Positions 1 to 64,000 of a stretch of 64,000 nt of DNA are shown here, in pieces. The position numbers and the translations under genes were made by a program. Each line of letters begins with the position of its first letter. Position 1 is the stretch's first letter. The notes below the pieces were generated by a model. The model did not search any database. It was not told the DNA's origin and saw only the letters and a list, made by a program, of their open reading frames with translations. Source of the stretch: Allacma fusca (Eukaryota > Arthropoda > Collembola > Symphypleona > Sminthuridae); NCBI GenBank assembly GCA_947179485.1, contig OX359246.1, positions 558,001 through 622,000 of the forward strand, in the 5' to 3' direction.

Positions 1-15
1 ATAATTCTAATTGCA

Positions 16-711
16 ATGGACGTTTCCGAAACCAGGCCGATAGCACAACCAAGTCCAGAACCATGGCAAGGACCACTGATGGCAGCCCTAGGAACTCAAG
101 TCGGAAAATGGTTCGCAAATTACATGGTACCAGCCATAACCGTCGGAAGCGGAGCTATCACAGCATCAGTGTTATCACAAAAGGACCCAATAGTACACAT
201 ACTACACCACAAAGATGACGGGAAACTAGCCGTAGTGCAGTATGACCCGAACGACCCAAACGTAGAAGCCCAGAGAATCATGGAGAGGAATCAACAAATG
301 GCTCTACTACAACCCCAACAACAACTTATACAACCCCAATTCATACAAAACCAACAGCCTACGATGCTGAAGGATAGCAGACCACCATGGATGGAGCAAT
401 TCAACGAAATTGATTGGAAATCCAATGAGGTTCCAACATCAGACACGGATTATACCGTAGTCATTATTAGTTCATTCGGTTGTATTACCACAGTAGTGAT
501 ATTTATATTCACAGTAATACTGTACCGAATTCGAATGAAGAAAAGAAAAACAGATCAACAAAAACCGAATGAGAGAGAATTAGACAATGTTGCAGACACG
601 CAGGCATTAGTCCAAAATTCTATAGAGCAGCTAGTCGGATGCAGAATTGTGAGGCCCAATACACAACAACAAGCCAGCCGACACACAACCAGAGCAACCG
701 TACAACTATAA
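16..711 (+). CDS. ORF with one membrane segment, possibly part of a virus-like element
   Basis: I do not recognise the family. The frame is open from the window edge, so the protein may begin upstream; the first ATG at 16 gives 231 residues. A Gln/Pro-rich middle (about residues 95-125) is followed by a strong hydrophobic stretch (about 147-170) and a basic tail starting RIRMKKRK, the layout of a C-terminal membrane anchor with a short cytoplasmic tail. A Gypsy-type LTR lies 2.6 kb downstream in the same orientation, so this could be the last ORF of a virus-like element. The distance, and the absence of any recognisable gag or pol between, make that a guess. A host membrane protein is the alternative. 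Confidence 0.3.
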   Translation: MDVSETRPIAQPSPEPWQGPLMAALGTQVGKWFANYMVPAITVGSGAITASVLSQKDPIVHILHHKDDGKLAVVQYDPNDPNVEAQRIMERNQQMALLQPQQQLIQPQFIQNQQPTMLKDSRPPWMEQFNEIDWKSNEVPTSDTDYTVVIISSFGCITTVVIFIFTVILYRIRMKKRKTDQQKPNERELDNVADTQALVQNSIEQLVGCRIVRPNTQQQASRHTTRATVQL

Positions 712-3240
712 CACCGACCCAACCGGGAAGGATCAACGCAAGAAAGAAAACAACGAAGAAAAATATACACAAAACCATAAAATTGTATGGAAAAATATTT
801 AAAAACATTTAATAGTTATAAGATAGTATTAGCAAAATAATAGGATACGTAGTTATAAGTAGAATAAGGTTAGGAAGAGAAAACACAGAAAATTAAGTTC
901 ATATACAACAAAAATATAAAAATGAAATGAAAATAATCAAAGTTCAAATAACGAACGAAAAGTTCCATTTAGTTAAAGAGACAGATCCCCAATAGGAGTA
1001 AAAGGAAGAAAAGTCTAAAGATTGTGATTCAAATCAATATATCTTTCGTGTCTCGATGGATTTATTATCCATTTTCTTTCCAATTTCCTTTTCACCCCAT
1101 TGATTCCAGTGATTAGGTTTTTATTAGATATCAACACTATCAAGTCAGGCTGTGTTTTCAAAACAAACACTGATTTGTTAACGAGACGAAATTGTTTCAA
1201 GATAAGGTTCAGTTCTAACAAAAATTTTAGGCAATATCATAATTCCTTGAGGCTTGTTCACTCAACAGCCAATGAGTGATGATTGTAATGCCTTGTGACT
1301 TATTAGGTCATTCGACTCCATATGAGAAGAATAAAAAAAATTAAATTTCCAACCTACTCATCGTTTGGGATGAGCGGGATACCAAATTTCCAGCAAAAAT
1401 CAGAACCCCTGTATAAGCAAGTTCTCTACGATCAGGATCAGTTTACCTTTTAGCTTCAGTTTAACAAAATCTATTTAGCTAGACGTGCTAATATTTTAGG
1501 TACCTAGAAAACAGATTAAGTAAAACGAAAGTCCGAAGGATAGATTCTTTCAAAAGAATTTCTGTAACACAGGTTTGTTTACAAAATTATTTACTTGCAA
1601 AGTGTTTCGCATTTCAAATGATAGTTAGAAAATAATTTTGTCAAAAATTATTGACATGAATGTGCCCCGATCAGAAGGATCCTAATGTCGTTTGAGAGTA
1701 AGGACCTTCACCTATTTCAAGGGCCTACATGAATGATCTAGGGACCAGAAGAATAAACAAAAATATACCACGAATAGGTAGGAGGAACTTTAAATAAAAA
1801 TATAAAAAGTAAAGAAATTAAAGAAAAGGAGAAAATAGTGAGGAACTCCAGGTTCTAGGTACGGCATTTCTTGATGGAGTTTAACTAGGCTGCAAGGTTT
1901 TGCACCTCAGAGGTATTAAAAGCAGTACAGATTTACATTGCAAACAGTGTCGACATCTTTTACAACTTGACATTAAGAAAAATTTACGGAATCATTAAAT
2001 TCACTTCGTTTATCCAGTACAAAGGATCAGTTTTAAATCTTAAAAGATCAAATGTTTTATTAGCTTTGATAAATTCCATAGTTTCCCAAGACAAAAATTA
2101 TATTAAGAAAACACAATTCTGAAAGGAATTTTAAACAGAAAATTTAACTTACAAATTCGACACATGTCATCAAATAGGATTTTTTACAGATCAAGGTATA
2201 TATATATATATTTATGATTATCGCCAAAATACATTCCTATCTCAGTTGAGGAAATAGCTCACGGAACAATATGATTTTATGTCTTATGGAGTAGGAAGAA
2301 CCGCTTACAGAACTTCATGGAACACGATGTTTTCACATTTGGTGAAATTGCCAACAGTTGTGCATGAGAAGGACATAATTCCTAATTTAGCCACCGAAAA
2401 ACAACTCAAATATTTCACAGGCAAAAATAAAAAGATTCTTCAAACTTTCTGTAGAGACCTCAGGAGGTTTCAGCGTCGGTTTTTCAAATAATTGTGTTTA
2501 AGAGCGACACTACTGCGCTCAAGACCGTCACTTCAAACCGTTGATAGTGATATTGGATAATCACACATTTCCCCACAACGATTTGTCTGTGACACGTTAA
2601 ATTGTTTCACAAGGAAACTCACGGGATTTTACAAGCTATAAAATAAAGATACCTTTAAAAATACATTAGGCCACTACCCTAGAAATAGCAATAACTGACA
2701 GTAATCACAAATTGTTGCAACAACTAGAATTGAGTATCAGATAATTAGAAAGCAAATGAGAATAGAAACAAGAGTCAATAGTTTCATATCTGCTTTCAAG
2801 TATTCTTGCCAGCTTTTACAAACAAATTCTTTTCAAAACATAGTATTTTAATGTATCTTTCGAGATTCGAATTCTTGCTTCGATAAACTATAATTGCGTG
2901 TACAAAATTTTCAATTCTGCTACGATGTTTCTAATCTTAGATACGATAAATAACATTAGAAATCAAGCCAAATAATGACATATTCCATGTAAATAGTGTA
3001 TATGCAAATGATGAAAGGATGAAAATGGTTGATTATCAGACGTAAGTATACAAACAGTAACACCATCAAATATTGTACAGCATTACAAAAGTATACACAC
3101 ATATGATGATGAACATGTATGATAAATTGTATAAAATGCCTTAACAACAAATACCCATGAATACCATTACGACCTTGCTACAAAGTCAATATAACGACCA
3201 TGATTAAGCTACAAAGTACGGTAACAAAAATATAACTAGA
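712..3240. other. No recognisable gene
   Basis: AT-rich sequence between the first ORF and the LTR. I see no convincing splice-bounded coding frame, RNA gene or repeat. A 70-codon frame at 2279-2491 has no features I can assign. Confidence 0.4.
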
Positions 3241-3885
3241 ATAATTATATGATCTTGAACTTCGACAGATGACATTGTCGAGGACGACAATTACCCAGAA
3301 GAGGAATGTTACGGATATATTATAAATAGAGTAGAATAAGCATAATCTAAGTCAGCAAATAGTTTAGAAGGTCGTAAGCAGAAGCTACGTGAGACCAAAC
3401 GCTGACCTAACATAATCATAAGTAAAGGAAAGGAAATGATTCAGATTATTTAATAAACAATAAACTAAGAATAGGATAAGATTAGATTTAGATTAAGACA
3501 CGTAGACTAAGTACAAGTTCTAATCACGACTTCAAGCAAGCAACATCAGAGGAGCCGCACCTAGAGTCCATTCCCTCCGGGATGGATCTCAACAGGTAGC
3601 AAGCGGGGTGACATGAAATCGGAGATTTCATGAAGAAGAGATTCAGACTTCAAATTCTATTTGTGTTAAATGTTAATTGTTCAGTGTAAATTGTATCAGT
3701 TTAGGAACAATAAATCGGATCAATAAATTATAAAAACGAACTACACACAGAATTCATTAGTTCCATTTATTCATGCGTTTCCAACAACATCGGATTCCAG
3801 GAATTCAGGGGATGGAACACCCGAACCTAGGCTACATTATTATTACCCACACACCATCCATACCCGGGTAATACCGTACATAACA
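3241..3885 (+). mobile_element. Ty3/Gypsy-type LTR with a short internal flank (3' LTR or solo LTR)
   Basis: A purine-rich tract (AAGAGGAA) is followed at 3307 by TGTTACGG, a typical Gypsy LTR start. Just before it is a GTCGAGGACGAC stretch like that found ahead of the 3' LTR in many arthropod Gypsy elements. A TATA-like TATAAATAG follows soon after the start and AATAAA occurs near 3708. The right edge is uncertain: TAACA near 3885 mirrors the start, but an earlier end near 3789 is possible. No second copy lies in the window, so the rest of the element, if present, lies upstream of position 1. Age and completeness cannot be judged. Confidence 0.5.
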
Positions 3886-4478
3886 ATATAACTGAACATT
3901 ATTTTCGGGACGGGACTGAGTCAATATAACTGAACATTATTTTCGGGACGGGACTGAGTCAATATAACTGAACATTATTTTCGGGACGGGACTGAGTCAA
4001 TATAACTGAACATTTTTTTCGGGACGGGACGGGGACAGAAACAGTTGTCCCCATTAGATTCGGGACGGGGACAGCAAAATTGTGCACATTATTTTCGGGA
4101 TGGGGAGAGAACAAATTGTCCCCATTTTATTCGGCACGGGGTCAGAAAAAATTGTCTGCATTTGATTCGGGGCGGGGACAGAAAAAATTGTCCGCATTAT
4201 ATTCGGGGCGGGGACAGAAAAAATTGTCCGCATTATATTCGGGGCGGGGACAGAAAAATTTGTTCCGATTATATTTGGGACGGGGACAAAGTATTTCTCC
4301 CCATTTTTTTCCTGATGGAGACAGAAAAAATTGTCCCCACTTTATTCAGGACGGGATCAGAAAAATTATTCCCCGTTATATTCGGGGCGGGGACAGAAAA
4401 ACTGGCCCCATTATACTCGGGACAGGACGGGGACAATAAAATTGTGCACATTATATTCTTGAGGGGTACAAAAATATT

Positions 4479-5094
4479 GTACCAATTACTGTGACATAAC
4501 CTCTACTTCCCGGAGGAAATATTAATTATGTTGCACAGGTTCGGCGCGGAGTTATCTTAAATTAACCTAATGAAAGATGTAAATAATTGAGCTGCAATAA
4601 AATAATAAAATGACTAATTCGTTCAATTGCTAATACTTTATTCTCTGATCAAATATATAGCTATAATATATACATAAACTTGAGATGAAATCATCCAACA
4701 GTCTCGTGACTATGATTCACTCGTTTTGTTCATATTACATCGTAATTCTACTATTAAAACTATCTACATTCTATGTAACCTTAGGTATATAACTACATGT
4801 CACATTTGCAGTGGAGCAATATTCTTCCCTCCGAGTGTTCACTACAACCACATAAGAGAGTTGAATAAGCGCACACACTTACATGAGTCATATGGGTACA
4901 TAGTCAGAGAGGAACTTGTGAGCGATCGTGTTTTTCCTCTGCCTGATACATATTCTCCATGTGTAACATAGACACATTCCTTAGACAAGTTTCTTGTCTC
5001 ATTTATGCTATCGAACGGCCCTGCTCCGAGTCCACAATATCTAGGTTAAGTACTTACATACACAAATTCCATGCGTAAATTACACGTATGTAAC
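4479..5094. other. Unassigned DNA between two blocks of the GGGAC array
   Basis: About 600 bp of ordinary AT-rich sequence separates the first and second blocks. It may be a further insertion, but I found no clear terminal repeats or target duplication. An 81-codon frame at 4726-4971 has no recognisable content. Confidence 0.35.
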
Positions 5095-5701
5095 ATTACA
5101 TTCGGGACTTGGACAAAACAATTTTTCCAATTATATGCGGGACGAGGAAGAAAAAATTGTCCGTATTATTTTCGAGACGGGGACCAAAATTGCATCAATT
5201 TTTTTCGGGAAAGGGACAAAAAAATGCGTGTCAATTATATTCCGGGCGGGGACAGAAAAATAGTGTACATTATGTTCGGGAGGGGGGCAGAAAAAATTTT
5301 CCCCATTATATTCGGGACGAGGACAGAAAAAACTCCCCATTATATTCGGGCGGGGACAGAAAAATTTGTCCGTTATATTCGGGAAAGTGACAGAACAATT
5401 TGTACGAATTGTATTCGGGACGGGGATAGAAAACACTTTCCTAAATATATTCGTGACGGGGACAGAAACATTGTGCACCAAAGATGCATAATTGAATCAC
5501 AGTACGTATATCCTTCCTTTAAATGATATCAAAATATTCTCCTACACGTCTTATATCTAGTACAAATGCCAATCTCGAGCCCTACTTATATGCATATATT
5601 TTAAAATCATGGACAACTCTGCCTTCCTATATATTCCTATATACGTTCCTTTGACATACAACACGCATTCCTATGCCTATCCTTTAAAGAAACGTTGGGA
5701 T

Positions 5702-6635
5702 TAGTGCATCGCATGGGTACAAAAATGCTGTACCTGGACCTGTACCTGGACCCAAATAGTGGGTACTGGCAAAACTCGTACCCATACCCGTACCTGATTA
5801 AAAGTACCCATTAAATAAATGTTGGTACGTGGACCTGATTATTTTGCAAGTAGTGCGTACCTGTACCTGAATTTTACCCGTACCCAAAATATACCCAATA
5901 TATGGACCTGTACCTGAAATTTTTTCCTGCGTACCTGTACCCAATCAGGTACTTTAAAAACAATGACTGTAAATGACTCAACATGATGACATTCGATGAT
6001 TTACATCACAGCAATTACAAGCTATAGACAATTTTTATTAATATCATTTTTGCAAAGCTAGACATCCTAATGGAACTATAACTTCAATGCATCTGCAGTT
6101 TTGCCATCTTCAATTAAATCTTCCACTTCTAGGTCATCCTCCATAACCACAAAATCACTTAACTTCATTTTGATTGAATCACAAGTGGAATTTGTAATTA
6201 CATGTACTTATTGCTGGCACGTTGTCTAAGTTGGTTAACCATCTCTATTGCTTAAACGTATGCTTTTCAAAAATTACGATGCATTCCTGAAAACACGCTG
6301 AATAGCAAAATAAATCTTTAGATCGGAGAGAGCCACGTACTACACTAGATACCTCGTAAGATGGATTTCTGTTCGTAAAAGTACCCAGATTTTCAGGTAC
6401 TAATTTATCAGGTCCAGGTATATTGGAAGCTTGTACCTGTTCCTGTCAGGTACAACCCAAACACTTCCAAGTTTGTACCTGTACCCCACCCCCGGTTTTG
6501 TACCCAAAATTTGGGTACATATAGCTAGTACCCATAAAATAACCATTCAGTTTGGGTACTTAAACAGAGTACCCATTTTGGACCTGTACCTGTACCCAAA
6601 TACTCAGGTACTACCCGTACCCATGCGATGCACTG
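5702..6635. mobile_element. hAT-like non-autonomous element (word GGTACCTG/GGGTAC), nested
   Basis: The ends form an 18-bp inverted repeat, AGTGCATCGCATGGGTAC, and the flanks are the perfect 8-bp duplication GTTGGGAT (5694-5701 and 6636-6643). Both terminal thirds are packed with GTACCTG and TACCCGTACCC words in both orientations; the centre is ordinary AT-rich DNA. There is no transposase. It lies inside the element at 5479-7010 and is therefore younger than it. Confidence 0.85.
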
Positions 6636-6652
6636 GTTGGGATAACATATAT

Positions 6653-6751
6653 CGTTGGCTAAATTCTAAAATTTACCATTTTAAATGGAGAGCCCATTTA
6701 AAAAGCACGTGTTACGAAATGAAAATGGTACCTTTTAAAATTTAGCCGACG
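6653..6751. repeat. Short inverted repeat (arms 6653-6682 and 6722-6751)
   Basis: Two arms of about 30 bp pair with few mismatches around a spacer of about 39 bp. They lie just right of the nested element and inside the TTCCTATCC element. It could be a tiny foldback insertion or part of the host element. Confidence 0.5.
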
Positions 6752-8265
6752 ATTTCGTCATACAAAAGTCAATGTAGACCTTCTCAGAGCCTTTCCTATT
6801 TCTTACATACATACTTTATGATTTGCCAGCCAACTCCTACCCTTCCTATTTGTACGTTTGCTCGGAAGGAGGCTTCCTATCCTATCCCTGCTTTTAATTA
6901 TTAGATTTTTCATGCCTTCCTTTTCCTACACATAAATTCTTGCAAACTACGTTCCTATCCTATAAATATGCCTATTTGTAGGATCCGTGTAGGAAGAAAA
7001 TGCATCTTTGTTGTGCACATTATAATCTTGACGGGGACGAAAATATATTACCAATTTCATACGGTTCTTGCACAGAACAATTTTTTACATTATATCCGGG
7101 ACGGGGACCAAAATTGTACCAATTATATTCGGGAAAGGGACACAAAAAATGGTTTCCATTATATTCGGAAAGGGGACTGAAAAATTGGTTCTTATTATAT
7201 TCGGGACGGGGACAGAAAAGATTGTCCCCACTTTATTCAGGACGGGGTCAGAAAATTTGTCCCCGTTATATTCGGGACAGGACAGAAAAATTGGCCCCAT
7301 TATGTTCGGGACGGGGACAGAAAAAATTGTTCCCTTTATTCAGGACAGTGTCAGAAAATGTTTCCCCGTTATACACCGGACAGGACGGGGACAAAAAATT
7401 GTGCAAATTATATTCGGGCGGGGACAGTAAAAATTGTCCCCGTTATATTCGGGACGTGACGGGGACAGAAAAATTGAACCCATTATATTCGATACGGCAC
7501 GGGGACAATAAAACTGCATATTATATTCGGAAAGGAGACAGAAAGATTGTCCGCATTATATTCGGGACGGGACGGGGATAAAAAACGTGCCATTTATATC
7601 CGGGGCGGGACAGAATAAAATGTCCCCGGTATAGTCGGGACGGGCCGGGGACCAAAAAATTGTCCCCATTATATTCGGGACAGGGACAATAAAACTGATC
7701 ATATCATATTCGGGACGGGGACAGAAAAAGTTGTCCCGAGTATATTTGGGACAGGGGCGAAAAAACTGTCCTCATTATATTCGGGACGAGGACACAAGAA
7801 TTGTCCGCATTATATTCGGGAAGGGAACAGAAAAATTTGTGCCCATTATATTTGGGAAGGGGACAGAAAAACTTTGCTTCCATTATATTCGGGATGGGTA
7901 CAGAAAAATTTGTCCTCATTTAATTCGGAAAGTTGACAGAAAAATTAGACCCACGTTATATTCGGGACGAGGAAAGAAACGATTGTCCCACAATACATTT
8001 GTGACTGGGTCAGAAAAATTGTCCCCGTTTTATTCGGGACGGGACGGGGACAGAAACAATTGTCCCACATTACATTCGGACGGCGACAGAAAAAATTGTC
8101 CCGATTATATTTGGGACGGGACGGGGACAGAAAACATTTTCCACATTATATTCGGGACTGGACGGGGACAAGGTTTTTGTCACCGTGTCCTGATTGTCGG
8201 GACTAGGGACCATGGTTTGGAAAAATATCGGGACCAGACGGGACAAGAATTTTGTCCCCAATAGA

Positions 8266-9216
8266 AGCTCTAGTGTACGCTTGTATAAATAATTCAAGGG
8301 TTGGACTACTTGCTAGTACTAGTCTCAACATTTTTCTTCTCTTCATTTAGAAATATGTCGTGAATTGATCCCCATTCTCGCCGAAACTGGTTATTACGGT
8401 GGAGCTCAAAAATGAAATTCGGGTCCAAATGGAGGATTCATCAGTCTGAGTGGTACATAGATAGGTATCTAAGAATTTCATTGTGTAAAGTTGTAGGACC
8501 ACGAGCTTCTTCCATACCTCAAACGTTTCATAAATCATTGCCCAATTCACAGAAACAGAGATGCAATATCTGCAATTTCATATTTAGTCCAATGACGACT
8601 TATTCTAAAAGCAGTTATTCGGTCATTCGATCCCTAGGCATGCGTAATATTATAGTTACAATCTACTCTAATTCCTACTGCAACATTAACCACTCCGATT
8701 TCACAAATACAGATAATATTGGATGTAACTTGCTTTCGTGAAACTGTCAAGCCACAAGGTTGCATTTCTCGTGGAAAACTCCTCATATTTTCAAGGTTTA
8801 GACTAGGTTAATTCATCCGTTTAAACTTAATGAATACAAATTCCAGTCTAACTTCATTTAAGAGTTTACGGTGAATGTTTAAATCAACTTTGAATTGATC
8901 AAGTTCTATCAGTAGCTAAAATGAATAGGTTCTTTTCTTAATGTCTGGCGGAACTAATGGATTTTTTCGAGTAGGATCTCCGATGAGTAAAAAAATTCCT
9001 GGGTCATTTTGTTCTGACAATGAAAGTGTCCCGTGAAAGAGGCGCATGATATGGAGGGATATTTGTTTGTAATGCTTACACTTTGTATCACGTCTAGAAT
9101 AAATTCTAGTTCACAAGAAAGTCAAGATCTCACTTTGTACTTTTACTGTATGTGTATAAACATAAATTGACTCCCAATAACGAGATATAGCAAAACCGAA
9201 GCTATGCACAAATAAA
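8266..9216. other. No recognisable gene
   Basis: Ordinary AT-rich intergenic DNA; no coding frame or repeat that I can support. Confidence 0.4.
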
Positions 9217-9218
9217 TA

Positions 9219-10056
9219 CAGTGGATTTCCCATATAGTGGTTTCCTCTTAGATGGCATTCGCTCTTTAATGGCATCAAAAAACCCTCCCTAGAGGTTTGC
9301 AATGTTAAAGGTATACAGTATAGTGGCACCCTCTATAATGGTATTCCCTCTATACTGGCACTATTATGTGTTACGGTGGCTCGGACAATGCGAAATTATA
9401 ATGGCAGTTGGCATAAAATTAGCTAGATAATGGCTACAAAAGTATAACATGATGTTATAAAACGTGCGGGCGGTTAATAATGCTTATCTCGGTTGGTTCA
9501 ATTTTAATTTCAAATGTTAATACAGTTTGATAAATATTTTGGTTTATTGAAGCCCTGGTATGATTAGCTGGATTTACGTCATATGATCCGTGACTTAAGT
9601 TAAAACGAAGTTATAACACAAATCATTGCCAATTTTGTCTGGGCTCACTTCTAATAAGTTTCAATTCGTGTTGATTTTTTAAAAAACCTTTTTAAAATAA
9701 TAAAATAAATAAAAAAGCAAAACCTCATAGTGACAAAACCGCAGAGTACTCAGTGGAAGTAATTCCCATTAACATAATTCCAGGAATTTGGTTTCTGGAA
9801 TGGTGACGTTGCAGTCGAAAAGTTTGTTACGACTAACATTATTAATAGTATGAGGAAACCTAAAGTTACTGAACATCTTAAACTCAATGAGGCAAATACC
9901 TCATCATTTTGAGCATTCTGTAAATGTATTTAGTTACAGTTATTGTCTATAAACATTAATAGTACATAGTTTACCATTAGTCACATACAGTGGCATCCCT
10001 ATATAGTGGCAGGAATTTGTCACTCCCTTGGAAACCACTATATAGGAAATTCACTG
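9219..10056. mobile_element. Tc1/mariner-superfamily (pogo/Tigger-like) MITE
   Basis: The ends match as inverted repeats: CAGTGGATTTCCCATATAG at the left and its near complement at the right (ending ATTCACTG), each bordered by TA. The subterminal words TATAGTGG and TAATGG recur. A CAGT start next to a TA duplication is typical of pogo/Tigger-type elements. No transposase remains. Confidence 0.7.
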
Positions 10057-10469
10057 TACTTAGTATGTGTATGAATGGATAAAGTCACAGTGGTACAAGA
10101 AAATCACCTACAGTTCGCCTGATATTTATAGTAACGTAGAATGCAATCTTTATTACAAATAAATTTTATAGTCCATGGTACAAAAACTATTAACGTTGAC
10201 GCACCCATAAATTATGCAATTGTAACTCATTAATAACACAGTAAGGATTTACAATGATGAATCCCCATCCGTATCATTTATAGGAAACTGAAATGCCAGC
10301 AATTATAATGTCGGAACTTGAACAGAGCTTCTAGTGATTAGGGACATTCACAAGTAGTGTACATTTGAAATCCCTCTTGTTGATGGTCCTAAACCAGAAG
10401 TTCTATGCGGGAATTATCTGGCAAGGACGGTGAGAATTGTAAACTGGAAACGATGAGATCCATCCATTT

Positions 10470-10885
10470 TGTCACTCCTGGGCTCCAGATTTAATTCTTT
10501 CACAGACAGGCAAATCTGCCATTTTTAGTCGCTCTCTTCTGAAAGGATCGAACGTTGCGAGCTGCTGCTGACACGCGCCTGTTAATAGAAAACAATTGTC
10601 ATAAATTGGATTACATATAGATACGTTCAAACGGGTTTGCTCCACAGTTGTAAAAAAATGTTCCAATAAAGACATTTAAGAGAGATTGCACTTTATACTT
10701 ATATAAAAATTTGCAAAATATGTGTATGTATTTACACCCCTATAAACCTTGCACAGCACTGGATCAATCTAACCACCCATCACATCACTAGCAGTGGGAT
10801 CAATTGTGGAATGGAATGAAACTCTGGAAGAAACAATTACAGTTAGTAGTGACACATATTTGTGTAACATTGAAATGTTAAAATG
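10470..10885 (-). repeat. Copy 1 of an inverted duplicate carrying exon-like sequence
   Basis: Read on the minus strand this segment matches 18250-18665 read on the plus strand over about 400 bp. Both copies keep two splice-acceptor-like sites (TTTCTTCCAG and a TTNACAG) followed by short coding-like stretches. The second encodes a peptide containing CQQQLATFDPFRRE here and CQEQLATLDPFRKE in the other copy. The conserved reading suggests relics or exons of one gene, which I do not recognise. The flanks to 11615 show nothing else. Confidence 0.5.
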
Positions 10886-11615
10886 TCTAATTTCGTGGAT
10901 GCAGAGTAAAGCAATGCTATAAGGGATGTTGGTTGTGGCTGTACGTAGTGTTTTCAACTAAATCGGTTTTTCCTGGGTGAAGAGGCAAAATGATCTGCAA
11001 GCATCACATTCTCTCATTTGTGTTTAGTTTTTACACTGTTGAAGTATTTGCTTTTTTGCCAAGAAATCAGGCCAATTTTAGGGAATCGATTTATCCCAGC
11101 AGGCCATAAAGTGGATATTTGAAAATGGTTTCAACCACGGCTTAACTTCCCCACCTTACTTTGTTGTCTACAGTGAAAATTGTTTGTCGGTTCCTTTGAT
11201 TTATTTCCCCCATCATCACGGGTGAGACTTCAAATATATTTGCTGGATCTTATTCCGGCTAAGTATGGATCCAATCTCCTCGATAAAAATTCAGCCTAAC
11301 AAACTCCCCTGGTTTTGGAATCATCTCTGCTGTTTCCCAGTGACGACTTATTGAAACTTAAGAATATTTATTGTAACAATTTCGAAGTGCTTTTCATTCA
11401 TAGCAGGAAAACCTGGTGAATACAAAAAATACATTGGAATTGGCACAGATAGAATCAGCATTATAACTGCATTAAATAAACATATTATTAGATTTGTGCT
11501 GTCACAAGAAACTATCCTTTAATATATGACTTTAAAATATGTATGTATGTACGTGATATATACTTCCATTCTTTTTATTGGTGTTTCACTATACACAATT
11601 TACAATTAATTGGTA
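10886..11615. other. No recognisable gene
   Basis: Intergenic DNA; no supported coding frame, RNA gene or repeat. Confidence 0.4.
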
Positions 11616-11799
11616 CAGGGAATACATTGTTCAGTGGTTCCTCTTAGAAAGCATACCCTTTATATCGGCATAGTGCAGAACTTGCTGGGGTTACATGAAA
11701 ATTATATACATAAAGATAATTTTATGTAAGACAGTGGCATCTTCACATTATTGTATTTGTATTTTGTCTCGTTAGAATCATTGCATAGGGAAGTCACTG
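11616..11799. mobile_element. Small pogo/Tigger-like MITE, diverged
   Basis: The right end reads GGGAAGTCACTG followed by TA, and the left end TA followed by CAGGGAATAC. Subterminal stretches resemble the element at 9219-10056. The termini match only loosely, so this is a candidate. Confidence 0.4.
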
Positions 11800-14700
11800 T
11801 ATTAAATATAGATATTAGTAACCTTTCCATATTCAAACAAAGAGTTGGCTGCCTACATATTTGAAAATACACAAAATGAACATGCCAGATTTTTCACGCC
11901 AATATTAAAGCATTAATATATTGACTTTTCTGTGAGAACTACTTTCACTCAATTCCGATTTCTTCAAAGATCTGTCCTAAGTTTTCAATGTAACTCCATC
12001 CTTCATTTTCATAGCATTAGCTACTAAAATAGTGAATATGACTTAAAACCAAGGAAACGTTTGCACTGGGTAACATTAGGACGCCTGTCCAACTCGAATG
12101 TAATTCCATGTTTTAGGATGTGTAATCAATTAATATGCAGCTTAAAGGTTTTTCAGACTTGCTTCGTATCAGTGACAATTGATTCTACGAACAAAACGCA
12201 GTGTAAAAACAATTTTCTAAGGGCTATCTCAACACCTATTCCTTTAGCTGGTTGGAAGGTTTGTAAGTTATTACTATAGGTATGGGAGTTATAGCACATT
12301 GATTCCTATTAAAGTTCTTTTTGCGCTATAAAACACATGCTTGTGAGAATTTCATCTCTCTTAACAAAACCATATCATTGTTACTTTGCATTGCTGTGCA
12401 AAATGTTCCTATAGTGTATAATTAGCGTAATTTTGGTATAAGAGACGCTTGCTCCTTTCAGATATATCTATTCTTACAGAAAATGATTTCTAGGATACCA
12501 CAAACCATACAATTCTATACCAGCACTGCAAAATGAAAGACGATATCTGGGAATCAGGGGTCGGATTGTTGTGGGAAGACGCGAAGATTCTTCCCAGGGA
12601 AAAAATATTTCTGGCAAGGGCTTTGAAAGTGGAGGGATTCTTTTCTGTGTACAAGGATTTTTAAATTTGTTGACCTTCTATTTGGCTGGGAATTTCTAAT
12701 TTGTTGGCGTGTTTCACAGTAATTTTTATTGCAAACATGGAATTTTTAGTTTGGTTGACATTATTTGGCAGGGATTTGCCATTCTGTTAGAAAATTATTT
12801 TTGCCAACAGGGATATCGGTAATCGTTGACCTTTTCTTCAGCAGGGATTCTGGACTCGTTGAGGACATCCCTGCAGTGACACAAGTTTCAGCAGGAAAAT
12901 TCGTGAATGATCTTGCAGAGAGATTTACGATACCCCCACCCCTGCTGGGCAGGATATACATAGATATATACTTATGAGATGAGCATAAACCTTCAATTTG
13001 TTAAATAATAAAAACATCTGGCCATAGCATTTCTCAAATACAAATTTATTTCCAAATGGCCAGCCTACTTCAGTTTGGTTTGATATTGTCCAAGAAAGGT
13101 ATTTCCCAATTAACTGTCTGAACTGAAGACTCTAAGTTTGACTCTCTCGAAATAGGAAGGCTGACAATGATAATCGATAGTAGTTTTCTTGGAGTAAATA
13201 CTCATTTGACCGGGAAAATCCCGTTGAATGGAAATTGTGCAATGCTTATAAATTCTGAGCTCATCTGAAGGAACCAGGAACCCATATTTAATCCTATTTG
13301 AACAGAAGTCCCATAATTGCAGTCAATTTGAATCTCCCAGTATTTTTAAAAAACTTCATAGTTACTAAAATAATTATTGTGTAATTACTGCAAGGTCTCA
13401 GTACGTGTATATCAAGTCCGTTTATTGCATTTAAATGCCGATACTTAATAACAAAAGCGTTTCACATGGTGACTTCAAAAATCCAACTCACACGTAATCA
13501 ACGCAATTTGAAGATTTTATTGAAAATGTCACAGGCCGTCTCGGTATTTTTGCCTGATATTTCATTTAGATTTGTCGGAGTCTCTAGTAAAAATACATGT
13601 TTTAAAGTTGCTTATGCATTGACTACAAACAACATCTATATCATAATTTAATGGTACTCTCTATGTGTTGGAATACATATAGATTCAAATATGTATGCAT
13701 GAAAGCTGAAGGAAACTGTGCTTGATATCATCAGACCAACTTGAGTCATTACTACTAGAGCATTTGTAACCTCAAGCATCGGATTCCTATTACTATCACC
13801 ATCTACATAAACGAGTATTTAACCAAGAAATTATTATAGGGTTTAAATAAATATTCTATAATAATTTAATATTTAGCCACAATGCTTATTTGTATAGAAG
13901 AAACTGTGAATATTGAGTGGAATAAATATCTATTACGTATACAGTACGTTTCAAACGAGGACGAGTCGACTGTCTCAAATAATAAAACTGGCCACTCTTG
14001 TATTATTCTTTTAAATGAAGTAACTATCGCATTTAATTACCCTGTGAAAAAATGCTTGTGCAAAACTCAAAGTGAGCACGAGGCAAGGACATTGAGCAAA
14101 ACTGACTTTGTTCAAAGAGAATACACAATTCAGATTCCATAGTATCTGTACATGTGTGATTACATGTACGTATACATGTACAAATACAACGGAAAGAGTC
14201 GTGTGTTTTTAAAAAGTTTGTCATAAAATGTCATTGAACGTATGTACATATATGTAATTATTGTCAGGAAAAATCATATCTCGCGTTTTGAACAATTGAA
14301 GTATAAAATAACAATTACCCCACTCCTTTTTATAATTATTTCCAATATTATATTCCAAAACGTCCTACAAGATAATGCCAACAAAAAAAAACAGTTCACA
14401 AAAAATTGAAAAACAAGATTTGGAACCAAATAGAACAGAAATCCCATTTGAATTCTATTGATTTTTCCTTTTCTAATAAATCCCTATTCCAATAACACTA
14501 TGAATGTATGTCAATTTAGTGAGCAATTTAGATTAGAGAGCAAAGTTCGAAGCCAAGAGAGAGTAATGAGTTCATGCAAATAGTATCATTACTTAATTAC
14601 AGACACTGGCCCATTCACCGACAATTGCTAACACTAGCCTATATAATGGCATATGTAATTATAGATAATTACCTCATAAATTCCTGAATCCTCTCATACA

Positions 14701-15468
14701 ACTTACCGTATGTGAGCAACTTTCTCCACAGTCTCCTCTTCCTTTCACTCTCTGCTCATCTCATGATTCGTCGTCTACATGTTATACATCCCCTGACTCA
14801 GCTCTTCCTCTCAGACCCACTTAATTGCATATACATAAGTATATATACTATGTAATTGCAACAGTGGTCGCTTTTCGTAAAAATGTATTACAGTAATTAC
14901 ATATAAGTAGAAATCACGTATAACATGATGGTAAAGGAGAATTAGACCGAACATTGTAATAATTACTTATAATTACTGAGAAATACGTTTCTAAAAGCTA
15001 GAGGAAATTGTACTGGAATATTTTCCAGGCACCACTTCAAACCTCTAAGCATGATTTCAATATGTAAGTGTAATTATTACAATACATGAGGATACACATG
15101 TGTAAGTAATTATTTTAAATGTTATGATAAAAAACGTATCTGTTTTACAGGGTAGGGAGAGGATAGTGCTGTGTGTGAATTTGACAGAAAATATCATCTG
15201 ATAACTGCAAGTGTGCCTCCGTGTGTGTTGTTTTATTCTGTGGGTGAATTTGGCACCAAACAAACGCAACTATTAACGTAAGACAAGTAATTTGGAAACC
15301 ACCTTACAAATACGTACATGAATGTTGGGTCAATGTTTTTCATAGAAATTTGTTTCTCAAAAATCACCTAGCCAGGAAGCATCACTGAAATTCCGGAAAT
15401 ATGTAAAGCGTGTCTCAGAATCTGTCGTATTTGCAAAAGTAAGTAGTTCTACTTTGCCTTTTCCTACT
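11800..15468. other. Intergenic DNA with a degenerate tandem repeat at about 12560-12960
   Basis: No gene recognised. Between about 12560 and 12960 the phrases TTTGTTGAC, GGCAGGGATTT and GCAGGGATT recur at roughly 55-60 bp intervals, a decayed tandem repeat that also leaves overlapping open frames on both strands. The rest is plain AT-rich sequence. Confidence 0.4.
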
Positions 15469-15476
15469 ACTGTGAA

Positions 15477-16896
15477 CAGTGCTGCGATCGGGTCAAGTAA
15501 TTTAAAAACTTGACCATGAACTTGACTTGACGATGAAACTTCAAGTAATATTCAAGACACAACCTGAACTTGATAACTCGCGTTCCTGTAATTACTTGAC
15601 TTGTCAAGTTCAAGTAATTAAGTAAATTTTCTAAGACCCGAACTTGATCAAGTAGTTACTGTTCCAAACTTGACTTGAACTTGACTTGGACATGACTTGA
15701 ACGTGACTTGAACTTGATAAATCAAGTTAAGTATCATAAGAAATAAATTTTATCTACAAAATGTTTTGAGTACGCATCAGTAAATTATTTCCTTCAGACT
15801 GAAAACTAAAACGCATTCAGAAAACAATTTTAATACTAATTTTTATTTAAAACCATTCGAGGACATCCTTTAGCGTATAATGAATACAGTAAAAGTCAGA
15901 TATAAGGGGCAGTACAATTTATAAATGAATTTCCCTTACAAGAAACGTCTAATTGTGTAAATGAAAGTCGGGTTCAAACAAATTCATCCCAAATATCGAT
16001 ACATTCCCTACAAGCTGATCTCTTGTAATGGACATTGTCTGTATATTTGACGTATTATATGGTGTCAAGTTTTATTAAATGTTCATATGTATATATACAT
16101 ATGTACCTATTTGATCTTTCTTAGTATGTACTCTTAACTTAATATTTAATAACGTAAACTAATATTTACTTGTTTAATAAAGGATTTTTGTAATGGACCA
16201 TCCAAGCTCACTTTATGGAATTTATTTACACAAGTTGAAACTAATAATTCTAAGTAATAGTACGAATTATCAAGATAATTCTTTCATTTCATGGAGAAGC
16301 CACTGCAACATTTAACAACTTCAGTTGAACAAAACTTTCATAAAACGGACTCTGGTTTTGAATTTGTCCTTTGCTTTATAACATACGCAAACAAAATACC
16401 CTGAACATAACAAGAAATTGGATTGTGATTTTGAAATTGCTTCCGTCCTTTATGGCATGCGCAATCTAAAATTACTTGAACTTGACCATGAAATCTCAAG
16501 TTCATGTTCAAGTTTTTTCTTTCCATTACTTGACCCTGAACTTGACTTGGGGTTCAAGTAAATTTGTCTTACCTGTACTTAACTTGACTTGTCTTAGAAT
16601 GTCACGGTCAAGCCGAGTACGTACTTGAACTTGACCCGAATGATTCAAGTAAAAAAATTGCCTACTTGAACTTGATCCGAATGATTCAAGTAAAAAAATT
16701 GCCTACTTGAACTTGACCCGAATGATTCAAGTAAAAAAATTGCCTACTTGAACTTGACCCGAATGATTCAAGTAAAAAAATTGCCTACTTGAACTTGACC
16801 CGAATGATTCAAGTAAAAAATTGCCTACTTGAACTTGACCCGAACTTGAACTTGACTTGAAAACTCAAGTATTACTTGAACTTGTCCGCAGCACTG
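15477..16896. mobile_element. hAT-like non-autonomous element (word TTGAACTTGAC)
   Basis: The ends CAGTGCTGCG and CGCAGCACTG are inverted repeats flanked by a perfect 8-bp duplication ACTGTGAA (15469-15476 and 16897-16904). The terminal parts repeat AACTTGACTTG-type words in both orientations; the middle (about 15730-16440) is ordinary DNA. There is no transposase. The right side contains a regular tandem array, annotated separately. Confidence 0.85.
16622..16843. repeat. 41-bp tandem repeat inside the TTGAACTTGAC element
   Basis: Five nearly identical 41-bp units plus a partial sixth start at 16622, 16663, 16704, 16745, 16786 and 16826. Each unit contains TTGAACTTGACCCGAATG and a run of six or seven A. 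Their near identity indicates recent local amplification of one word block. Confidence 0.9.
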
Positions 16897-16904
16897 ACTG
16901 TGAA

Positions 16905-18249
16905 GTTTTTCTCGTATACTTTGGAGAATTATTTCATACAATTACATAGATGGCAGTGTATTGTTACGCCTGAACACATAGGTTCCTATAGATAAGTGTA
17001 CATTTTTATATAGATTGTGTGTATTATATAGCTTATAAACGCACCCCTCGTTGAAGAAAAATTTTAATCTTACAATTACTTGTCTTTAATATCTGTAGGA
17101 AGAGAAATTGGGTCAACTTGAAGCGTTGCATTCTTTGCTCAATGTATTTCATCCTTATGTGGAGCAAAAGCTGGTTTTAAGACTGATTGATATAAAACAA
17201 TCTGGATATATTAGTGCATGTATGTTTTGCATGCACAATCAGCAATTTCGTATTAGAAATGCAACACTATACGTCTGAGATCTTACTAATCTTTTCAGAA
17301 ACCCCTGAAACTATGCAGGGTGTTTCAAATCCTTGTTTCTCCCCGATCTCAGGTCTTCAAGGTGAGAAATGTGGACGTGAACTATAAAAACCTTTTACTT
17401 TCACTCCAACCTTGCTCTCTGTTCTTACAGGCCATGTCACGAATTCTCATCACAGGACATCTGTGTAATGCCTCCCCGGAAAGTCCATCAGGTTTCCTAC
17501 AAACGCTGTTAAAATAAGCAACTGCTGATATTAAATTACACAAAAAGTTCCAACTATGTTCAAGTCCTTGACCACCTGTGACTTCAGAAACTGACCGAGG
17601 ACAATGCAACGCATTTAATAAATTTAGAGTTTTCTACAAACTCGGAAGATCTGTATTGTGTGAGTTAGTTAGTCAATTACGACTAGGCGGGGAAGCAGGG
17701 TCATATGAAACACCCAGTAGAAAACTTACTTTCGTTACTAACAGGTAAACTTACAGTTAGTGACACATTCCAAACATATCCTTGTACCATGTGTATGCGT
17801 GTACATACAGTTGAGTTGAGAGTTTTGAGTACGAGCATGATGGCTGATTTTACTCGGCCTCTCTCGAACCTTTCCGAGAGTAATTCCATGTTCGTGAACA
17901 CCAAGAGTTTTTCTACTTCTAAGATACCCTCATAAAAGGCAACAGTCAGTTTTTCAAGCAGTTGAGAGAACTTGCGTATTTTAACTGTGCGTCAAAAATA
18001 AACCTAAAGTCTACAATTTCGCACTGTATTAGTTCAAAGAAATTACTTTTTTCCCGGGAACTTTATTTTGGTCTCAGTATGCCCCAATTTGTTAGAAGCA
18101 CAAAAATACAAAAGGGGAAAAATTAAGCTATACGTAATTGTCGTAGTTGGAAATCATGGTGTTACGTACTGTTTGATTTGACGGAATTAATCCATTAGCA
18201 CAGTGCAAATTATTCGTGATAAAATAACTCTCGGCATCTACGAAGTTTG
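16905..18249. other. Intergenic DNA with possible exon fragments
   Basis: No gene recognised. On the plus strand an acceptor-like TATCTGTAG at 17092-17100 is followed by 59 open codons (to about 17279) with coding-like composition. A strong acceptor (CTCTGTTCTTACAG) near 17430 precedes a 29-codon frame ending in TAA near 17516. They may be exons or relics of the gene sampled by the duplicate at 18250-18665, but I cannot join them confidently. Confidence 0.25.
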
Positions 18250-18665
18250 ACATTTTAACATTGCAATATTACACAAATATGTGTCACTACTAATTGTAAT
18301 TGTTTCTTCCAGAATTTCATTCCATTCTACAATCCAGTCTACTCCTAATGATGTGTGATTGGAAGATCAGTTATATCCAAGGTTAGCGGGATTGGGAATA
18401 CATTTACATATTATGCAAATGCTTAAACCTATGTTAAGAAACAATGAATATTTATCTCTTTACAATGATCTTTATTGGAAATTTTTTTACAACTGTGGAT
18501 CAAACTAGTTTGAGCGTATAGTTATGCAATCCCATTTATGACAGTTTTTTCTTATTTACAGAGGCATGCCAAGAGCAGCTCGCAACATTGGATCCTTTCA
18601 GAAAAGAGGCGACTAAGACCACTTATGGAATTAATTACAGGGAGGCCACTTAAGGAATTAATTAG
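18250..18665 (+). repeat. Copy 2 of the inverted duplicate carrying exon-like sequence
   Basis: This is the plus-strand counterpart of 10470-10885, about 7.4 kb away and inverted. The acceptor-like TTTCTTCCAG (near 18311) and the later TTTACAG are kept. The coding-like stretches differ by substitutions and end at different stops, as in decaying or diverging exons. Confidence 0.5.
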
Positions 18666-18782
18666 CATTAATGTAGGTTGTACGTAAGAACCTAAAAATA
18701 TGTAGGCTTTAAGGTTTGCGAATACTTTACCCATCTTTGGCTTAAGCAACAATGTCAAATTGCACAGGAGTAGAATTTCGAG

Positions 18783-19694
18783 CAGAGATGCGCATATACA
18801 GTTTCGTTACGTTACGTTACACTATTATGATGGGTTTTAAAATTGTCGTTAATTATCGTTACATTACTAAATATCGTATGAAAAATTAAGCGTTACCGTT
18901 CCGTTACTACAAAACAACGGTAATACTCCAGCGTTAATTTTCGTTACCATTACAAAATATAAAATAGCCGTTACTTTTCGTTATCGTTACTATTATTGTC
19001 CGCTCGTTATAAACTAAAACGTCAAACAACTAGTGTTGCCAGACGTACCTGGTATGCAGAAAATGTAGCAAAAGACAATTTACAGTTTCTGTGTAGTTCT
19101 TGATTCACCTGCAATGTGATCCACATCCCGACTACCCGGTGTGGTAATTTTAACATTTGTCCTTTTTTCAAATTCATTTTTTTCCTTTTCCTAGCAGCAG
19201 TATTCTCCATGGTTAGTTCTTATCTACTAAAAACTTCGTTAGAAATAAAACTGAATTCGTAAGCCGATCACACATGTTTTTTTGTGAGCAAAAGCGTGTG
19301 GATTGAGCAAAATAAAGGGTCAAAAACTTTCTATTGAAATTTGCCATGTTTTCAGTAACGTACATAAAAGATGCTCTGGGATCAGGGTATCCACAACCAA
19401 GTCAAGTTGTTAATATTTCCCCCGTTTATTTGCACGCACAGTTACTCCAAGCAAAGCCAACAATATATATATAATAATATATAATAATGTACATGCATAT
19501 CTTTATTTGATAGCGTTACAATATCGTTTTCTGTTTACACACGCTTAAGCGTTATAGTTATTCTGATAAATGTTTACTACACCATAATTCCGTTACCGTT
19601 ACGTTATTGCCTGCTCCAAATATAGGCCGTTACGTTAAAAAACAGCGTTATTCCGTTATTGTCGCGTAAAAGTAACGTAACGGGCGCATCACTG
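18783..19694. mobile_element. hAT-like non-autonomous element (word GTTACGTTA)
   Basis: The left end CAGAGATGCGC pairs with the right end GCGCATCACTG. The 8-bp flanks ATTTCGAG and GTTTCGAG differ at one base. Both ends are built from CGTTACGTTAC words. No transposase is seen. Confidence 0.8.
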
Positions 19695-19702
19695 GTTTCG
19701 AG

Positions 19703-20224
19703 TCTTATAATTAGACGTGTCTAGGGTTTAAATGCAACGAACTTTAATTACTTGCAGCTACAAAATAAAACAAACCATGCAGACGACTACAGAGGACACA
19801 AATAATGCTGAGTTACGTTGCAAACTTTCGATAGTCTTATTATTCGATAGCACCTGCATATTATAGTCACAAACACTTTTTGTGTAAGTTTTAATCACAA
19901 AGTCGAAATTACGATTTTTTTAATTATTAGGTCAATCGTTAATTTGAATTAGAACTCATATTTGGGTTCCATCACCGTAACTGGTTTCTGCAGGTGCAGG
20001 TAGAGATACGTAACTCAATCGATAAACCCATTTCAGTTCAAATTTGAATTACAATAATAATTATTATATAATTTTTGAAAAAGTTCAATTTATCCATAAA
20101 TATTTTATAGAAACAGTGGTAACGAGAAGCCATAGAAATTGTAGTGAAAATTTAGAGTCTGTGCAGTGAAAGAACTAAAATGCAGTGGAGGTAGTCGAAC
20201 CCTATTGTTGATTTATATCTCTCA
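19703..20224. other. No recognisable gene
   Basis: AT-rich spacer between two hAT-like elements; nothing else seen. Confidence 0.4.
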
Positions 20225-20232
20225 TATAGCAC

Positions 20233-22237
20233 CAGAGGTGTCCATTTGAAATCGCGTTCGTTCATCCATACATGGGCACCCTCACGAGGGATTGAGGGAT
20301 GCCTCGCCCTCTCCCTCGTCCTCACCCTCACAAACTGCGAGGGTGATGGCGAGTACACGTTGATTTTAGGCGCCCTCGTGAACAAGAGGGAGAGGACCTT
20401 TGAAGAGGATGTGAACGAAAGAGAGGGAGGCAGAGTACACATGTAAGCCCTCATGACCTTATCTTACCTTCATATATATATACATATTCTTACCAATCAT
20501 TAAACGAAAATCATACATATATTGTTCTGTAACTTCATAACGTCTTAGGTAAATGGCTTATGTCCCAGCGCAAAAATCCCAGATTTAATTTTTAAAAGTA
20601 TAAGGTGCTCTTGTTTACGTTAGAATTTCTCATATTAAACTCCAATTCCAATTTAGGATGTCGGGGTGACAGGTTCAATTGTAAACAAGGGCTGTACCTG
20701 GGTTTTTTATTTTATTAATGCTGTTTTCAGACCCTATTTTGAATATTACTGGTCTGAGGTTATGGAAAATATTTGTGACTGACCTTTGTTAACCGGAGAC
20801 GTAGAAAACATTTTTGATCAATAATAGTCATTTTCTGAGCTACTGAATCGATTATAATGAAGATTTATTGTCAAAGACCGATTAAAATGTGTTTTATAAC
20901 AAAATATTGTAGTTTCACCACAGAATTGTTTCCATTTTGCCGAAAATTGAAATATAAGGAAGATAGACACGTTTTACCAATGAATTAGAATTTTTAACTT
21001 ATTTTTTCATTATTTTCAGGACAAATGCGAAAGTTTTTTATACTTTTACAATTGTCAACCACGACACCTAATATGTACCTGTACCCAAATACCTGGGTAA
21101 AACCTGCACCAATAAAGGGAACTATTTTGAATACAGTTGTTTATTTCAACAACAATTTTTTTAATTAGCTTTGAACGCTAGGTTGTAGGAAATTTTATAA
21201 ACTTTCTAAGCTATCAAAAAGTTCCATACGTTCAGAACTGGGGGGGACGTCGACACATATTGAAGTTGTCATATTTTAACTAAGTGTCCGCAAAAAAGTT
21301 ATTTGAAGGCACAGGTATTGTAGGAAATTGTAGGGGGGTTATTTACGTGTAATATAAAAATAACGAGGGCCCTCTTGAGTGCGAGGGAGAGGGGTGTATT
21401 TTAAAAGTAGCCCCTCACGAGGGCGAGGACGAGGACAACCCGTAACGTGTTGCTCGATTGATGACGAGGGAGAGTGCGAGTAGGCTATATTCAATCCCTC
21501 GCACAAAGAGGCAGAGGGAGAGAAAAATGCCCATCTATGCGTTCATCCTTCAGAAGGGTGACCGTTTCCAATTATCCGTTCCTTCATCGTTCCGTAAAAT
21601 GAAGCCTTCTGAATATTTACCCTTCCTTCGCCCTTCCTTCATTCAAATCTTGCTATAATCCTTCCTTTAGCCTTCAAAAATATTTAAATGCCCTTCATGC
21701 GTTACCTTCCTTCTGTTCGTATATTTATCCCAAATCTTTTAACACAAGTCACAAAGTCAGAGATTTAAACTTCCAACTGCTTACCTCTGAAGAACTAATA
21801 ATTAGCTTGTAATTAATTACAATTATTGCTGATAATCCGTATGTGCATATGTACAGTGAAGGGAATATAATGCCTACATACTCCGGGTATCGTTCTGCCA
21901 TTGTGAGATAAATTTTTCTAGAATAACATTAAGAAGACTCGCCAGAATAATGTTTTTCAGTTGAGTAACGGCGCACTTACGTACATGAACTTTAGTTACG
22001 GAAGGATTTTGCCTAAAATATAGTAGATGGGATTGTAAGTTCCAACGGCGTTCGAAGGCTGTAAAATTAACATGTTCCTTCACATTCCATTATTTCTGCA
22101 AAGAGCAGAGGCCTTCGTTCATCCTTCGTTTCCATTACAGCCTTCCTTCCCTTCCCTTCATAATTGCCAAAGATAACACTTAATTCGTTCAAAGAAGCCT
22201 TCTTTGAAGGAAATCCTTCGAAGGATGGACACCTCTG
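20233..22237. mobile_element. hAT-like non-autonomous element (word CCTTCGTTCATCC) with an insert
   Basis: The ends CAGAGGTGTCCAT and ATGGACACCTCTG are inverted repeats flanked by a perfect TATAGCAC duplication (20225-20232 and 22238-22245). The element's own DNA (20233-20266 and 21540-22237) is rich in CCTTCGTTCATCC/CTTCCTTC words. It is interrupted by the element at 20267-21539; without it the element is about 730 bp. Confidence 0.85.
20267..21539. mobile_element. hAT-like non-autonomous element (word CCCTCGTCCTC), nested
   Basis: The ends CATACATGGGCA and TGCCCATCTATG pair with one mismatch, and the flanks are a perfect CGTTCATC duplication (20259-20266 and 21540-21547) made of the outer element's own word. 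The terminal parts repeat CCCTCACGAGGG/GAGGGAGAGG words. The centre (about 20690-21110) contains GTACCTG words like those of the GGGTAC family, hinting at a third layer I could not delimit. Confidence 0.8.
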
Positions 22238-22359
22238 TATAGCACAAGGTTACGAGTTACCTGTTGGATTGGAAAAAAGTTCAAAACCTGGATTTTCATG
22301 AAGGAATTGAAAAAAGTTTAAGAATTTATATTTGGAATAATGATTGACAATAAAGTCTA

Positions 22360-23250
22360 AAATAAATTGGCCCGAATTGGTCAACCCGTTTCGGAGTTAC
22401 CCGGATGTTATGCAATTTCCTCCCGATTTTGCTAAAATCTGGTACACATACTCTCCAGTATTACAATATATATCATAATATCAAGTTAAGCCGAATCAGT
22501 TAAACCGTTTCGAAGTTACCCGGGCGTTCTTTCTGTCTTTCTATTTCTTTCTGATTTTGCTTTAAATTAATTAGTCTACGTACTCTCCAATAATAAAATG
22601 TAGGAGAATAAAAAGTTATGCCTTGTTTATTGTCGACAATTTTTTTCACTTCACTCGATAATTCTAGCGTTTTCACGAATGATTCGTTTTATAGTCGCAT
22701 TTCGCGAAAATGTTTTTGTTCTAGTTTCACGCCACTTTTATTTCAATACATTTTCACAAGTCAGTTGTCCCAACTTACAGTCTAAAGTGACATGAAAATT
22801 TTCTCTCAGTTTTTCTTTTCGCCAAAGTTGAAACAGTTTCAACTTTTCGGAAAGTGAAAATGGAATTAAATCGTGAAACTATAAAGTGAGTGGGATTTAA
22901 ATACAGTTATGTCCCAAATTAATTAGAATAAATTAAATAATTGCTCTAATCAAATATTCCGTGCTGTTATTTATTAACACGTTTTTTTAAAGCATTATGG
23001 AAATTATTTTCTAATCGACTTTATAGTTATGTTGGAGAAAAATGTCGTAAAAATTATGATCCGATTATTCGTGCACGATGACGCAGACTATAAATGCAGG
23101 AAATAATACTGTCATTAAAATTTTCGCAAGAATTAAGTGAAAAGTGAATTGAAATGGAAATGAAATACCTGCTGGACTATAAACAAGGCATTAAGTCGGA
23201 TCAGTCAACCAGGTTCAGAGTTACCCGGGTTTTACACAATTTTCTTCTGA
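22360..23250. repeat. Dispersed repeat motif around CCGTTTCGGAGTTACCCGG
   Basis: Three copies (near 22370, 22490 and 23190) share CGAATYGGTYAACC, CGTTTCGRAGTTACCCGG and a following pyrimidine-rich stretch. Two are in tandem about 120 bp apart. Such 'ACCGTTTCGGAGTT' sequences are common in 3' tails of arthropod RTE-like LINEs and SINEs, so this may be a set of tails. An ATGCCTTGTTTAT stretch near 22618 recurs inverted near 23180. Confidence 0.4.
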
Positions 23251-24495
23251 ATTTGTTTAAATTTATTGCAGATACAGATATTCTACAGATATACTTAAAT
23301 ACGCATTGGCTATAATTTGCAGTCTATCACTTTCGCACAGTTACAACTGAATACACAAGTAATTTGAACATACATACATACGTATTTCGTTACTGACGTC
23401 AAAACCACTTCAGTGTAATAGCAAATATTCGCGTACTGACACAAAATGAAACAAAACTAAAATCACCCCATTAATAATATTGTTTTATTTGTATTTAATA
23501 TATTAATATGCGACTAATTACATAATTCGACTAACTCATTTCCTTCATATTTCCCTTCGCTCTCTCTGTCACCGGTTACACTTCCATAATATTTTAGTAT
23601 CTACTTGGTTTTGGGGTCGACTTAATGTATATGCATTAAATTAGTTATATTTTAAATAAGGAACTATGTTCAATCCGCTAACACTTTCAATTCTTTATGG
23701 TAAATACTTTTAATTGATTCAAATTTCTACAGAATTTTTCTTCAACTTTCTGCATACTTTTGGGCGTGGACGTTTCTGCTGGCTGTTTTAGACACACTAC
23801 AGCATCTATAATTACTTATACATATGCACCTTATTAGACCTTATAATATACACAAGGAAGGATTTTTTGGATGCCTGAATGGTTTAGGCGAAGTTTAAAA
23901 TATCTAGGAGTTTAAAAAGCTGACACTGTATAGTTGATTTCCGCAGTCAAATTGTGCGACGACATTTTAGAAGACCTTTCTATACAGGTGTGAGATCCAT
24001 AACCAAGTATAGATAATTATACTTAGTACATGAAGATTTATGGAAGATGCTTTACGTAGCCTCAGTTTGCGTTTGTGTAATTTATCAAATTAAACTTGGT
24101 TGCATATTTAATGGGCTTTCGGTAACATCCTTATATAGAGCCTTTCCTTAAAAGAAGTACATCGTCCACTTGAATTTGTTCATATGAAATAATTCTATCT
24201 TTACGCGTGGTTCCACAATGTTATTTGCGTAGAAAATCAACAGAGATATTATTAACTGTACATGTAATTAGATATAATAAGTATAATTAATAATATCGTT
24301 TTTATTAGCTCATCACATCATGGAACACGATTTTATACTCAAATACGAAATGACTAACTATGCCTATAATTTCGAACACTTCCATCATAATTTAAAAACA
24401 TTTAACAGCTGCTAATGTTACATAATAAAAACAACATGATTATTTAGAAATTGAAAGAGTAGTATAAGTATAAACTCGTATGCTGAATTATGCAC
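23251..24495. other. No recognisable gene
   Basis: AT-rich intergenic sequence downstream of the small minus-strand gene; no coding frame or repeat that I can support. Confidence 0.4.
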
Positions 24496-25752
24496 CTACA
24501 TAGAATTTCGTTGCCCTTTTAAAGGCACCAAAATACCCACTGACGGGTTGTCGCAATTGGGAGTTTTGCACTGTATGAGGTTGCAATATAGTGAATGATT
24601 GGGAGCCTTGTGACTATGTAAATGTTTGGAATTTGTTGTTTGTACAGGAACATTTACTGATATTTGCTCTAGGACAGAGTTGCTTCTCGTTAGGCAAAAG
24701 GAAGATGATACAAGTATACGCTGGGGAAGGAGGATCCATATGAAAATCCCTGGTGTTTCCACGCACTCAAGTTCTACAAACACCCTAAAATTTGTTCAGT
24801 AATAAAAGGTTAGAGTCTGAGAACTAATATGAAAATACATATATGTATGTTGGCACCATTAAATAGTACAATGTGGGAGAAGAGGGCGGGTATGAGATTT
24901 TGGCACAAACAAGAAACACATGTTTTTCTATAAATCTCTGTAAATAGTATGTCGAAATCCTAGTAACACACATCTCCTAGACTTCTAATATTTATACAAT
25001 GCGTTTTACATAATTATAATGCTTCTACATAAATACAGGGCTCCCGTGAACAAATGTACTCATTCCATAGCTATTTTCTATATTTCAAGAAGTCCGAATA
25101 CAGTTCACTCTCTTTTAAAGAGACTCCCTTATAAGAGTCAATTCATTTGGGGACACTTTTAATTAGTAAAAATGATAATTTACCCCTCTATTAAATTAAG
25201 CTATAATAGTTTCAGTCAGAGTCAACTGTAGGCATACTCATGCAAAATTCAAAGAGATGGAATAATTCAAGTGGAACAACATGGAGAGTTTTGGTTAATT
25301 TCAATTGATGTGGGTTGAGAGTGAGAGGTAGAGAGATAAATGCATGGGGCCCTGGACATAAAGTAAGTGTAAACAGAAAAATAAATAAAGCGAACAGGTC
25401 CTATTTTGCACTTTCAAGCATTCCGAGTCATTGGTGAATATCAATTCGTAGGAGATAAAAAGATTCGCACAAGTTTTTCACGACTTTATTTACAATTGCC
25501 TTGTAGAAATCGAAGAATTCACAACTGGACGAGATATCCCAAGAGAGTCAATGTCAAGCGCTCAGTCAGTGCTTGCACAAACAGTAAAAAATCTAATCTG
25601 CTCCTTCCTTACCAGATATACACTACAGATATAAATATACTCAATGAGAATACAAGAAACAATTGTGTTTTCCTTATCTTTGAAGCCCAATCCAGCTGTG
25701 AGCCATATCCATGGGCAGTGAAGCCTTCCAGAATAAATCTCATCGATAACAT
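24496..25752 (-). CDS. Predicted small two-exon membrane protein of unknown family
   Basis: Proposed exons are 25613-25752 and 24496-24784, giving 142 residues. Exon 1 begins at the first ATG in frame and ends at a GTAAGG donor in phase 2. Exon 2 follows an AATTTTAG acceptor and supplies the matching single base, so the frame continues across the junction. Residues 1-28 are polar, 30-46 are strongly hydrophobic (LFLVFSLSIFISVVYIW) and a weaker hydrophobic part lies at about 60-80. The tail has several cysteines, including CNLIQCKTPNC. This suggests a type II or two-pass membrane protein. The family is not recognised. The 828-bp intron holds a small MITE. The start codon lies 307 bp from the divergent kinase-MurQ gene. 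The support is splice phase and composition only. Confidence 0.35.
25101..25228. mobile_element. Short pogo/Tigger-like MITE
   Basis: TA-flanked ends CAGTTCACTCTC and AGAGTCAACTG are near-perfect inverted repeats enclosing 128 bp. It lies in the intron of the small predicted gene. The same right end (AGAGTCAACTG then TA) occurs alone near 43779-43789. Confidence 0.6.
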
Positions 25753-26059
25753 ATTATCCAGTCGGACCTTGACAATCTCATTAGTGGAAAAAATAACACA
25801 CTTGAGTATTATAAAGACTTACTCTTATATACATATAATTATAATTAAATACTTATTACCCATACTGTATTCACTGTGAACGTGCGAGTTCATCCTCACT
25901 CGGAGACCCTCAATCTGGATTACATGATTTCCATCGGTCATTCCCTCGGCTCAACCGTTCACCATCCACCTCAATATTCACCGTGCAAATTTTATACGTC
26001 CAAATATTTTGCTGCATAAGTTCTTTTTGTAAAATAGGAAGTTAATATTTTTGGAAAAA
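25753..26059. promoter_or_regulatory. Head-to-head intergenic spacer, possible shared promoter
   Basis: Only 307 bp separate the start codons of the small minus-strand gene and the plus-strand kinase-MurQ gene, so both promoters must lie here if both models are right. No core promoter motif is clear enough to place. Confidence 0.3.
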
Positions 26060-28726
26060 ATGGCCTCCCTAGGAATACAATGTGGTGCGACGAGGTCCTT
26101 TGCTATTTTGAGGTGGGAGAACCAGGAGATCCGCCTCCAGTTCCCGCCAGCCAATTACAAACTACTGAGCCGCTCCGAACTCCAGGAATTCATCACCCAG
26201 GTCCAGTTCTCCGTTGAGGAGTCCCTTCCCGCTCCCTTCACAGTCCGTCGAGTGGGCATTGGAATGCCGGGAATTTTAAACGATGAACACCGAAATGTAA
26301 GAAATCAACTATTATTTGCTGGCGGGTTTTTAAAAAACGTCAAATAATTACCGCTTTTACGTAAAATTCTTAAGCTGGATTTTGCATTTCATGTAAATAT
26401 GTATATATATATATTTACTTTACCAAGTGATTGTGCTGCTGTAATTTTTGCCTTCCTTGAAGGTCATACACTAAATGTGTTTCCAGACTCTGTACACGAG
26501 GCATGTAATTATTTATATGCATCAAACCCAGCGAAAATATATAATTACATGTAGAAATTAGATAGTAGATATATACATTCATGGAAGGAGGTTGTGGTAG
26601 GATATGGGCTGAACTTGAACTTTGTCTGAAATAATAATCGCATGTTATGATGATTGATAAGAACAAGTAGATAGTGTTTTAACACTCATGTATATATAAT
26701 TATGTACATATACAGAGTGATACAAGCTGTTTTATTTCAAGGCAAACCCGAGAAAATAGCATAAAGTAAGGACTAAATTGGGAAAAAATACGTTATACAT
26801 TGAATTTTGATTAACTACCAAAACGCAAACCACTGTAGAAACTTCATCCTTAAAATAGAAGCTTATGTTTGTAACGGTCATTCTAGTAAATCCTTGTATA
26901 GTGCAATTTTTCCATAGCTAAGGAAAAATGTCACAATTTACAATTATTTTGACATTTTTTACCACAGGTAGTGAAATCAACTTTGCAGAATTCCTTTCCA
27001 AATCTGGAAAACGTTTGGGTGGGAAGTGACGTCCAAGTGGCTTTCAAATGTCTTCAGGAGATTCCAGATGAGAAACATGTCAAAACATTGATCATCGCTG
27101 GAACAGGCTCCGTCTGTTGCGCAAATAGCCCTGCGCAAGACCCAACGGATGTCGCAGGACTTGCGAAGATCGGCGGGAACGGTCATATTTTAGGGGACCG
27201 AGGGTCTGGTTACGCCATTGGTCTGGCCGCAATTCGTGCGTCATACCGCCAATTAGAATACACCGGTAACTCTCCTCTTCTCGCAGCCATTAAATCATAT
27301 CTCCGAATTGACACAATCCCGGATTTGATTACCTGGAGCGTGGGCGCCTCAAAAACGCAAATTGCATCTTTAGCAAAAACGGTCATTCAGACATGGACGC
27401 AGACGAAGGACGAAGTTGCTACCGCTGTTGTTCAGAATGCAATCCAGGATTTGACTCAAGACTTTACGCAGTTAGTGAAGAAACTGTCCCTACAAGACGG
27501 GACCAGGGTCCTCTTGGGCTTTACGGGCAGTTTGCTAACCAAAAGTCCGGAATACGCCGCTGCTTTATCCGAGAAAATACGGGCAGGGCTCCCCAATGTA
27601 GACATCGAGATTTTAAAGGACACTGTGAAAGGAGCCCTGATGTACACAAGAGAGGAGACTCAACAATTGGAGGAGATTTCCGAGGAATCCATCTTGCGGA
27701 AAAAAATATTGCCCGTTCTGACCTCTTTGTCCGTGACGGAGATGCGGAATCAGGGGTCCAAGGATTTGGACAAGATGCTTGTTTTGGAAGGGATTGAATT
27801 GATGCTCAAAGAAGAGAAAAAAATTCATGTGGAAATTCGAAAGGAAGCGGGGAAGATTGCACAGTTGGCTTTAAAAATCGCGAAGGCTTTTAAAAATGGC
27901 GGACGCTTGATTTACGTGGGCGCAGGGTCTAGTGGAAGGTTGGGGATTTTGGATGCAGCAGAATGCCCGCCAACTTTCAAAGCCCCCCATCATTGGGTTC
28001 AAGGAATTATTGCTGGGGGCTCTGCTGCTGTTTTTAGAGCTGTTGAAGGCGCTGAAGATTCGACAGTGGGAGGGGCATTGTCCATTAGGGCGCGAGGGGT
28101 CAATGAAAAAGATGTCGTTTTGGGTAAAATTTTATTTCAAATGTTCTATTTACGCTGATATCCTCCACTGTTACTCTTACAGTTTGGGGAGCAATTTCTC
28201 TGGTACGACTTAAATTTGTCATTGGATTGAAATTATTGTAGGTATCGCTGCAAGTGGTCGAACCCCCTTCGTATGGGGTGCTTTGAGTGAAGCTATTAAT
28301 GCCAAAGCCTTCACTGCTTTCCTCACATTCAATCCCAACTTGGAAATCAAATTGCCCCTCAACATCGTCATGACGTTTAACGTAGGTCCAGAGGTCCTCA
28401 CAGGAAGTACTCGTCTCAAGTGTGGCACTGCCACCAAAATCATCCTCAACATGCTCACAACCCTATCCATGGTCAAATACGGGAAAGTCCTCGAGAATTT
28501 AATGGTGGATTTGAATGCTTCAAATGAGAAGCTCCGGGAAAGAGCTGTGAGAATTGTTCTGGCTATTTTGAATGCTGAGGAGCCCCGAGTTACGGCTGAA
28601 GAAGCAAAAGCAGCTTTGGAGGAAAATGAATTTGACATTAAAACTGCTGTTCAGAATTTACGGGGCCCAGACTACGAGGATGAGTACCAACATTCCAAAT
28701 ATTTTACCAACACTAATGGCATATGA
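26060..28726 (+). CDS. murQ: Fusion of N-acetylhexosamine/MurNAc kinase-like domain and MurQ-type MurNAc-6-P etherase
   Basis: Exons 26060-26296, 26968-28123 and 28242-28726 join in frame (donors GTAAGA and GTAAAA; acceptors ACCACAG and ATTGTAG) to give 625 residues. Residues 1 to about 310 match the BadF/BadG-NAGK kinase fold: a GIGMPG turn, Asp100 in VGSD (the expected catalytic base), AGTGS at 123-127, and a GGNGHILGDRGSGYAIG stretch. Residues about 320-625 match MurQ: GAGSSGRLG (397-405), AECPPT with Glu411, AVEGAEDS with Glu439, GIAASGRTP across the exon 2/3 junction, a GSTRLKCGTA signature and a helical C-terminal tail. In bacteria MurK phosphorylates MurNAc/GlcNAc and MurQ cleaves the lactyl ether of MurNAc-6-P to GlcNAc-6-P and lactate, so the fusion would cover both steps. 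The N-terminal phosphate-binding loop reads GIQCGATRS, lacking the usual acidic residue and one glycine. The introns show it is a eukaryotic nuclear gene; bacterial origin is inferred. Vertebrate GCKR is a distant MurQ relative but lacks this kinase part. Confidence 0.9.
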
Positions 28727-28793
28727 AGTAGTGATGATTTATAATCTCCTTCAGTTATTAACCAAATTGTTAATAACATGCACGCTTTAATTG

Positions 28794-28799
28794 AATAAA
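28794..28799 (+). terminator. Polyadenylation signal AATAAA
   Basis: A canonical AATAAA lies 67 bp after the stop codon of the kinase-MurQ gene and is followed by a T-rich stretch. It is the likely cleavage/polyadenylation signal for that gene, which converges tail to tail with transporter gene A. Confidence 0.6.
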
Positions 28800-29321
28800 A
28801 CTTAATCCAATTTATTTTTAATCGTCGACAATATATTATTTTCATGCTGTGTTGTCGGATTTGTACATTGCACAGTTTCATGTGGAATTATTGTAGCTTT
28901 TTTTATTTTTATGGGATCGTTATAAGGACTGTATTTTATATAGATATATGAAAGGATTGAAAAAGATTTTCTTCACAGGATTTTTAAACATTTTCCTCTT
29001 TACAGAAATCTTAATTTTTCTTCCGATAAAAACATGCAAACGCAAGCTTTTATCCTTTCAGGTGTATTCTTTTAGAGAATGAACTTTTTTTTATTATATT
29101 TATATAATTATACAAACACTATACGTGTATGTACTGAGACTTGACTAGAAGGAATTTAAATGTTTGTTTTTATAGACAAAACAAAAACCGAACTGAATGT
29201 TCGGAGGTTAATTTATCATTTTTAAGCAGACATTTTAAGTACTTTTGAAATTTGATCAACAACAAAACATCACTTACTCTTGGGATTATTCTCGATTTGT
29301 GAATCTAATTTCCAAGACATT

Positions 29322-31949
29322 TTACGAATAAGGATTAGAAAGAAGAGAATCCGATTCTTTGGCATCACCCTTCTCAGGACTCCAAGCAATTTGAATATTT
29401 GTGGACACAGGTAAATCTGACCTTCCTCCATGTTCCGCACTTTCGCTCCGTCTCAAGCCTCGATAACTGAATAGGAGCATAACCTAAAAATTAAAAATTA
29501 AAAGCATCAATATTACATTATAGAAAATATCAAAACCCGAAGAGTCGTAATAGAACTGTTTTATATACCCCATTAATTAGAAGGATGGCTATTGGAACTC
29601 CGAGGAATACGTAAGAACTGCTCACTGTTGAGCCGGCCCAAGTTGGGCCATAAATTAAACCCGAGTAAATGGCAAGGCGACTGATCCCTTGACCCAAGCC
29701 TTGGGTTTTAGCGCTCAAGACTTTCGACGACAAGCTGGCATTCGCCGCGAATGCAATAGGGTTCCCCAAGAAAAGCACAACAATTCCAAAAAGGAAGTGC
29801 GTTCTGTAAACAAGTGTTCCTTCAATGTATGAAAGAAAATTACAAAAAGTTATTACAAGTATAATTTATCCGTACGAACAAATACGCATGCATATACTGT
29901 ATAGTATATATGTAGCACAGGAATTATCATTTAAACCCACTTATGGGGGAAATAAAAATTCGAAAATTGTCCAGCAAATAGCCTTTTTATACAGGGATGA
30001 AAGCTTGAAGGATTGTTACTAAATAAAAACACGATTACATTACCAGCTTCCAGCATTGGTATAAATACCAGAAACCATATCTGGGATAAGAGGAGGAGGA
30101 ACCAGCCAATGAGCTGCAGAGAGGTATCGCTTATTGCGGGGCTAGCAAACGCTAGGATAAAAAACATGGTAACGGCCTCCAAACCCCCTACCATGTAAAT
30201 CAGACTGTTCTCAAAAATCCCATAGTCAAGGTAGTCCTGGGTGATAACCGGGATCACCGTCTTTGCATAAATCGGATTAGACACTCAAAATTTCAATCAA
30301 AATCTTAAATCATTATCCGTATAACGCTTGTACTCTCATTACATCAAATCCTGAGACGCAGAAGTTTGCGATAAAAGCCAAGGATAGGAGTACCACAAAT
30401 TGATCCGTTAAAAACTCTGCAAAAATTTTAAAATAAAATATTTCACTACCAATTTGCCTATTACAGAATATACAGTATTGAATTCAAGAATTTTTCGGGG
30501 TTATAAAAGTAAAGTAAATATGCACATAGGTCGTTAAACAGCGTTCTCATGTGATCTCGCGTGAAAATCTTTATTTGTCATTAAAAGTAATTACCTTTCA
30601 TGTATATTTCGTACGTTGCCCCATTCGTCTGTTCAATGTCGTTCAAGTGTCTTATTACATCTGAACCATCATTAATTTCAAAATCTCTGTCAATATTCGA
30701 ATACCCGCCAGGAGTATTGACATCATTTGGTTGAGTGATGAAGATCTGGCTTCCCTCGAGGGAGTCCTTAGTTGCAACTTCTTGAGCGAGATTACGTAGA
30801 AGGAGGAGTGTGGCAAATAGAAATATCAGCCAGAGAAAGCCTATGAGGACACCCGGACCATTTATAGGGTTCACTTGAAATGAGAAAATGTGGAAATTGA
30901 AAAATGTCAAGATGAACTGTAGCAACGGCCCAATCAAAATTCCTAAGTCAAAGGCTCCATTGCAAATGGCCAAGACGCCGGTTCTCTCAGCGCGAGTTGT
31001 AGTTCGGCAAACCTCCGATAGTAGCACTGTTTCTCCCGCATTCCCAATACCTCCTCACAAAAGCAATATCAAGGTTACATACAGTATAAATAGTTCAAAT
31101 TACAGTTGAAGCAAAGGATTTTAATTCCAATTTTAAATTACTACAAATGTTTTAAATTGTCAATTCTGGTTTCATATCTAGATGCCCAGAAAATCTAAAA
31201 CAATTAATTACCACATAGCAAGCGCCCGCCAAGGATGTTCGTAATATTCCCTCCCAAAGTGTACTGAAAATTCCCCCAAATCCGGATAGCCACGGATGCT
31301 ACAACGATTGTCTTCGTATGACTCATGTATTTGTCTGCGAGACGGCCCCCGATTATCCCTGATATTGCAGCAGCAAAGCTGTAAACTGCAAACAAAATTA
31401 TAGGTAATAATAATTACAGCAGTATAGTTACAAAATCCTCGGGTCATCCGCATCTTCCAATTAATTCGTGTACTAATTCTAAAAATAAAATGGGATAAAG
31501 AGATGTAATAGATTGTGTCAATATTTTAGTTCAATTTCAGGTTTGTTAAGCTGACTTCGAGCGTATAAGTCTCGGAAAGACTGACCTTACCGGAAGTAAC
31601 AAATCCCAGCCAAAATTCCTCCGTCACTCCAAGACTCTGTAGATATCGCCATACGGTTGGGAGGATTGTCACTGTCAAATCAACAACTATTTCAGTTTAA
31701 TTGTCCATCAGCATACGCTATTATTCCTGAAAAACATGCCTTAACATTCCGAAAAAAAAATTAGTGACAACTTGCTTACGTAGCAATTTAGATACTTATT
31801 TGCTCTCTTATTTGTGCGGATCAGAATGTGAAATATTGAAGGAGATTAGGAAGGAAGACTGTGTTACCATATTCAGCTCCACCAAGTACTGAGAAGCCAG
31901 CAGCGATGCCGAACAAAAACAATCGGTTTCGTCTGAATTGTTTTTCCAT
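29322..31949 (-). CDS. MFSD8-like major facilitator transporter, gene A
   Basis: Eight exons: 31868-31949, 31591-31671, 31212-31385, 30595-31050, 30343-30416, 30044-30260, 29569-29819, 29322-29483. All have GT-AG borders and compatible phases, giving 498 residues, close to human MFSD8/CLN7 (518). The product has the two six-helix halves of an MFS carrier. A loop GRLADKYMSHTK follows helix 2 (motif A-like), TTTRAERTG lies before helix 5 as in the MFSD8 family, and the second half has QDYLDYGIFENSLIY...GGLEA. Members act in lysosomal or other internal membranes; the substrate is unknown. It is the most diverged of four tandem genes: exon 1 is four codons shorter than in B-D, and exon 7 (251 bp) equals exons 7 plus 8 of the others (120+131), so one intron is absent. 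The tail is short, polar and different. It converges with the kinase-MurQ gene, 595 bp apart. Confidence 0.85.
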
Positions 31950-32804
31950 GGTAATGTCCGTGTCAATATCAGACCCCATTTTATAAATAGGAGCAAATTG
32001 TTAAAGATTTGCTTCCATGTATACTTAATGTACTGTCAACTCAAAGGCAACATATACAGATGTAACAAATCTAACGAAACTTTCAAAAATCTAATAGTAA
32101 ACACGAGTCATCTGCAGTAAACGCATTTATAACGGAGCTCTCTCAAAGGACATCCCATTTACTATACACTGGGCTTAATTTTTTCCTGAAGTCTCTGACT
32201 TTCGTTTTCATTAGTTTAAAAAAACTGTTCATAATAACGTCCCTTGATCTTGATCCCTTGCGGATGTTTGAGCATTGCTTGTGGGCCGTTGTGAACAGGT
32301 TCGACTGCATGTGGAAGGCGAGAGGAATTAAACTTGTCATTTTGTGATAAGGGGCTGCTACTTGGGGAATTTCCAAGGGTAATTATTTATATGTGAGATA
32401 ATTTTTACGTTGATGTGTTTCCTCTTTACGGCCAGCAACGAAATCGTGTGGAGTTTAAGGAAACATCTAAGCTTGTATTTATTTACTCATGTGAATGCAT
32501 GTAGTATAAAAAGTATAGTACATACATACATATATAATAACTATGTTTTTACATTCTGAAGCCTATTCAAATTCCTCGTTTGGGATTAAGCTATTAATAG
32601 GACTTACCATTCAGATAAACATATCTTATTTACAGTTCTTTTTCTTATACCCAACTAATATTATTGCACTTTAGTGCATGTGTCAAAATTGTTTTATCAC
32701 TTTGCCATAGAGATACTGTATATTTCCAACTCGAGGAATATCACCGGCTGACTCGAGGACAAAACCCAACTCTACATAACCTAGCCATAGCTCTCACATA
32801 CGGA
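31950..32804. other. Upstream region of gene A, no other gene
   Basis: This includes the presumed promoter of gene A. No core element could be singled out and no other coding frame is supported. Confidence 0.35.
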
Positions 32805-32812
32805 GTTCACAA

Positions 32813-33420
32813 TAGGAATGGGACTGTTCCGGAATGTTCCAGGATTTCTTGGAATGGTCTGGTCCTTGAGCCTGGACCAGACCATTTGATCTGTTCTCCG
32901 TGTAGGACCAGGACCATATGGTCTTTTAGACTGTAGGACCGGATCCATCTGGTCCGTATAAATTGTTGGAACAGGAACATATGTTCTGTTCCTCAAAATA
33001 ACTCGGACCAGACCGGAACAGAACAGACCAGACCACTAGGACCAAATAGGTTTATAATACGATGACAACACGCAAGCATTTGACAATTTAGATAATGTTT
33101 TAAATAATCGATCGATATCATGCTGTACGATCTAGCAATGCTATTTTATTCGCGGGAATTGGAAATACTTAATGGTCATCTATCGAATCTGGTCCGACCA
33201 TTTGAAATAAATGCTGGAACGTTCCAAATGGTCTGGGCCAAACAAAGGACCAAACATTCTGGTCTGTTCTTTGAGCTGGACCAGGTTTAATTGGTCTATC
33301 AAGGTTCTTGGACCAGATACATTTGGTCCTTTCGTAACCAGGGAACAGACCGGAACAGACCATGGAACAGACCAGAACGGACCAAAATTTCTGGTCCGGA
33401 CCGGAACAGTCCCATTCCTA
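32813..33420. mobile_element. hAT-like non-autonomous element (word GGACCAGACC)
   Basis: A perfect 20-bp inverted repeat, TAGGAATGGGACTGTTCCGG, bounds 608 bp and is flanked by a perfect GTTCACAA duplication (32805-32812 and 33421-33428). Both halves are packed with GGTCTGGTCC/GGACCAGACC and GGAACAGACC words, leaving only about 120 bp of plain AT-rich sequence in the middle. The tidy ends suggest a fairly young copy. Confidence 0.9.
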
Positions 33421-34173
33421 GTTCACAATGGACAATGAAGACGAACGTATCAAGAACCGTGCCTTCTAAACAAACCCATTGTCTGAACAAGAATTAATGG
33501 GTGTACATATCCATTATAGGAGTTTCATTCTATTAAAACTATTTAAATTTAGTTTAAATGTCACACTTGGTTCAAAAACCCAAACAAAAGCGCTTAGATT
33601 TCAATAACTGCTATGATACTTCAAAATTAATAAATCTCCAAATTCGAAGCACATTCACGAAATGATTTTCCGGAGGGAGCAGTCAAACAAACTAGGTTAA
33701 AAAATCCAAAAGAAAGGAAAGTTTTAAACAAATCCACGAAATAATTTACCAAAGGAGCAAAAGAATAACAGAAAAAGTTAGCAGCGTTATAAAATCTCTG
33801 AATAAATTTTATTTGCAGTAATAATATTGAGCCAAAAAAGGTACAGTTATGCATCCATGCATATAGTTTAAAAACCAAGCGTACACAAAAATCTTGGACT
33901 AAATCTGGAACTTATTTTTTCAGAACATCAAACTTGCACTAGCAGAGCTGAAATCGAACTAGAGGACTATTGTGATACTAAAAATAAATGCAGTTGAGTT
34001 TTTGCAAATGTACGGTTTAGTCTGTGAAAATAATAAGATCCATCCAATTGCAAAAACAAAAATTCTATGGGTACACTTGGATAATTAATTACCTAAAGCT
34101 ATTTATTCAAAAGCTCCTTCAAGGGGTTAAGTCTACAACTATACACATGTAGCAAAAGTTCACAATACGCATT

Positions 34174-37100
34174 TTAGACATCACGGACAAATGGTAAGGT
34201 CTCGTCATCTTCATCCATGACTTCAGACAATGTCTCATTGAGCTCTTCGTACGTGGCTTGCTTCATTTTTGATTCCGCCAGCAAGTCCTCAGCCCTTCTC
34301 AAGTTTGAGAAGCTACAGGCGAACATTATCTAAAATAATTGCAAATAAACAAACCAGATATTTTTATGGCATTTTTATTAAGGTAAAATATGAACACCGT
34401 ATTTAAGCACAATGGTTCCGCTCCAGCTTGATTATCTGATAACTTACCCCAATGAGGAGTAAAATCGTGACTGAGGCACCGATAGATAAGTACGGTTTGT
34501 TGATAGTGGATCCAGACCAAGTAGGTCCGTAAATTAGGCCCAAGTACAGAGCCAAACGACAAAGTCCTTGGCCGAGCCCTATTAACATTTAACAAGTAAA
34601 ATTCCAAATCCCCATCTTCCATCATCCTTCCAAATATTATTAATTTACTTCAATCCGTTTAATTAATTACATATTATTGTAAGTACGCCCCACCTTGTGT
34701 CTCATTGCTCAAAACTTTGGACACCAGACCAGTGGTAGCCACAAAGAAAATTGGGTCGCCCATATACAAGATGGCAATTCCCAGGATAAAATACACCACG
34801 TGTGTTACGTTTCCTGCAAGATTAAAACTCTTGATTTACTATTTCCCTGAACACGAAATTTTTTAAAGGGATACAGAATCTTCTATGAATTTATTCTTAC
34901 CTTCCTCAAAATTTGGAATGACAATCACGAGCAAGATTTGAGAGAAGAGAATGAGAAGCCATCCGATGACTTGCAGAGTGGTGTCCCTCACGTAAGGACC
35001 AATGAATGCAATGCCAACGAACAGGATCAAGGCTTCAAGTCCCCCTATCATGTAAATTAAGCTGTTTTCAAATACGCCGTAGCCAATGTATTTTTGAGTT
35101 ATCACAGGAATAATTGTCTGTAAAAATAATTAAAGTATAATTTAGAAATAACATAATTATAACAAAACCATATTTTAAATAATGACAATAGTATAATAAT
35201 AGGAGCTTGAACAAATGTACCTCGACGCCACTAACGCAAAACAGCAAGATGAAGTGCATCGAGAACAGTAAGACAAAAGTGTCTGTTAGAAATTCTGCAA
35301 ACAAAGTTATTCGTACTTCAAAGCACGCTCATCATTTTATGAGGGAAATAAATTATTACAATCAAAGGTAATAATAATATTTACCTGCTTTGTATTGCTT
35401 GTAGGTGGCGATGCCGTCCAGGCTCGCTCGTTTCTGAAGTTGCTGGTCAGGAGACATCGAACGGACAAATTCAGCATTCCTGGAGTCCATCAGCCGCTCG
35501 GTGAAAGAATTCGAAAATCCCTCCTGAACTGGCATAACCGGAGTTTTCCTCTGCTTTTCGATTACTTTAAATTCCTCTGCTAAATTTTTAAACATGAAAA
35601 TTGTGGCAATCCAATAAAGGATCCAAAGGACCCCCATGAACACTCCAGGTGCATTTAGGGGATTAATTTCCAAACCGAAAAAATTAAATTGGAAATAAGA
35701 CAGCAACATTTGGATTCCGGGGCCAATCAACACCCCTATATAGAATGATCCATTTGATATTGACAGGAAGCGAGTTCTTTCCTCAGCCACTGTAGTTCGG
35801 CATATTTCCGCGAGGAGCGCAGTTCCTGCTGCCGTTCCGATCCCTGAATTTCCAAAATGTAAATACTAAAACTTCGGTTCATGAAACATTTTGCATCAAA
35901 TAACCGCCTCCCCCCACCTCCTTTCCAGGGTTGGTTTGGTTTAAACCAAATGATTTAAACCATGGTTTAAACCACGGTTTAAACCAAACGGTTTTTTTTA
36001 TAAAAACCAATGGTTTAAACCAAACACCTGAAATTTTAATATTTTCAATCCAAAATGCTTATATTTCGTCGTGCACAAAACTTGTGCAGTTACTGTGATA
36101 TTGTGTAGTTAAACTTTAGTGAAGTAAATAATACTATTAGCTTTTAGTGTTGTACATTTAGAAATTCGGAATCGTTTGTAGAATGAAAAATGCCAAACTT
36201 GTGTTTATGCTGCAAAGTTATCGTTAAAATTATATCTAAATTATTAAATATTTAATGCTTTGTGATGCTTACTGAGTTTGGGAAATAAGTTAATTTGTTC
36301 AAATTCACATATTTTTGCATATTAATGAATATTTTGGATTGAAAATTTGTTTAAACCAAAAAAACCTGGTTTAAACCAAAAAAACCCGGTTTAAACCAAA
36401 AAAACCTGGTTGTTTGGTTTTTTTTTTAAAAAACCAAAAAAACCCCCAACCCTGCTCCTTTCCCTGTAAATTCTACTGAATAAATCTCAATCTTATAGAT
36501 ATAACAACAAACAATCTCAGCTCATTTACTAGCATATTTTTAAGTTTATCACAAAAATTTGAAAAGGAAAAGTAAATCAGATAATTTTTTCAGAAAATGT
36601 TCTTTTAAAACTGATCCTCAAGGCTTGCGTCATTAAACTGTATTTCGTATTTTAGATTATTGAAAGGATCAAATTAAAGGCATTGTAGAATTACCACATA
36701 TTAACCTTGCGCAAAGAATATTCCAAACACTGATTCCCAAGACATATTGGAAATTTCCAAATACTCGTAAAGCAACGGTGATGATTACCATGGTCTTGGT
36801 ATGATTCACGTACATGTCTGCGAGGCGACCTCCAATGACACCAGCAAACGCAGCGGCGAAGCTGTATGCTTAAAGGAAATATAGACAATTATGAACTGTT
36901 ACGTACAATCCTGATGGTACAGAGATCATTAGTTACCATACAATTACTATGTAAAGTCAGTATATATAAACACATGAAATTTCATAAACAATTATGATCT
37001 GTAGCCAGTGCTCGGCACGGGAACGCAAAAGCGGTACCCATATCCGTATCCGCACACGAAATGCGGGTATTGTTATGCCTGTTATCTACATATACCCGTA

Positions 37101-39500
37101 CCCATACCGTAGTATCCAGGTACACAATTTTCATACCCGTAGCCGTAATGTCATCTGAAGCCGCCGGTTCCCTCGTTGTACCCGTACCCGAAAAATACTC
37201 TGAAAATGTGCCCAAACTTGAGTATCTCACAATCAGTGTCGTAACGTACTCTTATCCGCTCCTTTATCCAGATTTGTTTAAATGCAGTAGTACGTTAAGT
37301 GTAGATAATAATGTATGATATCTTCCTGTGTAACTTTGACTAGCTAGAGCAGTTGTAGATATTGCATACTTTTGTATTTTGGTTAAAAGAATACGTTTAA
37401 AGGGTTAGTTTTTTTATTAAAATTTCTAAAGTAAAAAATCCTTCACTATATTAGTAAATTTTCACGGCACTTCATGGAGCATTCTATTTATTTCAAAACA
37501 ATTCTTTAAGCTGCAAAACTGTAAGCAAAATAGTAATGAAAAGTCTTTGCATTACTTTCTTGATCCCTGTGCTGTATATGACCTTGAGCTACGAGCATGG
37601 AATTAATTTCAAAAAATCTGGAAGAAACTGCTAAAAAGTAGGGAAGTCAAATGTTGTTTACTGTTTACCCTTTTATTATTGTTTATATAGGCTGACGGGC
37701 GGAGCGTTTTGTGACACAGAGTCCAAATACACATGCATACAATATTTTTGCACATGGACATAACTAATTTTTTGCATTTGCTTGGGATTTGGCTCGACTT
37801 TGTACTTCTTAATTTATTCAGCCTTTTCCAATTTCTCACCCCAATAGCTCTATACACATCTGCATATAACTCATTATTATCTTCTTACAAATGTCCACCT
37901 TCTCCTAATCAACCGCCAGTAGCTCATACAACTTACCATCCAACTCACTAGAACTCTACTTTGTTCATTTTGTTCATCGTGGCTGATGAATTAGTAAGAA
38001 ACAGTCTCACAAACGTTTTACGTACTTCATTGAAAAAATGCATACTATCCTGTCGGGGCAGGAGCTATTTACAGTTTCCCAATTAGGAACGGGTAGGTTG
38101 TACTCCGCCTGCTGTCTAAACAACGAATCGGGAAAGAGTCGGGCAGGTACAAATTTCGAAATACAAGTCCGCGAAAAGCTTCGTATATGTGCGTGCTATG
38201 TACTACTGGTGACTTACAACGTGTTTCCATGAAGGTATCCTTGGATCAAGGACAAGCCACCCGTGGTAGAGAACACGTACATATACGAAGCTTTTCGCGG
38301 ACATGTATTTCTAAAATTTTACCTGCCTGCTGAATCTTTCCCGATTCGCTGCGTAAAAAGTAGGCGGAGTACAACATACCTGTCCCTACATAATTGGCAA
38401 ACTGCAAGTAGCTCATGCCCCGACCAAAAATTTCGGCGAATCGTTTTCTCTAATAATTCTATTTTGCTATAATAATTCCTAACCCGTGTATATTTATTTA
38501 TACTTCAAAAAATATACGTCACTAAAAGCATATGTAAGATTTAGCTACACAGTGCAACATACGTGTTCTACAGGTATTAAGATAAATAGGGTTTTAACTA
38601 AAAGTATATTCAGAAACACTGCAAAAAAGCGAAAGAAGTTTACAACGTACGGACATGAAGGTATACGATTCATCAAAATGTCTCAATTCTCAACGCACCC
38701 AAATACTCGGGTACACTGGTCGCGGGTAGGTGTAAATGACATCGTTATACTCGCACCCGGCGGGTATATACCCATTTTCAAATCCTTGTACTCGTACCCA
38801 TACACAAATCCGTACCCGAAAATTTGAGCCGACCAAAGTGTACCCGGGTAGTACCCGTACCCATTTATCCGAGTAATACCCCTACCCCTGCCGAACACTG
38901 ACTATAGCGTACAATCACGACAGCACAGAGATCGTTAGTTCCAATAAAATTGTGTAACGTTCAATAAAAATAAATTGAAATTATCAAATTACCAGAGATT
39001 GTAAATCCTAACCAATATTCTTCCTGCACTCCCACACTCTGAAGATAGCTCCAAACAGTGGGTAGAATTACAACTGCAATACATTTTCAAGTTACTTCTG
39101 TCAGGTCATCAAGGTTGCACAAGACCTTGGCATTTCAAAATGCGAAAATCATTGAATGCAAATAAATATCTTCCATTACACTGTATTATACAGTAAGTCA
39201 ATGTACAATTAGAACATACACACAAACAGTATGATTACTGTAAAGGGAAATTTCCATTTCACAGGACCACAATGACATTTTAATACAGACCGAATGACCC
39301 AATGGATTGTCGATGTAAAGAACAATTGTTTTAGGACTCCTATATCTAAATAATTCTCTTAACTTTTCCTGTAATAATTTTGGTAAATGTGTCAAATCCA
39401 ACTTACCAAACTCACATCCTCCAACAAAGGAATAGGTTGCAGTAATAATGAAGGACATGAACCGTTTTCGCTTGAAACTTTTCTCCAGCTCTGTTTCCAT
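34174..39500 (-). CDS. MFSD8-like major facilitator transporter, gene B
   Basis: Nine exons: 39407-39500, 38993-39073, 36695-36868, 35385-35843, 35221-35294, 34901-35117, 34694-34813, 34448-34578, 34174-34329. Phases are compatible throughout, giving 501 residues. It starts METELEKSFKRKR and ends FVRDV. The family marks are a loop GRLADMYVNHTK after helix 2, TTVAEERT before helix 5, a long polar central loop (about residues 190-270, with KQRKTPVMPVQEG) and GYGVFENSLIYMIGGLEA in the second half. It is the sister of gene D, with about four in five residues alike in the largest exon by eye. In the helix-5 region it has SFYIG where A and D have AFDLG. Introns 2 and 3 are swollen by hAT-like insertions. 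The C-terminal tail is acidic with a YEEL motif, perhaps a sorting signal. The substrate is unknown. Confidence 0.85.
35926..36454. mobile_element. hAT-like non-autonomous element (word GGTTTAAACCA), in gene B intron
   Basis: The ends CAGGGTTGG and CCAACCCTG are inverted repeats flanked by a perfect CTCCTTTC duplication (35918-35925 and 36455-36462). Terminal parts repeat the palindromic word GGTTTAAACC. It sits in intron 3 of gene B; the matching intron of gene D lacks it. Confidence 0.85.
37006..38900. mobile_element. hAT-like non-autonomous element (word TACCCGTACCC), in gene B intron
   Basis: The ends CAGTGCTCGGCACGGG and CCTGCCGAACACTG are inverted repeats with two mismatches. The 8-bp flanks TCTGTAGC and ACTATAGC agree at six bases, and gene D shows the uninterrupted site near 50880-50900. 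Terminal 200-bp parts repeat TACCCGTACCC words; the middle is AT-rich and contains a large foldback (38053-38423). It lies in intron 2 of gene B and shares its terminus with the element at 39875-40314, so the two are one family. Confidence 0.8.
38053..38423. repeat. Long imperfect palindrome inside the hAT-like element
   Basis: Arms of about 155-160 bp (38053-38207 and 38262-38423) are imperfect inverted copies around a spacer of about 55 bp. The best-kept core is TCCGCGAAAAGCTTCGTATA on the left and its complement on the right. Transcribed, it would form a long hairpin. It may be a separate foldback element inserted in the larger one. Confidence 0.75.
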
Positions 39501-39874
39501 GGTTTTTGATATATTGGGTAAAAATCCAAAAATTAATTTTGTTCCAGGAGTTTATGCAAATAGCACGGACCATTTAATATTATGAAGTGTCCGACTTAGT
39601 TTTTAATTATGAATTAATAAGTCTTGAATACTCTTCAACTCCGTAATGAGCTGTAGATGGATGCAATTGAAAATAGAGAGCAGAGTCAACCGCACATTGT
39701 AACAAATGTATGAAAATATGAAGATTATTGGGAGCCTGTCAGAAGTGATGTACGAGAGTCTCAAAGCGTCACTGTGGGCTAAAAAAGGAGAAAAATCGAC
39801 TAGAGATTGAAGAGTGACCTATGCAGTGACTCAATAGCCATCTCATATAAATGCAAAGAACATTCGGCTCAAAC

Positions 39875-40314
39875 CAGTGCTCGGACTGGGTACAGGTAAT
39901 ACTCGGGAAATGGGTACGGGGACTTTACCCACGTACAGTAGTTGCTTCTACGCCACTACGCGGGTATTGGCCGGCTACTATGGTTTTTAAACAATAAAAT
40001 GGGTACAGGTTTCAGGTACCTATGGGTACTCACTCAGTGATAATTGAGTTATGTCTTAATTATAGATACGGGTATCAGTAATTATATACCCGTGCATGCA
40101 AAGTTACCGAATATTTTTGGGTACTTCAAAGTACTACCTACTGGTATGAAATACCATGACTATAGCAAGGAAATCTCTCTGGGTGGATAGCGTGGATCGA
40201 AGTAGAACTTTGTGAACACCGTCGTATAATTATATGTATCTAGGTACGGCATTTCGTCGTACTTGATACTACAGATATTCGGGTACGGGATTTTTGTACC
40301 CAGTCCGAGCACTG
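39875..40314. mobile_element. hAT-like non-autonomous element (word GGGTAC), upstream of gene B
   Basis: A perfect 19-bp inverted repeat, CAGTGCTCGGACTGGGTAC, bounds 440 bp filled with GGGTACGGG and GGGTACTC words. The homologous position upstream of gene D (near 52280) is an empty site reading GGGTCCAAAA, which gives GTCCAAAA as the target. The right flank keeps it; the left copy (GCTCAAAC) has changed. It lies about 370 bp upstream of the gene B start codon. Confidence 0.85.
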
Positions 40315-40322
40315 GTCCAAAA

Positions 40323-41253
40323 TATTTATCAATCCGCAGTTATCCTTATATACAGATTAAGTGCCGTGATAGTCAGATGGCTCTAATGTATCTTGTGTTG
40401 GCTTCCCTTGGCAGGTCAAACACTATTGCATATACTATATGCAACTTTTGCCACATAAGACGTCAATCAAAAGACCGTCCATCTACATTGTACGAAACGA
40501 GTCAATATAATTAAATAAATATAAAATCTTGATCCTCAAAGCTGGAACCCTATTAATTGATAAAGCTCCTTCATCCTCAGACCCTCTAGAGAAGCTTCCT
40601 CCGAAATAGGGCGTCCGTTCTTATCCCATCATGTTCACACATAGATACCTTATAACTGTATGTTTTTACGGCTTTCATCCTAAAAGATTTATTACTTAAC
40701 CCTTTAATTTATTTTTAGGAATAAATGTATAATTAATCATCAGTGTGGTACACATTACTAGGATCTTGCTTATCTATACTAAATATACTGTAGTTACTGT
40801 CAGAGAAATTTCCTAATCCCTATATGGCTAGTGCAGCTGTTGACTGTAAACATTTTATGCATAATCATTTAAGACGCGATAGTACATTTATTAATCTTAC
40901 CATACATAATTATACATATGTATCTATATATATATACGTGATACATTTGTGCTTCTTGTTCACATTGTGCAAATTATATTCATGAGCAATATATATGTCA
41001 AAGGGAAAGTTGACCACTAAAAGGTGTAAGTGTCTATCCACACTTTCAAATAAGCCGTTTACTGTGTACAATTTCCTATAGATTATATATATAAATATAT
41101 AATAAATATATCAATAAAATTGCTTGCAAAATGTCCTCATTAGATAGAAATTAATGATATACAAAAATTATGTACACAAAAATATCTAAGGAAATTCAAT
41201 TTGGGTATTTTTTTAGTGACAAGAATACAATCGAATTGAGGACCTTATTGGCG
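40323..41253. other. Spacer between genes B and C, no gene seen
   Basis: AT-rich DNA. The part up to about 41050 aligns with the region upstream of gene D; the rest borders the last exon of gene C. No further gene is supported. Confidence 0.4.
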
Positions 41254-44200
41254 CTATTTTAGTAGTGTGGCAGATTCGTCATGGGAAGTTCCCCCCTGGA
41301 TTACTGTCTCTGTCTCATCCAGTGCTTTGTCTTCAAATTCCTTTAATTTTCCACAACTGACCGCGAACATAATCTAGAAATTATATTTTCACTTTATACA
41401 ACATATTGGGGGGAAAGAATCAAACCGTTGTGTATTTCTAATGTACGACTTTAGTATAAACCATCGTTGAGGTGTCTCGAATTTCTTACTCTATTTAAGA
41501 GTGTCAGGCTACATAGTCGACAATAGAGCATCACCCCTTGAGATATTTTAGGCCCGTGCCCGCCCGTGGCTCGTAACGTTTTACCCGTACCCGCCCGGCC
41601 CGAAATTAATGTTTATCAAAAAAGCTCGGCCCGGCCCGCAAAATTACAAAAAGCCCGTAGCCCGCCCGCAAATAATATACATCTTAAATACTGAAAAACT
41701 ATTTAAAATATTGGTGTTCTTGACTGTTACATACAGTCGTTAAACTACCTTGTTTATTAAGAAGGAGAGCTTATGCTGCTATTTCGGCTTTATTAAGCAC
41801 TTCTAGTGGCGTTCTTGAATTTATTACAATGTTAACTTCTGGATTCTTATTACAAATACTTGAACTACTAGCAGGATTCATCTTCTAGACTAAATGGAAT
41901 TTTCCACAGTAATAAAGAGCGAATTGAAACTTACTAAAAGAAGGCAGGTATGCAAGAAAACTTTTCTTGCATACCTGCCTTTGTTATTTAGTAACAGTCG
42001 TACAGTCGGGCACGGGCCTAAAATATCCCACGGGGTGATGCTCTATCGTACACCAAGCCTTAGTTTGTTTGAAAGCTAAAATTGCAAACGTCTGAAATTC
42101 GTTCAAGTCATTCAAGTCTATGTATATTCAAAACCGCTGCTCCTGCATTCACAACTAATGGAATTTCTCACGGGCTTTTACGGGCTTTCACGGTCTTTTT
42201 TAACCGCGATGAAAAGACCGTACCCGCCCGTAACCCGCCAAACGTAATAATTTTTACCCGTACCCGCTCGAAGCCCGTGCGGGCCGGGCTTTTTGCGGGC
42301 TTACCCGTAAATTTTAACCGCCCGAGATGCTCTAGTCGACAATATCAATAAAATTTCCCGGAAAGTGACGTTATAAGGGTGCATAAAACATCAATAAAGC
42401 TTTTAATACAAATTATTCACAGTAAGCATGAAATTAGCTCTGGGTTATGTATGTCTACACCGTTCTCAGTGTCGGGGATTGGATAAATTCCTGGAAGGCC
42501 CACAAATTTTACTACGAAGGAACGCAAAAATATATTTGAGAAAACGTATTGGCCGGGAACAAAATTTTGACATGTCTGAAATCCTCAAAACGTTTCGACT
42601 TTGTTTCACGCTTTTTACGCTTTTCGCCGTAATTCTTGACCTACGTCAATGGAAGTAATAATTTATTATTATTATTATTATTAAAAATAATACAAAACTT
42701 GCTCAAAATAAAACGATTCAAATACTGTAATTTGCTTCTTTGACCCTTGTATTTATAGGCAATTGGAGGATGACGACTACGAGATAGCGTGCATAAAGTA
42801 GAAAATCATTTCCATCACTAGCCCACATTCCGTAAGGGAGTGTCTTAGAAAAATTTAATTTTGACGGATATTTAAATTAATTTTTAAACAAGATATAAAT
42901 TATTTAAAAAAAATATTTTATACACATTTACAGTAAATTTAATACGAAATGTATTTAACAATTTGTGTGAGTAGAAAAAAATACTGACAAGAAAAGGCAA
43001 AAATTTTTCGCAAGATTACATTGTTCCTTACTCTTTATTATAACTAGAGCTCTACAAAACCCCGAAAGCCCGTAAAATTTCCTACAGATAGACTTCAATC
43101 TATTTTGAAAGCATTGAAAACAATTGCAACTTTGATCTAGAAAATTAGTAATTTTGGCGTCGCTTTTAAGAGTGTATCTTTTTCCGTACCAAAATTATTA
43201 ACCTAGACTAGTGAATCAAATTGCAAAAAACTATCGGCAAAATCTATAGGAGCAATATTTTATGAGCCATTTCCAGAAATTCAGTCACGTATATAAATAT
43301 CCACACCCGGCATAGAACCCCAGGTCGAAATTTATATCAGTTCCTTCATAGTTGATGACCAATCATTCGAAGTAATAAAAAAATCAAGACAACTTTGAGT
43401 CTAGACGACATTGTCAAAAATTTTGCGGTAGTCAATCAAAACAGTATCAGTCCCAGTCAGACTCAATGTCAGTCTTTGAAATAGAGTTGTGTATCATTCC
43501 CAGTCTGCTGTCGCAGTCCTCACATGATTTCTCACAATCAGCCCTTTCCAAAAGCCCATGACTCATGAACCTTGGTTTGTCGTATTGTATCATCAACATG
43601 ACGTTATGCAAGGGTTTGCTGCCAAACCTAGGGATGCAAAAATGACGACGTTATAAAGGAACTTATGTTTTAATGAGTGGCGCTATAAAGGTATAGCGAT
43701 TAATATGTACAGTAACTTGGGAGGAACCGAAAGTGACTTTATAGGGTGAGACATTCTGTAAAGAGAGACGTTATAGGGAGAGTCAACTGTAAAGGGATAT
43801 ATCTAACGTCAAAATTAAGAAATTAATTCAATACTAATGTGAGTTTTAGAAAGACCCTAAAAAGTGACATTTCTCTTCTTTGGTATATACAGCAATACGT
43901 CATTGCTGTTTGCAAAACATATTCTTTTAAATACAAGCTTGGCTCGTTTTCTACTGTAGACTCAAAACTCAGGTTGTGAGAACATTAGTTCGTGGTTTTG
44001 AATATCCCGCCAAAATTTAACTACCACATGATTTTTTTTGTTTCACAATAATTAAATTTCTTGAAAATGAGCTCTTAACTCATCATACGTTGCCTGAGGC
44101 TGGTCAACTCTCAGATAGTTTCCTCTCCGCAAAAAAAGGTAAAATTTTGGCAAAAAAGGTAGAATTGGTCGAAAACTTCGAGGGATATTCAAATTCTCTG

Positions 44201-47200
44201 CTTTTTACTAAAGTTTAACCAAAAGATGTTTAATTACTTTAAAACATAAAGTTCAGGTTTTAAAATAATTTATCATCTTTTTAATGACAATGACTAGGAT
44301 TTCAAACATTTTAGTATATTCAAAAACTTCATTAAAAGACAATTTGTCTTGAGGGGGAGGGGGGTCAAGTCTCAGATTATTCCTTCTTGGCGAAACAATT
44401 TCGCATCGAAAAACAAGTCAAAAGTAATATTTTTTTTTAAATTATCGGTCTAAATTTTGAAAGTGAATTAATAGACAGATCTGAGTCGTGGTTACTCAGG
44501 CGGTTTGAATGATGTATTGCGCTTAGTTCTAGAGTAAGTGAGACAAAAATCACAGACGTGATCCGGTCGGTATAATAGATCAAAATTGACGTTTTTAAAA
44601 ATATCGTGGTCAAAATTACGGTTCCAAAGAGATATTGCACTTCACTCTAGCTTTAGTGCACCTTGTACATATAACGTCGACCAAACTGAGAAAAGTGCCA
44701 CTATCAAGGATCATTAATTTGAACATATAATTTATTATTACTATATATTTTGCTTCCCCTGAAATATTGGAAATAGAATTTGAATCACTTGCATTTTTTC
44801 CTGGGGATGCTGCACTTGTTTGTCACAGTGTCATTAAAATTCACGTTTCCAAGTGGTTTGATTTAAAAGTACGCTATGAGTTCTCTTATTTTTGAATTTA
44901 TTATGATTTTTTGAAACTGGCACTTTGCAGTTTTGCCAACGTTATGTACATACATACATATGTAATAATTATTGCAGCTTTAATTTGTAATGAATGTATA
45001 ATGAATGGACACGTACTCCAGTGAATAAAGTAATAGCTAGTAGAAATCCGAGGAGCAAAATCGGCATCTGGATAGTTGCACCTGCCCAATTCGGCCCGAG
45101 AATCAATCCAAGGAAGCACATGATGTGGCGGGTACCTTTCCCTGGTCCTGGAAATGCACAAAATTTGTCATGTTACGCAGGCGCATGATAGCAAGCCTTT
45201 CTTTAAAAAAACATTGTAAAACCCCATATTACAAACGGTACGTAAAACACGTGTCTAATAAAACCATTGCTCTGTATGTAGATACAAAAATATTATAACC
45301 TTGAGTATAATAGTAACTTTTCTACTTGAAATTAAAATCCTAAAATTAACTTCCTACTCCCACCTATGTATCTTATGGTATATGCGTTTTCTTATTTGCA
45401 ATATCTTTTGCTGTCCATTACGTGGGCTTACCATGAGTGTCAACGCTGATAACCTTCGAAGATAGAATGATGCTTGCGGCGGATAAAATTTGGATACCCA
45501 ATACGCTGATGAACAGTCCAGTAAGAAAGGATACCATGTGAATCTTATTTTCTAGAAAATAATTTAAAACGCAACCTTGAAAAGCTCGTTAAAATGAGTA
45601 TAGTGTAAAACCCCATAAGATTAATTACCATGCTCAATTTTTGACATCAAGTGAATGAGAACTACAAGAGCCAAGACCAGGTTGAGCCACCCTGTAATTT
45701 GAAGTATAGTTTCTCTAACAAATTTTCCAAGGAAAGCAACACCAAAGAAAACCAGTAACGCTTCCAAGGCCATAAATTCAAACACCAATGCATTTTCTCG
45801 CACTCCGAATCCAAAGTATTCTTCTGTCACAACCGTTACCATTGTCTAAATATCCACGAGTGTTAAATTAAATACAAATTTACATATACTAACTCAAGTT
45901 ATCAAAGTAGCACCTCTTGCCAGAATTATAATTATTAATTTTATTATTGACATTCCCTCTGGTTTCTAAATACTTTTAAAGAAGGTTTTGAAAATATTCG
46001 TCAAAGAAATTAGAATCCTTAAAACGGGACCCATACCTCCAAAGCACCTTGGCAAAAGAAAGCAACAAACACCATCAACAGCAACGTCGAGTGAGATTTA
46101 GAGGGAAAATCTGCAATTCAACGTACAGTTTTGACAGAAATACAGATTTTTTAAATGAAATTCGAATTTACCCCGTTCCTGTTTACTATTATTCGGGAAA
46201 ATGTCATCCCGCGTTGAACTCTTCTGGTCACCGCTGCCTGAACTTTCCTGTTCATTTCGACCCCCAAATTTCGCCATCATCGGCTTTAATGAAATATCCG
46301 ATTGAGAATTCCTTGGTTCATTGAAATCTTTCGTTAAATTAGAAAAAAAGAAAAGAGCTTTCAACATAAGCAAACTCCAAAGAATGGTCCAAACCAGTCC
46401 GGGCCCATTTAAAGCATTAAGCGTTATTCCAAATATTTCGAAATTCAAATATGAAACCACGATTTGAATGACGGGACCAAATATCATTCCAATTTGAAAA
46501 GTTGCGTTAAAAATTGATAAAAACGTTGTTCGTTCCTTTGAGGTTGTTACGCGGCCAAATTCTGCCAACAAGGCTGTTCCAGCACCACTACCGATTCCTA
46601 TACACAGTAGATATTCAAATTAACATAGGCAAAATATATCTGCTCCTTTGTTATAAACACAGTCATTTCAGCGTAAATTATACCTTGTAATAGCCTTCCA
46701 CAGGCCACGTTCCACACGCTCATTCCGAGCATATACTGAAAATTGCCAGTAATTTTGAAAAAAAGGCAGCCAATTAAAATAGCCTTTGTTCGGAATTTGA
46801 ACTTCTCCGACAGCCATCCAATAAACAAGCCGGACAGGATGCCTGCAAAACTATATGCTATTTTTAAGTATTACTCCGTTCAACCGGGCTTTCAAGAATT
46901 GCTACTGGAAAATATGCACAGTTACGCTTGAGTGACGGGAAAATTTCAGTTTGCTTAAATTGCAAAGTTTTCATTTCAAACAAAGCTCATTTCACTTACA
47001 AAACCCATTTTGCCCAAAGATCATCTTACAAAACATGAAATGAAAAACTTACTTATGTAATATATACATAGGTAACAAATTTATATGCTTCAAAAATTCT
47101 TAGAATAAGACAAACATTAATTGGCTAGAACGCAGTGTGTAGCAGTTTAGAATTAAACATTAATGTCCCTTTTTGGTTAGCCGACAGAGAATTTAGTCGT

Positions 47201-47565
47201 TTACCTGAGATTGTAAATCCGATCCAATATGTTTGGGGCTCCCCCGACAGGTTTTGAATGTATGGCCAAACAGAGGGAAGAATTACCACTATATCCAAAA
47301 ACATTGATTACTTGAGCATGAATATGAATTTAAAGGCCATATAATGATGTATATCTCTGCAAGCGAGTACACATTTAAGCACTCACAACCAGTGGATATG
47401 ACAATAAGCAATAATAGCAATTTATACTAAATAATAATTATATGAACCAACCTACAAATAGTAAAAATTACTTTGTTCAGATGAACCTAAAAATACATAG
47501 CTCAAGGCCACAAGGAACGAATGCAATGTTTGTTGTTTCAAGTTCACCTCTTTCCTTTCCTCCAT
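41254..47565 (-). CDS. MFSD8-like major facilitator transporter, gene C
   Basis: Nine exons: 47472-47565, 47205-47288, 46684-46857, 46172-46597, 46037-46110, 45629-45845, 45432-45551, 45017-45147, 41254-41373. Phases agree, giving 479 residues. It starts MEERKEVNLKQQ. Family marks are GWLSEKFKFRTK after helix 2, TTSKERTTF before helix 5, and EEYFGFGVRENALVFEFMALEA in the second half. Exon sizes equal those of B and D except exon 2 (one codon longer) and exon 4 (shorter central loop, Ser/Asn rich). The last exon begins IMFA as in B and D but lies across a 3.6-kb intron holding a hAT-like element. A nearer sequence at 44052-44120 resembles a different terminal exon, so the C-terminus is uncertain. 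The substrate is unknown. Confidence 0.8.
41524..42334. mobile_element. hAT-like non-autonomous element (word GCCCGTACCC), composite
   Basis: The outer ends TAGAGCATC and GATGCTCTA are inverted repeats flanked by a perfect GTCGACAA duplication (41516-41523 and 42335-42342). A second, better right end (42008-42045) mirrors the left end over more than 30 bp. The element is therefore composite: a 522-bp unit plus about 290 bp carrying another terminus. GCCCGTACCCGCCC words fill the ends. It lies in the last intron of gene C. Confidence 0.8.
41941..41981. repeat. Perfect hairpin, 20-bp arms and 1-base centre
   Basis: AAGGCAGGTATGCAAGAAAA, one C, then the exact reverse complement. Weaker complementarity extends outward (ACTAAA against TTTAGT). 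It sits inside the composite hAT-like element. Confidence 0.9.
42343..45016. other. Distal part of the gene C last intron
   Basis: No independent gene recognised. It contains a TTA microsatellite (about 42660-42690), a pogo-type right end near 43779-43789, a terminal-exon-like fragment at 44052-44120, and stretches near 43795 and 44690 that recur near 54835 and 55020. Confidence 0.4.
44052..44120 (-). pseudogene. Terminal-exon-like fragment of an MFSD8-like gene
   Basis: On the minus strand a short frame ends QATYDELRAHFQEI then TAA, closely echoing the QATYEELNETLSEV in the last exon of gene B. No clear phase-0 acceptor with a full 'IMFA...' start precedes it. It may be a relic of a lost neighbour or an alternative last exon of gene C. 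Confidence 0.4.
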
Positions 47566-48244
47566 GTTAAGTCCTTCTCTGGATTTATTCTGTAGATTTC
47601 AATTGACGTCCCCGTTAAAGCAGAGAAGATATGAGGATTGGAAGTATCTAGATTAAATACCATGAGGCAGATGACAGAAGAACATGTGTACTGGTTCAGC
47701 AATCACTTACAATTAGTAGTGACAGTGTTTTAACCGCAAACAGACCCTCATTTATAGATAAATTACATGCTGGTTGGGGTCCACAAGGTACCGCCAAATA
47801 TTTTTTGGTCTTCAATTTAATTCGACGTGTAAAAATTGGCGAGCCAAAGTTCTGTTGCTGTCACGTGCTTTTATTTACTTCATTTTTTCCAGATATTAAT
47901 AACCGACGTCAATAAATGGTGTGTAATATTTACATAAAATGTGCCGAAAGTTGAACAAAGTTGTCAGCAGAAACACATTTCTGATGCCTACAGAATGTAC
48001 AAGTAATTATGTACATACTGTACACACGGCTCGACAAACGATAGAATACGTTATGAGATATGACAAGCATACATTTAGATTTCCTACATCAGCAATATGT
48101 AATAGTGCACTTTGAATATAAACTTTACAAATTGCTCAATATGACACCCAGTGAACCTTTGTACCGAAAGCAGATGAAGACACTGTCTTCAATGACTGAC
48201 TAATAAAAATTATTGAAGATCAAGCACACTAGGTTAAAAAATCC
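47566..48244. other. Spacer between genes C and D
   Basis: Upstream region of gene C and distal 3' flank of gene D; no other gene seen. Confidence 0.4.
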
Positions 48245-51200
48245 AAAAGAAAGGATTCAGATTTTAGCAACTGCTGTCATATCACTTACAAAATTATTAA
48301 TAATGTCTAAATTCGAAACAAATCCACGAAATAATTTACCAAAGGAGCAAAAGAATAACAGAAAAAGTTGGCAGCGTTTTAAATCCTCTGAATAAGTTTT
48401 ATTCGCAGTAATAAATAAACAGGCCAATAAAGTTTGAGCCAAAAAAGGTACAGGTATGAGAATGCATGCATATAGTTTTAAAAACAAGTACAGATATACA
48501 CAAAAAATCTTGGACTTAATCTGAAACTTATTTTTTAAGAACATAAAACTGGCACTGGTGTTGTAAACATCGAACTCCGGGGACTGTCGGGATACTAAAA
48601 ATAAATTGAGCTTTTGCAAATGTAGTATGGTTTCGCCCGTAAAAATAATAAGAACCATCCAATTGCAAAAGCAAAAATTGTATAATTATACCTAGATAAT
48701 TAATTACCTAAAGATATTTATTCAGAAACGTTCCTTCAAGGGGTCAAGTCTATAACTATAAACGTTTAGCGAAAGTTTACTATATACACGTAATTTAGAC
48801 ATCACGGATAAATGGTAAGGACTCCGCATCTTCGTCCGTGACTTCAGACAATGTCGAGTTGAGCTCTTCGTATTTGGCTTGCTTCAATTTTGATTCCGCT
48901 AGCAAGTCCTCAGCCCTTCTCAGGCTTGAGAAGCTAAAAGCGAACATTATCTAAAATAAATACAAAATAATCGAAAGACTTGTAATCAAGTAAAACACAT
49001 TTTTAAATACGCGATGTTTTAGCGGTATTCATTTTAAGTCAAAATTTTAAAATTAAATTATATGATCCAGTAAGCATATTGGACTCCCTGCACTTTAATT
49101 TATTTATAACTTACCCCATTGATGAGCAACATCGTGATTGAGACACCGAGGGATAAGTAGGGGCTGTTAACAGTGGATCCCGACCAACTAGGTCCGTAAA
49201 TTAGGCCCATGTATAGAGCCAAACGACAAACTCCTTGGCCGAGCCCTATTAGCATTTAACAAGTAAAATTACAATCAGCTTCTTCATTTCCTTTGAAATA
49301 TTAGTATTTATTTATTTCAGTCCCTATAATTAATTACATATTATTATTATCAAGTGAGACCCACCTTGTGTCTCATTGCTCAGAACTTTCGACACCAGGC
49401 CAGTGTTGGCCACAAAGAAAATTGGGTTGCCCATGTACAAAATGACTATTCCCAGGATGAAATACACCACATGTGTTACGTTTCCTGGAAGATTAAAACT
49501 CCGTATTTACTATTTATCTGAACATAACATTTTAAAGGCATACAGAATATTTATATGAAGTCTTTCTTACCTTCCTCAAAATTTGGAATGACAATCATGA
49601 GCCAGATTTGAGAGGAAAGAATGAGAAGCCATCCGATGACCTGCAAAGTGGTGTCCCTCACGTAGGGACCAATGAATGCAATGCCAAAAAACAGAATCAA
49701 GGCTTCCAGTCCCCCTAACATGTAAATTAAGCTGTTTTCAAATACTCCATAGCCAAAGTATTTTTGAGTTATCACCGGAATAATTGTCTGTAAAAAAATA
49801 ACATAGCAAGCCTACACTTGAAGTACTAATAAATAGATTATAATAAGACATTGAAGGTACCTCCACGCCGCAAACGCAAAACAGCAATATGAATAGCATT
49901 GAGAACAGCAAGACGAAAGTGTCTGTCATAAATTCTGTTAACAAACAAAAGTTTTTGTACTATTCAAGCACATTTTCATGTGTTAAAAAAAATGATTTTT
50001 TTTTCATTATAATAATATTTACCTGCTTTGTATTGCTTGTAGGTGGCGATGCCGTCGAGGCTCGGTCGTTTTTTAAGTTGCGGGTCAGGAGACATGGAAC
50101 GGACAAATTCTGTATTTCTGGAGTCCATAAACCGCTCACTGATGGAATTTAAAAATCCTTCCTGAACTGGCATGACCGGATATTTCCTCTGCTTCTGGAC
50201 TACTTTAAATTCCTCTGCTAAATTGTGAAACATCAAGGCAGTGGCAATCCAATATAGAATCCAAAGGACTCCCATGAACACTCCAGGTGCATTTAGTGGA
50301 TTAATATCCAAAACGAAGAATTTAAATTGGAAATAAGACAGCAAAATTTGGATCCCGGGACCAATCAAAATCCCTAAATCGAATGCTCCATTTGATATTG
50401 ACAGGAAGCCAGTTCTTTCCTCAATTGTTGTAGTTCGGCAAATTTCCGCGAGGAGCGCAGTTCCTGCTGCTGTTCCGATCCCTGAATTTCCAATAATCTC
50501 CAATTAATTCCTAGCTTTTTAAGCATTGTATTACAAAAAATAAAGTATTTGAATAAGAAAATTGAATCATAGAATATTTTCCCAATTTCCCTCTAAAACT
50601 GATCCCTCAAGGCTTGCGTCATTAAATTATTTGCGTATTTTATATTATTGGAAGGATCAAAACATGTGTTGTAGAATTACCACATATTAACCTCGCACAA
50701 AGGATATTCCAAACGCTGATTCCCAAGACATATTGGAAATTTCCAAATACTCGTAAAGCAATGGTGATGATTACCATGGTCTTGGTATGATTCACGTACA
50801 TATCTGCGAGGCGACCTCCAATGACACCCGCAATGGCAGCGGCAAAGCTGTACACTTAAAGGAAATATCATAAACAATTATGATCTGTTACGTACAATCC
50901 TGTCAGTACAGAGATCATTATATAGTTCCAATAAAATTGTGTAACGTTCAATAAAAGTAAATTGAAATTAGGAAATTACCAGAGATTGTAAATCCCAGCC
51001 AATATTCCTCCTTCACTCCCACACTCTGAAGATAGTTCCAAACAGTTGGTAGAATTACAACTGCAAAAAATTATTATTCAATTTACTTCTGTCAGGTTAT
51101 CAAGGTCAGCGGAATATATTTTCTCAAATCCTTTGCTCTTTCCCCGTAAAATGTTTTCCCAATTTTTCTTTTTATTGTCAATTACGAATGTTATTGAACT

Positions 51201-52957
51201 TGGTTGTGGAGATGTAGTTGCAACATTCATTTACACAAATAGATATCTGCACGCTCGAGGTATACAGTTTTGACTGTATGTACTTTGAAAAATATGATGC
51301 ACTAAATTCTCTAACTAACATCATCCCAAAAACTCCTGTCAAGTACAAATAATGTTAATTGCCTTGTGAGAATAACTTCAGTCTCATGAGAGGTTCATAA
51401 CAAAAGTTTTCCTTCGCACAAGACCAATTGAAAATGGCATTTAAAAATGCAAAAATCACGGAATGCAAATACTTTTTCCAGTACATCGTATTTGACCAAA
51501 TCATTATAATTAGAACATACAAACAAAACATGATTAAAGTGAAATCAACGTTTCTCAGGACCTCAATTAAATTTTAAAACACATGATCCAATAGGAGGGT
51601 CGATGTGAAAAATAATTGTTTAAGGGTTCTTGCATCTAAATATGGCTCTTAATCTTTCCTGTAATAATTTTACCACTTTTGGCCCAACAGCATTGTTTCT
51701 CCACATAAGACTATGTCAGTGGTAGAGTCAAATTCAATTGTTCTGGAGGTCATCCTGCATGGAAGTGCAGGGCACAAACAAACATAAAGTGACAATTGCA
51801 ACTTACCATACTCACAGCCTCCTACAAAGGAATAGCCTGCAGTAATAATGAAGGATAAGAACCGCTTTCTCTTGAAAGTTTTCTCCAGTTCTGTTTCCAT
51901 TGTTTTTGATATAATGGGTTCAAATCCAAAAATTAATTATTCCAGGAGGTTATTTGTATAGCACGAACCATTTATTAATTATGAAGTGTCCAAATTAGAA
52001 CTCAATTATGAATTAATAAATCTTGAATAGTCTCAAACTCCGTAATGAGCTTTAGATGGAAGCAATTGGAAATAGAAATAGAGCGGAACGTCTGGAGTCA
52101 AATGTACAAATACATTGTGACAAATGTATGAAAATGCGATGCTTATTGGGAGTGTCGGAAGTGGAGTCCGAGAGTCTCAAAGCGTCACTGTGGGCTAAAA
52201 AAGGAGAAAAATGGATTAGAGACTCAAGAGTGACCCATACAGTAGTGACTCAATAGTCATCTCAAATATACATGCAAACAACACTGGGTCCAAAATATTT
52301 ATCGCTCCAATTATCCTTATACAAATTAAGTGCCTTGATAAGTCCAAAGACTCTAATGGATCTTGCATCAGCTTCCCTCAGCAGGTCAAAAACTATTGCG
52401 TGTATATGCAACTTTTGCTATACAAGACGTCATTCACAAGACCTTCCATTTACATTGTAGGAAACGAGTCAATATAATTAAATATAAAAGCTTGAACCTC
52501 AAAGGTGGACCCCTATTAATATATTATACAGCTCCTTCATTCTCCCACACTCTACAGCAGAAGTTTCCTCCGAAATAAAGCGTTCCTTCTTGTCACATCA
52601 GGTTCATGCATACCTTGTAAATATATGTATTTATTGCTTTCATCCTATAATAGATAATTAAATACTTATCCCTGGGATTTATTTTTAGGGATAAATGTAA
52701 TCATCAGTGCGACAGGAATTACTAGGATTTCGCTTATCTACAATTTAGTTACTGCTGAGAAATTTTCTAATTAATAGGATTAGTGCAACAGTAAACATTC
52801 CATGCGTAATTATTTAAGATGGGAAAATAAATTCATTAATCTTGCCATAATTAATTACATATAATTAGATTATTATATATACGGGATACATTTGAGCATG
52901 TAAATTGTATTCTTGAGCAATATGTCAAGAAATAAATTGTCCCCTAAAAGGTGTATT
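48245..52957. repeat. Segmental duplication, copy 2 (gene D with flanks)
   Basis: Counterpart of 33600-41050. It lacks the three hAT-like insertions of copy 1 and so preserves their empty sites. On the upstream side the match is cut by the element at 52958-54733, and short matches to gene C intron DNA (43795 and 44690) resume at 54734-55060. The original duplication therefore reached into the 3' part of gene C. Confidence 0.75.
48795..51900 (-). CDS. MFSD8-like major facilitator transporter, gene D
   Basis: Nine exons: 51807-51900, 50980-51060, 50681-50854, 50023-50481, 49861-49934, 49571-49787, 49365-49484, 49115-49245, 48795-48950. These are exactly the exon lengths of gene B, giving 501 residues with intact phases. 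It starts METELEKTFKRKR and ends LPFIRDV. Marks are GRLADMYVNHTK, TTTIEERTGF, NGAFDLGILIGPG and GYGVFENSLIYMLGGLEA. It is the compact paralogue of gene B and probably keeps the ancestral intron sizes. The similar coding and diverged non-coding parts suggest both copies are under constraint. The substrate and membrane are not shown by the sequence. Confidence 0.88.
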
Positions 52958-54733
52958 ACCCAGTCGGAAGAAATTCGGGTGGCTACAGAAAAACTATGTA
53001 TGCCCGACTACACGTAAATAATATAAGCCGTGGGACGGCCTGCGTGTCAGAATTGTATCAGTGGGCGCTTGTGCGCTCCAGCATTGCCGGGTTAGCAGCA
53101 CAAAGTTTATTCATGAGGAGCCCCTCTGTAGTGGCGCTATCATTACTACGTCGCCTTCAATATACGAAATTAATAGCGCCCTTGATCCGCCGTATACATG
53201 TGAGCGCTTCAAAAATTAATATCAGGCGCATCATTTATGATGTATGCCTTATGATGCGGCGGCGATGGTTATACTAATTTGCCCATATTATTGATATGTA
53301 GTTATTACTTCTTTTATTTAAGCAATCAACAACCATAAGAATACACAACATTTAAAGGAAAAAATACACATTTCCGAATTATTGAAATTGAATATAATAA
53401 ATACACTTGAAACATGGCTAGCTTGAACAATATAGACAGGCAATAAGAAACTTGAGAGCGGTTCAACATACAATGGTAGAATACTTAAATATTTAGCTAA
53501 ATTTTTCCCCCGATGTGCTGTCCGAGCACCAGCATCCCTCGTTTCTACATAGGGAAGCTCTCTAGTTTCCGGAAGATGTGTAAATATTATCTGACTTCCT
53601 TCTTGCAACGTAACTTGAGGCTCCTATCCTAGCAAACGTTCAAGTAAAATGCAATCTGACCCTGATGCTATATCCAAATCCCATGTGATGATCGGAGTTG
53701 GAATATGAGGATGGTTTGGAGGATTCAAAAATGTATCTGTAAAACAATACACGTTATATTTTGACATTGTATAGGAATAACGTGGTACTCAAAAATGTCC
53801 AGTGTCCGGAAATAAATTCTACAAAATCTAATATCGAAAATACCTTGCAAGATTTCTTGTTCTGGTGTTAATAAAGCCAAGTTGCTACAATGATTAGTAG
53901 TTTCTCTCTCTTCGGAGTCGCTTCTTTTAGATTCCTTCTGACAAGGTTGTTTTCGTCTTTGCCTGGTCCTCCCTATACTCAGAACCTCATTGTCAGTGTC
54001 GCTTTCTACAGTAGACGTTTCCAAAGCCTTTTCCTCAGCTTTACGAGCAGATTTGAGAGTCCCTGAAAAAATGCCAAAGAGTGTGGTGAAAATAAAATGA
54101 TAAAATGAATTGAATTGATTCCACCGTATTACATTATGTTAGTTGTAATAAAAAATCAAAGTAAAACTTACAGTATTTTCCTTGGGCTTCAACGCTGTGG
54201 AGTTTCCAAGTACTTTTCGGAACGGAATTTGGATTTGTCATTAACTTTATCAATGAGGGTCCACTAACATTTGGCCAATGACAGTTTAATCTTTGCGGTG
54301 TTAACTATGTTATTGGAACCACCGCTCTCTTTCGTATAGAAACAGACAACTGCAAAAAATTTCGTGTTAACTATTCCCGGAGCTAACATGTTGTTGCCTC
54401 GACGTTCGCAGAATTAAACTGACAAAGCAAAATTCAGCATGCCCGGCACGCACCGTTTTGATACCATATAGAAATGTATTGCCAATTTAGCTGAGTTTAC
54501 TCAAAGGCGTTTGATCATATTTCAAGCATTGGGCATATTATGAGATGATGACACTAACCACTGTCGTTTCTACATCAAATCAATGTAGCCGGGAGTCGCT
54601 AGATTTTATTCGCCACTTCGTGTTGTTACGACAGCGCCGTTACCTTCCTAGCTTACCATTAGGCTATGGCATACCCTAAAATGACAGGCACCTAAAAAAT
54701 TACTTCCGAGCGCTTTTAGTTTTCCGACTGGGT
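52958..54733. mobile_element. DNA transposon with ACCCAGTCGGAA termini
   Basis: The ends ACCCAGTCGGAA and TTCCGACTGGGT are a perfect 12-bp inverted repeat. Compared with the empty paralogous site near 41040 (AAGGTGTAAGTG), the insertion added the element plus a very short duplication, two or three bases including TA. The superfamily is uncertain (ISL2EU or PIF/Harbinger-like would fit such a target). No transposase is recognisable; the interior carries the broken gene at 53624-54350. Confidence 0.65.
53624..54350 (-). pseudogene. Gene of DUF4806-type arthropod family inside the transposon, degraded
   Basis: Three exon-like pieces join in phase on the minus strand: 54172 to about 54346, 53844-54062 and 53624-53736 (donors GTAAGT and GTATTT; acceptors TTTTTTCAG and TTTTACAG). 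The first contains CHWPNVSGP and ends GKY; the second continues with SARKAEEKALE, a Ser/Asp/Glu-rich stretch and RTRQRRKQ. The pattern 'C-x-WP ... W ... GKY ... A-x-K-x-x-x-AE' is what I recall at the start of proteins carrying DUF4806. Upstream of CHWP the frame shifts relative to a preceding VVCFYTKES stretch, and no DUF4806 core is seen, so the copy looks broken or partial. The function is unknown. Confidence 0.45.
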
Positions 54734-55901
54734 AGCGTATCCACTTTTTCGTATAAGCCGTATACTTTATAAAAAGTCATTGAGGTAATTATTTACATAC
54801 ATCAAAATTCTTTTTATATAAGAAAGTCAGCCATTATAAAGGGATATCTAACGTCAAATTACGAAATGAATTCAAGGCAGATCCGCAGAGATATGTACTA
54901 CTATTGCCAGTTTTAGAATACATTGTATGCATACCTGTATGTACATAATTGCATGTAATACATTTTATGTGTAGCATCAAACAAACTCCAAAACCAAAGA
55001 AAAGTAACACTCGCAGGGATCATTCATTTGAACATACAATTGTTACGCTCACAGCTACATACAAACGTATACATGTACGTACATGCAGGTTTACATATGT
55101 ACGTAGTTTTTCTCCGGCTAGCACATATAAGCAGGCGTGGTATCAAGTTTACCTTGTTATGCTGAATTTAAATCTCTGGTGCGAAATTTTGAAACAGGAT
55201 TCTGACTGGCGTCAAAATACAGGTTGTCCTCAGAAATGTATTTGGCTGGTATTTTGACGCCAACCACGATCACTGTCCTCTGCTACTTACCTGTATGCTC
55301 TTGTGAAAATAATTGTATTTGGTCCACATCCGGCAGTAAACACGGCTGAGTTATGTTGTATGCTAATCCGAATGTTGGTTACTGCTACCCGGGTTGGTTT
55401 AAAAAATTGCTTAAGCTCCAAGTACCCTATCAAAATCAAATATATTCGTTGGCTTTACAAGCCAAAGTTCAAAATTTTGAACGGAATCGAAAACCAAGGT
55501 TTTCCACAGCATGATATTCTTAAATAATGCGCTTTCTAAAAACTTCAGCTGTTTTCAAAGCGCACAGTGGAATGAAGCTGGTGAACGACTCGTTATTAGA
55601 TGAAGAAGAGTTTATAAACTGTCGGTTTTAAATTCGAATTTTCGAGGTTGAATGAATCGTTTGAACTTCAATAATTCAAACGAAACAAAAAACGCTTCAG
55701 TTCAATTCAAATTTATAAAATGAATCAGTCGATGCAGTGTTTGATCTTATTTTGAACCGAAAACGTAGGGTGAATTGAATTGAATCGAAAATTTTCAAAT
55801 CAAAATTGAATTTGTCCGAGGACTCATCACTCCTGTGTTTTTCATTTTGCACAAGTACCAATTTATTCCATGACGGAATGTAATCCCCTGGTTAACAATA
55901 A
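54734..55901. other. Intergenic DNA with duplicated scraps
   Basis: 54734-55060 partly matches gene C intron sequence (43795 and 44690). From about 55610 to 55835 a TTCAATTCGAATT word recurs in both orientations and ends in ACTCATCACTCCTG, which looks like one end of another word-repeat element; its other end was not found. No gene is supported. Confidence 0.4.
55207..55262. repeat. Inverted repeat, 14-bp arms
   Basis: TGGCGTCAAAATAC (55207-55220) and its exact complement (55249-55262) enclose 28 bp. It may be a small foldback or transcript hairpin; no further context. Confidence 0.6.
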
Positions 55902-55950
55902 TTAATCAATGTTATAGTGCTTCTTCAATTGGTCCTCTTCAGCCAAAGCG
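55902..55950 (-). CDS. Detached 3' end of the TMEM45-like gene
   Basis: On the minus strand, beyond the LTR element, the reading frame of the TMEM45 last exon resumes directly after the target duplication for 14 codons (LAEEDQLKKHYNID) and a TAA at 55902-55904. The bases 55947-55950 are the duplicated AGCG. This shows the element landed inside the coding part of the last exon. Confidence 0.8.
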
Positions 55951-56397
55951 TGTAGAAGAAGTGGGCTTTACTATGGAATATTGTGCGGACTGCTGTAAAG
56001 TCGTATAACAATAATTATTATAAAGCCAAGCTAAAGCCACATATCTTTCTATAATGTCAGCCAATAAGTAGTAAATAAGAATGTATTTAAGAAATATAAA
56101 ACAATAATGTGAGTTGCTGATGAGTGAGCCAAAGCGAGGTGAATGCCAATAATACGGGAACGCCAACCAGAGTTTCCAACTAATAACAAGTAGAGTTTAT
56201 TAATTAGGATCAGGACGCTACTTTGGTATGGTAGAGAGTTCCATCCTTCTCGCAGCTCCAGATTGCACTGAGGCTGTCCTCAGAATACATGTCAGAGGAA
56301 GACTGGAGAATTTATCTCCTTTACATATTTAAAGTACCTGCCTTAGATTCACTAAGGCAGACTACTATTTACATAGCAAGGATACCCTCTCGTTACA

Positions 56398-57569
56398 CTC
56401 TCCCCCCTGAAAATTAAAAATTCTTCGGATTTTTATAATTTCAGGCTAGTAAAGTAAAGGTGTCGTATTTAGGTTCCAGCGCTTGTTGGAATAATATACA
56501 ATCAATTGACTATTTTGAGGTTCTCAAATTAATTTGACAATAAACTTGGAAAATAATACAAAATTCAATAAATCATTACATCATTGGAAATAAAGCAATT
56601 TTTAGAAAAAAAAATGATGAAAAACGATAAATGGTGGATTCGTCCATTAAGGTCGTAGTAGCAATCGTTTCTCGTTCGGTTCCTGAGACCAGTCATTACA
56701 GGTTATCTTGAGATTGTCTTGAATCACATTGGAAAATGCTCAAGACACGCTTAAGCAATTGCCAGACAAAACAATGACGAAAGTGCAATGGTTGCACCAT
56801 GGCAAAACAAAAACAAATATAGCTAATGGTCCCCATTAGCGAAAACGTAAGTGAAGATCAAAACTAAATAATTAATTTGAAGTTTGGGAAACACCCGAGG
56901 GCGTGAATATTTACAAATAGATTGCAAGCATGAGACCCGCTCGTGCTTTGCAGATTAAAACTTTGCCTATTTTAAAATCTTAACCTAATATTCATGGCCA
57001 GAATAAAATTAAAAATACATGCAAAACCTATTTACACAAAACTAGTATTTACAAAAATAATTCATTAAAATTGACAAAATTACATTGGTTGAACTAATAA
57101 TTTATTTGCCTTGCACAAATCTTCGTAGACAAAGTTTTTCCGTAGAAATTCTAAGGTATGAAATCTAATAACAAGAAAATCAAAATTAGCAACTAACTTT
57201 TAATAAAATTTTCACTTTCACCTACACAGACAATCAGTATTTGAAACTTCTTGTAGCTTCACAAACGAAACTTCACAAACTCGGCCGGCATTTAAATTTT
57301 AATGTTGCAACAAAAATTATAGCATTTCGCTTAATGCTAGTGCGCACAGAACGCTCCTCACGTTCTTTAACCCAAATGTAGTACATAGCTACAGGTTTCT
57401 CATCATGTTCCTCACATGAAATAATTGTATTTAAAAATATAATACAAACTTAAGGCTCCTCACCTTAATTGCAGAATCTAGCTGCGTAATAAACGCTCCT
57501 CACGTTTACATATGCTACGCATAGCATATCTCGTTTAAAAATAATTTAAAATTCAATTTGTAAACTGAG
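56398..57569. other. Non-coding interior of the LTR element
   Basis: About 1.2 kb between gag and the downstream LTR with no recognisable coding content; the polypurine tract lies at its end (56398-56409 on the minus strand). Confidence 0.6.
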
Positions 57570-58487
57570 CTATCCATTCTCAGACGAAGTAGCTAAGGGT
57601 GGTAGATCTATTTTGCCTAACTTATCTAACTTCCGTGTTTTATGCAAACTACCCAAAGCATCTTCAGCTGCTGCTATCAAAGAACCTGTTGTTTGGTAAG
57701 CCTGATCTGGATCCCATTTAATGATTTGGTAAATCCGGTAATGCAAACCATGATATGCCCTACGCAATCTATCACTTAAGGACTCTGCAGGATCAACTTG
57801 TAAGGCTACAAACATCATCTCATAAACAAAATCAGCTATTGACTCATCATGTTTCTGGGTTCTTGTTGCCAAAAATCTAACTCTGTCCTGCCTGTCATAG
57901 ATTGTGTCAAATTCAGATGCAAAATCAGCTTGGATTCCTATCCAGTCCGTAGCAGTGGTAACAGTATTGTCGTACCATTTCAACATATCTCCTTTGAGAA
58001 TTCCTCCAAGCAAATAAACATATTTATCAGCAGTGTGATGCTGCAACTTAAAATATTTCTCTACTTGGCTAAAAAAATATTCGGAGGTCATTCTGTTCCT
58101 ATCGTATGATGGAATCTGCATATTAGAATTTGCTAAAATGATACTGTGGTTATTTGGTACTGTTGAATTCCCGGCTAAATTTGCCTGATGATTGCATACC
58201 GTGACTAATTGCTTTGCTGCTAATGCAGCTTGTTCGGCTATTCTAAGGTAATTGCCACTATCATTCTTAGCCGTCTGCATAAAATGTTGGACAAATGCCT
58301 TCTCTGGCTCACCTAAACTTTGATACCAAGCATCAGCCATCTCGGAGTTACGACAACTATTTAAAATCTGTGTGTTAGTTGTTGGAAGCACTCTGGCTTG
58401 TCTATTCAAATGTCTACGAGCTCGGTCAGTATTTAAATCAACAGTTTGATTCCCGTGATTGATTATGCCTTTGTCCGCCTTACTCAT
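57570..58487 (-). CDS. Gag of the LTR element
   Basis: A 305-residue frame starting MSKADKG. Residues about 120-285 have the retrotransposon Gag capsid pattern: a SEYFFSQVEKYFKL helix, KGDMLKWYD, ADFASEFDTI, and a late helix region with AYHGLHYRI. No zinc knuckle is evident. The product would package the element's RNA with enzymes provided in trans. Confidence 0.8.
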   Translation of the reverse strand: MSKADKGIINHGNQTVDLNTDRARRHLNRQARVLPTTNTQILNSCRNSEMADAWYQSLGEPEKAFVQHFMQTAKNDSGNYLRIAEQAALAAKQLVTVCNHQANLAGNSTVPNNHSIILANSNMQIPSYDRNRMTSEYFFSQVEKYFKLQHHTADKYVYLLGGILKGDMLKWYDNTVTTATDWIGIQADFASEFDTIYDRQDRVRFLATRTQKHDESIADFVYEMMFVALQVDPAESLSDRLRRAYHGLHYRIYQIIKWDPDQAYQTTGSLIAAAEDALGSLHKTRKLDKLGKIDLPPLATSSENG

Positions 58488-59787
58488 TTACAAATATAAA
58501 TAATTTCGTATTGAACATGAACTTGCTTAAAAATACGAATGCAGGAATAATCATTTGAAAAATTACGTAAATGTACCAGCGCAGTGGTACTTACAATTAG
58601 GTATCCTTTTACCCAAACGAATGTATTTGATTTTAACTAAAATGCTACCTTGATGCAAATATGGCGATTATAAGCCTCTCTTCAATTAGTTAAAAAACAA
58701 ATGAAGCCTATCATTCACTTTTGAAAAACTTCGAGTACAATCTGGAGCACTAAACTATTATCTCTTGAAACTACTGGCTTTATGTAAAAATACCACTTTA
58801 CAAGAATGTTTGTCCCTTACGTATATCCACAATATATAACAATCTTTAATATAACCTTATGGATTTACTCTGGCATTCTCGACAAAAAAGAATGTATATT
58901 ACGTTTATAACATGACAATCATAAAAAACTAAACTTCGTTTCACTTCGCCCCTAAGAACTAACAATAGTACTAAACTCAATATGACTGATACAATTAACA
59001 GTACATATAACTTGAAAAAGTATACTATCTTAAAACATATTGCTGACCCTGAACGCACTTATTATAACATCAATAGGCGTTTTAAGTTATTGCATGCCAA
59101 AACAAATCTATAATTTATTTTATTGTTAGTTTCTGTGAAAAAAAACTAATGTCTGAACTGACTAATTTGGTTGTAGTGTAGAAAGCTCGAGTTCACTCAA
59201 GCTGGTATAATTAAAGACGGCTACGGATCCACCGAGCCTAAGTCTTACCAAAACCGCAAGATAAATAAGCGAATCAAAAACAAAATCTGAACTCGGGCCT
59301 CGAAATCCAAAAAAACAACGGACGCAGCACGGTCGCCAAGTGTAGAAGAAGTGGGCTTTACTATGGAATATTGTGCGGACTGCTGTAAAGTCGTATAACA
59401 ATAATTATTATAAAGCCAAGCTAAAGCCACATATCTTTCTATAATGTCAGCCAATAAGTAGTAAATAAGAATGTATTTAAGAAATATAAAACAATAATGT
59501 GAGTTGCTGATGAGTGAGCCAAAGCGAGGTGAATGCCAATAATACGGGAACGCCAACCAGAGTTTCCAACTAATAACAAGTAGAGTTTATTAATTAGGAT
59601 CAGGACGCTACTTTGGTATGGTAGAGAGTTCCATCCTTCTCGCAGCTCCAGATTGCACTGAGGCTGTCCTCAGAATACATGTCAGAGGAAGACTGGAGAA
59701 TTTATCTCCTTTACATATTTAAAGTACCTGCCTTAGATTCACTAAGGCAGACTACTATTTACATAGCAAGGATACCCTCTCGTTACA

Positions 59788-61172
59788 AGCGTACGCACTG
59801 TCAGTAAACAAATGATAGCTCTTGTCTGTCCTTAATTTTTGAAATTTGCGGAACTGAAAGCTTCCAACGCGAAACAACACGACGAGAGAAAAAATCATGG
59901 TCCATGCAAAATAAACTGGCACCAACTTTATCTGTAGACGCAAATAACGCAACACCGTGGAATCATTTTCGCATACATCCATTTGCGCTCCATTGCTACT
60001 CCATTTGCAAGTTAAAGGGGGGCAAATTACAAAGACTATTTCTAAGGTGATTAAATTTTTTAATTACCATTTCTTCGCTGTGGTCGTCAAATGACTCGGG
60101 GTCGTTCGGAAAAACAGGGTGGAGCAATTCTGCAGCGACGAAGAAATAAGCGCCGTTCGCAATAATGAAGAAACATCTGGTCAGTGCGGCGAGAATACTT
60201 TTGAGGTGAGCCAATTCAAATAACGTGCTAACCACAACTCCAATAATTATGTAACAAAGATGTGTGTGTATCTGTAGAAAAAAAACAAATTTATATAGCT
60301 AAATATTTTATTATACCGACCGATTATATAAATTACTAAGGAACTTACCGATACGTCGAATTCTGAACGTTCCAAGTGAAAATAAAAGAGAATTCCGAGG
60401 GATGCAAAGGAAATGGCGAAAATCAAGTACTCAGTTCCTTCTGGAATTTTCCAATTCTGAATTCTCAAAAGGATTAACACAAAAACCAACTCAAAGGGGG
60501 CGAACATAGAGAGATGATGTAAATTGCTTGTGGCCCATTCCAGGTCTTCGAAACAAAGTTCAACTGCCAAGAATTGAAATAATAACGCAACAAAAATTCA
60601 ACACTCCAAAATTTGTAAGTTTATTTATTCCAAATACATTAAATACATCAAAAGGGTATTCAACCATATTTATTTTGGGGTAAATGGCTATATGTATGAA
60701 AATTTTCCCGCTCACCAAATATGCCTATTAACGGGAAGAGGATCAATGCATACAAGACGATGGGTTTCCGGGTTTTACTCACAAACACCAATGTATTTTT
60801 GAAAGATCCAGGTCGGACTAATAATGATTTGTAATACCTACAAGAGATATATACATTTATAATTTTATTCATTTCCAAACTAAAACTAACCATAAAATTC
60901 ATACGAAAGACTGTACATCAGGATACATAATTAAATATATATATACATTATTTATAATTATATATATAGTACTGTTATGCATTCCGAACAAATACAATGT
61001 AAGTCAACCAAATGGCACCCACGAAACAAAGGGTTCCTGGAACACTGTGTCTAACAAATCCTTTGCTCACAAATAGCGGGTTTTCAAAATTTGTCAAATT
61101 ACCAACGGGCAGAAAATTAAAACCGTGAAGCAATTTTTTGTACATTTTAAAGTAAAAACAAATTGAGTTCAA
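59788..61172 (-). CDS. TMEM45 (DUF716)-family membrane protein, interrupted in its last exon
   Basis: Clear exons are 60716-60837, 60349-60563 (ending at a GTAAGT donor) and 60068-60271. A first exon within about 61030-61172 contains KGFVRHSVPGTLCFVGAIW, like the TMEM45 N-terminus, but its donor and start codon are uncertain (ATG at 61172 or 61145). The last exon runs from about 60005 or lower down to 59788; its acceptor could not be phased with confidence. Family marks are GILFYFHLE followed by IHTHLCYIIIGVV (the HxH-type pair) and a late LFELAHLKSILAALTRC helix with ELLHP. The product should be a multi-pass membrane protein of unknown biochemical role. The coding part of the last exon is split by the LTR element: in its present state the frame reads ten codons into the LTR (to 59755) and stops, replacing the native 14-residue tail. 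Confidence 0.8.
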
Positions 61173-62825
61173 ACTTTATGATCTAGTTATTTTTCGGCCA
61201 CAACATAAAAGAGTGCTATGACTAATGCCAAAGCAGCATACGAGTTATCGTTTTTTATCTGACCCAGCACATTCATTATTTATAAATACGAAAAGTTGTC
61301 AATTCCTACAGTCGAGACCCTTTGTTTTGCAATTGGCAGAAAATGTCCATGGTATTGCGGAAAACAGAGTTCACTATCTCTCTATATACAGAGTACTCTG
61401 TAAATACAAGACGCTCATTTAAATGTATTTAATTTCAATTTTTTCTTTTTGAAAGCAACACGAATTTTATGAGCGATAGTAACAATAAAGATAATTTCAT
61501 TAAACATTTTTAGCTCATTAATGTAATATAAGATACTATAAAATTATGATCATCGATTGCAGGCTTTTATAAATGAGATACCATGGTGACAGTTTTATTT
61601 TTTCCTCATAATAGGCTGCTTCTCGAATCCTTAAATATTCTCAGTTTCAGTGCTACTCTTATAGCAAGTGCGTACTTTATTTAGGTTTGCTATCTTTCGA
61701 TTGCGAGTTTCGGTTACGCTATAAAAATTCCAAGTACATATGACAATGATTGAAGACAAAAATCAGTTCGTGCCACGTCATTATTTCTAAGTACTGAAAG
61801 AAGCAAAATTACTGAAAAGTAAATATAATAAATTCGATAATTTTCGATTGTCTTTTGCAACTCATTATTCAATAAGCTCTACAAGTTGCATTTCACATTG
61901 TTGCTAATATTTTTTGGGTGTATAGTATGTATTAACATGGAATCTCGTGTCATTGAGAAATAGGAAAGTATACTTTGTGAGAGACTTATAATTTGGGAGA
62001 TTAGCTCTAAATTCGCTTTCGTAACAAGAAACTTCCACACGGATGCAAACAAAACAGCAAACAATCATGAAAAAGCGCATTCTGAATTTGATTTGTTGCT
62101 TTCATCTTTAGCATGTGAGAGGAAATTTATGGCATGAACAATCATGAAAACCATTAAAGTTAAACTTCAAAATATATTTAGCCAAGCTATCCAAATTTTA
62201 TTGTCGAAATGCGCAGACTATTTTACCTACCATGTGTATACGATTTATCCAGTTTCGAAAAGCTGCAGTTGCGTTTTTTTCAATTTCTTTTATGATTTCA
62301 ATTTTTTATAACGCGACTAAACTCTTATTGCATACTTTGTTGCTATGATGATATGTGGGATAGGATACAAATTTGCAGGAGCTGTGACGGGTAAAAACGT
62401 CTCATGTTTATGGAGGGGGAATGTCCCAAAAATGTAAATATAAATTTTAGTATACTAATTGAAATTTTTTATCAGGTCTTAGTTCAATGTGAGTTTCCAA
62501 CAGTTTGGAGGCAGAATTTTTTAATATATTTAAAATCCGCAAGGTGAGGTATGGTGGAATTATTCATGAAAATGAGTGATTGGCATGAGGGAATAAAATG
62601 CAGATTTTATGAGATGAGGAGGCACTATATGCGGGATTACTGGTTGAATATCGACAAAATGCGAGGCACATATTTAAAGGCGAGAATGAAAGAAAATCTT
62701 TCCAGTTTTCAGAAAACTTGCAAAAAATCAAAAAATCATTTTCAAAAGCACTTCATTGTTTATCTACATCGCCAAATCCCATTGCACTGTTAAATCTGAT
62801 TACTTCTTAAATTCTTTGATAGATG
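61173..62825. other. No recognisable gene
   Basis: AT-rich DNA upstream of the TMEM45 gene. An 80-codon frame at 62551-62793 is Lys/Met-rich and not recognised; I do not call it a gene. Confidence 0.4.
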
Positions 62826-63780
62826 GTTGACAGAGCTACTTTCAGGTAGCACAAAAATCAAGACCCGCACCAGAAATATCAGGATAATTTTTTTCGTCGA
62901 CCCGAACTTCGCCCGCAGGATCCGAGTTAATATCCGGACCTGTCAGGTATTTTTGGATCAGATAATACTTGGCTACCCGCACCTAAAAAAATACCTGAGA
63001 TTCAAAACAAACCCGACCCGAACTTGAACCCAAACCTGAGCCCGACTTTCACGTATTTTGTCATAGCAAACTTATAATCATAAGTTCTATCCTAATACTT
63101 TATCAAAGTAAATATCACTTACTCACAAATGAAGTTAAGTCACAAATCCGTATTGATTTTAAGCGATAATCATCACAAAAAGAATGAAAACAGCCCATTT
63201 AAGCTTCCCCAAGCATTTTCTGAGCGATTGCTTCAGCACGTGACAGCAGATAATCATCACGTTTTCAAATTGTAAACAAGCCTTATAAGGCATAAGTAAT
63301 TATACAAGAAATATAGTCCAATATGATGATGTCTGATACAACTTAAAGGTTATATCATCAAATTAATTTGCGAAATTTGGTTATTTGTTAACTTAATTGA
63401 CATGGCAGCTCGCATGCATCACTAACTACCAGGTGTCCTTCAGCCATGTGAAGCTACATTAACGTTCAGCTCAGCTTGAGAGTTTTATTCACGTGAACTC
63501 AACGTTAAATTATTGCGGTAAAACAATACATACTTGCTAAATACCTGAAATTGCAAGTTCGGGTTCAGGTATTTTGAATTCGTCGAACCGAACTTGTACT
63601 TGACATTGAGCTCAGGTATATTTTTTAAACCCGAACTTGATCGTTACCCGACCTGTACTTTCAGGTGCGGATACTTGATCTAACCGCACTTGACCCGAAT
63701 CTCAGGTAATTTTTTTTGTAGCTGACCCGAACCCGACCCGACGGGATTTTTCAGGTACTACCTGATACCTGGAAGCATCT
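62826..63780. repeat. Candidate word-repeat element (word CCCGAACTTGACCCG / CAGGTA)
   Basis: Both flanks of this stretch (62840-63060 and 63530-63770) are full of GACCCGAAC, CAGGTAC and ACCTGAA words in both orientations, with ordinary DNA between, the same layout as the hAT-like elements elsewhere. CTTTCAGGTAG at the left roughly mirrors CTACCTGATACC at the right. I could not define matching termini or an 8-bp duplication. Confidence 0.5.
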
Positions 63781-63849
63781 ACGGATGTTTTTTTGTATGG
63801 AATTTTTGAAATATGACGTCTACAGGTAATGCAGTCACAACATACGAAA

Positions 63850-64000
63850 TTACTTCCTTTCATCTTTCTCACAGTGCCACTTTACTTGACTGAATTCCTC
63901 CCAATCTGATGTTTCCCAAAACATTCTCCCAGTCCTCAAAGTAGGAACGTGTTGAGATGGTGGAAAGCCAATAATATCTCCCACAAAACAGCGCCACAAG
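63850..64000 (-). CDS. Possible terminal exon running off the window
   Basis: The minus strand is open from the window edge to a TAA at 63850-63852, giving about 49 residues with coding-like content (FVGDIIGFPPSQHVP... and a Trp-rich end). The family is not recognised and the rest lies outside the window. Confidence 0.25.
   Translation of the reverse strand, partial: LWRCFVGDIIGFPPSQHVPTLRTGRMFWETSDWEEFSQVKWHCEKDERK

Follow-up and report, generated by a model that had tools for sequence, protein, structure and literature searches.

An intron-bearing kinase-MurQ fusion gene of bacterial origin in the nuclear genome of the springtail Allacma fusca

Gene structure, domains, and chromosomal setting

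The window, the whole stretch of 64,000 nucleotides analyzed here, covers positions 558,001 to 622,000 of a 75,608,127-base contig in the Allacma fusca assembly (392,743,791 bases, 91 contigs). It contains a three-exon gene on the forward strand that encodes a product of 625 residues (Table 1). The gene model was obtained by enumerating splice choices, with GT or GC donors and AG acceptors, around two introns proposed in an earlier note on this DNA. Six products of more than 600 residues resulted. Of the five alternatives, which range from 609 to 627 residues, four use another intron 2 donor that disrupts the conserved IAASGRTP motif of MurQ. The fifth, of 618 residues, retains MurQ but loses seven kinase residues at a point where the bacterial relatives shown are free of gaps. 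Read-through is blocked in both introns: intron 1 carries the in-frame stops given in Table 1, and reading on from exon 2 meets a stop at 28156-28158 in intron 2, whose length also shifts the frame. The coordinates and the three-exon, 625-residue product of the earlier note were thus upheld. The coding sequence has a GC content of 48.0%, versus 30.6% in intron 1 and 32.2% in intron 2, and both exon junctions are bridged without gaps in the eight bacterial relatives aligned. The AATAAA downstream of the stop codon is weak evidence for a polyadenylation site because this hexamer is found 206 times in the window, counting both strands. No second copy of the gene was found in the A. fusca genome at an E value of ≤10.

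Table 1. Features of the kinase-MurQ gene (positions are those of the window)
Feature	Position	Strand	Description
Exon 1	26060..26296	+	Residues 1-79; kinase N-terminal lobe (BadF/NAGK type)
QxGxT in exon 1	26078-26080 (codon of Q7)	+	D/ExGxT in relatives
Intron 1	26297..26967	+	671 nt, phase 0, GT..AG; 10 stops in the exon 1 frame
Exon 2	26968..28123	+	Remaining kinase, linker, first half of MurQ
Kinase residues in exon 2	27028-27030 (codon of D100)	+	Catalytic D100; GTGS, residues 124-127; D156
MurQ residues in exon 2	27961-27963 (codon of E411); 28054-28056 (codon of E442)	+	E411, E439, E442
Intron 2	28124..28241	+	118 nt, phase 1, GT..AG; interrupts VVLG/IAASGRTP of MurQ
Exon 3	28242..28726	+	Second half of MurQ: IAASGRTP, GSTRLKCGTA, NLMVDLNASNEKL; stop TGA at 28724-28726
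AATAAA	28794..28799	+	Possible polyadenylation signal, 68 nt past the stop

Profile and PDB matches agree with the earlier reading of the product as a BadF/NAGK-type kinase followed by MurQ, and the four MurQ signatures quoted for it (GAGSSGRLG, AECPPT, AVEGAEDS, and GSTRLKCGTA) are all present. The MurQ half scored 332.2 bits against NCBIfam PRK05441 (cutoff, 168; E = 2.4e-99; residues 334 to 604) and 297.8 bits against PRK12570 (cutoff, 255), narrowly missed the equivalog cutoff of TIGR00274 (286.5 versus 302 bits), and matched the PDB MurQ structure 4s12 with an E value of 2.1e-67. The match to MurQ structures (PDB 4s12, 4lzj, and 1nri) extends across the domain, but the springtail MurQ follows a kinase in the same chain and is encoded by an animal. 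The kinase matched the solved structure of the MurNAc/GlcNAc kinase 8zo3, both with the whole product as the query (E = 3.1e-17; residues 63 to 309) and with the kinase half alone (E = 1.2e-17). This half scored just above the cutoff of Pfam BadF (PF01869; 34.9 versus 31.5 bits; residues 120 to 305) and far below that of the NagK equivalog NF046058 (53.7 versus 370 bits). It belongs to the same family as the BadF/NAGK MurNAc/GlcNAc kinases, such as 8zo3 and, as described in PMC10465942, Tannerella MurK; animal NAGK (PDB 2ch5) is distant kin (E = 1.8e-4).

The host is an animal, as the earlier note had supposed: the assembly is that of A. fusca, and the arthropod cuticle domain PF00379 has at least 150 scored matches in the genome. 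The gene is flanked by eukaryote-type repeats and exon-like transporter open reading frames (ORFs); for one transporter-like ORF, no PDB match was found. According to the genome report, the assembly was built from long reads and chromosome 2 measures 75.61 Mb (PMC10427803). Springtails are described as rich in transferred genes, 809 of which are given for Folsomia candida (PMC5490193).

Bacterial fusion relatives and origin of the gene

Genomes from 84,980 prokaryote species were scanned for relatives, and the best 80 of at least 590 confirmed stretches were listed. The top of the matches listed consisted of single-frame kinase-MurQ proteins of Verrucomicrobiota (L009 to L016), which align over almost the full length with 38.0 to 39.6% identity; the nearest single-frame kinase-MurQ relatives overall have about 38 to 42% identity over residues 4 to 605. 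Partial matches among those listed included L018 and the Hydrogenedentes protein L050. Also among the matches listed, kinase and murQ genes were adjacent or near each other in Poribacteria, Paenibacillus, other Bacillota, and rhizobia. A search of 387 genomes of the phylum Verrucomicrobiota gave 54 matches at an E value of ≤1e-30, of which 20 span both domains without a stop and 1 more does so with an internal stop, and BLAST added two further fused ORFs (L120 and L121). Among 384 genomes drawn from one verrucomicrobial class, 136 had a match at an E value of ≤1e-70, the other 248 having none at that limit; as counted by eye, the match extends over both domains in 130 cases (3 with one internal stop) and is limited to MurQ in 6. 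The same order of domains, which the earlier note had proposed looking for in bacteria, thus occurs there in one frame. Matches were also obtained in 122 plasmid records; no record reaches 80% coverage of the query at a single place, and the matches listed, 30 in number, are confined to the MurQ half.

The verrucomicrobial fusions (for example, L009 to L016, L094 to L112, and L138 to L163) have the same domains, in the same order and in a single frame, as the springtail gene. They are intronless and retain the acid of the DxGxT motif, whereas the springtail gene has two introns and a glutamine in place of the acid. We found no name for this verrucomicrobial fusion in the openly licensed literature. 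A Pfam search of 18 flanking ORFs at five of the bacterial loci revealed no peptidoglycan operon near the fusions. The neighbors are mostly helicase, oxidoreductase, RNase, carboxylase, and other unrelated genes, and three ORFs near L016 were without a match. A LysM protein lies beside L013 and a GH123-type hydrolase beside L011, either of which could bear on the cell wall or on amino sugars.

In a tree of both halves concatenated (39 rows, made up of 30 of the 55 rows of a fusion tree and 9 outgroup rows), the springtail protein lies inside the verrucomicrobial fusion clade (support, 100/98) as the sister of L141 (96/94), and placement outside all verrucomicrobial fusions was rejected (AU test, P = 0.005). 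L141 is also the sister of the springtail protein in the 55-row fusion tree (94/95); it is absent from the three trees that follow. In the kinase-half tree, the springtail protein and 16 verrucomicrobial fusions together make up a set of 17 rows (99/99). The MurQ-half tree, which includes 54 of 115 rows and leaves out L018_solo, L116_solo, L050_FUS, and most stand-alone MurQ proteins, places it within the verrucomicrobial fusion set (98/90), adjoining L016 (99/86). In a quick MurQ tree of all 115 rows, it falls in a set of 29 rows that includes 27 fusions (98). In the separate phylogeny of each half, a check proposed in the earlier note, both halves group with verrucomicrobial fusions, but placement outside them was not rejected for either half (P = 0.065 for MurQ and 0.072 for the kinase), nor was a grouping of the kinase half with other kinases (P = 0.157). 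The groups compared in the AU tests were chosen after earlier trees were known. The end branch of the springtail protein is long in all trees and amounts to 1.42 changes per site in the concatenated tree. A frame of 625 codons that is still open over such a branch argues for selection.

These placements bear out the acquisition from bacteria that had been suggested for this gene, and they also support the gain of introns, which would have arisen after the transfer or in an intermediate eukaryote. The account changes in one respect: the joining of the two domains predates the transfer and had already taken place in Verrucomicrobiota, where the fusion is widespread, so that formation of the fusion in the animal was rejected. 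The simplest account, and the one that would fit the data best, is that a ready-made fusion passed once from Verrucomicrobiota, whatever the route, and that two introns were gained afterward. Vertical descent of an old animal or eukaryotic gene that was lost in most lineages seems to us very improbable. A. fusca is the only eukaryotic genome covered, so copies in other eukaryotes are possible, but the springtail gene nests within a bacterial clade, a NAGK-like exon is present elsewhere in the genome (see below), and the ant study PMC13320244 treats murQ as a bacterial gene whose transfer had not been reported previously. An old animal gene family, the outcome that the earlier note had set against transfer, is not what the trees show, in which the window gene is the sole eukaryotic sequence. 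Bacterial contamination or an assembly artifact was rejected on the evidence of the introns and the chromosomal setting, and we consider its probability negligible: nothing was found in its favor, and the gene has two spliceosomal-type introns, sits on a 75.6-Mb chromosome reported as assembled from long reads (PMC10427803), and has eukaryote-type repeats and exon-like transporter ORFs in its flanks. Chromosomal location, introns, and nesting within bacteria, three of the features by which bacteria-to-animal transfer is judged, are present. We conclude that this is a real intron-bearing kinase-MurQ gene of bacterial origin in the nuclear genome of an animal.

Conservation of the two halves and possible role in MurNAc salvage

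The two halves differ in how much of the bacterial sequence they keep. Among the MurQ alignment columns that are conserved in ≥95% of 112 rows (L018_solo, a two-unit protein, and L116_solo, which is broken, having been dropped beforehand), 49 of 50 are retained, including E411, E439, and E442. Glutamate is found at the positions of E411 and E442 in each of 52 bacterial fusions (a comparison that excludes L120 as well as L089, a duplicate). We take these two residues to be the equivalents of the catalytic Glu83 and Glu114 of Escherichia coli MurQ, the spacing being 31 in both proteins. Mean identity of the MurQ half to the 52 fusions is 53.1%. Judged by its residues, the etherase half is probably active on MurNAc-6-phosphate.

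In the kinase half, D100, N32, GTGS, D156, and G266 are retained, and D100 is aspartate in all 52 bacterial fusions. The sugar- or phosphate-binding residues D95, N32, T116/G117, and D141 described for MurK were paired with springtail D100, N32, GTGS, and D156 (PMC10465942). The catalytic aspartate, the GTGS motif, and the sugar-binding asparagine are therefore shared with the MurK group, but the DxGxT motif reads QxGxT in the springtail. Q7 replaces an acid that is E or D in 51 of 51 bacterial fusions having a letter at this position and in 44 of 44 members of a wider kinase set. Two further residues depart from all 52 bacterial fusions: residue 70 is Pro in place of Ala, and residue 150 is Asn in place of Trp or Arg. 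Of the kinase columns conserved in ≥85% of 27 fusions, 33 of 45 are retained, a count that differs from that for MurQ in both threshold and row set; L018, L050, L120, and L121 were left out of 31 fusions, and the start Met, assigned by the script, accounts for 1 of the 45. Identity of the kinase half to the 52 fusions reaches at most 31.6% and averages 27.9%, which is 6.3 points (1.45 standard deviations) below the bacterial trend for a protein of its MurQ identity. On this pattern, the fused kinase may still work, work weakly, or have lost its activity.

A second potential source of MurNAc-6-phosphate lies elsewhere in the genome. One exon on another contig (C5) is clearly NAGK-like (PDB 2ch5; E = 1.1e-16), and for this reason identification of the kinase half as the animal's own NAGK was rejected. 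In a second stretch beside this exon, no NAGK match was found, so the native NAGK is represented by one clear exon. Human NAGK is reported to phosphorylate MurNAc, as well as muramyl dipeptide at C6 (PMC9477735). A native springtail NAGK could therefore supply MurNAc-6-phosphate without the fused kinase, and Q7 together with the NAGK-like exon suggests that phosphorylation by the fusion may be weak or divided with NAGK. Matches to the glucosamine-6-phosphate isomerase family were found at two places in the genome, and three Amidase_2 exon matches probably represent PGRPs. Neither a GH25 lysozyme nor NamZ was found in the springtail at an E value of ≤0.001 in a six-frame search by exon, which genes with short exons can escape; the source of free MurNAc is thus not explained by acquired enzymes.

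We think it probable that the gene came to A. fusca from a verrucomicrobial bacterium, directly or via an unsampled host, as a ready-made fusion that gained two introns, and that it most likely encodes a cytosolic enzyme of MurNAc salvage. Animal enzymes would break wall fragments of eaten or invading bacteria to release MurNAc, which the fused kinase, of MurNAc/GlcNAc type by descent, or the native NAGK, or both, would convert to MurNAc-6-phosphate. The MurQ half would then cleave the lactyl ether to yield GlcNAc-6-phosphate and D-lactate, and ordinary animal enzymes of amino sugar metabolism could take GlcNAc-6-phosphate in the direction of fructose-6-phosphate. Expression, both activities, the cytosolic location, and the dietary role are parts of this proposal that we infer. 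We are more tentative about a stronger version, to which we give somewhat less than an even chance, in which the kinase works despite the glutamine, so that one polypeptide and one transfer would have delivered a complete two-step MurNAc pathway and a microbe-eating arthropod would use a peptidoglycan sugar without gut bacteria.

Other roles were weighed against MurNAc salvage. The vertebrate glucokinase regulatory protein (GKRP), which has two MurQ-like units and neither a kinase domain nor an etherase role, is distant kin of the MurQ half; its evolution from MurQ is reportedly the subject of a published paper, and MurNAc etherases are said to have been reviewed in 2008. By analogy, the MurQ half could have become a kinase-binding sensor of sugar phosphates, and it does score above the cutoffs of Pfam GKRP_SIS_N (65.1 versus 27 bits) and, at residues 373 to 435, GKRP_SIS_2 (30.3 versus 27 bits). 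The MurQ model scores 332 bits, however, PDB MurQ chains score 230 to 233 bits against at most 77 or at most 85 bits for GKRP, the protein has a single MurQ unit rather than two, GKRP-like_C stays below its cutoff (21.9 versus 27.7 bits), and the etherase residues are retained. A GKRP-type gene was rejected on the scores, the single unit, and the GKRP-like_C result, and a regulator of this kind is highly unlikely. A larger share of our doubt goes to a protein in which only the etherase does useful work, the kinase half being impaired or having a structural or regulatory function and native NAGK supplying the substrate. The loss of an acid present in 51 of 51 fusions, the lower retention of kinase than of MurQ columns (with the differing thresholds and rows given above), the NAGK-like exon, and the reported activity of human NAGK on MurNAc (PMC9477735) are consistent with such a division of labor. 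All five kinase residues and motifs named above are retained, although an inactive domain should have lost one or more of them over so long a branch, and the kinase half still has its frame and length; we therefore hold this reading to be unlikely, although the most serious of the alternatives.

A role in defense is also conceivable, in which phosphorylated muramyl sugars would be removed in the cytosol for immunity or tolerance and not as food. An immune (antibacterial) role has been argued for the murQ of Camponotini ants (PMC13320244), and phosphorylated muramyl dipeptide is described as a danger signal in mammals (PMC9477735). The probable PGRPs of A. fusca point in the same direction, but the N terminus, on inspection, has no sign of a secretion signal. 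Moreover, the substrate of MurQ is the phosphorylated sugar in free form, for which we know of no signaling role. A defensive function therefore appears rather improbable to us, and MurNAc salvage remains the reading that we prefer. To our knowledge, animals are generally held to recognize peptidoglycan and to cut it without using its MurNAc as food. A bacteria-derived kinase-etherase gene that has an open frame and has acquired introns makes animal use of MurNAc testable in a springtail.

In the openly licensed literature, we found no report of murQ or of a kinase-MurQ fusion in springtails (Collembola), and the terms "muram" and "peptidoglycan" do not occur in the main text of three springtail papers (PMC5490193, PMC9460274, and PMC5644144). 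A bacterial murQ has likewise settled in another arthropod lineage: eight Camponotini ants are reported to carry, and all eight to express, a murQ from Mollicutes, a transfer described as potentially unique to these ants (PMC13320244). The ant gene differs in donor, and no kinase is mentioned with it in the available part of that report, whereas the springtail has a kinase-MurQ fusion from Verrucomicrobiota. Taken with the ant report, this indicates at least two entries of murQ into arthropods, with Mollicutes as the donor in ants (PMC13320244) and Verrucomicrobiota in the springtail. The springtail gene also draws attention to a fusion enzyme that is widespread in Verrucomicrobiota and indicates that a pathway whose enzymes have been fused beforehand can reach an animal in a single step.

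Kinase-MurQ fusions and possible two-unit MurQ-like proteins in bacteria

The kinase-MurQ fusions of a Hydrogenedentes locus (L050) and of loci in two Verrucomicrobiota genomes (L120 and L121) were placed elsewhere in the trees, which may point to more than one origin of the fusion. The L018 and L049 ORFs are possible bacterial counterparts of vertebrate glucokinase regulatory protein (GKRP), with its two MurQ-like units.

Features of bacterial loci and of the window
Feature	Position	Strand	Remarks
L018 ORF, 619 residues	831-2687	+	Verrucomicrobial contig; two separate MurQ-like matches among the matches listed
L049 ORF, 588 residues	1263-3026	-	Planctomycete contig; two separate MurQ-like matches among the matches listed
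Minisatellite arrays	window 3884-8170		Unit of 35-38 nt
Exon-like ORF array	window 29530-50503	-	Weak Pfam matches to major facilitators, all below cut-off
Two direct repeats, 300 nt each	window 55950-59639		Reported 100% identical; enclose gag-like ORF
Gag-like ORF	window 57570-58487	-	Match below Pfam cut-off
Exon-like ORF	window 59996-60298	-	Weak DUF716 match (24.3 bits versus cut-off of 25)

Other ORFs and repeats in the window

The transporter-like array contains two copies ∼14.6 kb apart with 83-94% identity and a third copy with 61-64% identity; its ORFs presumably resemble MFSD8/CLN7. The direct repeats and the ORF between them may form a young LTR retrotransposon. The minisatellite arrays contain open frames, the longest of 209 codons, that are probably spurious.

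Mitochondrial-like sequence in nuclear contigs

A 328-residue COI query was matched over its full length at five places in the A. fusca assembly besides the mitochondrial contig (C91). These matches, on chromosome-size contigs (C12, C5, and C8) and of a quality much like that on C91, are probably nuclear mitochondrial insertions, as is one decayed match at C8:64648006.
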